In this document: piece after piece, positions 1 through 64,000 of the stretch
Layout of the letters: the number at the start of each line of letters is the position of its first letter
Position numbering within the stretch: position 1 is the first letter of the stretch
NCBI GenBank assembly: GCA_907163375.1
Contig: CAJQUW010009236.1
Location: 124,001-188,000, forward strand
Length of the DNA: 64,000 nt
Source of the DNA: Prostheceraeus crozeri
Lineage: Eukaryota; Platyhelminthes; Polycladida; Euryleptidae
Direction of reading: 5' to 3'
Translations under genes and position numbers: made by a program
The notes under the pieces: generated by a model
Seen by the model: the letters and a program-made list of their open reading frames with translations, nothing else
Database searches by the model: none
Told to the model about the DNA's origin: nothing

Positions 1-1647
1 AAGATGTCGTCGAAAGTTCAGATTGAATTTGCGTAGAATCACAGTGATAAAATATTCGTGTTGAAAGTCATTTCATAGGAATTTCAGAATGGTGCTCCAG
101 TGAGCCATATCCAACCTTTTAGGGTGCAAGTTTGAAAAGCTCTGTATCTAAAAGTCAGGAAAGCTACGTTCACGTAGTTTGGTTTCAAAAGATCGACAAT
201 ATGCGATTAAAGAAAGGTTATCAGAAAGCTCTCGATATCAACTCGACGACATCACTGATGTAATCATTCGCAAATGGATAGCTTTATGAACCTCTGGGGT
301 ATGAATCCTCTGCGGAATAAAACAAAAACTGTCTTTCGAAATTCTGTATTTATGTCAAAATATAAAAGAAATTAAATGGTTAATGGGCTGGGCCTTCGTT
401 AACTTTCGATTGAAACAAAGTTCTTTGATCTGTTTTTAGCATCATTTCATATGGCTAATTTCTCTCGCCTCTTGTGAATTACGTCAATGGACTTCGATAT
501 ATTTTATTTTGCACGGAGAACCTATGTGTCAAGGATGAAGCGATCTCCATGATCCCTCCATCATCTCTCTTCCGTGATGCAGCCATAAAGAGTGTCGATG
601 ACTCTTCATTCGCTCCTCTGCATGCCAGCATGCGCGGTATACAATGTTTTCAGTACGCTCCGCCACCTCTCAATGGTGAGCAGTTTGTCCAACCCACCTA
701 ATAATGAATCGCAGCCCGACTGTAACTGCAGTGACACTAATCTGAATGCACTGTTCAGGCACATTTGTCTTATGAAATGAGGCGGATGAAGATGATTGGA
801 AAGAATGTTGTTCCACTTGAAAATACAAATCGTCAGTCTTTCCACAACCGATCACATCTCTATTTTTGGCGAATTTGGGATAACGTAATTCACGCAAATA
901 AAACATCTACAGAATTAGATTCATCTGCGCGCGCTTCGGTTTCCTAGAAAGGAAGAATTGTACGTAACCTTAATATTGAAATGGCACATCACCGAATTAG
1001 AAAACTTGCTCCATCTCGAATGGATAATTCGTGTATCGCTTGCTATTGGAAATGGCAAACAATAAGCTGTCAGCAGAGGACAGTAGAGCCAGTGAGAGAT
1101 GCGTGCGTGCTGTGATATCACGTCGCACACACCAGAACACACATCGATGCGTGGCTTCGATTCAATGTATGCACTATACAGTGAGCAATGCCGAGGAGAG
1201 GATCATCAAGTGAACTAATTTTCGCACGCCTGCTACTTTCTTTAATAATGATCGGAAGGGTCAACATTATGGAGAAAACTTGTGAGCAATGATCTGAATT
1301 CTTCGAATCTGAAGGAATTTTGGCAATTGAAGCACTTTGCTGTAACTCACTTTAATCCGCAAGCGACGCACGACTTTTTTCCTATTTCTGTAAGGTATTA
1401 GGAATTCCTTTTTGCCCATCGAATACGTTCCTCAATGTGCCGTCCATTTCGTATTAATCACACTTCTAAAAACATCCTTTCTCCGTGATCGAATTATAAA
1501 GAAAACATAGGCCGGTTATTTTACCTTTTCTTTTATTTGCGACATTTTCGCCCTCTAGCAAATACACAGGGTGACGAAATGAAATGTTTTTATCCTATAA
1601 AGGGATGCAACAACGGAGTGATTACAACTTAGAAGATCTAGATAAAA

Positions 1648-1711
1648 TTGCGAAGCTTAAGTTAGACAATAATACAATTAGACATTTTATTGTCTAACTT
1701 AGGCTTCGCAA
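1648..1711. repeat. Inverted repeat, 25-bp arms
   Basis: Arms 1648-1672 and 1687-1711 are reverse complements with one mismatch (24/25), separated by 14 bp. It would form a strong hairpin. No open frame or terminator context is associated with it; it may be a tiny MITE remnant. Confidence 0.8.
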
Positions 1712-2314
1712 ATAAAATAAAAGATAAAATTGCTGGACTATGTTTTTCTTTATCATTCACGCATTCTTAATAAGAGACTGTCTTGCAGTTGCTTATAGCA
1801 TACAAAGTTGTTCGACAAACTGCATACTCTTTCCCATGCATAGAGTAGTTACAGTGTCGATTCAAAATGATATCTGTATACAGTGAAAATTTTTATATCA
1901 AAAGATTCAGTTTTTTGCGGAGATTACGTTCCCGTGGTCCAAAACATTTTTTGAGCAGCTTTGAAAAAGTCAAAATTTTGCCAATTCATATACTACCGAG
2001 ATGACGCCCTCCTAACTAAGCGGAAATTAAGCTGATTATCAAGGGAATTTCATGATACGTATTATAATGGAAGTCTTCATGAAAAAGTCGAGATATTATT
2101 CGTGCTATCTTGGCTGAAATTTCAAGTTTTTGATTCAATTTTCACTGGCATGATTTTATGATTCCCTCAATTCATGTTTCATTTATTGAATCTGAGTATT
2201 GATGTGGACCCATTTACAACTTTCAAAGTTAATTGAAATCATTGTCTTTGATTCGGTTATTTTGCTCTGCCAGTGGCAGGTTGCTTGTGATATGATCACG
2301 CTTAAGAAAATACA

Positions 2315-2551
2315 CTTGAGGTTGAGCATGAAAGTAATAGGAACCTATCGAATTGCTAATCTAACAAACATTAAATTCCCAAGGCTGTCATGACACTGAG
2401 AATCTATAAAATGCCATCATTCCTTCTGCATTACAATCATAATCACTCAATTCCGTGGCAATTTCTGCAAAACGAGTTCATTTAATAAATTCGAAGGTGC
2501 TTACACATTGGGGATTTAATAAATGCGGAGTTACCACTCTACCTAATATAC
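2315..2551 (+). repeat. Dispersed repeat copy A
   Basis: This stretch matches 45557-45842 in reverse complement, with scattered substitutions and one indel of about 50 bp. Shared landmarks include a CTTGAGGTTGAG start and a CTACCTAATATAC end. No coding frame is shared, so it is a non-coding interspersed repeat of unknown class. Confidence 0.75.
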
Positions 2552-3231
2552 CTACTCTATGTTCCCATGAGTAAATTTTTTATCTAAAAAGGACCGTATC
2601 TGAAAAGCGATCATTTTTATCGATTAAAAATTGCAAGTTACACTCTTCATTTATCCTGATAATCGTCATTGATCAGTGCAATTCTGTTTGTAACACCATC
2701 AAGATGATGAAAACTGATGGAGCTATGTACCTTAAAGTGACCATCGATGAGTTGAATAATGGATCTAGCAGTCGAGTCAGACAATCGATGTTCACAGGAA
2801 GTCCTTATGACCACCATCGATATCACATCTCATGTTTTACTTACGTGAATGTATAAAATAATCATAATTTATTTCTTACCACAATCACTGATTTTCAGGG
2901 CACTAAGGCAAGCTGGAAGCAGAAGAACTACAAGTGCAATGTTCATGATTGTATAGTGATATTGCAGTTTGGTTGATTAAAACATTTATATGCAAGCAAA
3001 TACTATAAAATGTGATCGAAGCAGATGCGGAGTTTTGTTCTATATACGTCATGGCAATTTGTCTCCAAAAAACAGAAGTCGACCGAAGTGATTAATGAAA
3101 GGAATTGCAGTGTATGCGTGTCATATTCTCATTAACTTCAAGCAAGCTCATTGATCGCCACTCAGTGTGCATTAAGTGCTTGTTTTTCCACTGTTGAGCG
3201 ATAACAGATAGGACTAATTACCGCAAAACCT

Positions 3232-3426
3232 CTTATATCGCAGCGCCTCCACTTAGATATCGGTCCATTAGAAATGTATGGGGCGGTATTAGTAGGTGTG
3301 TGGTCTATTACAGGGTTTTAGCTGGACTTATTAGCTGGAGGAGGTCTCTTAGAAGGTGGCGGTCTGTTAACAGGATGGCTGTCTCTTAGCAAATGGCGGT
3401 CTATCAGCAGGCGACTGTCTCTTTGC
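3232..3426 (+). repeat. Degenerate minisatellite, left part
   Basis: Imperfect tandem units of roughly 20-23 bp built around GGTCTATTAG and AGGTGGC-like words. The same kind of units resumes at 29823, directly after hAT1, so the array was split by that insertion. Confidence 0.65.
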
Positions 3427-3614
3427 CAGGGCCAGGCGCGGTTAACCGATTCAACCGGTTTAACCGCGCGGTTTTTGGGTAGGCAAAGCTAACATTCGAG
3501 TCAACCGCGCGGTTGAACCGAGAGGTGGTTAGGCAAATGAAGCATTCGAGTCATAGACGGTTCACTGTTGTCAACAACTCATTGAAAAAAATCCCAAGGA
3601 GAAATCGGCTTGTC

Positions 3615-3986
3615 AGTAGTTAGAATTGCGGACGCACTGATAGTGGATGCGAACATGGATTGGAACATGTGTTCCGAATTGCCAATGCGAACATGTTCCG
3701 AATTGCGAATGCGAACATGGATATGAACATGTTCCGAATTGCGAATGGATGCGAACATGGATAGGAACATGTAAATAGGAACCGCGTTCCGATTGATAGG
3801 AGAATTGAGATCATACTCAATGATTCGGAACGGCTTGTTCCGAAATTGAATTAGAGTATGTGAATTAGAATAGGGATGCGAACATCTATTTCGGTACTTA
3901 AACAGGTGTTTGTTTTGAGACTGCTTGCTCGAATGCGACAATTGTGGCCATTGTGACTATGATGACAATTTTATTTATTTTCATAA
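3615..3986 (+). repeat. Polinton left terminal inverted repeat (372 bp)
   Basis: Matches 23792-24163 in reverse complement; the one difference I found is an A/C at the GAGAT[C/A]ATACTC word. The repeat is internally reiterated with interspersed TGCGAACATG and GGAACATGT/ACATGTTCC words. Such internal iterations could bind a terminal protein or host factor, but nothing in the sequence decides this. Confidence 0.95.
3971..3979 (-). terminator. Possible poly(A) signal inside the left TIR
   Basis: TTTATTTAT on the plus strand gives overlapping AATAAA-like words on the minus strand, about 115 nt past the stop of the small minus-strand gene ending at 4096. Confidence 0.4.
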
Positions 3987-4095
3987 TGCGTTTACAGATC
4001 AGAAATTATGTTATGAATGTTCTATTATTTACTAATCAGAATCCCATTTACAGAATTTGCGAAATGAAAACAAGAGGTCTACAATGTAAGTGTAA

Positions 4096-4389
4096 TTAAC
4101 CATAAAAAATGAAAGAAGGTAAGTCACGTCCCTCGGGGGACTCTGTTAACTTCAAGAAGTCCTCAGCCCATTCGAGGAATGTTGCATTGTTTGTGAAGTC
4201 GTGATCACACTCGTGTATAGGGCACTTCGCCGACAGTCCTTTTCTCCTTTGGAGTGCTGTCACTGTTAAAGTCTTCCAGAGTTCCACTTTGCATCCGCAA
4301 CACAAATTAACCTTCGCATCCAACGATCCACCCATAATTACTTGACTTTCATTTTGGTAACAGAACAGTTGTTTCTGGGTACTCATCAT
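4096..4389 (-). CDS. Small Cys-rich Polinton protein, 97 aa, unknown function
   Basis: I do not recognise this protein. It has a central LCCGC group and a later CPIHECDHD group, a spacing that could hold one zinc ion, and no signal peptide or membrane segment. The start at 4389 has a second Met at 4386. A minus-strand TATATAAG lies at 4478-4485, about 90 nt upstream, and an AATAAA-like signal lies downstream in the terminal repeat. Together these support a short monocistronic gene. It is divergent from the gene starting at 4628, and the two share about 240 bp of intergenic DNA. By position it would be an early or accessory function, which is inference. Confidence 0.6.
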   Translation of the reverse strand: MMSTQKQLFCYQNESQVIMGGSLDAKVNLCCGCKVELWKTLTVTALQRRKGLSAKCPIHECDHDFTNNATFLEWAEDFLKLTESPEGRDLPSFIFYG

Positions 4390-4477
4390 GAAGTTGATTC
4401 GTAATAGATTCCTAATGTCTACTCAAGTCACGAGGATTAGAACTTGCTTAATTGGAACAATGTCATCCTTATATATC

Positions 4478-4544
4478 CCTTTAGGGAAAATCGGAACCTC
4501 TCTGATTGGCTGTTGGGAATTCCTTTGTTTAAAAAGTATATAAG
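4478..4544. promoter_or_regulatory. Divergent promoter pair with TATATAAG cores
   Basis: TATATAAG occurs on the minus strand at 4478-4485 (serving the gene at 4389) and on the plus strand at 4537-4544 (serving the gene at 4628). GATTGGC, a CCAAT box in reverse, lies between them at about 4504-4510. TTCCTTTGTT at 4520-4529 begins 17 bp before the plus TATA box, and the same decamer at the same spacing precedes the TATA at 6586. Confidence 0.65.
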
Positions 4545-4627
4545 TCCTAGCTGTGTACCAATTCTCATCAAAGGTTCTAATCCTCAAGTACCATATTATC
4601 AGCCATCTTATTCTAATCACATTGAAA

Positions 4628-5023
4628 ATGGAACGTATCACAGCACCTCCCACTTCTCCAGCTGAAGTTGAAAGGATCGAATCGGAACAGGTATTCAGAA
4701 CAGGACCCATAACTCCTCCGGAGTCATCCGAAGATGAGAATTGCATGGTACAGAGTAGTGTGTTCGAAACACCGGTGGAGGCCTTGATAACGGTGAAGAC
4801 ACGCTGTGGAAGAGATGTTCGAAATGCGCCCAGGAGGATCCACACGAAGCGAATAAGTGTGCGTATGGAACCCGATGAGGAAAATCTCACAACTGCGCTG
4901 GAGTTCAGCATTATAGAACCACCAACGCCTCGCCGCTGCCCTGGTGCCCCCAAGAAAACAAAAGTGTGTGTTCGTGTTGACTTAAAAAAACTCATTCCTT
5001 TTCCCAATATCAACAACATGTAA
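4628..5023 (+). CDS. Small Polinton protein, 131 aa, Pro/Ser/acidic
   Basis: Start chosen at 4628, about 90 nt downstream of a TATATAAG box; an in-frame Met at 4553 lies too close to that box. The N-terminal half has PP/SP motifs and an acidic SSEDE patch. The middle is Arg-rich. The C-terminus has PPTPRRCPGAPKKTK followed by a short basic/hydrophobic tail. The CP-x-AP-KK word superficially recalls short cyclin-CDK-inhibitor motifs such as those of plant SIAMESE-related proteins, but similarity this short may be chance. A long frame on the opposite strand is treated as a shadow because the TATA and CCAAT signals fit the plus strand. Function unknown; small early regulatory proteins are common in this position in related viruses. 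Confidence 0.6.
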   Translation: MERITAPPTSPAEVERIESEQVFRTGPITPPESSEDENCMVQSSVFETPVEALITVKTRCGRDVRNAPRRIHTKRISVRMEPDEENLTTALEFSIIEPPTPRRCPGAPKKTKVCVRVDLKKLIPFPNINNM

Positions 5024-5335
5024 CTTTTTATCTTAAATATGACTATACATAAATGAACAATCTTGTTTTTATAATTTCACAAATCGAATTTCTAATAGGA
5101 TTTGAATGGGAACTGGGGATAGATATATTCATCTCTGAAATAGCTACCTATAAGTATTTCTAAGTTTAATATTTGAAGGATATATATTTCAAATCACTTG
5201 TTTGAGACTTTGAAACAGCACCGAACGTACTAGAACAAATTTGAAATGAATATTAATGTGTAATTCAAATGATAGTCAAATTGGATGAAAGTTTGAATAG
5301 ATTTACAGTGTTTTTTGAATGCTTTTTTCACCTTA

Positions 5336-5668
5336 GGATGATATCATACATATTGCATACAATACATCATCAGCTAGAGAATGAAAAGACCTTTCTAATG
5401 ATATAAGGTATGTACCCATTCGATGAAGAAATCCCTGTTGTATGCAAGTGTATGCAGGAAGAAAAAATTTATAATTTCAATTTCTAAGTTTCTCAACTAA
5501 ATTCTATCTATCTTTCAAAGGGCTATAGCTGCTTCGGATGGTGTCATACATGTGTCATACAATACACCATTAGAATCAGCATGAAAAGAGCATTCGAATG
5601 ATATAGCATATGTACCTATTCAATGAAAAAATCCTTGTTGTATGCAAGTGTATGCAACTGGAAAAATT
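5336..5668 (+). repeat. Imperfect tandem duplication, period about 200 bp
   Basis: The block around 5336-5470 recurs at about 5536-5668, sharing GTCATACA, CATACAATACA and TTGTTGTATGCAAGTGTATGC. Coding capacity is nil. It lies in the non-coding block 5030-6560 of the Polinton. Confidence 0.7.
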
Positions 5669-5812
5669 CTAAGTTTTTTCTCAAAAATAACTAAGTTTTC
5701 AAGTTTTTGAAAATTTTCAAAGTTAAAGTTTGATCACTCGAAATGACCATAATGCATAAACTTCCACATGAACTTGACCTTGACCTTTGACTTGACCTTG
5801 ACCTTTGACCTT

Positions 5813-5865
5813 CATACACTTCATACACTTCATACACTTCATACACTTCATACACTTCATACACG
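5813..5865 (+). repeat. Microsatellite, 9-bp unit CATACACTT
   Basis: Six near-perfect copies of CATACACTT, preceded by alternating TTGACC/TTTGAC words and followed by a G10 run. Confidence 0.95.
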
Positions 5866-5884
5866 GGGGGGGGGCCTCAAAATT

Positions 5885-5974
5885 TCTCGGGCGCTTCGCG
5901 CCCTCGAAATTTTTCGGATTATAGGGTAAATAAATTTTCGAGTGCGCTTCGCGCACTCGAAAATTTATTTACCC
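5885..5974. repeat. Two perfect hairpins with CGCTTCGCG loops
   Basis: GGGCGCTTCGCGCCC forms a short hairpin near 5889. The second, at 5924-5974, has perfectly complementary 24-bp arms (5924-5947, 5951-5974) around TTC. A similar CGCTTCGC-centred hairpin lies at both ends of the mini-Polinton at 47720-53466. Confidence 0.9.
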
Positions 5975-6009
5975 ATGGGTTCCGGGTGCCATAGATACTC
6001 TTTTTGCTT

Positions 6010-6158
6010 CCCTAACCCTACCCCTAAACCTAACCCTAAACCTAACCCTAACCCTAAACCTAACCCTAACCTTAACCCTAACCCTAACCCTAACCTTAAC
6101 CCTAACCTTAACCCTAACCCTAACCCTAACCTTAACCCTAACCCTAACCCTAACCCTA
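6010..6158 (-). repeat. Interstitial telomere-like repeat inside the Polinton
   Basis: About 25 hexamers of CCCTAA on the plus strand (TTAGGG on the minus) with variants CCTTAA, CCTAAA and CCCCTAAA. The array ends abruptly in unique DNA on both sides. The apparent frames here (Pro-Asn repeats) are repeat artefacts. Confidence 0.95.
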
Positions 6159-6560
6159 GATACCATTAAATTTAAATTTGGCGCAAAATTTGATTTTTCG
6201 AAATTTGGCGCGAAATTTGATTTTACGAAATTTGGCGCGAAATTCAAATTTCGATTTTTGCGCGTTTCATGATGCAGTCTGGATTTAACTTCTTAAAACT
6301 TAATGACTTTTTCTTTATTATTTGAATTTAGATGAAATCCTTAACTTAAGTAGAATTTTAAATGTTTAGAACTGCAGGGAATCCATCTTCATCACATGTT
6401 AATTGGCTTAACTTCGCGGTTACATGTACCACTCTAGCATCAAAGACTTTGATGGCACTTTTCTATTTCATCATTAAAATATATCAGCTGTTTAGATTTG
6501 TTTGAATTCAACAGTTTGTTTTTCTATACCAATGTGATGTTATGATGACATCCGGTCTTT
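6159..6560. other. Non-coding Polinton DNA with AAATTTGGCGCGAAATTT repeats
   Basis: Three imperfect copies of AAATTTGGCGC(A/G)AAATTT lie at about 6174-6250, each partly palindromic. Beyond them the sequence is AT-rich with no gene. Confidence 0.6.
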
Positions 6561-6568
6561 GTTCATGG

Positions 6569-6594
6569 TTCCTTTGTTAGAATCATATATAAAG
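6569..6594 (+). promoter_or_regulatory. Promoter of the spliced gene
   Basis: TTCCTTTGTT at 6569-6578, then TATATAAAG at 6586-6594. The 10-mer and its 17-bp offset to the TATA box are the same as at 4520/4537. A non-coding first exon probably starts near 6620 and ends at an AA|GTGAGT donor near 6700, with the acceptor TTACAG at about 7306-7311 just before the start codon at 7314. Confidence 0.6.
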
Positions 6595-7313
6595 AAGTTG
6601 TAGAGCTCCGTTCTTCACTCATTTTTGAATTATTCTTGGTGCATAGCAGACCTCGTTCTCCGTCTCTCCGTTTTATCTATTTATAACTGCAATTCTGAAG
6701 TGAGTTCTACATTCTTCTATTCACTACTTTCTATAGTTTGGGAGTAGGAACATTACTAAGTTCTTATAACCAGATAGTTTAAAACATGTGGCTGGATCTT
6801 AAGTTAGGAACACTATATGTTATATTATTAAACAGAATTATTAATTTTCATAATTAATTATAACATTTTCAAAACCTATAAAGCACACAAGCTTATATGA
6901 TGAAATGTTTAAATAAACAAACATTTCCAAAGTGTGCTTCAAATTTGTAAATAATTCAAATGCTAATTTTGTTTTCAAAGTGATAGTCTGTGAACCATTT
7001 ACAAATTAAAAGTTGTTTAACCAAAGTCAGAAATGTTTATCTTTTCAAAACAACAGTTTCGTTTCTATGATTTCATTTCGAAATAAAATAATAATACATC
7101 AGCTGATTTCAATTTCATGTTAATATGTAAACAACCCTTTTCAAGATAAATTCAACATTTCGACTTTCGGTTTCTATCTCGAAAAATATATATCTCTGTC
7201 AGAAAATTAATGACTGTGGAATTACTTTCAAATATTTATACAATAGTTACTTAAATGAGTTCATATTTGCTAACAGACAATGTAATGACAAACGTTTTCC
7301 ATGACTTACAGAA

Positions 7314-9210
7314 ATGGTTCGTCAAGCAAGCATTGCACGTCAAAGATTAATTTTTCACTACTGCGAAACTTGTAAACAACCGGTGCGTCATGCCAACAAG
7401 AGTGGGCATAAAGATTGTAATTTCAAGGAGGGCTGCACTTATGTGTACTGCCTCACCTGCAGAGCCTACGTGCGAAGCACAAAAATGGCCAACGACGAAA
7501 AGTCCAAAGCCTTCATCATCCGGCATGCTACCTGTGCGCAGGAGAATGGCAGGGGTGGAGTTAACCTGACCTCGAAAGCCGAAAGAAATAAATTGGCTAG
7601 ACTGTTCGCGAAGGAGGATAGGGCTGCAGAAGGAGTTTTAAGTCAATGCGCAGAACCCTCAAAACCCCCAACAAAACCGCCCACAAAAAGGAAATTCAAG
7701 TCAAGAGAATTCCTGGACAGTGACTCGTCATCCAGTGATTTAGAGGTGAGTACTGATAACTGTACATGCTAAATTTAAAATAAAAAATGAATAATGTTAA
7801 GAACATTTGTTTCGCTATGTATGAAGTAAATTCAATTTTTAAAACATTTCAGTGTCCGAGGTCTCAAGCGAAGAAAAAGACTGACAAAATGTTACCTCAA
7901 GTGAGAAATGTAAGTCATGTTGATAAAAATTAATCACCTTTGATGTAAAATAATATGTTATTTCTCTTTACAGCTGTTTAAAATTCTGCCACCGATACCG
8001 AAGATGCGTGTGGTAGAAGAAACAAGTAGCCCACGTCCCGTAAGTACAGCTGTTATAGTCGTTATTATAAGTTCCTCTCACCACTTAATGTATCATACAT
8101 AATGCATTTACTCAATTATTCTTCTATCTTTTTCTACCGTTTCAGGTAATGAGATCCTTATCCCTGAAAAAGACCAGGGTTAATAGCGTCGCCTCAACAC
8201 CTGCGACTACAACTTCCGTTGAGGATAATGAGGAGCGTCCCTATACAATACGGGAGTCCTCATCCGATGAGAGGGAGGATTCAGACGAGAGTAGCGAATC
8301 TTCAACATCGACCACCTCGTCCTCTTCAACATCAACCACCTCGTCGCCCACATCTTCTGATGAGGATGAAGCAAGACATTCCCTTGTAAGTACCGAATTT
8401 AATAATTAATAACTAAATCTCATGATTTCTCTTGATAAATGCTGTTCTAAAATTATAACAGTGATATCTATTTTCAAAATAATTCGATTCAGGACAATTT
8501 TTCACCGTTGACTCCTGAGGTACGATTTTCACAATTTTGTTAGAACTGTAGTGCTCTATCCTCATTATAAGGACATATAGATAGTAAACAATTATTTCTT
8601 CTTATTTCAGGATATGTGTGATTTCGCATCACAAGAAATATCATTCTCCCGAATCCGTGCGTCGCCAACTTGCAGCGTTCAGCTGCCCCCTACACCGATC
8701 CTTCAATACCGAACTCCTGCTCCTACTCCGGTCCCCTTTCCTGCTCCTGCTCCAATCCCTGTTCCTGCTCCTACTCCGATCCCTGATCCTGCTCCTACTC
8801 CGATCCCTGATCCTGCTCCTGCTCCAGTCTCTATTCCTGCTCCTTTACTACAACAATACAATGTTGACCTAGACGATACATCCGAGAATGATGAGCGGCT
8901 AGAAGAGAGGTTAAAACTGTGCCAGCAACGCCTGAAGATGGCTGAGGAGAGGGAAACTAAGCTCAGGGAGGAGAATAGGGGTTTGATTGTGTCCGTTAGA
9001 AATTTAACACAGTCAAACCTACTATTGTCCTCCTCTGTAGCCAGAGGTGGTCGACAGTTTGTGCGTGAGACGCTGATGCACTTAGTGTTTCGCGATGGGG
9101 AATTGACAAGAGTGAGGCTGTCTCACATGGAGGACACGACCGACTGCTGTGAGCAGTGCCACCATATTAAACTGTCGCACAGCGACAGGGTCAAGTGTGA
9201 AAAAATGTAA
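7314..9210 (+). CDS. Spliced Polinton protein, six coding exons, Cys-rich head and coiled-coil tail, about 473 aa
   Basis: The coding exons I infer are 7314-7745, 7853-7909, 7974-8039, 8146-8385, 8493-8519 and 8611-9210. Every donor is GT(A/G)AGT or GTACG and every acceptor is a pyrimidine tract plus CAG. All introns are short (65-110 bp) and phase 0, and the exons sum to an uninterrupted frame, which is strong evidence of splicing. Exon 1 has Cys pairs resembling a zinc ribbon (HYCETC, then YCLTC) and a basic PPTKRKF stretch. Exon 4 is Ser/Thr/Asp/Glu rich. The last exon starts with reiterated Pro-Ala-Pro dipeptides, then a coiled coil of about 60 residues, and ends with Cys/His pairs (CCEQCHH). 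I do not recognise the family. A nuclear regulatory role is a guess. Multiple introns are unusual in Polintons. Confidence 0.7.
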
Positions 9211-9305
9211 ACTTTTTACTTTTACTTTTTGTTTTGACTTTAAATGGAAAAAGAAATTGTTACAAGTCCTGTCTTCTTATTTCATCGTAGATTGGAACAA
9301 ATGTC

Positions 9306-9354
9306 ATTGGCTAGTAATCGTTGTGACGTCATAGGATGATAAAAAATATATATA
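9306..9354 (+). promoter_or_regulatory. PolB promoter: CCAAT-like, CRE and TATA
   Basis: ATTGG at 9306-9310, a perfect CRE palindrome TGACGTCA at 9324-9331 and AATATATATAG at 9345-9354, 37 nt before the PolB start codon. Confidence 0.65.
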
Positions 9355-9390
9355 GTCTGCAAAATTATAATCCTCACCAGTTTAATAAAC

Positions 9391-12300
9391 ATGGTTGTCT
9401 GTTCTAAATGTGGAAAAACGTTTACTCTTAATAGTAATTTGCTACGCCATGAAAAGTTTTGTAAGTTAGGAAAAACTTATCAGTGTAGGAAGTGTCCATA
9501 TGAAACGAAACGACAGGATAATCTAAAGCGACACAATCTAGTCTGTGATAAGCAACCAAGTAATTGTAATTTAAATTCAAATCCTCGAAGTATCTCAGCT
9601 AATGATAGTGAAATACCCAAATCTAGTACTGCTGAATCAACGTCTAGACATGTACCAATCAGCGCTTCAAATAATAGTTTGATCTTTATGCAATGCTGCT
9701 CCCGCTGTGGTAAAACGTATAATTCTATAAGCAAATTCCGTCAGCATATGAATATGCATAATACAAATAGTGAGATGAATATTCAAAATAATCATGGAAC
9801 TGTAAGTCTCAGCGAAAGCGCGCTCAACGGTCATGCTCGTGTATACGACATCACACCATCAGCACACACAGTAGATATAACTTCCTTTTTATTAAGTATG
9901 CGATCTATATTAGAGAACTTAGTGACAAACCTTCTAGAAAATTTTCAACTACGTGGTCGTCTGGTAGCACAAATTTGTTATGTGCGATCAAATCCTCAGG
10001 AAGATGAAACGTTTCTCGCACACTTTACTTCATCATCCACAAACTATATTTATGACTATGATACATGGTTCCAAGATAACTTAAATAGTCTCTCAAGTCA
10101 TATTGAAGCTTTTGCAAATAAGGGTAGCAATTGGGTTATAGATGAAATACTAAATATAGAATTCAATGTTATTACTAGTCCATTACTTTCTGGTGGAGAA
10201 GTATTTAATCTACCAAAGAGTTTGAAAGATTCGAAGGCTGTAATTAATGTACATTCAAATGCAAATGACTGTTTCTTGTATTCAGTTCTATCAATGCTAC
10301 ATTACAATGATGTATCATATTCTAGGAATGAGATAAAATCATATAGTAAATGGACATCTGAACTAAATATGAATGGCATCTCTACACCCGTATCAATTAA
10401 AGATATTCCTAAGTTTGAGAAAAATAATGACATTAAAATCAACATTCACCTTTACGAAAAAGGACTAAAAGGTGTTCGATATAGCAGCAACTTTATTGGT
10501 AAACGAACTGTGAATATACTACTAATTATAAACAATGAACGTGCACACTATTGTGGAATCAGAAAACTATCAAGATTATATAGAAAAATAAATAGAAGAT
10601 ATAAACATTTCTGCGATCGATGTACCCAATCGTTTACATATAAGACAACTTTGGAGCGACATTATCAATTTTGTGTTCGTGGAAAGGCACAAATAGAAAG
10701 AATGCCTAAACAACTAGAGGTAAGCACAAGTAGCATGGAATATCAATTAAGTCCTCCTTTAGTTGTTTATGCAGATATAGAGTGCTACATCGATAATAAA
10801 GTACACAAACCGGCAGCAGTTGGTGTTTATCATGTTTGGCATAAAGCTCTCCAGTCCAGATTTGAAAACAAATATTATGTCTTCAAAGGAGAGAATTGTA
10901 TTATGGACTTCTTGGATCACCTAGAAAATATAGCTCAAAACTTATATGATAATCAGCGTGCAATAAGCCGGCAACCAATGTCTCTTTCTTCTGATGAAGA
11001 AGAAAAACATAAAAATGTAAAAAATTGTAATAAATGTAAAGCTGTATTTAGTGATGATTGCATAAAAGTAAGAGATCACGACCATTTAACAGGAAGATAT
11101 AGACAAACAATATGCAGTAAATGCAATCTTCGATTAAAACTAAATAGGCGGGAACTACCCATCTTCTTCCATAATTTTAAGAATTATGATAGTCATATCG
11201 TTTGCTATAAAGCAATTGGAAAGAAGAAGTCATGGAAATTGGAAGTAGTAGCAGCAACAGCTGAAAAGTATATAACTCTATCCGCCAGCGTCCCTGTAAA
11301 CGAATACAAAGGAAAAACAATCTACTTCAAGTTAAAATTCTTAGATTCTTATCAATTTTTAAGTGCATCATTGAGTGAGTTAGCAAGAGGATTGCAAGTT
11401 TATGAACATGTAGAAAAACTAAGAAATGAATTTCCCCTGTTAACAGATGATATTCTTTATCAAAAGGGAGTGTTACCCTACTGTTATTTCAAAAGTCTAA
11501 ATACATTGTCAGAAAAATGTCTGCCACCACAATGTGAATTTTATAATGATCTCACTCGTGAACATTGTTCAGATGAAGAATATAAGCACGCTAGTAATGC
11601 GTGGTTTGCTTTCAATTGTAACAATTTTGGTGATTACATGCTTGCATATTTGAAACTGGATGTATTATTACTGACAGATATTTTTGAAGTTTTTAGGTCA
11701 CTAAGTCAAAGTGAAGATGAAGTAGATCCTGTCCATTTCGTTAGCCTTCCACATCTTAGCTTTACTTCAGCTTTAAATTTGACATCTAATGATCCTCCAC
11801 ACTACATACAAGACGAAAGTATGTATAATCTCTTCGAAAGGGGAATAAGGGGTGGAATGACTTTTACGAACATTCACAGAGCACGTGCACGCATTTCGGA
11901 ATTACAAAATAATACAAATGAAAGTCGTCACTTATCTTACATTGATGTCAATAACCTTTACGGTTCTTCGCTCAGTAAGAGTCTACCACATTCAAATTTT
12001 AAATGGTTGAGTGATAGTGAAGTAAGCTATTTTCTAAACGAAGAAAATATACAAGCTATCGATGATGATGGTGAAATTGGCTATATTTTTGATTTGAACT
12101 TAGAATATCCTGCAAACATACATGATGACACTGCCGATTTCCCATTAGCGCCAGAGATGCAGACCGTAGAGCAAAATATGTTCTCAACTTATATGAAGGA
12201 TTTACATAGGAAAATAAGACCAGACACTAAATTCAGTTCAACTAAAAAACTCTTGCTTCATCAATTCAATAGGGAAAATTATGTTGTACACTATTCAATA

Positions 12301-13290
12301 TTAAAATTTTATTTATCCATTGGTATGAAAATCACAGAAATTCACAACGGTATAAAGTTCACACAAAAGCCATGGTTGAGAACGTACATTGATATGAATT
12401 CACAAAAGAGAGCTCAATCAAGTACCAACTTTGAAAAGTCATTTTATAAGTTGAAAAATAATTCTTTATATGGTAAAACAATGGAAAATGTAAGACGAAG
12501 GAGAAAATTCAAATTAGTAAACAGCGTGGAACAATGTCGAAAATTATCAAATCATCCTCTCTATGTACAGCATAAGATATTTGATGAAGATCTAGTTGGT
12601 ATGGAAATGTATAAACCTTCAATAATGTTGAATAAATTGATTTATGTTGGTCAGGCGGTACTTGACTACAGCAAATTGGAAAAGTACCAGTTATACTACA
12701 ATGATTTAAAAAGATGTCCACTGATAAATAGAACGCGGCTTTGTGGAGGTGATACCGACAGTTTCTTTCTATGTTTATACACATCACCATCTGTCCGTCT
12801 GGAAGATATACTTCTATACTTCGGTGAAAAGTTTGACTCTTCAAACTATGACAGTCATCACCGACTATACTCAACTACAAACAAAGCTAGATTAGGTTGT
12901 TTTAAGGATGAGTGTGCGGGAAAGTTGCTTGAGGAAATGATCTTGCTAAAACCAAAAATGTATTCAATGAAATATCTAGATTCAACTTGTGATAGCATCA
13001 AGCGGGCAAAAGGAGTGCAGAGAGCTGCAGTTAAAAAATTACAACATAATGATTATAGGACTGTGTACTACAGTGAGAAAGATACAAATGAGGAAATGAC
13101 AATTATAAATTCAACAAATCACGTAGTCACTACAAAATCATTTAGAAAGCGAGGACTTTCACTTTGGGAGGATAAGCGCTGTTGGTTAAATAAAAATCTA
13201 TCTCTACCATATGGACACTATAGTTTAGGTCTTCCCCCACCTTCAAAGAGAAGGAGATGCCTTCCTGCTACAGGTGACGTAGAAGTTTAA
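9391..13290 (+). CDS. POLB: Protein-primed family B DNA polymerase, 1299 aa
   Basis: This replicates the element by protein priming. The N-terminus has three C2H2-like zinc fingers (about residues 4-24, 31-51, 105-125) and a fourth near 405-430. A domain at about 280-400 begins with VNVHSNANDCFLYSVL, which is typical of Polinton polymerases. The 3'-5' exonuclease motifs are visible: YADIEC (Exo I, about residue 463), FKNYDSH (Exo II) and YLKLDVLLLTD (Exo III). The polymerase motifs are also present: DVNNLYG (motif A), KNNSLYGK (motif B) and GGDTDSFF (motif C, with Gly-Gly where YGDTDS is usual). Length and order match other Polinton polymerases and no stops interrupt it. The start at 9391 follows the TATA box closely. 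A hairpin (about 13377-13405) lies downstream. Confidence 0.95.
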   Translation: MVVCSKCGKTFTLNSNLLRHEKFCKLGKTYQCRKCPYETKRQDNLKRHNLVCDKQPSNCNLNSNPRSISANDSEIPKSSTAESTSRHVPISASNNSLIFMQCCSRCGKTYNSISKFRQHMNMHNTNSEMNIQNNHGTVSLSESALNGHARVYDITPSAHTVDITSFLLSMRSILENLVTNLLENFQLRGRLVAQICYVRSNPQEDETFLAHFTSSSTNYIYDYDTWFQDNLNSLSSHIEAFANKGSNWVIDEILNIEFNVITSPLLSGGEVFNLPKSLKDSKAVINVHSNANDCFLYSVLSMLHYNDVSYSRNEIKSYSKWTSELNMNGISTPVSIKDIPKFEKNNDIKINIHLYEKGLKGVRYSSNFIGKRTVNILLIINNERAHYCGIRKLSRLYRKINRRYKHFCDRCTQSFTYKTTLERHYQFCVRGKAQIERMPKQLEVSTSSMEYQLSPPLVVYADIECYIDNKVHKPAAVGVYHVWHKALQSRFENKYYVFKGENCIMDFLDHLENIAQNLYDNQRAISRQPMSLSSDEEEKHKNVKNCNKCKAVFSDDCIKVRDHDHLTGRYRQTICSKCNLRLKLNRRELPIFFHNFKNYDSHIVCYKAIGKKKSWKLEVVAATAEKYITLSASVPVNEYKGKTIYFKLKFLDSYQFLSASLSELARGLQVYEHVEKLRNEFPLLTDDILYQKGVLPYCYFKSLNTLSEKCLPPQCEFYNDLTREHCSDEEYKHASNAWFAFNCNNFGDYMLAYLKLDVLLLTDIFEVFRSLSQSEDEVDPVHFVSLPHLSFTSALNLTSNDPPHYIQDESMYNLFERGIRGGMTFTNIHRARARISELQNNTNESRHLSYIDVNNLYGSSLSKSLPHSNFKWLSDSEVSYFLNEENIQAIDDDGEIGYIFDLNLEYPANIHDDTADFPLAPEMQTVEQNMFSTYMKDLHRKIRPDTKFSSTKKLLLHQFNRENYVVHYSILKFYLSIGMKITEIHNGIKFTQKPWLRTYIDMNSQKRAQSSTNFEKSFYKLKNNSLYGKTMENVRRRRKFKLVNSVEQCRKLSNHPLYVQHKIFDEDLVGMEMYKPSIMLNKLIYVGQAVLDYSKLEKYQLYYNDLKRCPLINRTRLCGGDTDSFFLCLYTSPSVRLEDILLYFGEKFDSSNYDSHHRLYSTTNKARLGCFKDECAGKLLEEMILLKPKMYSMKYLDSTCDSIKRAKGVQRAAVKKLQHNDYRTVYYSEKDTNEEMTIINSTNHVVTTKSFRKRGLSLWEDKRCWLNKNLSLPYGHYSLGLPPPSKRRRCLPATGDVEV

Positions 13291-13376
13291 GAAATTTAAC
13301 AAAGTAAACTAACCAATCACTACATTTCTGCGTAGTCATGCTTAATAACATATAGGTAGATTAAATATAAAATGAA

Positions 13377-13405
13377 ATTTCTACATCTTTCCGATGTGTA
13401 GAAAT
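13377..13405. repeat. Hairpin downstream of PolB
   Basis: ATTTCTACATC and GATGTGTAGAAAT form imperfect complementary arms around TTTCC in the short gap between PolB and the PC4-like gene. No poly(A) hexamer accompanies it. Confidence 0.5.
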
Positions 13406-13468
13406 AATTACTAAAACATAGGTAGTCCTACTATGAATTGAAGACGTAGCACTCAACATCATTCCGAT

Positions 13469-14092
13469 ATGTTGAGATGTAAAATAGCAAGCTTTATGCA
13501 AACAAATAAATTTAGGTTTATATTTGAAAACATGCCTCATTACATTAGAACATGGAAATTAAATGACTCACAAAGCATTCACATAACAAATTCTAAGAAA
13601 GTAGTCTTTCGTCACTTAATAACAAATAGTGGTGGAAAACATCGTGGCGTTTGCATTAGCCTTGACGCATTACCTTCACTGAAAGACTTCGCTGATCTGA
13701 TTGACAACCATAAGACACGGATGAAGATTCCCCTCGATCAAAAGGTATGGATAAAGTGTGACTCTACCGTCAAGCTATACGTCTGTTCACCAAAGAGAGA
13801 AGATATTGACTATCGATTTTTCCGTTTCAGTGACGTCACATGGAGAAACTTTACAAAAGAGATACTACCACATATGATTTCATTTATTAAGGATGGAGGA
13901 CATCAAGCGGATGGAAGTCGTGAATCGCATGTTAACTACAAAAGTAAACTCAAAACTCAATCTTCAAGAAATCGAGCGGAACATTCCCAATCGAAAGCAA
14001 TGGTTATTAATAAAACACAAGATGAAGCCGACAACGAATCTACATCTGGGAAGACCCTCAATGTTAACATGGAGGATACAGAGGAAGGATAA
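13469..14092 (+). CDS. PC4-like (ssDNA-binding transcription cofactor) protein, 207 aa
   Basis: Residues 22-79 read like the PC4/Sub1 core: a beta-rich segment (VVFRHLITNSGGK), then RGVCISLDALPSLKDFADLID, which fits the family's pattern of basic strand, KGISL turn and amphipathic helix. Residues 93-141 may be a second diverged copy (KLYVCSPKREDIDYRFFRFSD, then a WRNFTKEILPHM helix). The last 65 residues are polar and overlap the next gene by 200 nt in another frame. An internal Met at 13532 is an alternative start. PC4 binds single-stranded DNA and helps activator-dependent Pol II transcription. In a protein-primed element a ssDNA-binding replication role is equally plausible. The call rests on pattern similarity, not a profile search. 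Confidence 0.5.
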   Translation: MLRCKIASFMQTNKFRFIFENMPHYIRTWKLNDSQSIHITNSKKVVFRHLITNSGGKHRGVCISLDALPSLKDFADLIDNHKTRMKIPLDQKVWIKCDSTVKLYVCSPKREDIDYRFFRFSDVTWRNFTKEILPHMISFIKDGGHQADGSRESHVNYKSKLKTQSSRNRAEHSQSKAMVINKTQDEADNESTSGKTLNVNMEDTEEG

Positions 14093-14462
14093 ATATGTGA
14101 CTATCCTATTCTTTCCAAATGGAACAATCCAGTGTGTTGGTGGCTTCACTGATGGTGATCTACCATATCTACATTCTACGTTGGAAAATTTACTTAGTGA
14201 CTCATTATCTGAATGGGAAGTGAAGACAATGACTGTGTTATGTGAATTGAACTATCATTATGACTTTCGTAAAGTCACATCATCAAATAATCTCACTTAT
14301 GAAGTGGAACTATTTCCAGCAGCACAGATGACTAACTGGCACCCATATCATGTTCATGTATTCCATAATGGAAAGATTGTGATAACCGGCATTAAAGACA
14401 TAAATGATGTTCCTCCCATCCTATGTGATTTGAGAAAAATATTTGTGAAATCTACATTGTAG
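13893..14462 (+). CDS. TATA-binding-protein-like protein, 189 aa
   Basis: The length equals a TBP core and two pseudo-repeats can be traced. The first spans residues 9-103, with TTKVNSKLNLQEIERNIPN like the TBP entry strand and helix, then YVTILFFPNGTIQCVGG like the strand that ends in ssGkmvcTGA. The second spans 106-186, with YEVELFPAAQ (TBP has YEPELFPGL) and VHVFHNGKIVITG (TBP has VLLIFxSGKxVLTG). The rest of the core is diverged, so whether it binds TATA DNA is uncertain. It overlaps the PC4-like gene by 200 nt in a different frame. Poly(A) signal AATAAA lies at 14582. It may redirect host RNA polymerase II to the element's TATA promoters or bind the host factor. A frameshifted fusion with the preceding gene is less likely, because the TBP-like pattern starts inside the overlap. 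Confidence 0.65.
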   Translation: MEDIKRMEVVNRMLTTKVNSKLNLQEIERNIPNRKQWLLIKHKMKPTTNLHLGRPSMLTWRIQRKDKYVTILFFPNGTIQCVGGFTDGDLPYLHSTLENLLSDSLSEWEVKTMTVLCELNYHYDFRKVTSSNNLTYEVELFPAAQMTNWHPYHVHVFHNGKIVITGIKDINDVPPILCDLRKIFVKSTL

Positions 14463-14581
14463 CTATGTAAATATTTAGAAAAGAACTGTATATTTGTAAA
14501 TACATATTGAAATGTAAACATGTTTTGCTTTCCCTCTAAACCCAACGATTTGGAACATAAAACAAGGATATTTACATATAA

Positions 14582-14595
14582 AATAAAACTTTATT
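14582..14595. terminator. Convergent poly(A) signals
   Basis: AATAAA at 14582-14587 (plus strand, end of the TBP-like gene) and AATAAA on the minus strand at 14590-14595, which overlaps the protease stop codon (14594-14596). The two transcription arms of the Polinton meet here. Confidence 0.75.
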
Positions 14596-15055
14596 ACAAA
14601 ACAGTTTCAATATACTTTGTAAGAATTACATCATTTTTATAGCAGTCTTTCGAAAAAAGTTGTAAAACACTTTTACAGTTATTTTTCAATGGTCTCTCGT
14701 TGATGAAATATAGCACATAACCGCCGCACATGAGAGATACATTGCTTTGAAGTGGAAACGATGTAACTTTCTTAATCGTCCAGGAGAACCTATTCATCCA
14801 TAATGCAATGTCATGTAAGCGAGGTAGATTAAGAGAGTCAAAATATTCAGCCACTTTATAGCGATTGATGTACACTGCAACCCAATGTTTACCAGGAAGA
14901 TTGTTGCTGTCCGTATTGATGATAAGCGAACAAGGATAGAAAGGAATTGAATTAGGTAAATTATCTCTAGAAAAGACATCAAGAAATATTGACTTGGAGT
15001 AGGGATGAGCATTTCCCATTTTCCTCAAGATTTGTATGTTGCTTAAGTTACTCAT
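14594..15055 (-). CDS. PRO: Adenain-like cysteine protease (maturation protease), 153 aa
   Basis: This is a Ulp1/adenain-fold protease that would cleave virion precursor proteins. The catalytic pattern is visible in order: GKHWVAVYI (His), EYFDSL (acidic residue), then LQSNVSLMCGGYVLYF (oxyanion Gln and nucleophile Cys). Its length is normal for Polinton proteases. It is the last gene of the leftward virion cluster. Its ATG overlaps the capsid gene's TGA (ATGA, 15052-15055), so the two are probably expressed from one transcript or from alternative splicing of a long late RNA. Confidence 0.88.
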   Translation of the reverse strand: MSNLSNIQILRKMGNAHPYSKSIFLDVFSRDNLPNSIPFYPCSLIINTDSNNLPGKHWVAVYINRYKVAEYFDSLNLPRLHDIALWMNRFSWTIKKVTSFPLQSNVSLMCGGYVLYFINERPLKNNCKSVLQLFSKDCYKNDVILTKYIETVL

Positions 15056-16335
15056 CTCTGATAGCTGACAGTTACGTCTCGCATTCTCGTTATTTCAACT
15101 TTGCTATCATAGATAGCATAAATGAGGCAAGTAATTGTTTTCTTCAAAGGTGACTCAAATGACACCTCTAGTCGTAGATTACCAGGCTTTGTAACTCCTA
15201 CGCTTTCACCGCCTAAATCTGCATCTGCTGTGAGATTGTATATAATGAAGAAGTAACCATTTTTATACATATCCATTGTAATTCCATTTGAATCATCTGT
15301 GTTAAACATGCTCAGTGCAGTGAAAGTAGAACCATATTCACGTGCAAATTTACCCTCTTTAAAATTAGGCTCATAAGCTTTGCAAGCAACAAATTTTCCA
15401 TCCTGATAGAGTGCTAGTTTACTAACGTTAAAGTGTTGGAAATTAAATGGATTCTTTTCAAAAGCACCAATAAATGACTCATTTTCCACAAATGTGATAT
15501 ACACCGCCTTCGGCATCGCAGTGGGAAAAAGATTTGGGTAGGCATGAGAGGATGATCCCGCACCAATTGTGAAGTTTGTTAACACACTGTGATTAACTGG
15601 ATATATTGCATTGCTTTTCCTCAATCCTGTCGCATGCTCGTTGATGACTGACGGGTTCATTGTTACTCTCCTTACATTGAGCACGGCACTACTTATGTTG
15701 ATTTGATAGTTTGTAGCTCCAAAAGCCATTAACGCGAACTCAGGATTTGCACGAATAAATTTTATTTGCATTTTAACCTGTGATAGTAGATATCTAGATT
15801 GACGAAGGAAATCAAGATAGACGGGTCCTTTCAAGTATAATTCCTTTGAATCTGCTGTCCATTCCATTCGTTTTTTTAAACCTCCATTTGAAACCTCATC
15901 AAATTTCCCTTGCTGATCATCATACCAGCCGGCAACTTGCAAGTGTGACTGTTTAGCTTGCTTCTGAAATTGCGTCATTGTATTTATGTATGCTCCATAG
16001 GGATATGCTCGATCCCCTCCTTCAATCTGTTTGTCATTCAATATTAAATACACATCTGAGAATAGACTGGCAATAGGAAGATTTGTCAATCCCACTTTAT
16101 CCTTAGTTGAATCAATATTGGTACCATCAGTCTTCTTAATTTGTATACACAATTCTAAATCAATGGATTGACAGTCAATATAATCTTGAGGATTACCAGG
16201 TATATCAAACTGAATAGGCTGTTGGTTACCATCGATATTTGTTGTGGGGACTATATCAACAATAGTTGAGGAAATAATGTCAGTTTGATGAGGTGGTGAA
16301 TCGAAGAAACACAAAGCCGAATTGATACTCTGCAT
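15052..16335 (-). CDS. MCP: Major capsid protein, double jelly-roll (PY type), 427 aa
   Basis: This protein belongs to the family often seen as F54H12.2-like in invertebrate genomes, interpreted as the Polinton hexon-like major capsid protein. Family traits seen here include LTNLPIASLFSDVYLILNDK near residue 85, YPYGAYINTMTQF, repeated beta-rich segments, GYFFIIYNLTAD and a C-terminal FESPLKKTITCLIYAIYD followed by a conserved Arg-x-Val-like end. The size fits a double jelly-roll. It starts 10 nt after the core-protein stop and overlaps the protease start by 4 nt. No stops or frameshifts. Confidence 0.82.
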   Translation of the reverse strand: MQSINSALCFFDSPPHQTDIISSTIVDIVPTTNIDGNQQPIQFDIPGNPQDYIDCQSIDLELCIQIKKTDGTNIDSTKDKVGLTNLPIASLFSDVYLILNDKQIEGGDRAYPYGAYINTMTQFQKQAKQSHLQVAGWYDDQQGKFDEVSNGGLKKRMEWTADSKELYLKGPVYLDFLRQSRYLLSQVKMQIKFIRANPEFALMAFGATNYQINISSAVLNVRRVTMNPSVINEHATGLRKSNAIYPVNHSVLTNFTIGAGSSSHAYPNLFPTAMPKAVYITFVENESFIGAFEKNPFNFQHFNVSKLALYQDGKFVACKAYEPNFKEGKFAREYGSTFTALSMFNTDDSNGITMDMYKNGYFFIIYNLTADADLGGESVGVTKPGNLRLEVSFESPLKKTITCLIYAIYDSKVEITRMRDVTVSYQR

Positions 16336-16345
16336 CGTATTAGCT

Positions 16346-16828
16346 TTACAAATATGTTGTCTTCCTTCGTTTTGACTTGTTTCCAGTCGCTGTGGAATTT
16401 CGTTTGCGCTTTCTTGCTTTCACACGACGTCTTGATTTAGAACGTGCTGCTCTGGTGGACTTTTTACTTCTCCTACGCCTTTGCTTAGTAACTCGACCTG
16501 ATCCAACTTGTCTTGACTTCCTACGTTTCTTCCGAACTGTACGCCTCGTCTTTGTTAAATCATCTAATGCGTCTATGGCAGATTGCTGTGCACGCAATTT
16601 CATGGATTCACCGATATTCTCCCCTTGAAGTGCATCAGCTGCAACATTTGCACCAAAGTCTAAAGCTCTGTTTCCAACCCGTTTCATGAATGGTACACCA
16701 TACTTTTTGAGTGTTGGGAGAACCATACGTCTTAGTGCACCGAATATGCCTCCTCCAACTTGTCGTCTACCTCCAGCAAACACGGGATAGCCGCTCTGAT
16801 AGGATGGACCACTGTAAATGCCTGACAT
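16346..16828 (-). CDS. Basic virion core protein, adenovirus pX/pVI-like, 160 aa
   Basis: The N-terminus is Gly/Tyr-rich, followed by GGGIFGALRRMVLPTLKKYG, an amphipathic segment similar to those in adenoviral minor core or membrane-lytic proteins. From residue 95 onward it is dominated by Arg/Lys/Ser and should condense DNA. It lies between the major and minor capsid genes, the usual position for this protein in adenovirus-like elements. The exact counterpart (pVI, pVII or mu) cannot be chosen from composition. Confidence 0.65.
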   Translation of the reverse strand: MSGIYSGPSYQSGYPVFAGGRRQVGGGIFGALRRMVLPTLKKYGVPFMKRVGNRALDFGANVAADALQGENIGESMKLRAQQSAIDALDDLTKTRRTVRKKRRKSRQVGSGRVTKQRRRRSKKSTRAARSKSRRRVKARKRKRNSTATGNKSKRRKTTYL

Positions 16829-16871
16829 TATGTCCTGTAGATGATTATAGATCCCACAATAGCGTAAAGCC

Positions 16872-18476
16872 TTATTCTCGTGTCCTGATGTGTAGTGTTA
16901 AAACAGTAACACCACCACAGAATGGTACTACTTCACCTGTATCATCATGAATTGATATGTCAATTCTATTGATGACATTTCTGCTCATTGGTACATACAT
17001 CGTGTTAATAAATTCTCGATTGATTAGTTGCTTCCTTACGGATGAGAGAGGAAATGTGCGCAGAAGTGGGGCCTCAACGTCGCCAACCCTTGTATATTCA
17101 ATAATGTTACAATAGACGTATAAGTTACTTATATCACGCTCTAGTGATGGGGCTGTATCGCCTATTGATGTGCCTTCATAAATAGTTGATTTTGAGAATC
17201 CCAATGTGGACGTTAACACGCTATCCAGCTTGATAAGAGAGTTCTTTCCTAACTTTAGAATCATGCGTTTCTTATGTGGATCATAAGAAAAGTGATATTC
17301 ATCTGCATCAAGGTAATCTACACCAAACTCATTTAACTTTGTACATAATTCAGATGGCGTTTTCAAGCTTTCAATGTTCAAATTAACTCTTTTTACAAGT
17401 TCACTGGAAGTAGACAATTCATCACCCAATATGTCTTCGCTGTATACGTGGATATCCCATGAAGCATTTGTTGATGCTTTGAGTTTAGAAGAGGACAATT
17501 GAACCTTGAATGTATCATTTAACTCTGTCAACCAAGGTGCGCTTTCAAGGCCCTTAAACATCCCAATCATTTCAGATCCGAATTCAATAACAGCGGACTC
17601 AGACTTTTCCAATGGTGTCTTTTTAGTAAAAACAATAAATTCTGCCTCCGTTTCAACAGTAAATAAAGTTACTTTCTCTTTCTTATATTCACAAGTCATT
17701 AACGTTTCTGGCACTGATCCTTGAAACTTTCTTGCAAAGTCTTCAACACTTCTAATGACCTCAAATTTATTTTTTACTCGGATGCTCCTTTTTTGTAATG
17801 CATACAATGGCACAATTCTACATTTAAAATCAGTGACTTTCCTCTCCGAATTCCACCCACGTCCATTGTACCAATACCTTGATGAGAAAGTTGTTCTGGA
17901 ATACCCAAAAGTATGACTCAAATCCTTACCTAATACAAGAAGAACATGCTTCCCTTCCTTCATCAATTTTGTTGACCCCTTTATGACTGGTTTGTAGAAT
18001 TTATTCAAAGTCAGCTTGAAGAGATCATTTATTCGTTCAAACATTCTACCGATTTCCTTTTCTGTATCTTGCAAGCTCATTGTGGGAACCTTAGAATCAA
18101 AAGTTGACGTTGCAAATGCCTTTTGAATTTTAATCATGTTTTGGACAGATGGTAAAGATGTTGAAAACGGATGTAAAGTTAGATGATGAAAAGCCCATGT
18201 ACCATGTAGACTATTTTGAAATATGCGAAAGCAATCATCCTTCTCTCGTACTTCTTTATGTAATTCAAAATAGTTGTTCTTTAGCAAACTGATATCGTTG
18301 TAATAAGTAATTTCAGTTAGAGCAACTTCATGGGGTCCATGCAGAGTAATTGGATTAGCGAATTCAACAGAGTAGAGAGATGGTTTGTTACTTGGGAATA
18401 TCTTGGGGTTGCTATTGCTTGGAAGAATGATATTGAAGTTAGTAGACATGTTGACCTCATATATGTAAGAAGTCAC
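16872..18476 (-). CDS. Minor capsid (penton-like, PX type) protein, up to 534 aa
   Basis: The N-terminal FNIILPSNSNP...ITLHGPHEVALTEI pattern (residues about 13-58) is the conserved entry of Polinton penton-like proteins. The middle is poorly conserved. The C-terminal 150 residues (TLGFSKSTIYEG, then YVPMSRNVINRIDISIHDDTG) form a beta-rich module that recurs in the mini-Polinton protein at 50492-51280. The first ATG is at 18476, but a Met nine codons later (18449), directly before TNFNIILPSN, is the more conserved-looking start. It would form capsid vertices. It lies 43 nt upstream of the core-protein gene in the virion cluster. Confidence 0.75.
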   Translation of the reverse strand: MTSYIYEVNMSTNFNIILPSNSNPKIFPSNKPSLYSVEFANPITLHGPHEVALTEITYYNDISLLKNNYFELHKEVREKDDCFRIFQNSLHGTWAFHHLTLHPFSTSLPSVQNMIKIQKAFATSTFDSKVPTMSLQDTEKEIGRMFERINDLFKLTLNKFYKPVIKGSTKLMKEGKHVLLVLGKDLSHTFGYSRTTFSSRYWYNGRGWNSERKVTDFKCRIVPLYALQKRSIRVKNKFEVIRSVEDFARKFQGSVPETLMTCEYKKEKVTLFTVETEAEFIVFTKKTPLEKSESAVIEFGSEMIGMFKGLESAPWLTELNDTFKVQLSSSKLKASTNASWDIHVYSEDILGDELSTSSELVKRVNLNIESLKTPSELCTKLNEFGVDYLDADEYHFSYDPHKKRMILKLGKNSLIKLDSVLTSTLGFSKSTIYEGTSIGDTAPSLERDISNLYVYCNIIEYTRVGDVEAPLLRTFPLSSVRKQLINREFINTMYVPMSRNVINRIDISIHDDTGEVVPFCGGVTVLTLHIRTRE

Positions 18477-18489
18477 ATGCTATATTAGC

Positions 18490-19579
18490 TTAAAAGTTAC
18501 GAGTGTCTCCCACCTCCACATTTTGTAGATCCTGGTGCGTTATCCAGCTATTGAATGAATCAGGATATCCCTTCCATTTAACTAGATATTTCCTTTGATT
18601 GCCATGACCTTTCTTCCTAATTATTTTGTCAATCATATACACCTCTTCACTTCTGTCTACTACTTGCAATTCATAAGAGTAAAATTTTCCTTCAATTGGA
18701 TTGCCATGGTAATCTATTAATTTATACATGGTGGGTCTAAATTTTGTATTTACTTCATCTACAAAAAAACTCTTCTTCAGTCCAATTAGGTAGATACCCC
18801 TTCTCAAATGTAGACTTAACCTTTGAAATCCGAACTCTATCACCAACATTTATTTTCTTTTCATTGGAAATGTTTTTCGCTTTCTTATCATACAATCGAA
18901 GCCATACATCCATCGCATTATCTGGGGTAACATCGACAGGTTTCATCTTAATGATTCGATGGTAGCTTTCATTGTAATTCTTAACAAATTTCTGAAGCTC
19001 ATCTACCCAAACATGTGTATTTTTTGCAGTGAAATAGCGCCATATTTTTGTCTTCAGTGTGCGATTGAACCTCTCAACCATGGCAGCTTTATAAGCACTT
19101 TTAACACTAAACAATTCCACATTATGACTTTTAAGGAGACTTCGAACATGAGAGTTTTCGAATTCCTTCCCTTGATCGGTCTGTATTCTTTGCGGAACAC
19201 GCCCCTCATCGAAAATGCTCTGAAAAGCCGCTTCAACTTCTGGTCCTCGTTTAGATTTCAGCGCACGTGCCCAAGCATAGCGAGATAAAATATCTATTAC
19301 GGTTAAGATGTATTTATAGCCATCATTGTACTGTGATATCTGTTGCATGTCAGCCAAGTCCGCTTGCCATTGACTATCTATATTGTTAACAACATATTTT
19401 CTCGTTGGAAACCGCTTTCTCGCATTTTTGTGAAGAGTGTAAGTCGGTTGACTCCTTAACCACTTCTTGACTTTCTCTATCCCCACACCTGCTGCACGAG
19501 CTAGAACCTCCGGACGACTGAAACTTGCGGGGTGATTTAAGTCGTAATAAATCTTTCTGAGTTTCACTGCTGTACTCAT
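18490..19579 (-). CDS. INT: Retroviral-type integrase with chromodomain, single frameshift
   Basis: This enzyme inserts the element and makes the 6-bp duplication. The first frame (19579 down to 18755) holds the RVE core with DLADM, TDQGKEF and AAMVERFNRT as the D, D, E residues, the last two about 35 apart. It is followed by a DRVRI-type SH3-like segment. The reading frame then breaks at a run of seven A (18763-18769). The continuing frame (to 18490) encodes a chromodomain (VEKI-like, then KYLVKWKGYPDSFNSWITHQDL), which is standard for Polinton integrases. The break may be a real inactivating indel, a sequencing error in a homopolymer, or recoding. Start at 19579 chosen because the upstream 21 codons lack family character. 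Confidence 0.88.
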
Positions 19580-19712
19580 CGTCTTTGTTCTGATTTGCAC
19601 GCGTATTACTCCCACAGCAACTGCTAACACAATTGATATCAACCTCTATTCCCTCTTCTCCTTTACCTTCGAGCGCAGATTTCAAACAGCAGCAAAACTT
19701 TTGTAGCGACAT
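19386..19712 (-). CDS. Possible small Cys-rich protein overlapping the integrase 5' end, 108 aa
   Basis: It starts MSLQKFCCCLKSALEGKG and continues with SSCCG, giving a cluster of Cys near the N-terminus that could be palmitoylated. The tail overlaps the integrase frame by about 190 nt and looks like shadow sequence (Ser-rich, low complexity). An AT-rich ATATAAATT lies just upstream. It could be a separate short protein or the first exon of a spliced integrase RNA. The open 5' part before the integrase start (19580-19712) is otherwise unexplained. Confidence 0.35.
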   Translation of the reverse strand: MSLQKFCCCLKSALEGKGEEGIEVDINCVSSCCGSNTRANQNKDDEYSSETQKDLLRLKSPRKFQSSGGSSSCSRCGDRESQEVVKESTDLHSSQKCEKAVSNEKICC

Positions 19713-19746
19713 GATATGAGAGAAGCAAAGCTTAATTTATATTTGC

Positions 19747-20397
19747 TTAATATTTACTATAATCCTTTCCAACACGCATTGAGCGCCTAGTAGCTCTTTT
19801 TGGTTGAAGATCATCGGGATCATGAAGCTCTCGCTTGACCGCCATCGTGGGTGTTTTACTTTTTGTTTCATCTTGTAAGTGACCCTTGTCCAACTCATTC
19901 ACAGTCGGTCCTCCAATAATATTGTGTGGTACATTTTGATCAGATAAAATTTTCTGAAAATATGACCACCCTTGTGGTGCACCTAGTTTTCGCCTTACAT
20001 CTCTAACAGCATATTGCAGAAGGTCATCTATGTGACTATTTCTAATAACATCACCAGTTGTTTCATCTATTATCTCCCCTCTCTCATTGAACTTCACATG
20101 TGGATCAATGAAGTCAAATAATCGCTCAGCGCGCACACGATATGGTCGAGGTGTTGACAAGGTTATAAATCGTCGCAACTTATCACGAATCTGTCGCCTC
20201 TCATCAATGTTTTCAGCTGCTAACTGCATTCGTCGATAGGGATCCTTAATCTTCTGAATTTCCATATCCTTTTGTGTTAGTTCCTTAAGTTGATTCGTAA
20301 TAGGTTGATCTATATTTTTGACTTCCTGTGCACTTTGTAATGTAGTCAATTGTACATACTCCTCTTGAGGAATGACTACCATCTTTGAATACGACAT
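19747..20397 (-). CDS. Conserved-type Polinton protein, coiled N-terminus, about 216 aa, unknown role
   Basis: Start at 20397 chosen (MSYSKMVVIPQEEY); the earlier Met at 20427 adds ten hydrophobic residues. Features are a predicted helix/coiled region at about 20-80 (LTQKDMEIQKIKDPYRRMQLA), then a compact module around VKFNERGEI...SHIDDLLQYAVRDVRRKL...PQGWSYFQKIL, and a basic tail. The IDDLLQYA-type module lies next to the ATPase. A 297-aa mini-Polinton protein at 51359-52252 has a comparable coiled head followed by a DLLRGADLNNYAVEDLIKY module. I regard them as possible counterparts. A structural or scaffold role is inferred from position only. Confidence 0.55.
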   Translation of the reverse strand: MSYSKMVVIPQEEYVQLTTLQSAQEVKNIDQPITNQLKELTQKDMEIQKIKDPYRRMQLAAENIDERRQIRDKLRRFITLSTPRPYRVRAERLFDFIDPHVKFNERGEIIDETTGDVIRNSHIDDLLQYAVRDVRRKLGAPQGWSYFQKILSDQNVPHNIIGGPTVNELDKGHLQDETKSKTPTMAVKRELHDPDDLQPKRATRRSMRVGKDYSKY

Positions 20398-20436
20398 GTT
20401 TGAAAATAATAAGGCAACAAAGTACATTGCTTAAAA

Positions 20437-21072
20437 CTAACTGTGAACCGAGAAAACTGTCATTGGTTCAGCGGAATTAGGTATGATATTTGTTCGAAAT
20501 CGAAGTCGTTCCGGACATTCCTGGGTTAGATCAATAAATAGATAGCCATGTGGTTTCTTAGTTACATCTTCATATATTTTTGAAAGAACTTTAGGTTGTT
20601 GAGGTAATATCTGTCTACTGAGATGATGTATCTGACTGCTGTCTCTTGGATTTTTAAATATTGCCAAATAATGTGTATTCAAACTCCTAGTTCTTTGCTC
20701 TTTCCCTCCATCAAAAATGTTTTGGGTGATATAGATAATAAAAGCTTCCCTATGATGTGCAGTTTGAATGAACATTTCAGTTACATCCTTTGAAGATTTG
20801 CTTTCACGTAATAGATCATCTAATACTAGTAAGTCACCTGCTTTGATGTCTTCAGTTGTCGGTAACCCTTGCTTCACATCATAACCTTTCTGGCGAAGTG
20901 CAGAATGTAGTTGTGGTTGAAATATGCCATAACACCATTTAACTCTTTTAATTTCTTTATTAAACATCTCATTTCTAAATTGTAGTAATTGAGTTACAAA
21001 AGTAGTTTTACCGGACTGACTTGGTCCGGCCACACACATTGTGCGATCAGTGAATAGGCGAAAATCTGTCAT
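20437..21072 (-). CDS. ATPase: Genome-packaging ATPase (FtsK/HerA, A32-like), 211 aa
   Basis: Walker A is GPSQSGKTT at about residues 16-24. Walker B is LLVLDDL near residue 82. A sensor-type segment IIYITQNIFDGGKEQRTRSLNTHY follows, as in A32-family packaging ATPases. The size is normal for Polintons. It pumps DNA into preformed capsids. It is followed 39 nt later by the IDDLLQYA protein and the integrase. No stop or frameshift. Confidence 0.92.
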   Translation of the reverse strand: MTDFRLFTDRTMCVAGPSQSGKTTFVTQLLQFRNEMFNKEIKRVKWCYGIFQPQLHSALRQKGYDVKQGLPTTEDIKAGDLLVLDDLLRESKSSKDVTEMFIQTAHHREAFIIYITQNIFDGGKEQRTRSLNTHYLAIFKNPRDSSQIHHLSRQILPQQPKVLSKIYEDVTKKPHGYLFIDLTQECPERLRFRTNIIPNSAEPMTVFSVHS

Positions 21073-21149
21073 CCTGAAATTTCAAAAAGCTTTAAAGACC
21101 AACACCCACCAGTTTGCTTAGAATAAAACAAGTCATGTTCCATAACAAC

Positions 21150-21155
21150 TTTATT
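21150..21155 (-). terminator. Poly(A) signal of the 248-aa gene
   Basis: AATAAA on the minus strand, 27 nt past the stop codon at 21182. Confidence 0.65.
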
Positions 21156-21181
21156 TACATTTAGAAACTTTCATTTCACAT

Positions 21182-21928
21182 TCACAGCATTTGTGTTTCC
21201 TCATCAATGTCAGCATTAAAATAACTTCTCGCGTCAATTTGAGCATCTTGGCGTTTCAATTTCAACTTAACACTCCCTTCCTTGGATTTCCGTCCCCGCT
21301 TTTTGCTTTCTTCAACATCCTTCCCATCTTTTGAAGTAGATTTATCGATGGTGATTAAACACTTATCAATCGGCATTGGCTCATAAACCAACTGTAGAAC
21401 TTTCATTTGTAACGATGCCACTTTTCCGGTTGAGCCGTGAGCACCAATGTATAGACCGTTGACGTGTATTAAACCCATGTATCGTCCGCGCTTCAGATCA
21501 TCACACTCCATTGTATTTCCAAGTAGATCGAATGCTTGAAAGTGATCGGACAATTTCAAGAATAGCGTATCGAACTCGGGTAAATCCTTATAGCCACTTC
21601 CTTCCTCTAACGCCTTCCTCCAATGTGTAGGAGCACTTTCGGGCAACACAACGCATTCCTTCGCCAAAGAGTCGATGGTTTTGAGTATCATCTGCTGCCA
21701 TTTCGGAAAGGTTACTCGCATTTGTCTCATGTTGCTATAACCAGATGAAGACATACCATTACTGTGGAAAAATGGAACTTGAAGGTAGAAACCATCGTCA
21801 CCATAGCTCAACGTTTGGAAGTAAAAGGTATTTCCAATCCCTTGAACCTTCCTTGTCGGTCGGAATTTAAAGAGATCACGTTCAAATGAGTCGCTCTCCT
21901 CTCTAACTATAAACATTTTTTGAGACAT
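21182..21928 (-). CDS. Unrecognised Polinton protein, 248 aa
   Basis: A globular, beta-rich N-terminal 190 residues (FYFQTLSYGDDGFYLQVPFF, then RYMGLIHVNGLYIGAHG and a MKVLQLVYEP strand) precede a Lys/Glu/Ser-rich linker (KKRGRKSKEG) and an acidic tail. This could be an ssDNA-binding-like layout (fold, basic linker, acidic C-terminus), but no motif proves it. It has its own TATA box (minus TATATAAG at 22016-22023, 88 nt upstream) and its own poly(A) signal. It is therefore an independent unit, likely expressed early, unlike the closely packed virion genes. Confidence 0.65.
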   Translation of the reverse strand: MSQKMFIVREESDSFERDLFKFRPTRKVQGIGNTFYFQTLSYGDDGFYLQVPFFHSNGMSSSGYSNMRQMRVTFPKWQQMILKTIDSLAKECVVLPESAPTHWRKALEEGSGYKDLPEFDTLFLKLSDHFQAFDLLGNTMECDDLKRGRYMGLIHVNGLYIGAHGSTGKVASLQMKVLQLVYEPMPIDKCLITIDKSTSKDGKDVEESKKRGRKSKEGSVKLKLKRQDAQIDARSYFNADIDEETQML

Positions 21929-22015
21929 GATTCAATGTTGTACTTATTCGGAGCTTTTCAACCGTCAGCGATGAATGATAGCTTGAAAGTGATTAAAGAG
22001 TACAAGCGCGTCTCT

Positions 22016-22058
22016 CTTATATACATATTCACATGAGTCATCAATCAATGATGACGTG
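22016..22058 (-). promoter_or_regulatory. Promoter of the 248-aa gene: AP-1/CRE-like plus TATA
   Basis: Minus-strand GTATATAAG at 22016-22024. Upstream on the minus strand are an AP-1-like TGATGACTCA (22034-22043) and a CRE-like ACACGTCA (about 22052-22059). The GTATATAAG 9-mer is identical to those at 4536 (plus) and 23199 (minus). Confidence 0.65.
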
Positions 22059-22077
22059 TCAATCCATGATTCGTCGT

Positions 22078-22470
22078 CTACAGCAACACTGCGGCACCTG
22101 CTACAACTTTCCCTAGTGGACTGTTGAGTACATTGTAAATGCTGTTTCCAATATCATTCAACATATTCAAAAATCCACCACCTCCACGCTGAACTAAGTT
22201 CCGCCTTTTCATATCACTGCTTCTTGGATTTGAAAATTTTCTAATGCTGTTTAGAGAATCAGTACTCAATAAAGGTTTGTATATTGGGAGGCATTTGTGT
22301 ATTGCAAAAGCCAAATCACGGATGAAATCATCACTTGAGTTTTGAATTAATTTGCACTTAACTTTATTGTTTCGCATGCTGTTTAACTTTCGCAACGCCT
22401 TCTTAAACTGACTTGAAGGTCTAAAAGAACCATTCTTCCGAGAAAAAGATGCCTTTCGTTTTGCAGTCAT
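22078..22470 (-). CDS. Small Polinton protein with lytic-like C-terminal tail, about 130 aa
   Basis: Start at 22470 (MTAKRKASF) is preferred to the ATG at 22506, since the extra 12 residues are hydrophobic noise. A basic N-terminus precedes a helical DFIRDLAFAIHKCLPIYKP segment and RSSDMKRRNLVQRGGGGFL. It ends with a Gly/Ala hydrophobic stretch (about 30 residues). The pattern helix, then KRxxLVQxGGGFL, then hydrophobic end recurs among small Polinton proteins as I recall them. A membrane-active role like adenovirus protein VI is possible but unproven. It lies between two genes with their own promoters and has no obvious TATA. Confidence 0.55.
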   Translation of the reverse strand: MTAKRKASFSRKNGSFRPSSQFKKALRKLNSMRNNKVKCKLIQNSSDDFIRDLAFAIHKCLPIYKPLLSTDSLNSIRKFSNPRSSDMKRRNLVQRGGGGFLNMLNDIGNSIYNVLNSPLGKVVAGAAVLL

Positions 22471-22531
22471 TTTTATTGTGTTAAAAGCATTTATGAAAAT
22501 ACACATTTTTGCTTAGTTCCATGCAACAAAG

Positions 22532-23143
22532 TCAAACGGTAACAGATGGTAGGTCGTAGTCATCAACATCACTCAAAGTCTGAGTCGTTGCAGTTATAAG
22601 CTGTTCTATATTACACATTAAATCCTTTGATAGAGGACAGCATGAACAGCATGGTTTTGAAGCGAAGACTTTTAAAAGATTAGCATAGTATGCTCTAAAC
22701 TTGATTATGTCCCGGTCATCTTGCACTGCCACATTGACGCTCATCGATGGGGGTCCGGTAAACATGTCCACCTTGAATTTACCACCATTTTCATCATAGT
22801 GGCTAAATACGATTATATCATGCAAACAAGTCTTCAATTTCCGTGTTCTCATTTCACAATAGCAACGAGAACTCTGTGGAATAGCTTCCGTCAAACTCAG
22901 AGGCTTGAACACTTCATCGAGCCAAAATCGTAGTACTCGCGTAAGGGCATTGGTCAATATCCTCATTAAGAGTTTCTGAAGTTCAATATCATCTTCACAA
23001 TGATAGAATGTGACAATATCCTCCATCAGATCTATGAGATCAGCTTTGTAACCAATAACATCATTTGCAGAGTAGAAAATCTTGCTAGTAAACAGATTGT
23101 CTTTGTGAATAATTGAAACAGGAATGATCGTGGTAAATGGCAT
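22532..23143 (-). CDS. Unrecognised Polinton protein, 203 aa
   Basis: The N-terminal 90 residues look alpha/beta with a helical LMEDIVTFYHCEDDIELQKLLMRILTNAL segment. The second half has a Cys cluster PCCSCCP near residue 165 and an acidic end. I do not recognise a family. The start at 23143 lies 56 nt downstream of a minus-strand GTATATAAG (23199-23207), with CCAAT and a 13-nt AP-1-like palindrome further up. It is therefore very likely an early, separately transcribed gene. Confidence 0.6.
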   Translation of the reverse strand: MPFTTIIPVSIIHKDNLFTSKIFYSANDVIGYKADLIDLMEDIVTFYHCEDDIELQKLLMRILTNALTRVLRFWLDEVFKPLSLTEAIPQSSRCYCEMRTRKLKTCLHDIIVFSHYDENGGKFKVDMFTGPPSMSVNVAVQDDRDIIKFRAYYANLLKVFASKPCCSCCPLSKDLMCNIEQLITATTQTLSDVDDYDLPSVTV

Positions 23144-23198
23144 GTTTATTAATGTCTACAATCCTCAACAAGTATGGTTGTAATAGAAGTGTGATAAT

Positions 23199-23256
23199 CT
23201 TATATACAAAAGCTGCACAATAGCAACCAATCACAGACACGCATGATGACTCATCA
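23199..23256 (-). promoter_or_regulatory. Promoter of the 203-aa gene: TATA, CCAAT, AP-1-like palindrome
   Basis: GTATATAAG on the minus strand at 23199-23207, a CCAAT box (minus ATTGG) at 23227-23231 and TGATGACTCATCA, palindromic around its centre, at 23244-23256, overlapping the stop codon of the RING gene. Confidence 0.65.
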
Positions 23257-23760
23257 TGAACGATATACAGTGACTGTTGAAATTATTTCTTCATCACAAA
23301 GGGGACAAAATGTAGTTTCCAAGGGTATATAGCATGTAGAACACATGACAAAATGAGAACATGGTAAGAAGAGAAGGGATTTTTCCCGTTCAAAACACCT
23401 AATGCAGTTCCGTTCACATAATAGTTTAAACGTCTCTGTTTCTAATTTCTTTCTGAAGTCACTTTCATTGTTAGAACATTTTGATAGATCAATTGAAGGT
23501 TTCACTTTTTTTATCTCCGTTTCAGAAAGTTCCAATTTCATCCTCCTAATTTCACTGTCTTTATAATGTAGCATTGAGAAATCTTCTATCCAACTACGAT
23601 CCAATTTAGCATTCATGGTATGCTCATCCAGATCCATTAGTCGTTCAACTAAATCACCAGGTTTGATATTTTCATTTAGATTTGTAACAGTTTCTATAGC
23701 CTTTAGCGAATAACCAAGGTCTCTTGCAACAATCCATGAAATTGGGAAACTAACCATCAA
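23254..23760 (-). CDS. IAP-type RING finger protein without BIR domain, 168 aa
   Basis: The C-terminal about 45 residues form a C3HC4 RING of the IAP kind: CIRCFEREKSLLFLPCSH, then CSTCYIPLETTFCPLCDEEI, ending in a short TVTVYRS tail like the end of IAP proteins, where the tail helps dimerisation. No BIR repeat is present. A DLGYSLKAIETVTNL segment near residue 15 could be a small UBA-like helix bundle. An E3 ubiquitin ligase acting on host death or defence proteins is the natural guess. It is the outermost gene at the right end, a typical site for host-interaction genes. A minus-strand TATAAATA (23773-23780) lies only 13 nt upstream, so a shorter product is possible. Confidence 0.75.
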   Translation of the reverse strand: MMVSFPISWIVARDLGYSLKAIETVTNLNENIKPGDLVERLMDLDEHTMNAKLDRSWIEDFSMLHYKDSEIRRMKLELSETEIKKVKPSIDLSKCSNNESDFRKKLETETFKLLCERNCIRCFEREKSLLFLPCSHFVMCSTCYIPLETTFCPLCDEEIISTVTVYRS

Positions 23761-23791
23761 GCAACTTCCACGTATTTATAACTTAACCTAG

Positions 23792-24163
23792 TTATGAAAA
23801 TAAATAAAATTGTCATCATAGTCACAATGGCCACAATTGTCGCATTCGAGCAAGCAGTCTCAAAACAAACACCTGTTTAAGTACCGAAATAGATGTTCGC
23901 ATCCCTATTCTAATTCACATACTCTAATTCAATTTCGGAACAAGCCGTTCCGAATCATTGAGTATTATCTCAATTCTCCTATCAATCGGAACGCGGTTCC
24001 TATTTACATGTTCCTATCCATGTTCGCATCCATTCGCAATTCGGAACATGTTCATATCCATGTTCGCATTCGCAATTCGGAACATGTTCGCATTGGCAAT
24101 TCGGAACACATGTTCCAATCCATGTTCGCATCCACTATCAGTGCGTCCGCAATTCTAACTACT
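23792..24163 (-). repeat. Polinton right terminal inverted repeat (372 bp)
   Basis: Reverse complement of 3615-3986 with about one difference. Apparent frames inside both repeats are identical and are considered non-coding. Confidence 0.95.
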
Positions 24164-25471
24164 CTTGTCTCAGTGTCCAATGAGATTCGCTTGTGTATGA
24201 GGTAGCTGAAGTGATGTAGATGGGTGCATGCTTCAACCAGCAATGCAAGCAACGACTACAGCGCGTCATCGTAGACTAGACCAGAGCTGGAAAAATTCCC
24301 CTGAATTTTTTAATTCCAATTCCAGTCGAAACAGTTCAATTCAATTCAATTCCAATTCCATGATAAAATTCAATTCCGATAGTTGCATGACGCGTATAGT
24401 GTATTATGCTAATGTATCTAACGTTTGGTCGTTTGAATCTAACCCATGTGCCCTTATCCTATCCTCGTTGTTCCTGTGTGCCGTTCCCTGCGTCGTTTCT
24501 ATGTTCGTTCGCATGTTCATAATTCATATTTCTTGTGTACATGTATGCATGTAGCCAGTCAGCCTACGCCAATTCCGTTTCGTAAAGGAGATATTCAATA
24601 TCTCGTGAAAAAAATTAAATTAAATTAACAGTCAGCAAAGAATCAAAAACTGAGAGAAAGAGAGAGAGAGAGAGATGAGATGCGAAGAAATCTATTAATA
24701 AACTGACAGAAGAAGAAATTCAATGTGCGAATAACGTGATTGTTGATGAAAGAAAAACGACGATTAGAATGATATCATGAAAACTAATAAATGGTCCATG
24801 TTAAAAAAGGAGATTAAAAATTCCGTGATAAGAGCGAAATGAGGTCATGTCGAAAGCTAACGAGCAGAGATTAAAAGAAACTCTTTCAATTTTCAAAAGA
24901 AAATGGATTTATCGTCAAGTCTCGAAAATTTGTATAAATTAGAAACGATGAGAAATTGACACAACAACAATTACCAACAACAACATACACGACATCTTCA
25001 GTAGCTGTTAGAAGAACTCCGGGCTCTCGAGGTGTAACTTAACAGAAGTAGTAACAACAACTGCCTACCAGCGAACAACAACATAGCAGCGTACGCGGCA
25101 ACACATCAGCGAGCGCGATTGAAGACTGACGGTATAGCCTAAGTGACACTGATATTTATGATATTATTTTGGTATAAGTGAGTCCGATCGAATTGAAGTG
25201 AATTCAACATTAAGAAGTGAACTGTAAGTGTAAAGCTTTTCTTTTATCGTTGAGTATCGTATCTGTATAACTATAGTCTTGAAAATTAATATTGTTAATT
25301 GTTGTGATCGGAAGTTGAATAATAGTTCATAAATAATTAATTCATTAATTATTAGAATAATTTGTTGACACTGTCTATATTGTGATTTGAACTGACACGG
25401 TTGCTGCCCTTCAATGCAGTGTTAATTTTCCTCTTTCCAAACCAATTGTTTTTCGTGTGTACAACATTTAA

Positions 25472-28196
25472 CCTTCTAACGGTAATGAAACAAAATCACA
25501 CTAACGGTAAATGGGGTCAGCGTATGACCCCACTGGTTCTAATATCAATTATTCCCCAATTATAAGCAAAATTGCGTCTTCTGTAGGCTGCAGTTGTAAT
25601 AAGCGTTGTACCAGTAAATCTTAGAACATGCAAATAGGCTTATTTTATGCATGCTACTGCATGTGCAATGTGCAAAGAGGTCATAATAGTAAATGGGGTC
25701 ATAGGCTGACCCCACGTATCCACAGTGTAATAATAATTATCTCCACAGTTATAATAAACATCAATAATAAACATAATTGCGTCGCAAGTAGCCGGTTGTA
25801 GTAGCAAACGTTGTATATCATGTTTTGGCACTATAGGCTGAGTACAGCTGAGCGTATTTTGTGGATGTATGTACGTGCAATCTGCAATGTAAAGTCATGT
25901 ACTGTTCCTGGTACTGGTTGCTGCTCCGTTTTCCTTTCAGAACTATGAAACATTTTGAATTGTTTGCGTCATTATATCCCACATATTGTCTGTAGTCAAA
26001 ACAAAGTAAATTATATCTAAAACTTAATACGTTGTCTATCAAAAATACTATACATGTAATTGCAAACCCCATGTGCAGTCTAGGACATGAGTCACAGAAA
26101 ATGTGATCTTTGCAGATAAAAGTAGTACAAACACTGCACCTTACTGTAGCTTTCCTGTCCAAATTCCTTGGGCATGATTTGCAACGTCCACGCTTTGGGG
26201 AAGAATCCCCAGTTGCATTCAGTTTTAATCTGGGCTGAAGAGGACCTTGGACTTCGTCTGGACAGCGTCTTCCGACGAAATCTTCAATCAATTGAGAGCC
26301 GAGATCAAATAGAAACATCCGCCGACGATGACTCTTGCTTTTGTTGTACTCAACCAAGGAGGTGTAAACAATAAATGAATTTACTGCAGCAGTGTCGATG
26401 ATAAAAGAAAATACCACCATGGGCCATCGACGAGTCCTCTTGCAGCTAATGTGCTGATGAGTTTGTCCAAGGTGTCGACCCCACCTTTTGTGGATTTATA
26501 GTGTTCCACGATTTCTGGTTTACCTCGATCTCCAATTGTTCCTTCTCCGAGGTGCTGTGAGCTTAGGAGCAAAACCTGTTTACCCTTTCGTGAAGAGAAG
26601 GCGACTTAAGTTGCTTCCTGTTTGTAGAAGAACTTACATTCTCCTTCCTTCAAGTGCAGCTGGTTTGCCATTGGAGGCAATTCTCTTCTGTGCTTTCGAA
26701 TTGTCCCCACCATCGATAAATTGTTCCGTCGTAATTCTCTGCATGTTTGCAGAGAAGTATAGAAGTTATCTGTCGTGACATTCCTTCCGCTTCCTGAAAT
26801 TGGCTTTGTCAATTCAAGAACAACTTTTTGCGATAAATTCTTGGTAACTTCATTACCCACTTTGACCAGATAAGGAATGATAGCAAGTGCGTAGAATGAC
26901 GTGGAACAAGTCATAACAAAAAACTTGATCCCATATTTTGCAGGTTTTAGAGGCATCTATTGCCTAAATGAACAGCGTCCACGGAGCAATATCAAGGATT
27001 CATCGATGGTGACACATTCATGAGGCACAAAATGGTTAGGGAGTTGCTTTGTAAAACGTTCGAAGAAGTCACGGATAGGTGCAAACTTGTCACATCTTCT
27101 TCTCGTTGATCTAGTGTCTTTGTCGTCGAAACGAAGAACACGTGTCAGTAATTGGAAACGATAAAGCTTCATCGTCTCAAAGAAGTCTATTTCGGAATCG
27201 TCACTCTCGTCGTCAATAGAATAATCATTGTCGTCATTTGAAGGGCCATCAATTCCTGAAACAAAGAACGTACTGCCTCTGCAGCAGCGCGACGCTTTGG
27301 CCGAGAAGACATATACGATGGAAGTCCTGTTGATGCAGTCGAATTGTCCGAAGCGGAGCAGTCGATATCAAGTAACTCGCGAAGAGTGTGGGCTGATACA
27401 TGCCTTCCTTTAAGAAAACTAGGGTCTGTGATTGAACCCTTGGAGCAATCGTCTTCAAGGTCACTTGTCAGATAATCGTGTGTTACTTCGCTCTCTCGTG
27501 TCTCTGTACTTCGAAATCACGCGACCACCGATGCTGCGATGCATCGAGGTCACGTGATGGGTGCAGAAGCGGATTGCTTGAGTCAGAGCAGCATGCGGTA
27601 ATAAATATAATTGATGATTCGGAATGATGATTTCGTAATATAGACTGTTATAAATTGGCTGTAGACCCACCACTACCAAGAAAATGCGTAGGTAGCCTAT
27701 ATATGCATAGGCCTACACTCTAATAATGGAGATAGGAACAATCTGTAAAACCTAGCTCACTTGAAAGAAACTAGTAAGAAAATTTTTTCAAGAAACAACA
27801 ATCTTATACATACTCTAGGTCTAAATGTAGACTAGGCTTACAGTTGTAATGAGACACTTGACCCAATAAAATGTTCAAATTATTGGTTCGATATGTCAAG
27901 TCAATGCCGGCAGTATCAAAATAGTCGCTTCTAACAACTTGATCATGATATAGCCTTTCGTAAATTACAATGTTGGACGGGGATCAGCATATGACCCCAC
28001 ATTGCCATTAGTGTATTTTTTTTAATTTTGAAGCCGATGAGCGATGTAGATAAGGACAGCGATAATCCAAATAGCACTTATTTTGAGCATAACATACTCT
28101 GAGAATTGTCACAAGCAGTTAGCCATATTCAGTCATGTTTACTTAATAAACATGATCATGAAAAATGAGGTGGGGTCATACGCTGACCCCAATAGG
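25472..28196 (-). mobile_element. piggyBac-1: decayed piggyBac inside hAT2
   Basis: It is flanked by TTAA (25468-25471 and 28197-28200). Near both ends it carries versions of GGGGTCAGCGTATGACCCC: about 25511, 25691, 27967 and 28171. The terminal bases are CCTTCTAACGG on the left and ...CCCCAATAGG on the right, weakly matched. Between them lies a broken transposase on the minus strand. Confidence 0.82.
25818..27240 (-). pseudogene. piggyBac transposase pseudogene (DDE_Tnp_1_7)
   Basis: Reading leftward, separate frames give RVLRFDDKDTRSTRRRCDK with TIDESL (first Asp) at 26957-27172, then RNVTTDNFYTS (second Asp) at 26606-26956, then GGVDTLDKL (third/fourth Asp) at 26381-26572. A C-terminal zinc ribbon (GRCKSCPRN...CSVCTTFICKDH) is at 25818-26420. 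Stops and frameshifts separate the pieces and the N-terminal part is short, so it cannot make an active enzyme. Domain order is normal for piggyBac. Confidence 0.88.
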
Positions 28197-28751
28197 TTAA
28201 GTTAATCTCCAATTCTTATACTTAATTCAATTGAACTTAATTATTGAACTAAATTCAACAATTGTTTTATTTTGATTAATTATCTTACTTGATAAATAAC
28301 TAAATAACAGATTGAACAAAGATGATTGTCTTTTCATTGTTTGCTTAATCGCTGAATTAACATTGTCCGGGGGCTGTAGGCCCATCGAAGTCACAATTGA
28401 CACCCTTTATTCAACAATTGAAGAAAGCTGTCTTTGTCGATCTATATCTCTCTCTTATCTCTGCGTGCAGTTAACTCAACGGCCGAGTACTGCGATTTCA
28501 AATTTTGTACAAATAGATTTATCACAGGTCTATCGAAAAAGTGGAATTGAGGTTTATCAAGGTCAATTCCAATTCCAGTAGATTTAAATATCGTCAATTC
28601 CAATTCCGATGAAAAATGGAATTAATTTCGGGTCGGAATTAATTCCAATTCCGACTTTTCCAACTCTGGACTAGACGTCACACTGACTCGTATTGTGTTC
28701 ACGATCACGTTGTGTGGGTAGGAATTCGATGGATGTATATCCAGCAGTATA

Positions 28752-29150
28752 GTGGTAGTAGCTGCGGTAAGACAACGAGCAGCCATGAGCTGGAACAGCG
28801 GATCTCGCAGTGCCGCCTGTTGGAAACATTTTGACATTATTATCAAGGACGGAAAAAAATTATCGCACTGCAAATTGTGTGAGATGACCTTCGCATATTC
28901 TGGGAGCACCACGAACATGTTGAAACATTTGGGCGATGCTCATCGACTGATTATTGAGAACTCGTGTGATTTAAAACGAGACGCCGCCAGACGGCTGAAA
29001 AAATCGACTGTGAATGTGGATCTCGAGTGCGACGCGGCTGCTGACGCAACCCAGCAGTGCTGCCGCTGAACGGGTGTTCAGCACATCGGAAAACATTTAC
29101 AGCACTAAGAGGTCGAACTAGTCCCGAAAAATGCCTCCAAACAATTGTTT
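28752..29150 (+). pseudogene. hAT1 transposase remnant: BED finger joined to dimerisation scrap
   Basis: The frame at 28752-29069 has a BED-type zinc finger (HCKLCEMTF...MLKHLGDAH) at residues about 20-70. In another frame just after it, AAERVFSTSENIYSTKRSN is the start of the hAT C-terminal dimerisation region, soon ended by a stop. The catalytic middle is missing, so this is an internally deleted transposase belonging to the outer element. Confidence 0.75.
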
Positions 29151-29814
29151 TTGCACGAAAATATAAAATTTTTGTTGTCACTTGGAAGAATATATTAGAG
29201 ATTTGCTTTGAGATGGTCTTGTACATGCAAATTTCCACGAACAAATATGTAGCTGTTGTGTGCTATGTAATTGACAATACGTGTATATGACAGTCTGTAA
29301 GTCCTAACTTAAAGACTGTCATATATTGTCAAATGCATATTTCTCTCATTACATCCGGGTGTATGATGCGGGTCTATCATGTTCCTAATGGTGCGAAAAC
29401 GCTTTGTCTTTATCATGTTATTTAGATGAAAATTATAAAGGAAGAAATAATAGAAGTCCGCTATCCTAGAAAAGTACATCACTACATCACACTTACTGAA
29501 AAATAATTAAAAACTTTAATTGGCTTTAGCATACAATACACTACGAGCTTACATGCGACATACAATGCAACGTAAAATGTATTAACACGAAAAGCGAATA
29601 TTAATACCCACCATTTGAAAGCCATTATGGTATTCTGTGCCGTCTTCGCTGTCGAAAAAGACAGACAGGCGACCAAAATATCCCCCCTTGGTAGTTGAAT
29701 GGATAATACTTTCTTTCTATACATAATTCAGTAATACGCTACTACCCACGTAAATGCTGCTGTCAAACCGCGCAGTTGGTTAACTGCTCGAGCGGTTGAC
29801 CGCGCCTGGCCCTG
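29151..29814. other. Right arm of hAT1, non-coding
   Basis: No gene is seen. A short inverted repeat TATATGACAGTCTGTAAGTC...GACTGTCATATA is at about 29284-29323. The terminal CCGCGCAGTTGG...GACCGCGCCTGGCCCTG closes the element. Confidence 0.6.
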
Positions 29815-29822
29815 TTCTTTGC

Positions 29823-30130
29823 AAGTATGGGTCTAGTGCAAGTTGCGGACTTAGGTGACTGTCTATTAGAGGCTGGTGGTCAAGAATGCCGGTCTATCAG
29901 AGGCATTTTTCTTTTAGAGGTGCAGCTTCATTGGAGGTAGTAGTCGACCAGAGGGAGATGGTCTATGACAGGATGGCAGCCTCTTACAGGATAGTGGTCC
30001 ATTAGATGTGATGGCCTATCAGAAGCATTGTGCTTTTAGGGGTTCCGGACTATGGAGGCCTATTAGTACATTTAGAGGATGAAAATCTATTTCAGGGTGA
30101 TGCAGGATGGTGATCTAGTAGCAATTATCG
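29823..30130 (+). repeat. Degenerate minisatellite, right part
   Basis: Continues the GGTCTATTAG/AGGTGG-type units interrupted at 3426, with stronger divergence toward 30130. Confidence 0.6.
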
Positions 30131-31189
30131 ATCTGTTATAGGATCTCCATGAAAATTAAGATTTAAAGTGCCATTACTAACAGTAGCCTACACTGATTTC
30201 CACGGCTGACCCGATTTTCAAATGTAACATCGGATACTAAAGAAGTTCACTATTTATTATAGATAAGATTTTGAAATTTAAAGTCTATGATTGGCGTGAT
30301 ATTAGACACAAACCTTATCCATTGGAATGCTGTTTTGCATTGGCCAAGATATATTTTCGCCTGTGTCCCCAATGGGGAAATAATTTCTGACTTTTTGTTC
30401 AGATGTATGCTTTTCATTTCGGTCAGGTGTGAGGGTTGCTTGGCAAACGACATTGACATGCTGAGTGACATTCTTGAAAATCTTCAGTTAGGCAAATTTT
30501 TGTCTTAAGTGGACCATGCTTAATCATATTGAATACTATTTAACCAAAAATTCAAATTAGTTTAGGAAATCTCAGTGCTTAACCTTAATCGGTCGAGCGC
30601 TCCACAAGTGGAACATAGTTTTGAATTGCTGCTGAGAGTATGGTATTTATTGATTTGCTTACTTTTTTGTATGTGGGCACATTTTGACCTTTGGTGAATA
30701 CTGAATAGGATTTTTCTTTTGACCTTGTACCGTCAGTCTGGATGCCATCAAATATGGGCCATTTCATGAATTTTTTATTTTCCTTGTTATTTTTTGTACA
30801 AATTAAAACTTTCGAATTCATGCTACTAGTTATAGTGCTAGTACTCTGTTATAGCCTAAACGACCATTGAAAGAAATATAGAGTTAGTCCTAACTGGTCA
30901 AGGCTGATGTTCCACTTCTGGAACTTTCGTCCAATAAAAGGTGTTTTTTTCCGTGACATCTTATGAAATTGCTTTTATTTTGCTAACTCAATTCAAATGT
31001 GCTTCCCCTTCTATCACCATTCGATGCATCATAAAGCCCAGTGTAATAAAAGCGTTTCTGATGTATTACAGCAGGTTTTATGTACCTGATGAAATGTTAA
31101 CAAAAATGGCAATAAACGAGTATCATATACGATATAAAAGTATCCACTCCTAAATAGCGATTGACTACGAAAACTTTGAACGAAATCTC
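30131..31189. other. No gene; possible transposon end at 30579
   Basis: TTAA at 30579-30582 is followed by CCTTAATCGGTCGAGCGC and TCCACAAGTGGAAC. A related GTTCCACTTCTGGAAC palindrome lies at about 30909. This looks like one end of a piggyBac element, perhaps that of the neighbouring remnant, but no matching right end was found. Confidence 0.35.
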
Positions 31190-31195
31190 AAGTGT

Positions 31196-32155
31196 TTATG
31201 GTGTATGATGAAAAACAAAGCACTTCTCAAGTAGCGGCTTTCCACACTTGTTGCACTGCTTTTTAGTATTCTTGTGGCACTGCGCACACCGTCGTTGCTT
31301 GTCGCTAGTGCTGATGTAGTGTCCAGTGTTATCGAATCTCAGGCTGGCCATAGCTGGAGCCGCATTACTTTGATGACGGTTCAGGCGACGATCATTCTTT
31401 TTCATCGTCGATCGAGAGTTTTTTAGCGAAAACTCCAAACTGAAGGAGATTTTTTTTGAGTACATCGTACAACGGCAGGACTTTGGCGACTTTCGAGCGC
31501 TGAAGGTGATTGTTGTCTGTAAAGTGAAAACATTGTTTTATAAGCATGTACCTGTCTCTGGTCATGTAGCTGCTACACATCGATGCATTATAGTCTTCCG
31601 ATTTCGACCAATAGCTTTTTCATTTGGGAGACGGACGTAGCCTGAATATAGCAAAATGCCGACGAAACAAAGGAGCTCTCGTCGATCCATTACGAAGTTG
31701 TGAATGTTCCTCACCTCACTAGCGTACCGGTGTGATTCTGTCACAATGAGGTCAGTCATAGCACTGTCAAAAAAGAGGAAAAACGACTCTGTGCAAGTCC
31801 TTTCAACCAGAAGAGGATGCGCTTCAAGGAGAGGTGTGAATTGGGCAATAGGTGCCGTGAGCTCGAGCCTTGCTGAAGTTCTCCATCGACGATCGCCTAC
31901 ATCATCGGATTCGGGAATCAGTTCAGGATGTTGAATCTCAATAGTGCCCGCAACATCAGCGGGGAGATCAGCGGGGGCTGTTTCTTCTTCTTCTGTCACT
32001 TGACCGTCGTCTTCAGGGGGAATAATGATAATTCTCGGCTTTTCATCAGCTTCATCGTCTTCATCAGGCTCTTGCATGACGCGTTCGACGGCCTCATCAA
32101 GGGTTATGAAGCGACGCATTTTGGTGAAAAATATGACACAAGTCTCAAATCTCAA
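31196..32155 (-). pseudogene. PGBD-type piggyBac transposase, internally deleted
   Basis: The N-terminal part (32155-31562) has an acidic region and then SFFLFFDSAMTDLIVTESHRYA and LLCFVGILLYSGYVRLPN, typical of piggyBac. A second frame gives RDRYMLIKQCFHFTDNN and LSIDDEKE (31580-31392). The catalytic centre after the first Asp is gone. The last frame (31465-31196) carries the C-terminal zinc ribbon RCAQCHKNTKKQCNKCGKPLLEKCF. It is an old defective copy. Confidence 0.8.
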
Positions 32156-32169
32156 TCAAATGTCATTTA

Positions 32170-33770
32170 GAAAGAATTTGATAGACACTGTATAATGTAT
32201 CTTCACTGCTATTGCTGTGGGAAAACCCGGAATCTATTCTTAGAAACCTATCTGTAAGATTGTGTGTAAAGGACTCGATTCCATCTCTATGACCCGATTT
32301 CAAACCTTGTTTGCTTTGGGAAAAACCTGAAGTCTATTTATAGAAGATACTACGAAAACGTCATCCCGAAAACGGAAAAGAGACCCGAAAGAATGGTAGC
32401 AAAATATATAAAGCAAAACATAATGAAAAAGAAGATAGCTGCGGAGGTCATGTACAGTGAAAGTTGCAGATTCAAATGCTATTTGATAGCTGAAAGTGAG
32501 CGGAAGAAAATATTCTCGCACCACTGCTATTCATTAAATCAAGCAATGAATGACCCTTTCATCTACAATTCGATAGAATCAGAGCTTCATGCGAGACCTC
32601 GTTTCAAAAATCGATATATTACTATAGAATTCAATGTAAAAATTTATCATGGTAAGCGTGGTATTTGAAAGTAAGCGTTTTGTTGTCTATTGGACATCAG
32701 TCTCAGATAGAATCGAAAATCCTTTTTGACAAGCTCATTGGGCCTAGACCACTTTTCAAAATGCAAGCAAAATAATTGACCATTCAGAATACCAACTGAG
32801 AAAAAAGTTGCAGTGAAAGATCACATCGCTTTTTTCCCAACTGAAGCATCGTACTGCAGTAGAGAAAAAATCTCAAAAAATTAGTGTCCTTCGTTCCCCG
32901 TATTCATCGTCTATTCTGCGAGTCGATTGTGACCACTTTTTTTGGACTGTCTTTTGCTTAGGACATTTTGATGCCTAATGATTCAAAGCGAGTTCCGAAA
33001 AAGTTGTTTATGTTTTCGATTGTATGAAATATAAAAATCATATCCTCACTTAGCATGTTTTGACATAACAAATGTTGGGCGCATTAACATGCTAGGTGCA
33101 CACATCGATCGATTTCTATGGATTAATTATCTTTAAATATATCTCTTTTGATAAGAAATGATTATTTAGTTAACATAAGAAGCACTGAAGAAGAATCAAT
33201 ACCAAAGCTGAAAATTGAATGATAACAAACACCTCCAGACTTTAAGTTCCTTTTGCTCAAAAATGAATAAAGTGCACTTAACATGTCAATGCACCGAATC
33301 CTTCAATTGTTTAGTTTCGCAGTTGCATTTCTTGTTGTTATTGTTACTGTCATGACCTCTTACTTTGTTCGGAATTCTTGAATTACTATTTCTAGCGATG
33401 TTGCCCATGTTAGGCATGCAGCAGTACCGGTGGTTGATTTTAAGTATTCCTCTTTAAAATTATGTGATGCTTATGTTGTTGATGAAAGTGTTGACTGATC
33501 GAATTCAAAAAAACATTGCCGACGTTTGTTTCCACATTTATGGTGTATGGGATATTGAATCAAATATTCACTTTCCTCTATTTGATGTTTTGTTTTCTTG
33601 AAAACAAAGTTCTTTTTTAAAACCACTTTTGGTCAGTGCTCTTTGATAATACGGATTTTCCAAGTTGAATTCTTCAGCACCGCAAACTCAAGCTTCGATC
33701 ATGCTTGGAATTTCTTTGATTATTATGTACTACAGTAGGTGGGTAATTTGACTTCACGTTTAAATATATT
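32170..33770. other. No gene seen
   Basis: AT-rich sequence with short chance frames and no recognisable RNA or repeat structure. Confidence 0.6.
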
Positions 33771-33779
33771 GGTTTTGAT

Positions 33780-34781
33780 TTGGTTTATTTTGCGGCTTAT
33801 ACTTTCCCGTTTGGAGATCGAAGTTTACGTCCAAAAAGTCGGTTGATTTGATATTACATTCAACAGTAATTTTTAATTCATGCTTTTGAAAGATATTTAT
33901 CATTTTTTTCTTTCTTTATCACGGATGGTCCAGACGCATTTCTGTGAGAATAGCTATGCCGTCATCTCTGAAGAGACCAATGTTGTATTTTTCAAATCGG
34001 TTGCTTAATGGTAAAGACTCACCAATTCACAAATTTCTGCACTATCAAAGCCTCCCATTAAGACATCGAAGGAGCCATTGTTTCCCGGTTTACTATGTAG
34101 GCTATTAGACTAATCCAATAAAGACATTTTTGAAAATGCATTATTGCCTCGAATTCTTTTTCGGAGAATTGTGTAAATTCTTCAATAAAATTGATACTAT
34201 CTAAAAGCAATTGTTCAGAGATTGAAGGATAAAAATCAGCAATGATAAATTTTATAAATATGCAAATTCTTCTTCTGTGGTATATTGCTAAACCACTGGA
34301 TAACTGTCGCAGTTTGTTCCCATTGCATCAAATTTGAGGTTTCTCGGATTATCTTGTTATGTCCAGATGTGTTCTTTATCCGAAATGTGTTCGCTAATTA
34401 TGCCGATTTATGTCTTCGATAGGTTGATTAATCTTCATTTTATTGAATTGGGGAAGTTGCCTTTAAAGCAAGTTTCGATGAATACCCTTCGACTTTTGTC
34501 TCAACATTGAATTGCTTTTCAACTTGCTTCGTCTCAATATTTAGCGTTTTCGTAATATTGTCATCAGCTTTCTTGTATACCTTCGCAATGTTTTCATTGT
34601 ACATTTTCTGTAAATTGAATGTAAATAGTAATAATAATAATTGAATGTTGTAATTGTAAATTTTCCTTAGGAATTTCGTATACATTATTTGTTTCCATCT
34701 GCGAATCCTAAAATGTTTTTTGATTGATTGATTGAGTGATTTCTTCTTGTCAATTTTCAATTGTTGTAAAAATTGTTGCAA
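33780..34781 (-). pseudogene. Reverse transcriptase pseudogene
   Basis: Leftward reading gives broken stretches of one retroelement RT. ENIAKVYKKADDNITKT lies near 34590. IADFYPSIS (first catalytic region) lies near 34230. LMGGFDSAEICELVSLY is near 34060. SSEMTA-type debris follows in the region that normally carries GLYRDDG. LKITVECNIK and FLDVNFDLQTGKYKP end near 33790. Frequent stops and frameshifts show it is long dead. The family is a retroelement RT that I recognise by pattern but cannot name with certainty. Confidence 0.65.
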
Positions 34782-35178
34782 AAATCAATTTCACAATTCA
34801 AAATGCTGAAGCAAAATGCTCATTATCTAAAACATATCCACTAAAATGAAAGTTGTTCCTCGAGATAACTTTTCGCCGAACAGATGCTAAAATAATGTCC
34901 CTCAATGCAAAAGTTTCTTTCAAACTTTTGTAAGTTAAGTTATCAACATTTCAGCGGCAGCTTATCTACCTAAGGCCTATCATCAATCGGTGACGTTTCT
35001 CACCATTATTAGCTTATTCTTTCAATTAAAAGCAACAGGCGGCCAAATCTCTATTTTTCATTTCCTTCTAGAATAAAAAACTCTTGAACAAAGTCATATT
35101 CAGTGATATTCTACGATGATTTTGACTTTCTCTGGTATGAAAGAAAAATATACTTCCCTCTTCGGCGTGATTAATTAA

Positions 35179-36528
35179 AACACTAGAAGACCGGGGCGCG
35201 TCAATTGACGTAAATTCAAACATTTTTTTGTTCTTTTTCCGTTTAATCGTGATATGAACCGATAAAACTTCTTAACTTTCAATATTTCTATGAGTTCTTA
35301 TTTCTGTAATGGAGTCGAGTCTTCAGGTCATCTTATTATCATAGAAGTCGCATGACTACCAAGAAAGCCGAACTGCGTCAATTGACGCAGTCTACGATTG
35401 GGCATGTATTGGCGTTGTTTGATTTCTTTTCAACGTACCTGACATCTACTTCTATGGTGCCTTGCATGTTTCAAATTTTAGAAATGTTATTGAACTATGA
35501 TGTCGAGTGTCTGTCGCAATTTACATACTAAATAGAACTCATTTGCAGACACAAATCAAATATATTGAGGTCAATGCTGTCAGTGTGAGTAATTGACGAA
35601 GCTGCTGTAACCATTAGACATCGAAACAGTTATTATTCGGCTGTTGACTGATATCCTTACGGTACTTGTTTCTATTCTGACGACTATACTGTCTCGACGC
35701 GCGAAATATTCAGCTCTACAAGCTCTACAATTTTTACAAGAACTAGATACGGACGACAGCGATGCCGGAGAAGAATTCGTAGGCACACAAGAAGAAAATG
35801 AAAACTCAGTAGCGCGTATTAGTGGAATAAATTATGATGTCGATAATTCAAGCAGTAGTGACAGTGACGAAGGAGATTCGATCGGTAATATTCCGCCGTT
35901 ACATCAACGACTTTCTAGACATCCAGAAGGCGATTGTGAGTCAAATGACAGGCATTTTGGAAAAGATGGAACAGTTTGGACTTTCTCGCAATACATTGAG
36001 CCATATTGTTGGACGACGAAATTCACAAAACGTTTTGCGACGACATAGTGGTCCAACTGCGTATGCAAGTGCCCGAATAAGTGATCCGTTAACCGCTTTT
36101 TGCTTATTGTTCAATGAGCCGATGCTCCGAAAAATGTGCAAAAAGTGCTCATAATGTATTTGAAATTTACAATTCGTTACATGTTAATTATAAGTTTTCA
36201 TTGAATAAACTGCATTTTTCTTTAAAAAAAGCTTAGTAGTTGGTGTTTTCTGTTTTTACATTTGCAATACATGCATAGTTTATAGCAAACATATAAGCAT
36301 AATGAATGAGAAATTAATCATGTACGCTATCGATTTCTATGGATGGCAATCATATTATTCATTAAATGCCCAATCAATACAACAATAAACATAAATTAGT
36401 ATTTCACAATATATCATTATAACTAATAAAAATTCAAAGATGGAGCAAAATTGGTACTGTATTTGATATTGCGTCAATTGACGCATTTCAGGCTTTCTCG
36501 TAAGATCAAAAGTTCCGGTCTTCTAGTG
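35179..36528 (+). mobile_element. piggyBac-3: short piggyBac derivative
   Basis: CACTAGAAGACCGG at 35181-35194 and its reverse complement at 36515-36528 are flanked by TTAA (35175-35178, with two extra A, and 36529-36532). A palindrome around GCGTCAATTGACGC occurs three times, at 35198, 35373-35390 (18 bp perfect) and 36470-36485. Confidence 0.8.
35644..36154 (+). pseudogene. N-terminal fragment of a piggyBac transposase
   Basis: The first frame (35644-36048) holds an acidic, Ser-rich head followed by KDGTVWTFSQ. A second frame then gives GPTAYASARISDPLTAFCLLFNEPMLRKMCKKCS (to 36154), the entry to the transposase core in piggyBac proteins. The catalytic part is missing and a frameshift joins the two. 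It is a deletion derivative of the element around it. Confidence 0.65.
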
Positions 36529-36532
36529 TTAA

Positions 36533-38217
36533 CCAGCACAAGCATTGTTGAAATAAAACTTTGGAAACTGATAATGCGGTAATTGAGTTTACAGCTGTGA
36601 CTTTCACACAATTATTACAATATGCATGATAATGTGGTGATGAAATCTTGTAATCCGATATAATCTGGCACTTTGATCATATCTCTGTTTACCACAGCTA
36701 AATTAACACTATAATTGCACGAATACTACAAAATTAAAATAACGCGAAATCGAAATGTGCATCTCATCAGTAGAATCGACATCTAATGAATGTCTCCAGA
36801 AATAATGGTGAAATAATCGCAGAAATGAAAATGAACAAGTAAACTCCCCGGTTGTTACCGACTTGGTATGAAGTTGTACAAGAAGATTAATGATTTCGTC
36901 ATCTTTCAAATTACAGCGAGTGTTCTCGTAATTCAGCAAACTTGTGTCACCTGCAAATTTCAGCAATTTCATCGTCATGAAGGGCTACGAAGTGTAATTC
37001 GCTTGATTACAGAATTTGAGGGGAAACTTCTAGTAAACTGTAGCCAGCGCAGTGATGATCAAGCAAAATGCTCTGAAGATCTATCTTAAATACGGCAAAT
37101 TTGCGCATATTGGTTTAATTCATAGAGCAAGTACACACGTAGTTAGGTAGATTGTCTACTGAAAACTGTCATCTTAGAGTGAAAACTTTTGTACTAACGG
37201 ACTCTGATTTTACGAAGATCCTCCAGAAGTCTAAAAAATATTTTATCAATTTTAAAAAGGTACTAGCGATTCGGTATATAAAATCTTAACATTTAGATAG
37301 CATGAAACCTATCAGATAGTAAAAGGAATGAAGGTTTAGCAATAAGAATCTTGATTAAAAGGAAATAAATTGCTGATCCGGGAAATTTCATGAACTGCAT
37401 GAAAATGTAAGTCTTCATACAGAAAATGAAAACTTATCTGAATCTTGGCTAACCTACATTTTCGAGCTTGTTAACTTAGCGAATTTAGTTAATACCATTT
37501 TTTCCAACTGACTGAATGGATTTGTCAAGGTGATGCTCTTGTGCAAATTATTAATAGCTCAATGCATGCTACGGTCAATTAAAATCACTGTGTTGAATTG
37601 AGTCAGTTATGTAGAATGGCAAGAATCATATAACTTTATGCAGATGGAATTCAGCTATATTTAAGGCCTACATTTAGCATTCATATTTTTGGTTTAGGTA
37701 ATGATTCTAAAATGTGTTTCCTATTCGTTGAGAATCATTTCACCCAAATCAGTGATAGTTTTAATTAATAAGCTGCAACTGTAATAATAATAGGTATAGG
37801 CTTATAAAGTCTACAAGACCACAAGTCTGGAACTGTAATACCTACTGATATCTATTTGATGTTGCTGTGATAAAGCTTACAATCGATAGGCCTATCCGTT
37901 ATCCTCAGTGGAAATCAGTGAGACTATCCATTGCAGATATCATTTGGATATCCGTTATTCGTTCCGAATATCTGTCGATAAAAACTCGACATCATGGAAG
38001 TATCGATGTGATATTTGATGGATATCCGAAAAATTGCCGGATAAATCCTCCTTGGTGGGTAAATACATGTATGTGGATAAACTAAATTTTCTTAGCTATG
38101 GTTTCATGATTCAGCATGAATTAAACTTCATTTTTTATCTGAATTTCGATGTTTATCTATTGTAAACCAATTTACGTGTATTATGCATCTTTTAAAATTT
38201 ATCATAATCATTGTCTC
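36533..38217. other. No gene seen
   Basis: AT-rich; only short frames. No recognisable repeats or RNA genes. Confidence 0.6.
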
Positions 38218-38290
38218 TGCTTGTAGCTCAGTTGGTATAGCAGAGATCTAGTTTACCTGGGTCGTAAGGTTCGAATCCTGCCACCCGCAA
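38218..38290 (+). tRNA. tRNA-like pseudogene or SINE head
   Basis: TAGCTCAGTTGGTATAGC (A box) and GGTTCGAATCC (B box) are intact and well spaced. However, the acceptor stem (TGCTTG against CACCCGC) and T stem do not pair properly, and no convincing anticodon stem forms. Probably a decayed tRNA or tRNA-derived SINE. Confidence 0.5.
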
Positions 38291-38485
38291 ATCTTTTGCA
38301 TGGCAATTTGATCTATCTTTTATTTCATTTCACTCTATTGTTGATTATGATAATTGTGCCTTTCCAATTAAGTGTCAAATAGTCACTTCATTGTAGAAGG
38401 CCTAGATAAGGAAGTAGTCACTTCCATCGAAGCTATAAAAGATCACATAAAAATCATTACATAAAACATTACACAAAACATCACG

Positions 38486-38720
38486 TTGTGCCAGCAGAGG
38501 CGGCTTCAGTTTGAAAATTTCCCATTATACTTCTCAACAGTTTCTGATGTAATTTTGTATGAAAATTTCGAACATGGTTTAAAAATCATTCAATTAGCTC
38601 TTTTTTGGGAAAACTACGAAAATTCAAAATGGCGGACGGAAAAACCGAAACTGCACTCTGGGGCTAGATTAAAGGAAGTCTCGATTATTTCGTCAACAGC
38701 TTTCGATGTAGTTTGATACG
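38486..38720 (+). repeat. Dispersed repeat, arm A
   Basis: Matches the minus strand of 40920-41170 (AGGCGG.TTCA.T.TGAAAATTTCCCATTATA and following) with many substitutions. The two copies flank the pogo element in opposite orientation. A weaker third copy may lie at about 38740-38825. Confidence 0.7.
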
Positions 38721-38831
38721 GTCTTTTCAGTTATCACTGTTGGAATATCATGCGGCTAGCCCTTTTCAAGAAATAAGAAAAATTCAAAGCCGGGCATAGA
38801 ACCGAAATAGCAGTCTAGGGCTTGGATAATA

Positions 38832-40758
38832 CCGTAAAACCTCTAATTGAACGTCACCTCTAATTTAACGACACTTTGATGAATTCATCTCCTGCATCAA
38901 TTACATGACTGAAATAATCTTCTGCAAAACGTGTAAAACAGAAAAATAGTTTATAGAATGCTATGGAGCTATTTTTAGAGGCTGGGAAGTCCCATTCAAT
39001 GGAGTTGCATCGTATTTATTTTTAGACGCTGGGAAATCCTATTCTATCGAGTTACATAGTATCTATTTTTAGACACTGGGAAGTCCCACTCCCAGACTCA
39101 TTCCCATTCGTCAATTCTGTATTATTGTAGAAGCTTACCGGATATTTTAACTTTCGCAGCTCGATAAGATCACAGAAATTCGGCAGCCATGTCTAGCAGC
39201 TCTGACACTGAAGATGTGACCCCTACAAAGCGGAGAAATTACGATATAGCCTACCTTTCAAACTTGAAGTTGTTGCACACGCCGAGAAACACAACAAATC
39301 AAAGGCTGTGAAAAACAAGAAGGTCCATTGTGCATGCATCCAACAGTGGACGGAGCAGAAAACACACCTTGAGGCTCAGTTGAAGGCGTCTTCATCTCCT
39401 ATTTCATCAACTAAGCGACTCCAAGGTCCCGGACGCCCTTTGAAGGACAAGGAATTCGACGAGAAGCTCATCTGTTGGGTTCGTCAGCAACGACAGAAAA
39501 AGCTCCGCGTCAGCCGCACGATAATCCAGACACAGGCACTCGCTTTGTCGACAGACGAGGATTTCAAAGCGAGCAACGGCTGGTTGGAAAAGTTTTTACT
39601 TCGCCACAACTTGGTCTCACGCCGCCCTTATACAACGACCTGTCAGAAAGAGCCGGAACAGTACGCCGAGAAGATCGTGAATTACATTTTGTTCGTCGAA
39701 CAGTGCCGTCGTACCTCCAACTATACCTACATCTTTGCTGCCGACGAGACGACCGTCAACTTGGACTACTCAAGCAGCCTTACCGTTGAAAGTAAGGGAG
39801 TCCGAGAGGTCCCGGTGAAGACTGCCGGTCATGACAAGTTACATGTTACTGTCATGCTGACCGCTCGATCCGATGGATATAAATGTCGACTGTACGTTCT
39901 ACTCCCGAACAAGCGACAAAATAAGGAGATCGCCACCAGGTTCAAGAACACGCTCCATCTGTGTTGGGCCGGCCGCACGTTCTTCAATGACGATCTGACT
40001 TCTGAGTTTCTACAGAATATCATCAGTTCTTCAATGTTTGGCAAAAGCGCCTGCTGGCCTGGGACTCAAACCGTTGTCACATTAGTGATACCACCAAGAA
40101 GCAATTGAAGAAACTACAGATTGACGTGGCCGTGGGCCCCCGACGTCTACTGGAATGCCCCATTCAAGGCCAAAGTCAGTCAGTTCTACGAGAATTGGAT
40201 GTTGCACGGCGAGAAGAGCTACACCAAATCCGGCAACATGCGAGCGCCATCAATGGAAGTATACTTGAAATGGATTATCGATGCCTGGTATCAGCTGCCG
40301 AAGGATCTGATCATCAAGTCATTCAAAGGATGCGGACTGACCAACGCTCTCGACGGCTCGGAGGATTGCCAGATCCATTGTTTCAAGCCAGACTCGGACG
40401 GTCCAATTCAGACTGGTTTGCAACTTCTCCGGCAAGCCCGAGCCAATGCTGGTGTCGAACGTGGAATCAATCAGAACTTTGACGATGATGCTGAAGGTGA
40501 TGCGAATGACGTCATTCGTCGACGAGGACAGCTACAACAGCGACGTGTCACTTGATTTTCACTAGTGAGTTTGTGATTTCTAACCAGTGATTACTGGTAA
40601 CCTGTGTTTACAGATTTAAGATAAAAATCACTGAAAATTTCATCTCTAAAATCTGATCAGCTATAGTCGAAAAATAGTGCGGCACTCTCTAATTAAACGG
40701 CAGTGCGAGGAAAGGTTTGAAAATAGAACGGCATGCCGTTCAAATAGAGGTTTTACGG
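38832..40758 (+). mobile_element. pogo/Tigger-like DNA transposon
   Basis: The terminal inverted repeats CCGTAAAACCTCTAATTGAACG (38832-38853) and 40737-40758 match at 21 of 22 positions. A TA precedes the left end; the right flank reads GTCA, so the expected TA duplication has decayed. The transposase lies inside. Confidence 0.78.
39189..40555 (+). pseudogene. pogo/Tigger transposase pseudogene
   Basis: It reads through at least three frames. The start at 39189 is soon frameshifted into KNKKVHCACIQQWTEQK. GPGRPLKDKEFDEKL and a CENP-B-type helix-turn-helix (FKASNGWLEKFLLRHNL) follow, then the first catalytic Asp in FAADETTVNLDYS. A shift near 40050 moves the line to LLAWDS and DTTKKQLKKLQIDVAV. 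The C-terminal part (40121-40555) carries DVYWNAPFKAKVSQFYENWM. Broken, so inactive. Confidence 0.82.
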
Positions 40759-40919
40759 GTCAACAACAAGCCTGGGAGGTCTGATTGATCTGATGTAGAC
40801 CACTGATTCACGTATTTTGATTTGTACATAAGCGAAGATGTCGCTACCAAGAAATTTTGAGAAACTGTTAGGACCTCCAAGACTTGTTGTTGACACATAA
40901 TACATATTAGCCGAGTAAA

Positions 40920-41170
40920 ATTATAGCGGGTAAAATTGCATAGGAAACTGTCGACAAAATGCTTGGGAATACTTTTAATCCAGGACCAGAATTCAGTTCC
41001 GGTTTTTCTGTCCGCAATTTTGAATTTTGTTATTTTATCAAAATTAAGGGCTAGTTGAATGATATTTAAACCATGATTCTCGAATTTTTCATGCAAAATT
41101 AAATCAGAAGCCGTTGAGAAATATAATGGGAAATTTTCAGAATGAAACCGCCTCTCCTGACACACCGTGA
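40920..41170 (-). repeat. Dispersed repeat, arm B
   Basis: Minus-strand counterpart of 38486-38720. The apparent protein similarity of the two frames is a by-product of the DNA similarity. Confidence 0.7.
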
Positions 41171-41230
41171 CATTACCCATCCATTGCTATCAAGGACTCG
41201 AAGGATTTGTAAATGCTATTTGCAATGTAC

Positions 41231-42423
41231 CAGGGATGCTGAGTCGGAGTCCTATCAATTGAAGGGACTCCAGACTCCGACCTCGATCTACATCCGAAAT
41301 ATACATTAATCGAACAAATAATTATTCGTGTGTAATAAAAATTCAATGTGTAAATAATTTCCATTCTCTGACTGTCACTGTCATGATGTCAGCTCGTGAC
41401 TCCATAAATCAAAAGTACAGTCAACACAGCACAAAACCTCAGTCGAGGGATTGTCTCAGTATAACCATTCTATGAGTGAAATCTTAGAGAAAAACGGATT
41501 GTCTTTTCTCTCAGTGATTCAGTAGACGACTGCGATAAGTTGCTTTGCCAAGATCACATCTACACACTTAATTAAGGTCAAATAAATGCGTTGCGGAAAA
41601 CATTACATTTTACCTCATACGTGAATCGTGTGTAATGGCACCTCCGAAGCGGCTGCTTAAAGCAAAAGTTTACGAATATCTTTTGGAGAAAGATGATGGA
41701 TTTTCCTGCTTAATAGAGAATGAGAATGGAGAGAGTTGTCGAACAAATATTAGCAAGGGAGGAGCCGGATCATATGCTTCAAATTTAAAACGGCATTTGA
41801 TGAGATGTCACCGACAACAGTACGATTAGGTACAGAAGGACGAGAACAGCCAGGTAATCGCGAAGAAGAAAAGGAAACATCCCCATCAACGAAGCGATCG
41901 GCTGCCCGGACGTTTTAAAATCAACGTGTCTGCTCCTCTCAACTATGCCTACAACACAATTGTTCTCAAGCGTGAAGCTTTTAATCAGTTACCTCCGTAC
42001 TCGAATCAAGGCTGATATTGTTGATTCCATCATGTTTCTAAGAACGCATGATGGAACTCTGTGGTGACTTGTATATGTGAATCTGCGCTGCTATGAATAC
42101 ATGGTCTCTTTAGGTGTTTTTAATCAAATTATGATATCTTCTTAGTCATCATATATATTCGTGAAATTGTGCATGGTTAATAAGTTTAGAAAACAATCGC
42201 ACTTAGCATTGTCAGCAGCATAGAAGTGCGTCATATCGGTTTTAGTGTATGTTGCCCGAATAGTGCTGTCGTCAATCAAAACTTTCATTTATCATTCTAT
42301 ATTTTACATAATTGCTTAGTACTATTTTTAGTGAAGCTGTATATAGGCCTACTACCGGAGTCGCAGTCCTATCAAACCCCGGAGTCGTGAGTCCTATCAA
42401 AATTATAGGACTCCGCATCCCTG
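41231..42423 (+). mobile_element. hAT3: short hAT derivative with BED ORF
   Basis: Ends CAGGGATGCTGAGTCGGAGTC and, at the right, ...GGACTCCGCATCCCTG. Flanking octamers CAATGTAC (41223-41230) and CCATGTAC (42424-42431) match at 7 of 8. GGAGTCCTATCAA words repeat near both ends. Confidence 0.78.
41635..41829 (+). CDS. BED zinc finger fragment of hAT3, 64 aa
   Basis: A single BED-type zinc finger (CLIENENGESCRTNI...NLKRHLMRCH) occupies nearly the whole frame. BED fingers form the DNA-binding head of hAT transposases. The frame stops right after it and no catalytic or dimerisation part is recognisable downstream, so this is the remaining N-terminus of the element's transposase. It might still bind the element's ends if expressed. 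Confidence 0.65.
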   Translation: MAPPKRLLKAKVYEYLLEKDDGFSCLIENENGESCRTNISKGGAGSYASNLKRHLMRCHRQQYD

Positions 42424-42431
42424 CCATGTAC

Positions 42432-42870
42432 CTTGATCAATGCCGTTGTTACATGCAATTTCTCGAAAGCAGCAAAAAGTTACACAACTCACGTGGTGTA
42501 ACAACAACAGTTCATTTAATACAATGGAAACTGTTGTCACATTGGAAATGTAATTAATTAATGATGCTCCGCAACATTTGGAAAGGAACGTGTAGTCTCA
42601 ATCGGAGTCATAAGAAATGGCTAAATAAGAAACATTGAAATGGAATAGAAAAAAATGAGAGTCATAACAGAAGTAATTTAACAAGCCCGGAGGAGTCGAA
42701 ACATCCCTAGTCTTTAACATCCCTTGTTAAAGGTTTCATTTCCATTAAGTTAATAATGTTCAATAAAAACAACGCAATTAAAGAAGGTGAATTTATTACA
42801 AATAATCGTAAAGTCAATTGTACATTTGTTTGTCGTAAATTGTGGTAGTACTAACGAGAAAGCTTGGAGC
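42432..42870. other. No gene seen; probable distal 3' region of regucalcin
   Basis: A minus-strand AATAAA occurs around 42790, downstream of the regucalcin stop once the piggyBac is ignored, and may be the old poly(A) site. Otherwise featureless. Confidence 0.35.
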
Positions 42871-42874
42871 TTAA

Positions 42875-45095
42875 CCCTTCTACTGCGCACATAGAGACAA
42901 AATGTCTCGGGTTTTCATATTTTGTTCATAACTTTTTAAAAACTTTCTCAAATTATTTCATTTTTGGTGACTTTTCCTTTCTAAATGTTGGTCACAAGCT
43001 GACAAAAGAAAAATTCGCTAAGTGCACTCTGATTCGCTGTGCGCACGCTTGAACAAAGACATGGACAGTCAATCACATCACACTGCAGGAATGTAACTCA
43101 CGCAGGCGACAATTTAGCGCACAGCCTTGTGTCTTGCGTCGTGTCATTTTCTGTTGCTAGCGCGAGCATTGTAGTTGCAATGGCTTCATCATCAAGACCC
43201 CGAAGACAAGCTGCACCCACAGTATTTCAACTGGTAGAACATCTGATTCAAGAAGAGAGAGAAGAAGAAATGGATGAGAGTAGCGATGAAGAAGATCAGG
43301 TAGAACACGCCACAGAGGAATCCAGTAATGAAGAAGACAGTGAGAGCGACGACGATGGAGACGATGCCGAGGAGGCTTTATCACGACAAGGGCGTCTTCG
43401 AGGAAGGAATGGTTTCTTATGGAATCGCGATCCTCCAAGTCAACGTGGACGCTTTCGTCGAGAAAACGTGCTTCGCACAGCGGGTGGTCCGACGTCAATT
43501 ACGCGAGTCGACTCCATTAGAGAAACTTTCCAGCTTTTCGTTCAAGATGAATTGCTCAACAAGGTGATAGATTACACGAATAGACATGCTAATCAGTTTA
43601 TTGAAGATTCTGATGAGGACAGTTGGTATGCAAGAAGATGGAGGGACTTAGACATCGAAGAATTCAAGGCTTTCATTGGTTGTCTAATTTATATTGGAAT
43701 CCACAAATCTGGAAACGAAAGCTATGAAGAGCTCTGGTCAGAAGACGATGGTCGTCCAAAACTACGCGCCACAATGTCTCTCAACAGGTTCAAAGTTATT
43801 TTGAAGTTTTTGCGTTTTGACGACAAAAATACTCGGGAGGATCGACGGCAACGGGACAAACTAAGTGCATTTCGTGAAATATGGGAAATGTTCCTCAGCA
43901 GATGCAGAATGTGTTATTCTCTTGGTCCGAATGGGACCATTGATGAAATGCTTGTCGGATTTCGCGGCCGTTGCCCCTTCCGCGTTTATATGCCATCAAA
44001 GCCAAACCGGTACGGCATAAAGATTTGGGTTCTGGCGGATTCGGACACCTGCTACTTTTACAATGCCCAAATTTATCTCGGAAAAGAAGGAAATCTGCCA
44101 GAAGTTGGCCAAGCTAGCCGAGTTGTAATGGACTTATGCCGCCCTATCTATCAGTCAGGGCGAAATATAACGACCGACAATTTTTTTACGAGTGTACCTC
44201 TTGCGAACAATTTATTGGAAAAGATACTCACCTTGATGGGAACTTTGCGCAGTAACAAGCCGGAGATTCCACCAAGTTTCCAAGGAACCTTTCAGCGAGA
44301 AGTTCATTCCTCGACATTTGGCTTCACTGAAAAGCTTACACTGTGCTCTTACGTGTCAAAGAAGAGGAAAGCAGTTATTTTACTTTCCTCACTTCACCAC
44401 GACGCTATCATTTCCGATGGAGAGGAGCGGAAACCAAAATTGATCTTGGATTACAATTCAAAGAAAGGTGCTGTGGATACCATAGATATGACTACCAACA
44501 CCTACAGCTGCAATCGTCAAACACGCAAATACCCGACAAAATTTTTCACGAACATGTTGAATGTGGCATGTTGGAACAGTTTTGTGGTATGGATGACGAA
44601 CAATCCCGATTGGAACCGGAGAAATCTTGCTAAACGTCGACTTTTTCTCAAAGATCTGGCAGAAGCCCTCATGAAGCCTCACATCTGGCGACGTTCCGTG
44701 GAGGTGAAACTTCACTCTTCCGTGAGAATTGCGATGGACTTATGTGGCGTGAAGTCTCCCCAGGCAAATGACGAGGTACCTGCCGCGCGTGGAGATCGAC
44801 CTGAACGAGGACGATGCCATATGTGCGAGAAACGAAATCAAGTTCGCGGATTTTGTGTGATGTGTCACAAATTTGTTTGCAATGACCATTCAAACAAAGG
44901 ATCTATTTGTGTTTCACACGACTTACCGGAGTAATCCTTTATCATTCATGCCGCTCGGTAATGTGTCGTGTTATATTTACACTTATCTAGCCAAGATGGC
45001 CTTTCATGTACTCATTTTTTCCAATAAACATACCCGAGACATTTTGTCTCTATGTGCGCAGAATGTGTGATTTTTTTGGCAGCGCAGTAGAAGGG
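42875..45095 (+). mobile_element. piggyBac-2: apparently complete piggyBac transposon, 2221 bp
   Basis: Perfect 14-bp terminal repeats CCCTTCTACTGCGC (42875-42888, 45082-45095) are flanked by TTAA on both sides (42871-42874, 45096-45099). A second inverted copy of the subterminal word CCCGAGACATTTTGTCTC lies at 45033, about 20 bp inside the right terminal repeat. At the left it abuts the terminal repeat. This asymmetric terminal plus subterminal layout is known for piggyBac. Confidence 0.95.
43180..44934 (+). CDS. piggyBac transposase, intact, 584 aa
   Basis: A cut-and-paste transposase specific for TTAA. The start at 43180 (MASSSRPRRQ) is preferred to an in-frame ATG at 43039, because the extra 47 residues are not family-like. 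An acidic head (about 30-70) leads to the core domain: VQDELLNKVIDYTNRHANQF, FIGCLIYIGIHK, LRFDDKNTREDRR, TIDEMLVGFRGR (Asp 1), RNITTDNFFTS (Asp 2) and KGAVDTIDM (Asp 3 and 4). A C-terminal zinc ribbon RCHMCEKRNQVRGFCVMCHKFVC completes it. No stop or frameshift interrupts it. With complete ends it may be active or recently so. Confidence 0.92.
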   Translation: MASSSRPRRQAAPTVFQLVEHLIQEEREEEMDESSDEEDQVEHATEESSNEEDSESDDDGDDAEEALSRQGRLRGRNGFLWNRDPPSQRGRFRRENVLRTAGGPTSITRVDSIRETFQLFVQDELLNKVIDYTNRHANQFIEDSDEDSWYARRWRDLDIEEFKAFIGCLIYIGIHKSGNESYEELWSEDDGRPKLRATMSLNRFKVILKFLRFDDKNTREDRRQRDKLSAFREIWEMFLSRCRMCYSLGPNGTIDEMLVGFRGRCPFRVYMPSKPNRYGIKIWVLADSDTCYFYNAQIYLGKEGNLPEVGQASRVVMDLCRPIYQSGRNITTDNFFTSVPLANNLLEKILTLMGTLRSNKPEIPPSFQGTFQREVHSSTFGFTEKLTLCSYVSKKRKAVILLSSLHHDAIISDGEERKPKLILDYNSKKGAVDTIDMTTNTYSCNRQTRKYPTKFFTNMLNVACWNSFVVWMTNNPDWNRRNLAKRRLFLKDLAEALMKPHIWRRSVEVKLHSSVRIAMDLCGVKSPQANDEVPAARGDRPERGRCHMCEKRNQVRGFCVMCHKFVCNDHSNKGSICVSHDLPE

Positions 45096-45152
45096 TTAAG
45101 TGACAGATATCATGAGCAAATACAATTTCAAAAATTTTCTCATTGCACTTGG

Positions 45153-45346
45153 TTAACCATCGAACCTCACCATCGGTAGCCCTTTAGCACCGCTGTTTCT
45201 GACTCTATACAAGGATCCTGCTTCCGTATCTGTATCATCGGCCCCAGTCTTGGATGTCGTAACTATCATCTCATCATGATTAGGTCCACCAAAACACAAA
45301 GATGTAATGCATTGTGTCGGCATTTTCACGGTATCACATTTTTCAC
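45153..45346 (-). CDS. RGN: Regucalcin/SMP30 last coding exon
   Basis: The exon begins after a CAG acceptor (45347-45349) and ends at TAA (45153-45155). It encodes KMPTQCITSLCFGGPNHDEM, the loop and strand near the end of the SMP30 beta-propeller, a GADDTDTEAGSLYRV segment and GAKGLPMVRFDG at the C-terminus, as in regucalcin. Its phase fits the exon at 56660-56797 exactly: the earlier exon ends with one base of a Gly codon and this one supplies the other two. SMP30 proteins are calcium-dependent lactonases. The piggyBac at 42875-45095 lies only 53 bp past the stop codon, in the 3' untranslated region. Confidence 0.85.
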
Positions 45347-45556
45347 CTGAAAGTAGAAGAAATTATCAGGTGCTGAATACAAATTTCATCTGAAGCAAAA
45401 CATCACGATAAATTCTGAAATCCAAGATATTAAGACCTCATATTGATGCTACGACTGTGCATGATAAGCTGATACCGGTGCTAAATCGCGAAGTTGCAGT
45501 GAGTGAACACATGGCAAATGGTATGAATTGAATGCGATGATAAAACCATAAAGTAA

Positions 45557-45842
45557 GTATATTAGGTAGAGTGGCAACTCAGCATTTATTAAATCCCCAA
45601 TATGTATACAGTTTCGATTTTATTAAATGAACTCGAGGTGAATACAATTGGGTATTGTTGCCAAATGTGAGATATGCAAATTTTTGCAGTTTTCTAGAAA
45701 TTACCACGGAATTGACTGATTATGGTAGTAATGAAGATGGAATGATGGTCTTTTACAGATCCTCCGTGTCATGAAAGTCTTGGAGAGGCATGTTAGTTAA
45801 ATTAGCAATTCGATAGGTTGATATTCCATACTCAACCTCAAG
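45557..45842 (-). repeat. Dispersed repeat copy B
   Basis: Reverse-complement match of 2315-2551, with an extra piece of about 50 bp. It lies in the long regucalcin intron. Confidence 0.75.
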
Positions 45843-47319
45843 ACTTACTCTATGGATAAAACCATTTTAATATTTCCGATTTCTTTTTCTTTCTCTTTGA
45901 GCCATTCTCTAGACTTATTAATTATCTTAAGCGATTTCATTAGAATTAGACTTCAACCAGTTATTAGAATCTAGGAAGTGGAAATTCAATGAAAGGTTCC
46001 GTTTCAGTAGGCAGAAAAAAGTTAACGATAATTTTGCCCTGAATTTAAACTACCGTTTAGTAGCCTAATACCCAGGAAAGTGCCGAAACTAAATTGTTGA
46101 CACGGATATTCAACTAGTTGTTGAAAAATATTGTCTGCGATTGCATGCACACTAGATGTTTCCACATTAGCGATGCTCATGTTTTGTGGTCAAACTCTTT
46201 TTAGAGTCTTATAATTATTGTAATAATTATAATATAATATTTAATATCATCATAAATACAATTTTTAGTCCTATTATTATGACATAATCAAGAGACGAAA
46301 CCTCCTCTGTAAACCTGATCGAACCATTTTTCGGCCGCCGTTCAGAATGAGAACATTAAACAATAAATTATACTGTATCGGCATGTCACCTCTACTGCAT
46401 TTACCAATCCGGTACTGAACTGGGATGACAAACAACCACTACAGACGGTGAAACTTCACATAAAGCAGTGTTCTTTAAAGAGAATTTGAAATTTTTGCGC
46501 ATGATTAGAAAATTAGGCTCAGTTATAAATTGAATTATATCAAATAGTAAGCATATTAAGGTGGATACGATAGTTAAGTCACTTCCTGAATGCATGTGTC
46601 TTCATTTTCTGGTCATTCTGTTTATCGTCACTGGGAAAGGCGAAAGTCAAAAATTCTGATGTTGTTGAAAGATTACAAGCCTTTGTTACTTTTCCTCGAA
46701 TCTGCAAGTTTGATGTCATTGTCGTCATGTCATCCAGAGAGTGCAATGTCACCTCTCATCAACCCTGAGTAATGCACATGATAACTATGATGTATTTTCT
46801 CTATTAGTTCATATTTTTCTGATATATCTCACTACTTATATGAATTTATCAGCAGACAACAAAAGATATCTTTAAAGAGGAGATCCTAAAACATGCAGGT
46901 TACTTATTTCCACGACGAGCGATATGATAGACATAACAAAAGCTCCCATGCGACAACAAACTAGCGGATTCGTTATCGCACACAGTGTCGTTTCGTATCT
47001 TGTTGCACTTCTTGAGGCATCGATAAATCATGGCTGAATCACTACGAATGAATTTAACGAGCGCGAATTGGCAGTTGCACCAACTTTAGTTGCACATTAT
47101 AACAGGATTATCCCTAGCTTCGTTTTTTCAGCTCCTTGCAATATGTTTTGTTCACTTGCAATATCTCGCCGACTTAATTCAGATAATGAGAGATGTCAAA
47201 ATAGCAATTTTTACTAAAATTTGGAAGTGAGTGAGTCTTGGGCAAAACTGTGGTGGATGAGAAAAATTCTACAAGGGTTTAAAGACTGCATATCGGGTAT
47301 GAAATGAATCATCACTGTT
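45843..47319. other. Intronic DNA, no gene seen
   Basis: Only short frames; AT-rich. Nothing recognisable. Confidence 0.55.
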
Positions 47320-47719
47320 TACAAGTTTATGATTTCTCCACACTCTAGACGAACCTTGATTTAAACCAGGTTAAGGACTCCTTAAGAGAGTTATGTGACA
47401 TAATATTTAACAGTTCCAAGAGCTCATCTACATTGAATATTACAGAACATTCTTCTCGAGCGAAATGTACAGAGGCTATTACTGCTGCTCCAATACCCAA
47501 TTCCTCACTGATATTGATTTCATCCCAGATAAAACTTTTGCTACTATCGGGGGACTTGTTTTTAAACAAATTCGGGGTATTCCTATGGGGGAGAATTCCA
47601 GTTCACTCTTGGCTAATCTCTTCTTGGCATATAGGGAGTTCAGATGCGCGACGGGTCTCTTGCTAGCACGTAATTAAGCCATACTTCTCCCTAGTACCAC
47701 CAGGTATGTCGACGACATT
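47320..47719 (+). pseudogene. Penelope-like reverse transcriptase, left half
   Basis: The frame runs through YDFSTL- and DFIPDKTFATIGG-like words to QIRGIPMGENSSSLLANLFLAY, the GIPMG(T/E)N...LADLF region typical of this RT class. After one stop codon (47675-47677) the same frame continues to RYVDDI at 47702-47719, the catalytic motif. It is cut there by the mini-Polinton. The stop suggests that it was already dead, or died later. Confidence 0.75.
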
Positions 47720-48216
47720 AGTAGTATATAGTGTGACATCCGGCGCGACGCTTCGCTTCGCTTGCGCCGGATGTCACACTTTTGCGGGTTTTTTCAAAAA
47801 AAGCAAAATTTCAAAAATTTAGGTAGACTTCAAATTTCACGTGGCCGAAGGCCGAAGGGGCGAAAATTTAGGTAGTGACAAATTTTCAAAAAAATCAAAA
47901 TTTCAAAAATTTAGCCGGTCTCAAAATATCACGTAATCTCAAATTTGAGAATTACAATTTTCACCCTTAAAATCATGACCGTTCCAGGACACCGAAAATC
48001 ATAAAAGTTAAGAATCACAAAATTTGAGAATTACAATTTTCTCGCTTAAATCATGACCGTTCCAGGACACCGAAAATCATAAAAGTTAAGAATTTCAAAT
48101 TCATGAATTTTATCCATCTTTCAGGTTTTTAAAATATATCATGTGACTAAAAATATTTCTTTAAAAATGGAAGAAACAAAAGTGGATGAAACCGCAAGAA
48201 TATATCCTTCGTTATC
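47720..48216 (+). repeat. Mini-Polinton left terminal inverted repeat
   Basis: About 497 bp, matching 52984-53466 with indels and substitutions. A hairpin of GTGTGACATCCGGCGC and its complement around CTTCGCTTCGCTT lies almost at the tip. The word CATGACCGTTCCAGGACACC occurs twice in a unit of about 80 bp. The inner end contains a truncated copy of the 5' end of the element's own first gene (start codon at 48167, open for about 29 codons). Confidence 0.9.
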
Positions 48217-48582
48217 TCAATTAAAAACAGGTGAAATGGTTCTCAATTATTATTAAGATTAGAGCAATATGATAAATTAAGAAGACGCAATTATTACTTA
48301 GCCATTCTTCGTTATTGTATTTTCAACATTATTTAAAGTACTAATTGTGTGAACTAGAAGATTATTGTAACTCATAAACTCAAAATTATTCAATGAACCC
48401 GTACACTGGCTGATAATTGAAGAGAGACAGAGATTGAAGAGAGAGAAACATGTAACAGCTTTCCCCTAAAATTATCGTGCTATCTCTTGTCATTTCAATT
48501 TACCCATCGGTAAACTTTTGACATTTCAACTTACGCGTGCGTAAAGTTTTGACATTTCAATTTACCCCTACGTAAATTATTT

Positions 48583-49182
48583 TCAGAATCTGTTTTCAAA
48601 ATCTATTTTCAAAATCCATTTGTAATCCATAATCCCTGCCCCTCTATGCGATCTTTGTACTAACTTCATTCCAAAATCTTCATATTTAATGTTACCTGTA
48701 AAAATCCATTCGTTAGCATCGGATTTCTCATCCAGATTCGAAAACCATATTTCAAATGAATTTTTATTATAGAAGGTTACGTAAAAATTTTGAATTATAT
48801 TTTCCTGATCTTTAACAACTTTTCCAAGTAAATTAATAATTTTACCATTTGCTAAAAGTTTCCTCATATCATTTACTACATTAATAAAAGATACATTTTC
48901 ATATTTAATTTCATTTGGATTAAATAAATTACATAAATCATCACCAAGTTCATCCTTAATTCTATCATCGAAAAAGATATCAGTAATAGGAGTTTCTAAT
49001 ATTTCTTTTGTTCCACTTTTCTGTTTTTTAGTATTACGTCTAATACTACGCCTAGTACGTTTCTGTTTTTTAATACGTTTACTACGTTTACTATGTTTAA
49101 TTTGCGCATCAAACTCAGCAATTTGTTTCTTGATTAATTCATCAATCCTAGACGTTTGTCCGAGAGACATTTCACGATTCAT
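48583..49182 (-). CDS. Mini-Polinton protein A, 199 aa, unknown
   Basis: The N-terminal 60 residues form a basic helix rich in Lys/Arg (HSKRSKRIKKQKRTRRS), suitable for nucleic acid binding or core function. The rest is a compact domain (about residues 65-195) with INVVNDMRKLLANGK, FYVTFYNKNSFEIWFSN and a terminal GAGIMDYKWILKIDF. I do not recognise it. It is the last gene of the leftward cluster. A basic virion protein or a very small capsid component is possible, and the absence of any other capsid candidate makes it interesting. Confidence 0.55.
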   Translation of the reverse strand: MNREMSLGQTSRIDELIKKQIAEFDAQIKHSKRSKRIKKQKRTRRSIRRNTKKQKSGTKEILETPITDIFFDDRIKDELGDDLCNLFNPNEIKYENVSFINVVNDMRKLLANGKIINLLGKVVKDQENIIQNFYVTFYNKNSFEIWFSNLDEKSDANEWIFTGNIKYEDFGMKLVQRSHRGAGIMDYKWILKIDFENRF

Positions 49183-49231
49183 ATTTTTTAAAAGAAAAAA
49201 TGAATTTTTACATAGAACCTCGGTTCCGTTT

Positions 49232-49537
49232 TTACATATACACAGGAATATGTAATTGATGTAATGTTTCTAATTCATGTGTTGTTAAATGTTCTTTCTT
49301 AACCAACCACCATAAATTATTATACGCCAAAAATACTCGGAAACTTCTTAAACAAAGTGGAAAGTCTTTTGTTTTAACACACGGTTTAATACCATGTTTT
49401 GTTTTATAATCTGTAACGAGCGCTACGTATTTATGATGATAATAAAATCTAACTTCTTTCTTCGAATTTACAGGATTTGTAGGATGACGATAATCTTTTA
49501 AAACTGGTACATGCTATATCTTGTAAACATCCAACAT
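49232..49537 (-). pseudogene. Small broken ORF between protein A and the ATPase
   Basis: An ATG at 49537 opens a frame that meets TAG after seven codons (49514-49516) but then stays open for about 92 more codons to a TAA at 49232-49234. The downstream part is aromatic and basic (EVRFYYHHKYVALVTDYKTK, then LAYNNLWWLVKK) and looks like real protein. Either one nonsense mutation has killed it, the start lies elsewhere, or the stop is bypassed. Family unknown. Confidence 0.5.
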
Positions 49538-49601
49538 ATTTTTTTTATTTTTATTAACAAAAAATTTATAAGAAAAAATTATTCGGTCACTCCGTTCGGT
49601 C

Positions 49602-49652
49602 ACTCCGCGAAAATATTTTCTATCGACTTTCACTCCGCGAAAATATTTTCTA
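49602..49652. repeat. Short direct repeat at the ATPase 3' end
   Basis: ACTCCGCGAAAATATTTTCTAT occurs twice, the second copy encoding the last codons of the ATPase. A related CGGTCACTCCG lies next to it. Confidence 0.75.
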
Positions 49653-50397
49653 TAACTCTATCATGAATTTTTTTATCAATATTAATTGTGATAAATCCAT
49701 AATCTTTTGACCAAGCATTGTTACACGATTGTTTAAATTCATCTTTATTTCTTACATATAAATCTCTTAACAAATCACTTAAGTTTCTTGCATTTATTTC
49801 AAATAGTATAAATATATTTGCATTCTTTCTAATAACACTTCCGTCTAATGAATACATACTTTGTGTTAAATAAAAAACACTACAGTTATTATGTCTACCT
49901 CTTGTAAAATAATTTCTCTGAACTGACTGATTTCTGTCATTAACACAATCATCAAAAATTACACAATGTTTCATTGTTTTATCTAGTTTACTAGGATCTT
50001 GCATATTACCACTATCATCTATTAATTGTATTTTTATATGCTTATTTTTATTAGATTCTACTAACTGATTATTTTTTGCTGCTTCTTCACACCACGAACT
50101 TATTTCTTCTTCATCTTCAGATTTTTCATATTCTTTGAATAATGAAGCAATTGCTGTTTTTTTAAGATTATTTTCAAATCCATATTTTAAAAATTGATAG
50201 ACGGGTTGTTCTGCCGTTGTTGTATAAATTATAAGATTGTTATAATCCAAAAAATTTGGAGTCGTTAAAATTTTAAATAATAGATACGTTTTTCCACATC
50301 CTGATCTTCCACAAATAACTGACAAAACTTTATTAGATAAATTTGGATGATGATTAAATTTGAGTTTTTTTTTATTTAATGGAGGTACTTCACTCAT
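49630..50397 (-). CDS. Packaging ATPase of the mini-Polinton (A32-like), 255 aa
   Basis: Walker A is GRSGCGKTY (about residues 30-38). Walker B is KHCVIFDDC near 148. The following RNYFTRGRHNNCSVFYLTQSMY has the conserved Arg and Gln of A32-type virus packaging ATPases. It is only distantly similar to the 211-aa ATPase of the large Polinton (different Walker A, longer acidic insert around KEYEKSEDEEE), so it is not a recent copy. It starts 95 nt beyond the penton-like gene's stop. Confidence 0.85.
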   Translation of the reverse strand: MSEVPPLNKKKLKFNHHPNLSNKVLSVICGRSGCGKTYLLFKILTTPNFLDYNNLIIYTTTAEQPVYQFLKYGFENNLKKTAIASLFKEYEKSEDEEEISSWCEEAAKNNQLVESNKNKHIKIQLIDDSGNMQDPSKLDKTMKHCVIFDDCVNDRNQSVQRNYFTRGRHNNCSVFYLTQSMYSLDGSVIRKNANIFILFEINARNLSDLLRDLYVRNKDEFKQSCNNAWSKDYGFITINIDKKIHDRVIENIFAE

Positions 50398-50491
50398 TTT
50401 TTAATAAAAAAATTTTATTTTTATTTTTAAAGAAGAAGAAAATTAAACTTCTCTAGCTTCGCGTGGGATTTTATACCTCTCGAACGGGAGT

Positions 50492-51280
50492 TTATACCTC
50501 CCGAACCAAAAGATCTATCATAATCTCTTCACCTCCAAAATTTATTTCTTGTCCTTTCTCATCAGTGATTCTAATGCCAATGTTGTTAATAGTTTTTCTT
50601 GTAATAGGAAAATATATTAATGTTTGTGGAATTACATTTAATCTATAACCAATGGGTACAGTAAAAGCTGGAAAACTGAATATTAAATTTGACAATTTAC
50701 CATTTATATATCCTCCTTCAATAATGTCACAATGTACAACAATTGAATTTATTTCAGTTATTTTTGGAATCTTCTCACCTAAATGATAACCTTGACTATA
50801 GGTTTGTTTATTAAATCCTAATAGCTTTGACAATGATCTATCATGATTAAAATCAACTTGATGATTTTCGTCTAAAGTAAGAGAAAATTTATTAACTGCC
50901 GGTTCAACTGCAAAATGTAATTGTTTCTTATCTTTAAATGGTATACCTAAATGTCTCTTAAATTCATTTGATATTGATTCAACTTCGTAAGAACCAGGAA
51001 GAAAAGTTAGTACTTTCCACGTTTTGCCTTTATCAGTAGAATATCTAAATTGATCATTCACATCTTTGATAACGTTTTGAATAGTGTTAAATGTAGAGAA
51101 ACTAGTCAATGCAATTTGATAATTTTTATTCTGTTCTAAATGAAGAATGGGTTCTAAATTACAAGTGTGTGATGAAGTAGTTGTTATAATTTTTAACGTC
51201 GTACTAAATTTTGATGAACCCAAAATCTCTGTCAAATTTTCTAAATGATTATTAATTTTGTCTAAATCTGTTGAACACAT
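50492..51280 (-). CDS. Penton-like minor capsid protein of the mini-Polinton, 262 aa
   Basis: Residues from about 110 align by eye with the C-terminal third of the large Polinton's 534-aa minor capsid protein: SLSKLLGFNKQTYSQGYHLG against TSTLGFSKSTIYEGTSIG, and YFPITRKTINNIGIRITDEKG against YVPMSRNVINRIDISIHDDTG. The N-terminal part has LHLEQNKNYQIALTSF, recalling the LHGPHEVALTEI entry. It is half as long, lacking the middle. It is expected to form vertex proteins or an anchoring spike. Confidence 0.75.
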   Translation of the reverse strand: MCSTDLDKINNHLENLTEILGSSKFSTTLKIITTTSSHTCNLEPILHLEQNKNYQIALTSFSTFNTIQNVIKDVNDQFRYSTDKGKTWKVLTFLPGSYEVESISNEFKRHLGIPFKDKKQLHFAVEPAVNKFSLTLDENHQVDFNHDRSLSKLLGFNKQTYSQGYHLGEKIPKITEINSIVVHCDIIEGGYINGKLSNLIFSFPAFTVPIGYRLNVIPQTLIYFPITRKTINNIGIRITDEKGQEINFGGEEIMIDLLVREV

Positions 51281-51358
51281 TTTTTAGTTAAAATTTTGAA
51301 TAAATATTATAGATAAAAATCGTAGATAAAAATCATAGATAAAAATCATAGATAAAAA

Positions 51359-52252
51359 TTAGAAACAACATATTTCAGCTACACTTTTATAATCCTCTTC
51401 ATTTAGAATCTTCTTTTCTAACAGTCTTTTCAATATAGCATGAATTTTATTGAAACTAGAATTATGTCCTTCTTTTATTGCCGATATTAAAATATTTAAT
51501 CTATTTAGTAATTCTTGCGGATCATCTGGTAAGAATACAGTTGTTTCTGTTTTCTGTTTTTCAGATAAACCTTTTCCTACTTTAACTCCCGTTGATAATA
51601 AATTTTCTAATTGTTTATAACGTCTAAGAGATTTTACTGCACCAACTCTATCTAACATAGCTTTATATTTTATGAGATCTTCTACAGCATAATTATTTAA
51701 ATCTGCTCCTCTTAAAAGATCAACAAAATTTCTATCTAAATTAAAAGGAGATTTATCTGGTGAAAAAATTAAACCTCGAAAAGGTTGTGGAAATATTTCT
51801 TTTTGTCCGAGATAAAATCTAGGTATTGTTTTTCCATCTATAAATGAGATAGAATGTTCAAATTGCATAGATTTTGGTAATTTCTTATTAATGTTTGATT
51901 CTAGTAATCCATAGTCATCTAATATAGTTTTGTGTTCTGGATCTGTTATATCAATTTGTTCATCATTATTTGTACTTTCTTTTTCAAGAGTTTTAAATGG
52001 TTCCATAGTTTTTTCAAAATCAGTTTTTACTTGTTCGGTTTGCTGCATTTTTTCAAACATATCAGATTGAATACCAGCTTTTATCATTCTATGTTGAAGA
52101 TGATTTTCTTTCATAATATTTCTTTGTTTTATTAACTCTTCTAATTGTTTTATTCTTTTAAAATTATCAGCTCTAATTTTATCCATTTTTAAAATATAAT
52201 ATTTGAATTTTGTGGTAACATTGGAATACAGCAAAAACATTTTACTGAACAA
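51359..52252 (-). CDS. Mini-Polinton protein B, coiled-coil head, 297 aa
   Basis: A long helical head (about residues 25-90: FKRIKQLEELIKQRNIMKEN) is followed by IDGKTIPRFYLGQKEIFPQPF and the module NFVDLLRGADLNNYAVEDLIKYKAMLD, then a helical tail. A similar architecture (helix, GEI-type loop, DLL-x-YA helix) is seen in the 216-aa protein next to the ATPase in the large Polinton, so they may be counterparts. The start at 52252 could also be at 52186 (MDKIRADNF). Function unknown; virion scaffold is a guess. Confidence 0.6.
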   Translation of the reverse strand: MFSKMFLLYSNVTTKFKYYILKMDKIRADNFKRIKQLEELIKQRNIMKENHLQHRMIKAGIQSDMFEKMQQTEQVKTDFEKTMEPFKTLEKESTNNDEQIDITDPEHKTILDDYGLLESNINKKLPKSMQFEHSISFIDGKTIPRFYLGQKEIFPQPFRGLIFSPDKSPFNLDRNFVDLLRGADLNNYAVEDLIKYKAMLDRVGAVKSLRRYKQLENLLSTGVKVGKGLSEKQKTETTVFLPDDPQELLNRLNILISAIKEGHNSSFNKIHAILKRLLEKKILNEEDYKSVAEICCF

Positions 52253-52307
52253 ATTATTTTTTTATTGCTTTGTTGTCTGACATCTTTTCGTTTAAAGTTT
52301 TCTCGTT

Positions 52308-53033
52308 TTAAGTTTTGTTTAATAAAGTTTTGTTTAATAAAGTTTTGCTTAAATTTTCGCTTAAAGTTTTTAGCTCTTCTAAAAAAATTTTGTCATTTTC
52401 TTCATTAGAAATTTTACCACCAGTAAAAGTTTTACCATCACTAGAAATTTTGCCATCCTGTCTATTCTTATCATCAACTTTTTCGGACTGTAATTGAAAG
52501 GTTTGATTTACTTCATTAGCTATTTGATCAAATTTTTCAATCTCATCTAACGTAATAACATTATCATCACATACTCTTTGAAAGTAGTAATGTAGTTTAT
52601 CATAGACTTCTTTAATATGTAAATGCTTAGTTTTTAATGATTTTCGTTTCTTAGTTATTAAAGATTTATCTAACATTGTAACAAGTGAAGTTGCAAAAAC
52701 ACCCGTACCTGTTAAAGCTGTAGCAACTACTGGAATTACTAAAACACCTGAAGATATAACAATTGTTAAAGCACCTAAACTTATTGTTAAGAATATGCCA
52801 ATTCCTTGTGTTACATTCTTAACTTTACTCCATCTCTTTCTTAATTTTTTATAATGCTCTAATCTTAATAATAATTGAGATTCCTTATCTTTCATATACC
52901 TAACTCTATCTTTGTGTTTTTCTTTGTTCATTTTTTCAATGTTCATTTTTTCAATGTCCATTAAAGTAGAACTACGTTCATATGATAACGAAGGATATAT
53001 TCTTGCGGTTTCTTCCACTTTTGTTTCATCCAT
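52308..53033 (-). CDS. Mini-Polinton protein C, membrane protein, 241 aa
   Basis: Start at 53033 (MDETKVEET) chosen over 53057. A basic coiled stretch (DRVRYMKDKESQLLLRLEHYKKL) precedes a strongly hydrophobic region of about 45 residues (IGIFLTISLGALTIVISSGVLV, then ATALTGTGVFATSLV), probably two membrane spans. Then comes KTKHLHIKEVYDKLHYYF and an acidic TLDEIEKF helix. The end repeats LLNKT. Its first 17 codons lie in the terminal inverted repeat, so the other end of the element carries a cut copy. A role in membrane penetration or assembly is possible. Confidence 0.65.
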   Translation of the reverse strand: MDETKVEETARIYPSLSYERSSTLMDIEKMNIEKMNKEKHKDRVRYMKDKESQLLLRLEHYKKLRKRWSKVKNVTQGIGIFLTISLGALTIVISSGVLVIPVVATALTGTGVFATSLVTMLDKSLITKKRKSLKTKHLHIKEVYDKLHYYFQRVCDDNVITLDEIEKFDQIANEVNQTFQLQSEKVDDKNRQDGKISSDGKTFTGGKISNEENDKIFLEELKTLSENLSKTLLNKTLLNKT

Positions 53034-53466
53034 TTTTAAAGAAATATTATTAGTCACATGTTATATTTTAAAAACCTGAAAGATGGATAAAATTCATGAA
53101 TTTGAAATTCTCAACTTTTATGATTTTTGGTGTCCTGGAACGGTCATGATTTAAGCGAGAAAATTGTAATTCTCAAATTTTGAGATTCTTAACTTTTATG
53201 ATTTTCGGTGTCCTGGAACGGTCATGATTTTGGGGGTGAAAATTGTAATTCTCATATTTGAGATTTTGAAAAATTTGAAAATTGGGTATTTTTAAAAACG
53301 CTTAAATTTTCGCCCTTCGGCCTTCGGCCACGTGAAATTTGAAGTCTACCTAAATTTTTGAAATTTTTGAAATTTTGATTTTTTGAAAAAAACCCGCAAA
53401 AGTGTGACATCCGGCGCAAGCGAAGCGAAGCAAAGCGTCGCGCCGGATGTCACACTATATACTACT
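52984..53466 (-). repeat. Mini-Polinton right terminal inverted repeat
   Basis: About 483 bp, matching 47720-48216. It has the same tip hairpin and the same doubled CATGACCGTTCCAGGACACC unit. It contains the promoter-proximal end and start codon of protein C. A plus-strand frame beginning at 53383 runs out of the repeat into the RT and is an artefact. Confidence 0.9.
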
Positions 53467-53472
53467 GACATT

Positions 53473-53860
53473 CGCATATTTAATTACAAGCACTTTAATA
53501 AGTACCCTTCTAAAATCTACCCAATAGACCTCTTGGCTGGTGGGAGCGGTGACAATGACAAATGCGTGGATTATTTAAAAGTTAAGATCAAGATCCAATG
53601 CCTTTACACCGAGGTCTACCAGAAGTTCAGCTTCCCAGTGGTGCTATATACTTTCCCCAAAAGTAATATGCCCACTAACACTGGTTTAAACATCTTTGCT
53701 GCCCAACTCATCAGGTTCGCTAGGATTTCTTCTAATACTTCCGCCTTCATATCAAGAGCTAATGGCATTTTCAATATTTTCAAGGAAAGAAGTTACAAGG
53801 TCAATCCATTAATCAATTCCTGCATAGTTCGCTAGTTCGATGTGGTTGTCCTGGCCCCGC
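53473..53860 (+). pseudogene. Penelope-like reverse transcriptase, right half
   Basis: Resumes in the same frame as the left half after the 6-bp duplication (RIFNYKHFNKYPSKIYP), then a long stretch ending FPVVLYTFPKSNMPT, NIFAAQLIRFARISS and FKERSYKVNPLINS, the thumb-like part of this RT class. It ends near 53835 and there is no GIY-YIG endonuclease part. Together with 47320-47719 it forms one interrupted gene. Confidence 0.72.
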
Positions 53861-54619
53861 CATGTGGTGCAGGTTGGAGGTTAGGGGCCGAAGCGTTGCT
53901 TTACGCAGCCACATGGTTCCTCCCTGATGACTCCGTGCATAGCGATCTTATTTTGGTTTCTTATGTTTCTCGATTTTCATCTTGTATAGTTTTGGTCAGT
54001 TTTTCGCCAAGTCTCATGCCGAGCTCTCTATTTAGTTTTTTAATTGTAAAAAATAGAATTTATAATTTATTGTAAGTTTTAATATACCTCCATCCCTTTA
54101 AAAGTTGGGTCGACTAGCCATTGTATGTATTACGCTTCCTACTCTTTACTGGGTAAGAAACTCTTATGTTGTAAGTATTAATTTATACTCATACGCTTTT
54201 GACTTTAAGAAACCTAATTTTTTGCATGATTTTCCACTAGGGTAGTTGTTTAACTTCGCTTCTTCCGTTTCCTGGATTCTTCGAATTTTTTAACCGTGTC
54301 GTGTTTAAATTTAATTCCGAAAACTGTGGTGTAAGAGATGTTGACGAGTTTTCTTAACACAAGAGCAAAACTTTGTCGACACATGTACCCTCACTGTGGT
54401 GCAATGTCTGAATGCCATTGTGTAGGAATGAAATAAATCGCTAGTTATGTTTACATCATCAACACGAGCTGCTGGTGAAGCCGATTTGCAGATGAGAAGG
54501 TTGATGTATGAAGTCAAGTCGTGATCATGTCATACACTGGATAAAATAGTCATGTTTTGGGTTTGGCAGTGATGATTAATGAGATATCGGCTAATTTGCT
54601 GTTTATAATTAGGATAGAA
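53861..54619. other. Intronic DNA, no gene seen
   Basis: Short frames only. Part may be 3' untranslated sequence of the RT element. Confidence 0.5.
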
Positions 54620-54625
54620 ACTGTT

Positions 54626-55354
54626 TCAGACTTCAGCAACATAACAACATATACATGTATGTTGTTTGTTGAGTGAAATCTTTTTGAGTGACGTTATTTT
54701 AATGATAGCTTCAAAGCCATTGAACAAAGATAAAAGAAAGAAGAGATGAATGAATGATGAGAGAGAACGATTTCCGATGCATCGACAGGAGAATGGTGCA
54801 TACAGAGCAGAACGGGCTGCGGAGCTTAAGTGCTTGCGAGAAGCAATCTCTGATACACCAAGAAGGGAATTGACGAGATAGGAAGGAGCACAACCATTGA
54901 GAGATCTAAAGCTGGGCACTGCAAAAGTGAATTCTCTCTTGAATGCCTTCAGGATCGGAGTGATGTAAGAGTGGTTGGAGGAGTTGACGGGAAGTCTTAC
55001 GGCAGCATTTAGAATGAATTGCAGGCGACGATGCTGGATGTTTAGGAAACCATCAAGCACGGATGAGCACTAATCTAGGCGAGAGTGCACTAAAGACATG
55101 ACGAGAGATCGAAGGATAGGCATTGTGAGCGATTGACGAATGGACTTGATCTGCCTAAGTGAAGCGAAGCAGTTCGAGACTTTGCTTGATATGAATGCGT
55201 GAATGGACAAATGGGAGTCAAAATGCACTCTTAAATAGCAAAGGATTTTCGAGGGAGTGATTGAGGTGGAGTCGCCTGTGATTGGAGTTAAAAGAAGCTT
55301 ACCTTTCTTGTGGTTTGAAGAGCACCACAGAACTTCAGACTGCTCATCGTTCAA
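54626..55354 (-). pseudogene. CR1/Jockey-type LINE reverse transcriptase, 3' fragment
   Basis: Leftward reading gives NDEQSEVLW and LRVHFDSHLSI..., then LRQIKSIRQSL and a SRLD with a stop where SRLDYCN is expected (55070). HRRLQFILNAAVRLPVNSSNHSYITPIL and APSYLVNSLL follow. This is the well-known C-terminal region of non-LTR RTs. The rest of the element is missing. Confidence 0.8.
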
Positions 55355-55369
55355 TCATTCATATAGATG

Positions 55370-56650
55370 AATGGTCTGACGTGTGCTGCACATGTGCTCA
55401 CACATGGTTCACACCAGAAAATGTGAAATATGTGGGACATCGTGCACTGTAGGCAGTGCCGATAAGTCAGTTATCGCACCTCCAACTGCAATAGCTAAAA
55501 TATGTATAGATTTTTTGATCTAAGCCTGAATTTTCAGTACGTGTACAGTTTGACGATTCAAATTAGTTGTGCGCGAGTCTGCAGTTGCCATTCTCTTCAA
55601 ACATGAGATAATAAGCATCGCAAATGCATGTCCGATGAAGATCGAAGTTTCTGGGATCCCGCAAGACACAACTGTTACACTGACTTCCATCTCATTTTCA
55701 TCAACTCATGTTCACTTGTTTCACATTAATATCTCTTTTTATCGAATCAAAATTTCGATGTGTCGTACATTTGCAGATGTTTGGTATGAAAAGGGCATAA
55801 TTCTTCCCTCCTTAAATTAGAGCAGTAAGAATAGAAGCGGTTGGCTTGTTATAGAATAAATGAAGTGCTGTTCATGAAGTGATCACGGAGTCTCCTTCTC
55901 ATATTCAGATAAATTTAATGAAATTCCGATCGAGAAATGAGGCTAAAGGTGCATACAAATTATAAACTAACGGAAAGAAGATGTATTGACCAGACAAAAT
56001 AAAGATGAAAAAAAGTGGAAAAGTTATCAGGATCAAGTTATCATCAGTTACTTTCCTACTTGGTAATCACCAATTCAAAAATTTATCTTCATTGTTATTA
56101 TCGGGAATTTCATAAATTGTCATTAAACGTACACGTCATAATTATAGAGCTCACAATCAGTAGCATGAATAGTAGGAATAGAAAAGCATTAATCAATATA
56201 ACAGAATGCACTTCACATGGAACAATGTTTGAAATCTGTCAATAGACTTGAATATTTGAGCATTGAATTTAAACTACATATTCCTCAGCGATCATAAAGA
56301 CTCGAAAGTTATGGTCTTGAAAGGCCAAAACTAGCTTATAACATCTAGGTGAGAATGCTGCTAGAATACACGGCGGGTTGCCCTACACTGCACTCATAAA
56401 GAAATATTATCGCATCTTCTCTAATAACGTCATCCTTTACTGTACGTGCTTCATGTTAATCGCCACATGGAATCGAAGGTGGCGGCTCGCATGAATCGTC
56501 AAGCAACTCGAATACGTAAACACTGAAATCTATAATGAAAAAGGATGTCCTTAGATTTATTCGCCCGTGTTACCAGGCTGGCTACGCCCTTTGCATGGGC
56601 TTCCTAAAACAACATTTCCAAATTGTAGCAATGATAAAGATGTCATCAGT
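55370..56650. other. Intronic DNA, no gene seen
   Basis: No coding, RNA or repeat structure could be supported. Confidence 0.55.
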
Positions 56651-56659
56651 CATACATAC

Positions 56660-56797
56660 CTGTTGTTGTATCAATGCAAATAATAGATGCACCTCGAAAC
56701 ATTGCCACCCAAAGTCGATTATTTGTATCGATGCAACATCCGTCAGGAAGGCCAGTTTCACCTTTAGCTTCGAAGTCATAAAGTACCCGTCGATTAC
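56660..56797 (-). CDS. RGN: Regucalcin/SMP30 penultimate coding exon
   Basis: It is bounded by a GTTTCAG acceptor (minus, 56798-56804) and a GTATGT donor (56654-56659), 138 bp long. It encodes RVLYDFEAKGETGLPDGCCI and RLWVAMFRGASIICIDTTTG. PDG-x-x-ID...LWVA and the ID-x-x-TG end are hallmarks of the metal-binding propeller blade of SMP30/regucalcin. The split codon at its 3' end fits the exon at 45346-45153 exactly. The N-terminal exons are expected at higher coordinates but none was recognised before 64000. Confidence 0.88.
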
Positions 56798-57767
56798 CTG
56801 AAACCACAAAGCCAATTATCAGCAATAATTCAGTCTTAAATGCAGCATAATTTTTTGGAATTTTGCTGATTGTAGATTGCAATAGTTGAAAGCTGAGTTG
56901 CAACCTCAATGGAAAAATGGGTATAGACCTGAATAGTCGCCATTTCATCCGATATCAGTAGACATCAGCAGGGCTAGTTCACATCTCTCAGCATCCACAA
57001 AACTTCCTCATTAAACATGTAGTCGCACCAGCAGTAAATATGAGATGCGCAATTAACATGTTTTGTTGATTGTGTTCAAATGACGTTAATCCGCTGAGGC
57101 TAAAACTATAATCTGTATTAGGGAAGGATGCAGATCTTTGAGCGCAATTAAGAGACACTCAGACACCTTGTCAATCCATGACTCAATCAAATTTTGAATT
57201 GCGGCATTTCATGCACGTAACTAAGGTACATATGGGGTTCTTATCTCATGAATGCATTGATGAAAACACAAAACTTAATGCAGAAATAGTGGGAAAGCAG
57301 ATAACCGATATAAATAAATAGTTCATGCTTCAAGCTTGTCATAAATACCTGGATGGATGTCTTAATTCCAAAGCTGGATGGGCTATAGTCGAAAATCTTT
57401 GACTATACACCTAGAGTTTACACACATTTTGATGAATGGATAAAATGCTGGAAATATTGGAAGTACCTGCACACTGAACACGTCCCCTAGATATTTGTCC
57501 CTTTTGTTGTTAATCGACATCGCCTACGATTGTCAGATTACATCAACTCTTGTTGTACATGAAAATTCCGATAATCCGAACAATATTATCTCGATCATGC
57601 TTGGTTGCTCGATCAAAAATGTCGGACTCAGCATGCGACCGAAAATTGTCATCACATAACTTCAACTCTGTTCTACACCATTTCTATTTGAGGCGTATGT
57701 ATGCAGTTGTCCAATACATGGCCGAACCAAAAACATCAACCGCTTACTGAGCGGACCCGCAGTCTTA

Positions 57768-58511
57768 GTCCGGGAGCTAGCGTGAAGTTGTGCAGGGAAC
57801 GAGGTAGTACATAAAACTTTCACATTGCATAGTACACCTCCAACCTACTGCAAAACTTCGCGTCTGCCGGATCAGATCATTTGCTTTTCAGAAATAGAGA
57901 GGATAACACAATCCTATGTATTTCCAATGGTAAAATTGTGACATTTAAGGTGTTGACTCCATTTTTTCGAATTTTTGATCATAAAAGTTACACAAATTGA
58001 TATTTTGTTGAACTGGTTATTATAGAAATCATCTACAGATCATGATCTTTCAAATGAGTTATCATTCAGTGACAGAGGATGAAGTAAAGTGTACAAACAG
58101 ACACTTTTCGTTAAAGTATATCAACAATTTTCCTGAAATTTCTATGTTAAAATTTGCAGTTACACCAACGAAAAGTGTCTGTTTGTACACTTTACTTCAT
58201 CCTCTGTCACTGAATGATAACTCATTTGAAAGATCATGATCTGTAGATGATTTCTATAATAACCAGCTCAACAAAATACCAATTTGTGTAACTTTTATGA
58301 TCAAAAATTCGAAAAAGTGGAGTCAACACCTTAAATGTCACAATTTTACCACTGGAAATACATAGGATTGTGTTATCCTTTCTATTTCTGAAAAGCAAAT
58401 GATCTGATCCGGCAGACGCGAAGTTTTGCAGTAGGTTAGAGGTGTACTATGCAATGTGAAAGTTTTATGTACTACCTCGTTCCCTGCACAACTTTACGCT
58501 AGCTCCCGGAC
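57768..58511. mobile_element. Foldback/palindromic MITE with TA duplication
   Basis: Arms 57768-58112 and 58167-58511 (345 bp each) are near-perfect reverse complements (several substitutions) around a 54-bp loop. The element begins GTCCGGGAGCTAGCG, ends with the complement, and has TA on both sides (57766-57767, 58512-58513), as for Tc1/mariner-type insertions. No coding. Confidence 0.9.
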
Positions 58512-58513
58512 TA

Positions 58514-59985
58514 TCTAGTTGTTGGCAGAGATATCTACCCAGAACCCGAATTCGAGCACAGCAATGCTCCCCATTGTTGCCAACCAAGCCACTTCCGCTA
58601 CAAGCGACCTGCATTATCAACAGCGGGGTCTTTCATAAACTGGAGGTGGCATTCTGAGTCCTGAACAGCTTGATAAACAGCTTTTTATTAGATCGGCAGC
58701 AGGTCTGCAGCCATTTGACAGTAATTACTGAACTTTCTTTCTGATTCAATTGCTTTTTCATTTATTCAAACTGTTTTTGTCTCTTCCAGTCAACCATTGT
58801 TTCTATTGAAAAATATAATCTAGATAAATTATTCGCAAGATAAATTTCATGTTAGTCGTGGTTTGGAGTTCATGTTCTTGTCGTGTTAAGATAGAGCAGT
58901 CATGTTTCGTGTCGCGTTCGTATTTCGGCTGAAAAACTTCGTGTTGTGTTGAGAGCAAACTTCCGACGACTGCAGATCTCTACTCGACACCTTGTAAAAC
59001 TCATTCGCCGACTCTGACACATGATATAGTCAAAAATTCTACTCAAGGTGATTGCATAATATTTGGAATCGGACTCAGGCTCGGGTGCATATGAATACAG
59101 GCCAAACACGGTCAAAAAGTATAGTCCCACAGTCCTCCGGCTTGGAGTCGAATTGCTGCAGTTGCTAAAAACCGTCATATTGCAATCTGAAACCGAGAAT
59201 CCAATAGTTAATACTTAGAGAAAGATCTATCTCATCTGTGGAACACTTGTACATGATGTGCTATGATGACGTGATTTTTACTACAATCTGCCAAATTCGC
59301 GTTTTCTGATGACTAACACTAGATATGAAATTACGGATCAGTAAGTGGGCACCCAAAAACGCTTTGGGTATAAGATGCAAAATTAACCCTTTCATACCCA
59401 GATTACCATATTTGACACATTATGACCCTAATCTACATAATGACAAAGAGTACTGATCAACTGAAAGCGTAAATTAACTAGCATTGTCATTCTCTACTTC
59501 CTACAATGTCGAGAACTGCTTCTGAGCCTGAAATAATGACTTTTGAGCTTTGAAAAGGCTTCTGGCATGAAGGGTTTAATCTTGATAGTCATAGACAATT
59601 TTTTCTGAATCTACAAGAGATTCTTCCATGGACATGCATGTTTGCGACAATCTAGAGCAGACAGATGAGCAAAGATTTTGTTGGCTTTGTTCTATTAATT
59701 TCTTTATACCCTATTTGAGAAAATCTCGAATTACATCCACTTAAAAATAGCTCCGCCATGAAGGGATAATTCGCTGAGTGTCAAATCCGTAAGACATTAA
59801 AATAAGACCTTGTTTTCCAGTAGGTATGTTTTCTGAATTGGAGATAGCTGTTCATATATCTCAACGAAGAAATCTCCATTGACTACACATTTTTAGTGAT
59901 TGAATTACCGAGGCTTTTACATTTGAACGTAGTGCAACTAAGAAAGTCAGCATCTAAATGCTATCTATGAGTTTAGTTTGAGTTT
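58514..59985. other. No gene seen
   Basis: AT-rich; only short frames and a few palindromic words. Confidence 0.55.
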
Positions 59986-59990
59986 GCTAT

Positions 59991-61287
59991 TTATGAGACT
60001 TCTTGTGGCAAGTATTTGTGAAAATGATGACTTTGCATTTTAAGGAAGTATGGATTGTACATTAAGGAAAGGATGAATTGAATCTCATCACGAAATTTGA
60101 CCACGTGTTTGAAACGGAAGCCATGCAGCTTCTGAACTTCGACAGTAACAGAGTCTGAATCAGAAGCTTCCAACTTAGGACTCAGATGGATTGAGTGATG
60201 ATCAGAGTTACCAAAGTTGCACCCTACAGTAGGAGAATAGTACTGTTCTCGTAAGCTTTTGTTCATAAGGATTTTGTCGAGAATCGAAGATTTACGTGTT
60301 GGCTGGTACACACTATGCTGTAGATCAAGCGCATTCTCAATCGCTAGTCGCTAGTCGCTCATCGGTAGGAAGAAGTCAACAAGGATAATAAATTTTGCTT
60401 TCGTTCATTTGGTCGAAAGCCATGTCCGCTGAACTGATGATGAATTCAATAATTTCTGCATACTGAGCGACGGCAAGGCCCGGTGGAACGTAAAGAAGTA
60501 AAACTAGGAGTCGGTGTCTTGGAAACCTCATCCAGAGATGTTCAATGCACTTGGGTGAGGTTAGGAATTGATATGATACATCAATGCAAGGCAGGCCATT
60601 TCAAACATCAGAACACACACCGCCTCCACGTCTGTCTCGTCTGTCCGAGCGGAATCGGTTGTAGCCAGTAATAGTGACTTGATTAAACTTCATTTAACCA
60701 TGTTTCGGTCAACCAGATGATTTGAGGCTGGATTGACGACAGGAAAATCTTTATCTCATCCAGCTTAGGTACGAGGGATTGAATATTTGCAAGAACCATG
60801 GAAGGCAACTCAATACGGCGAGGTAAAAGCTTTACTGAAAATTCAAGAAGTTTTGCTTAAGATTCCGCGGAACCATCAACATCGTCACCATCACTCCTAC
60901 GTTGTTTCACTATATCTCTTAGCTCCTTTTTAACTCATTATTTTCGACTACTCCATTTATTATTAAACAGTCCTCTTTTTCACGCCTTAAACTTGCTTCA
61001 TTAATGAAGAATTCCATGTTTGTTGGGTCCGTAGCGTTCAGCAGCTCGTTCTGCAGACACTCACATCTTCTCTCAAGTGTATGATATTTGTCTAGACGTA
61101 GTTTCAGCTGTTCTACGAACGGTTGCAATTGCTGACTGATAATAGCAGCAATCGAGTTCTCGTTCTTTGACTGACTTTCCCTCTTTAACTTTACCAAAGC
61201 AGACACAAGCTCATCCTTCTTGATCGATACCTTTCGGAGCTGAAGATCTTCAACTGCCATAGACAAAATATAATTTGAAGAGGCCAT
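59991..61287 (-). pseudogene. CR1/L2-type LINE: ORF1 tail and ORF2 endonuclease remnant
   Basis: Reading leftward, 61287-60919 encodes a coiled coil with CLQNELLNATD and ending REKEDCLIINGVVEN, like the end of LINE ORF1 proteins. Then PQIIWLTETWLNE (near 60740) is a typical APE endonuclease segment. The frame with LDKILMNKSLREQYYSPTVG and NSDHHSIHL (60311-59991) is its end (SDH catalytic site). Several stops and a frameshift break it. Confidence 0.72.
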
Positions 61288-61649
61288 TAGACTTCAGGGT
61301 GGAAAAATTATCAAGGGACTCGACAGGTGGACCTTTGGCACGAAAAACCAGTTTCACCACTCGGCTACCGGAACAGTAGTTGCCTTCGGTTGTCACATTG
61401 TATATGAACGGAGAACAGTATGAAACCACAGATATCTCGTGTCTATTGAAAGCAGTGACCTTGAAAATACAGCCGGCTTACAGTGCACGATTCTTCAGCA
61501 AAATGAACACAGATTACACCAAAGGATCAGGAAAACGGGAATCACAGGATAACGAAGCGAAGCGAAGTAATACGAAGACAGCAAGTGCAGTCCAGTTCCT
61601 TAAGCATTTTCGCTTAAAATTTTTGCAGATTAGGAAAACTATATATTTT

Positions 61650-61965
61650 TGGATTACTTGGGACATGCTGAGTCTGAAAAACAATGCTTACATTTTTCCA
61701 AGCACCTTACATGACCGTCATTTTGGATTTTGAAAATGACGGCTGTTTTTTTCTTAAATTCCAATTGTCAGCTTTTAAGCATCATAGACGCATTATTCTG
61801 GTGTCTACCCATACATCTTTGGATTCCTTAGAACCTACTGAATCTGAAAAACAATGTTTACATTTTTCCAAGCATGACCGCAGAACCGCCATTTTGGATT
61901 TTCAAAATGGCGGCTGTTTTTTTCGTAAATTCCAACTGTCAGCTTCTCATCATCATAGACGCATA
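61650..61965 (+). repeat. Tandem duplication, about 180-bp period
   Basis: Two copies (around 61660-61800 and 61835-61985) share CATTTTTCCAAGCA, GACCG...CCATTTTGGATTTTC and GGCTGTTTTTTTC. Each includes a hairpin CCATTTTGGATTTTCAAAATGGC (perfect in the second copy). Confidence 0.75.
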
Positions 61966-62160
61966 ATTCTGGTGTCTAGCCATATATTTTCCATGTCAAA
62001 AAATCTTGTGGAATAACTTAAGATGTGATCCTTCTAATGCACGATACCGCAAATGAGAACATTTAATTTGAAAATGTTTTTATTATCTTGAAGTAACAAG
62101 TATTTGACAAGTGTTCAAGATCAAAACGTATTATTTCATGATATTCATGGGCAAGGAACA

Positions 62161-63810
62161 TTAATCATCACTGTCGTCATCAGAATCGCGTAAGCCATCA
62201 TGTATTTCAGCATCATTTTCGCAGTGCGTGTTACAAAGACATAGGTCACGAACAACGATTCGATTCGCAGTTTTCCTTGCACTGACACCTGCCCATGTCC
62301 ACAGTGGCCTTAGGTGCAGGTGGGACATCTGTAGTAGTAGGCGTGAGATTGCCGTCATCGCTGTCCTTGTAGTAACCATTTTCCAGCGGATCCCATTGTT
62401 CTAGCTGAGGAGCTGCAGCCTGACCCCATACAGCTTGAACGCGGTGCTGTTTCAGAGCCCCAAATGTAGGTGGTGGCTTCTCACTGTCTGCCATGCGTTT
62501 ACAAAATAGATACCAACGAAATTCGGGAATGTTAGAGAGATGGATGCCTTTCGGACTATACACAATGTAGACAAACTGGGCCAAGGTTAACTGCAAGTTC
62601 TCGCTCATCTCGCTGTCATCACACAGTTTGCACAGAGCCTCAATCACTTCATCTTCTGCTTCTAAATACAGCTTGAACCCGGTTGCCCTGCCTATGCGAG
62701 CAAATCGTCCAGCGCGATCCCACGAATAGTCCCAGTGGATGCATGGAATCCGGGCAAAGCATTGCTCTGTCAGTCCCCAAAGCTTCCAATAATGGCTTTA
62801 CTTTCCAAATACCTGAGATCATAGAGATGCAAAGTGTTCTTTGGCAGTCGATCATAATTTGCTATGACCAAGACCTGATCATCAATGTCAGGAGAAAAGA
62901 AAGTCATTTGAGCATCTCTCTGCTGCAGACACTCCCAAACATATCATTGACGCATCTGCTTCCTCATGGTTGTTGTCTGGAAAAAGGCCCACATCTCTAT
63001 TGCTTCTCGTGTGGCCTGCCTCTGAGGTGACAATCAGCGTACGAGAATCTTTATTGTAGGCTAGGAATTTCTCAGCCAGGTATTCTGCCAATTATGCTTT
63101 TGTTTGATGTGACAGAAATCGACTCAATGGAACATCGCTAGTACACAGGAATAATTTGAAAAAAATTTAGCTTAAAGTGGTGATAAATTTTAAGTGATAA
63201 CATTTTTTAGACCACAGGAAACTTATCTCCGCACAAAACTGAATCTATTGAAATAAAAATTTTCATGTACCGACATCTTTTTGAACCCACACTCTACCTG
63301 GTGCATGCTTATTCTATGGCATGCATTCATTTGCCTTCGATTGTCATGCGAAATTTCGTGCATTTTATAGGGGATCATGCATGTAGATCAGTATTTGACT
63401 GTCCTTGGACTATCTGTTCCTTGCAGCAGAAATTATGGCAGAATTTTGAATAATCCAATCTATGACAGTGTATCTTGACATTCCTATAGTTTAAGTTAAG
63501 AAGGTCTATTACTTGATTTTTGAAACATCTCTGTTTGCACCTCGCTATTCGGAGTTACAGTTGTTAGTAAAAAATGAAGCGCGGATCGCTGTGAAGGATT
63601 ATAACTGATATGATTCCAAAATATCACATCTCGGACTTGATATTGCAAGGGATCCTTCTCCTTCCTCCTCCCTTGTCTCGCGCTGTTCTTCAGAGAGTCC
63701 GTCTTGTATGTATCAAAGGCAACTATAACCTCGTCAAAGTGTCGCGTGAGATTGATAAGTCTATCATTGAAGCATGCACTGAGGTAACTTTTGAAGTAGG
63801 ACCACCCCAT
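62161..63810 (-). pseudogene. Decayed gene of an invertebrate multicopy family (HEEAD protein)
   Basis: Leftward pieces are HFDEVIVAFDTYKTDSLKNSAR (63810-63496), TSEAGHTRSNRDVGLFPDNNHEEADASMI (63091-62888), a region with an ALPGFHASTG-like word (62740), GKATGFKLYLEAED-like DNA, then FGALKQHRVQAVWGQA and VDMGRCQCKENC (62647-62246), and a C-rich end (62379-62161). The parts lie in several frames with stops. The family is common in invertebrate genomes and probably mobile-element linked; I cannot name it. The middle with HEEAD and P-D residues recalls a PIN/FEN-like nuclease. Confidence 0.5.
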
Positions 63811-64000
63811 CAGCTAAAGTAATCTTTTGAAAATTATCGGCATCAAATCGTGCCATGCATTGTTATCGTTGTTGGTGAGCATCTTCTGGAGTGCATGAAT
63901 AAGTTTAGTCTTATAAGTGAATGATAATATTGCACCATTTGAGGCAAACAAGGATCGCGGAGTCGGTGTGAATTCATAATTTCCGACTGCCTGCTTCTGG
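63811..64000. other. Window end, partial upstream of the decayed gene
   Basis: No clear frame. The HEEAD-family gene probably continues past the window. Confidence 0.4.

Follow-up and report, generated by a model that had tools for sequence, protein, structure and literature searches.

A short Polinton insertion and its genes

A 5.7-kb unit lies at positions 47720–53466 of the window, by which we mean the whole 64,000-nucleotide stretch of Prostheceraeus crozeri DNA that was analysed. The unit begins with the tip AGTAGT at 47720 and ends with ACTACT at 53466, and the hexamer GACATT stands directly outside each tip. Its ends comprise the following features:

47714–47719, no strand: left target-site duplication GACATT
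47720–48216, plus strand: left terminal inverted repeat (TIR), 497 bp, tip AGTAGT; a hairpin lies some 10 bases in from the end (hairpin z −6.1)
52984–53466, minus strand: right TIR, 483 bp, tip ACTACT, with a hairpin like that of the left tip (hairpin z −6.8)
53467–53472, no strand: right target-site duplication GACATT

The two TIR arms match at 449 of 511 alignment columns, the others being 20 mismatches and 42 gap positions, and a stable hairpin is found near both tips. Among the 97 AGTAGT/ACTACT pairs in the window that are more than 1 kb apart, two have identical 6-bp flanks, namely the unit and a large Polinton at 3615–24163 (flanked by CTTGTC). The unit thus shows two features of Polintons (Mavericks), the 6-bp target-site duplication and the TIRs with (AGT)2 tips. 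Furthermore, when the unit and one GACATT are removed in silico, the flanks fuse in a single reading frame (...RYVDD-I-RIFNYKHF...), which has a stop upstream in the left flank. The YVDD motif in the joined flanks is presumably the mark of an interrupted reverse-transcriptase frame, and from this motif we take the target to be a retroelement-like sequence; Pfam recognised neither the joined flank piece nor the left flank piece. We conclude that the unit is a real, bounded Polinton insertion. The initial annotation had placed it in the Polinton system based on its tips and its duplication, and the tips, the TIRs and the flanking GACATT were all confirmed.

The six longest stop-to-stop frames of the unit comprise 300, 263, 256, 250 and 228 codons on the minus strand and 148 codons on the plus strand, compared to a longest frame of at most 170 codons in 300 shuffles. 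The five main open reading frames (ORFs) are:

48583–49182, minus strand: 199-aa ORF cut by the deletion; residues 1–188 match the beginning of the ORF directly before the family-B polymerase (PolB) domain in long copies
49630–50397, minus strand: A32-type packaging ATPase, 255 aa (PF04665, 25.2 bits, cut-off 22.8)
50492–51280, minus strand: penton (single jelly-roll vertex protein), 262 aa (hhalign 96% to the penton of the large Polinton over 149 columns; fold match)
51359–52186, minus strand: 275-aa protein of unknown function, with seven relatives listed, three of them from Lottia gigantea
52308–53057, minus strand: 249-aa ORF with a hydrophobic stretch, judged by eye, and a start inside the right TIR

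The ATPase has a terminase-like match in PHROGs (E 3.4e-08), and a search of PDB by sequence gave no convincing match for it. For the penton, the mavirus penton ranks top in the PDB fold search. The top rows have low Foldseek TM-scores (about 0.3–0.4), and many of the other structure-search rows are unrelated folds with middling Z; the penton label thus rests on the sequence match and the fold match together. The structure model of the 275-aa protein is poor (pLDDT 59), and its family had no hhalign match to the 226-aa protein of the large Polinton or to an ORF of the viral contig L001. The 249-aa ORF matches an unnamed PHROGs family (5.9e-4), and the PHROGs matches of the remaining ORFs, the ATPase apart, are weak. 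Neither the rve integrase nor PolB was matched by any of the five main ORFs, and no capsid protein was found in the unit.

The viral contig L001, which has a distant ATPase, was the one contig returned when a viral contig collection was scanned with queries and alignments of the ATPase, the penton and the 275-aa protein and with a 17-base tip pattern. The sole contig from a genome contig collection carries an ORF that was judged by eye to be of the bacterial FtsK type and was set aside. As a separate observation, longest contigs of the same sizes (14827, 4872 and 5595) recur among the protein matches, which hints at linked genes.

Long copies of the same family

We searched the genome of the same species (2.05 Gb, 14165 contigs) for further copies. 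For the left TIR of the unit, 40 matches were scored, the window included, from 2736 first-look candidates, where one copy can yield two matches. Five inverted TIR pairs on one contig, spaced 16.1–18.5 kb apart, were detected and the remaining listed matches form none; this pair test is weak, as a copy with arms as different as the unit's own would escape it. We read three long copies piecewise, namely C2621 (18548 bp), which holds an insert-like, foreign-looking ORF, C13520 (16146 bp) and C4790 (16769 bp). All three are flanked by 6-bp duplications (GCTTAG, GAGCAG and GTAGAG, respectively). The search for other copies proposed in the initial annotation yielded long copies with 6-bp duplications, and it found the junction of the short form (described below) once. 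Against the pieces of the long copies, the unit is composed of two arms:

47720–48625, plus strand: left arm of the parent element (unit positions 1–906), 97.4% (L011), 93.8% (L015) and 94.0% (L014)
48630–53466, minus strand: right arm of the parent element (unit positions 911–5747), 94.7% (L012), 94.4% (L013) and 94.5% (L016, to unit position 5329)

In C4790, the right-arm match stops at unit position 5329 and the tip region beyond is of the left type, so that this copy has left-type sequence at both ends.

The long copies share with the unit the ends, the TIRs, the 6-bp duplication, the penton, the ATPase and the rest of the right end. In contrast to the unit, they also encode an rve integrase (41.1 bits in L011 and 41.0 bits in L015, Pfam cut-off 32.6), the PolB domain PF03175 (76.7 bits in L011 and 72.4 bits in L013, cut-off 25.8), the double-jelly-roll capsid domain PF21738 (67.7 bits in L011 and L014, cut-off 27) and a candidate for the adenovirus-type protease. 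The latter is a 161-aa ORF without a Pfam match, which is similar to a 153-aa ORF of the large Polinton (BLASTP E 0.002) that itself has only a sub-threshold Peptidase_C48 match. The integrase and a phospholipase-A2-like domain occupy one open frame in L015, with an ATG start, and in L011, with no ATG before the phospholipase-A2-like domain; in L014, the two are in different frames. In C13520, a 718-aa ORF ends 8 bases ahead of the ORF with the PolB domain.

The 199-aa ORF of the unit aligns to residues 1–189 of a 428-aa ORF of C2621 (L012) with 96% over 189 columns. Judged by this alignment, it is the truncated start of the parent ORF that precedes the polymerase domain, and this start is all that remains of the polymerase region in the unit. 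The statement that no integrase or polymerase is visible in the unit thus holds for the domains, but not for this remnant. Moreover, longer copies with the same ends do carry the integrase and the PolB domain, which the initial annotation had itself named as evidence against its proposal of a mini-Polinton.

Open ATPase and penton frames are frequent among the scored matches of the family. At least 149 matches were scored for the ATPase and at least 146 for the penton, the window included in both; 148 and 145 of these, respectively, have no internal stop, at 98–100% identity. The scored matches are the best-scoring ones, a sample that is biased toward intact and similar copies, and these open frames concern the ATPase and the penton only, as some of the three long copies contain broken frames. 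The parent family is abundant and appears to have been active recently. The unit itself looks like a young copy: of the 4493 alignment columns of the right arm, 4184 are gap-free, and in these it has 12 private substitutions, whereas the three long copies have 26, 35 and 39. Over gap-free columns, its right arm differs by 1.3% from one of the long copies.

The internal junction

Compared to the two long copies without the foreign-looking insert (16.1–16.8 kb), the unit is 10.4–11.0 kb shorter, and it is broken against the long copies at one place, between unit positions 906 and 911. Four bases stand at the break:

48626–48629, no strand: filler TCCA at the internal deletion junction (unit positions 907–910), a junction found once

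The left parent sequence ends with GTAA, followed by TCCA and then by the right parent sequence TAATCCC, and TAATCC-like repeats adjoin the filler.

When the genome was queried with 240 bases spanning the junction, the first look gave 1092 candidates, of which 40 were scored; these yielded 41 matches. One match, that of the window itself, runs through the junction; 23 others break off at base 119, 16 start at base 124, and the last is weak and short (82%). With at most two mismatches allowed, a 23-base pattern over the junction matched once in 2.05 Gb, and its reversed control did not match. The junction is thus single in the assembly at up to two mismatches, which gives no evidence for a multiplication of the short form; as the genome search scores the best candidates only, diverged or rearranged short copies could escape it.

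Among the half matches, 29 of 39 were followed up as loci. Left halves continue like the parent over about 1.5 kb in 21 of 23 cases (including L041, which is the reference copy), the exceptions being L033 and L044. In five of the six right halves, the 630 bases ahead of the match are parent sequence; for the sixth, L045, the stretch before the right half had no match among the loci compared. These three exceptions may be further shortened or changed copies.

Origin of the short copy

The initial annotation linked the unit to the large Polinton through the hexamer AGTAGT and suggested that the integrase of the latter, or a relative, had moved it. The two elements do have AGTAGT tips, 6-bp duplications and related pentons in common, and the integrase of the large Polinton is related to that of the parent family. 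However, the unit has no DNA match elsewhere in the window at E ≤ 1e-3, and the large Polinton has none in the pieces of the long copies at E ≤ 1e-5. The integrases of the large Polinton and the parent are 38% identical over 234 aa and the pentons of the large Polinton and the unit 30% over 160 aa. The ends differ as well: folding of one tip of the large Polinton gave no strong hairpin (z −1.5), unlike that of the two tips of the unit. A passage of PMC8097293 that cites Kapitonov and Jurka 2006 reports (AGT)2 ends in vertebrate Mavericks; because AGTAGT is, according to this passage, a Maverick end motif, it is no evidence of a link between the unit and the large Polinton. From these comparisons of sequence, the large Polinton is a member of another family and need not be involved in moving the unit. 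The proposed role of its integrase fails, and no sign was seen that the short form had moved in trans.

The unit is almost certainly one internally deleted, non-autonomous copy of the long Polinton family of the same genome. The integrase of this family would have inserted the copy into the retroelement-like sequence, generating the 6-bp duplication, and about 10 kb of the middle would have been lost by end joining with a short filler, which fits the filler and the TAATCC-like repeats beside the junction. The loss may have occurred in the chromosome after a full-length insertion, which we slightly favour, or during replication before a single insertion. The penton and ATPase genes owe their survival to a position outside the deleted block, and not to any use by the short form. 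Non-autonomous internal-deletion derivatives of DNA transposons keep their ends and have lost the middle in one block. The unit resembles them in that both ends are retained and a single block is missing; it differs from them in that no amplification is seen, with the junction found once, and in that its structural genes are still open.

A loss during replication is a sub-case of the deleted copy, in which a deletion form, comparable to a defective-interfering genome, arose from the replicating parent and integrated once in trans. The young appearance of the copy and the retention of both ends with their TIR hairpins are consistent with this order of events, and changes at the ends do happen in the family, as seen from the left-type sequence at both ends of C4790. 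Nevertheless, nothing sets it apart from a deletion after insertion, since one insertion of the short form in trans would leave an identical duplication, and end joining in the chromosome would account for the filler at least equally well. We thus regard it as a tentative possibility that falls short of being probable. The wider proposal, that the parent makes deleted genomes while replicating and integrates them in trans, with the unit as one such defective-interfering-like form that kept its ends and packaging genes, seems rather unlikely to us.

The remaining readings fare far worse than an internally deleted copy. In a true mini-Polinton, as proposed in the initial annotation, a separate short lineage would borrow the integrase and PolB of full Polintons and spread in trans. 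The TIRs, the duplication and the intact ORFs, together with the absence of the integrase and the PolB domain, are what such a lineage would show. Yet the junction was found once, the right arm is just 1.3% from one long copy, which argues against a separate lineage, and the 199-aa ORF is what the deletion left of a longer ORF of the parent. The five TIR pairs at 16.1–18.5 kb also speak against it, weakly, as diverged arms would not pair. We therefore consider a separate short lineage very unlikely. A virophage-like independent lineage was rejected, as gene set and sequence are those of the right end of the parent. An assembly artefact that joined two half elements is just as improbable: high-copy repeats are prone to misjoining and the junction was seen once, but GACATT on both sides and the single frame across the joined flanks fit one real insertion, and at the junction a filler stands in place of a clean overlap between copies. 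Finally, the unit has next to no chance of being a capsid-hijacking satellite with its own penton and packaging ATPase, even though it retains these two genes and showed neither a capsid protein nor an integrase or PolB domain, since its gene set is exactly what stands to the right of the break in the parent and the junction was found once; the long copies likewise spoke against a bipartite genome, and this reading was dropped.

An ATPase, a penton and TIRs in a 5.7-kb unit thus need not indicate a satellite. The unit alone matters little; the parent family, which is abundant and seemingly recently active, is the better lead, and it could serve the study of Polinton replication and of deletion forms.

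Elements of the window

Besides the mini, the internally deleted copy of the parent Polinton at window 47720-53466, the window carries a large Polinton. Features in window coordinates:

3615-24163, large Polinton, with terminal inverted repeats of 372 bp at 100% identity and the duplication CTTGTC
49184-49660, frame of the mini, about 100 codons long and interrupted by a stop, which is flanked by the ATPase ORF and the 199-aa ORF

The integrase of the large Polinton was found by Pfam, its ATPase and penton were found by hhalign against the families of the mini, and its 1299-aa ORF was taken for a putative PolB. The mini has a G+C content of 27.9%, compared to 37.2% in the window. For the piece of its interrupted frame that follows the stop, no Pfam match was found. 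Elsewhere in the window, at 57766-58513, we observed a foldback-like inverted repeat, whose arms are 347 bp long, are 98% complementary and are separated by a spacer of 54 bases.

Long copies of the parent Polinton

Of the parent Polinton, three long copies were read, and in two of them an rve integrase and a phospholipase-A2-like domain (PF08398; Pfam cut-off 23.9 bits) lie in a single open frame. Coordinates are those of the sequence pieces of these copies:

L011:2719-3870, rve and phospholipase-A2-like frame, 36.2 bits for PF08398
L015:2673-4004, rve and phospholipase-A2-like frame, 37.5 bits for PF08398

In L011, an ATG is absent ahead of the phospholipase-A2-like domain, and in L014 the two domains are split over separate frames. 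A parvovirus-type PLA2 domain is named in a figure key of PMC3671162.

The long copy C4790 (140700-158000, pieces L015 and L016) has inverted repeats of about 920-935 bp, because both of its ends are of the left type and correspond to mini 1-906. This suggests end copying in replication, or conversion.

The family within and beyond this genome

Three further genome loci that match half of the deletion junction of the mini (L033, L044 and L045) are copies of the family whose interior beside the break region differs; these may be further rearranged or deleted forms. Across the whole genome, the scored matches include at least 149 to the ATPase and at least 146 to the penton, with 98-100% identity, and all but one of each are stop-free inside. 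Since these matches are near-identical and nearly all stop-free, the parent Polinton looks like a large recent expansion. Proteins that are 98% identical to those of the mini were also found in public assemblies from JGI and ENA (P0092 and P0103), where the match to the penton spans its whole length and the match to the 275-aa protein covers 83% of that protein. Other samples thus contain near-identical elements.
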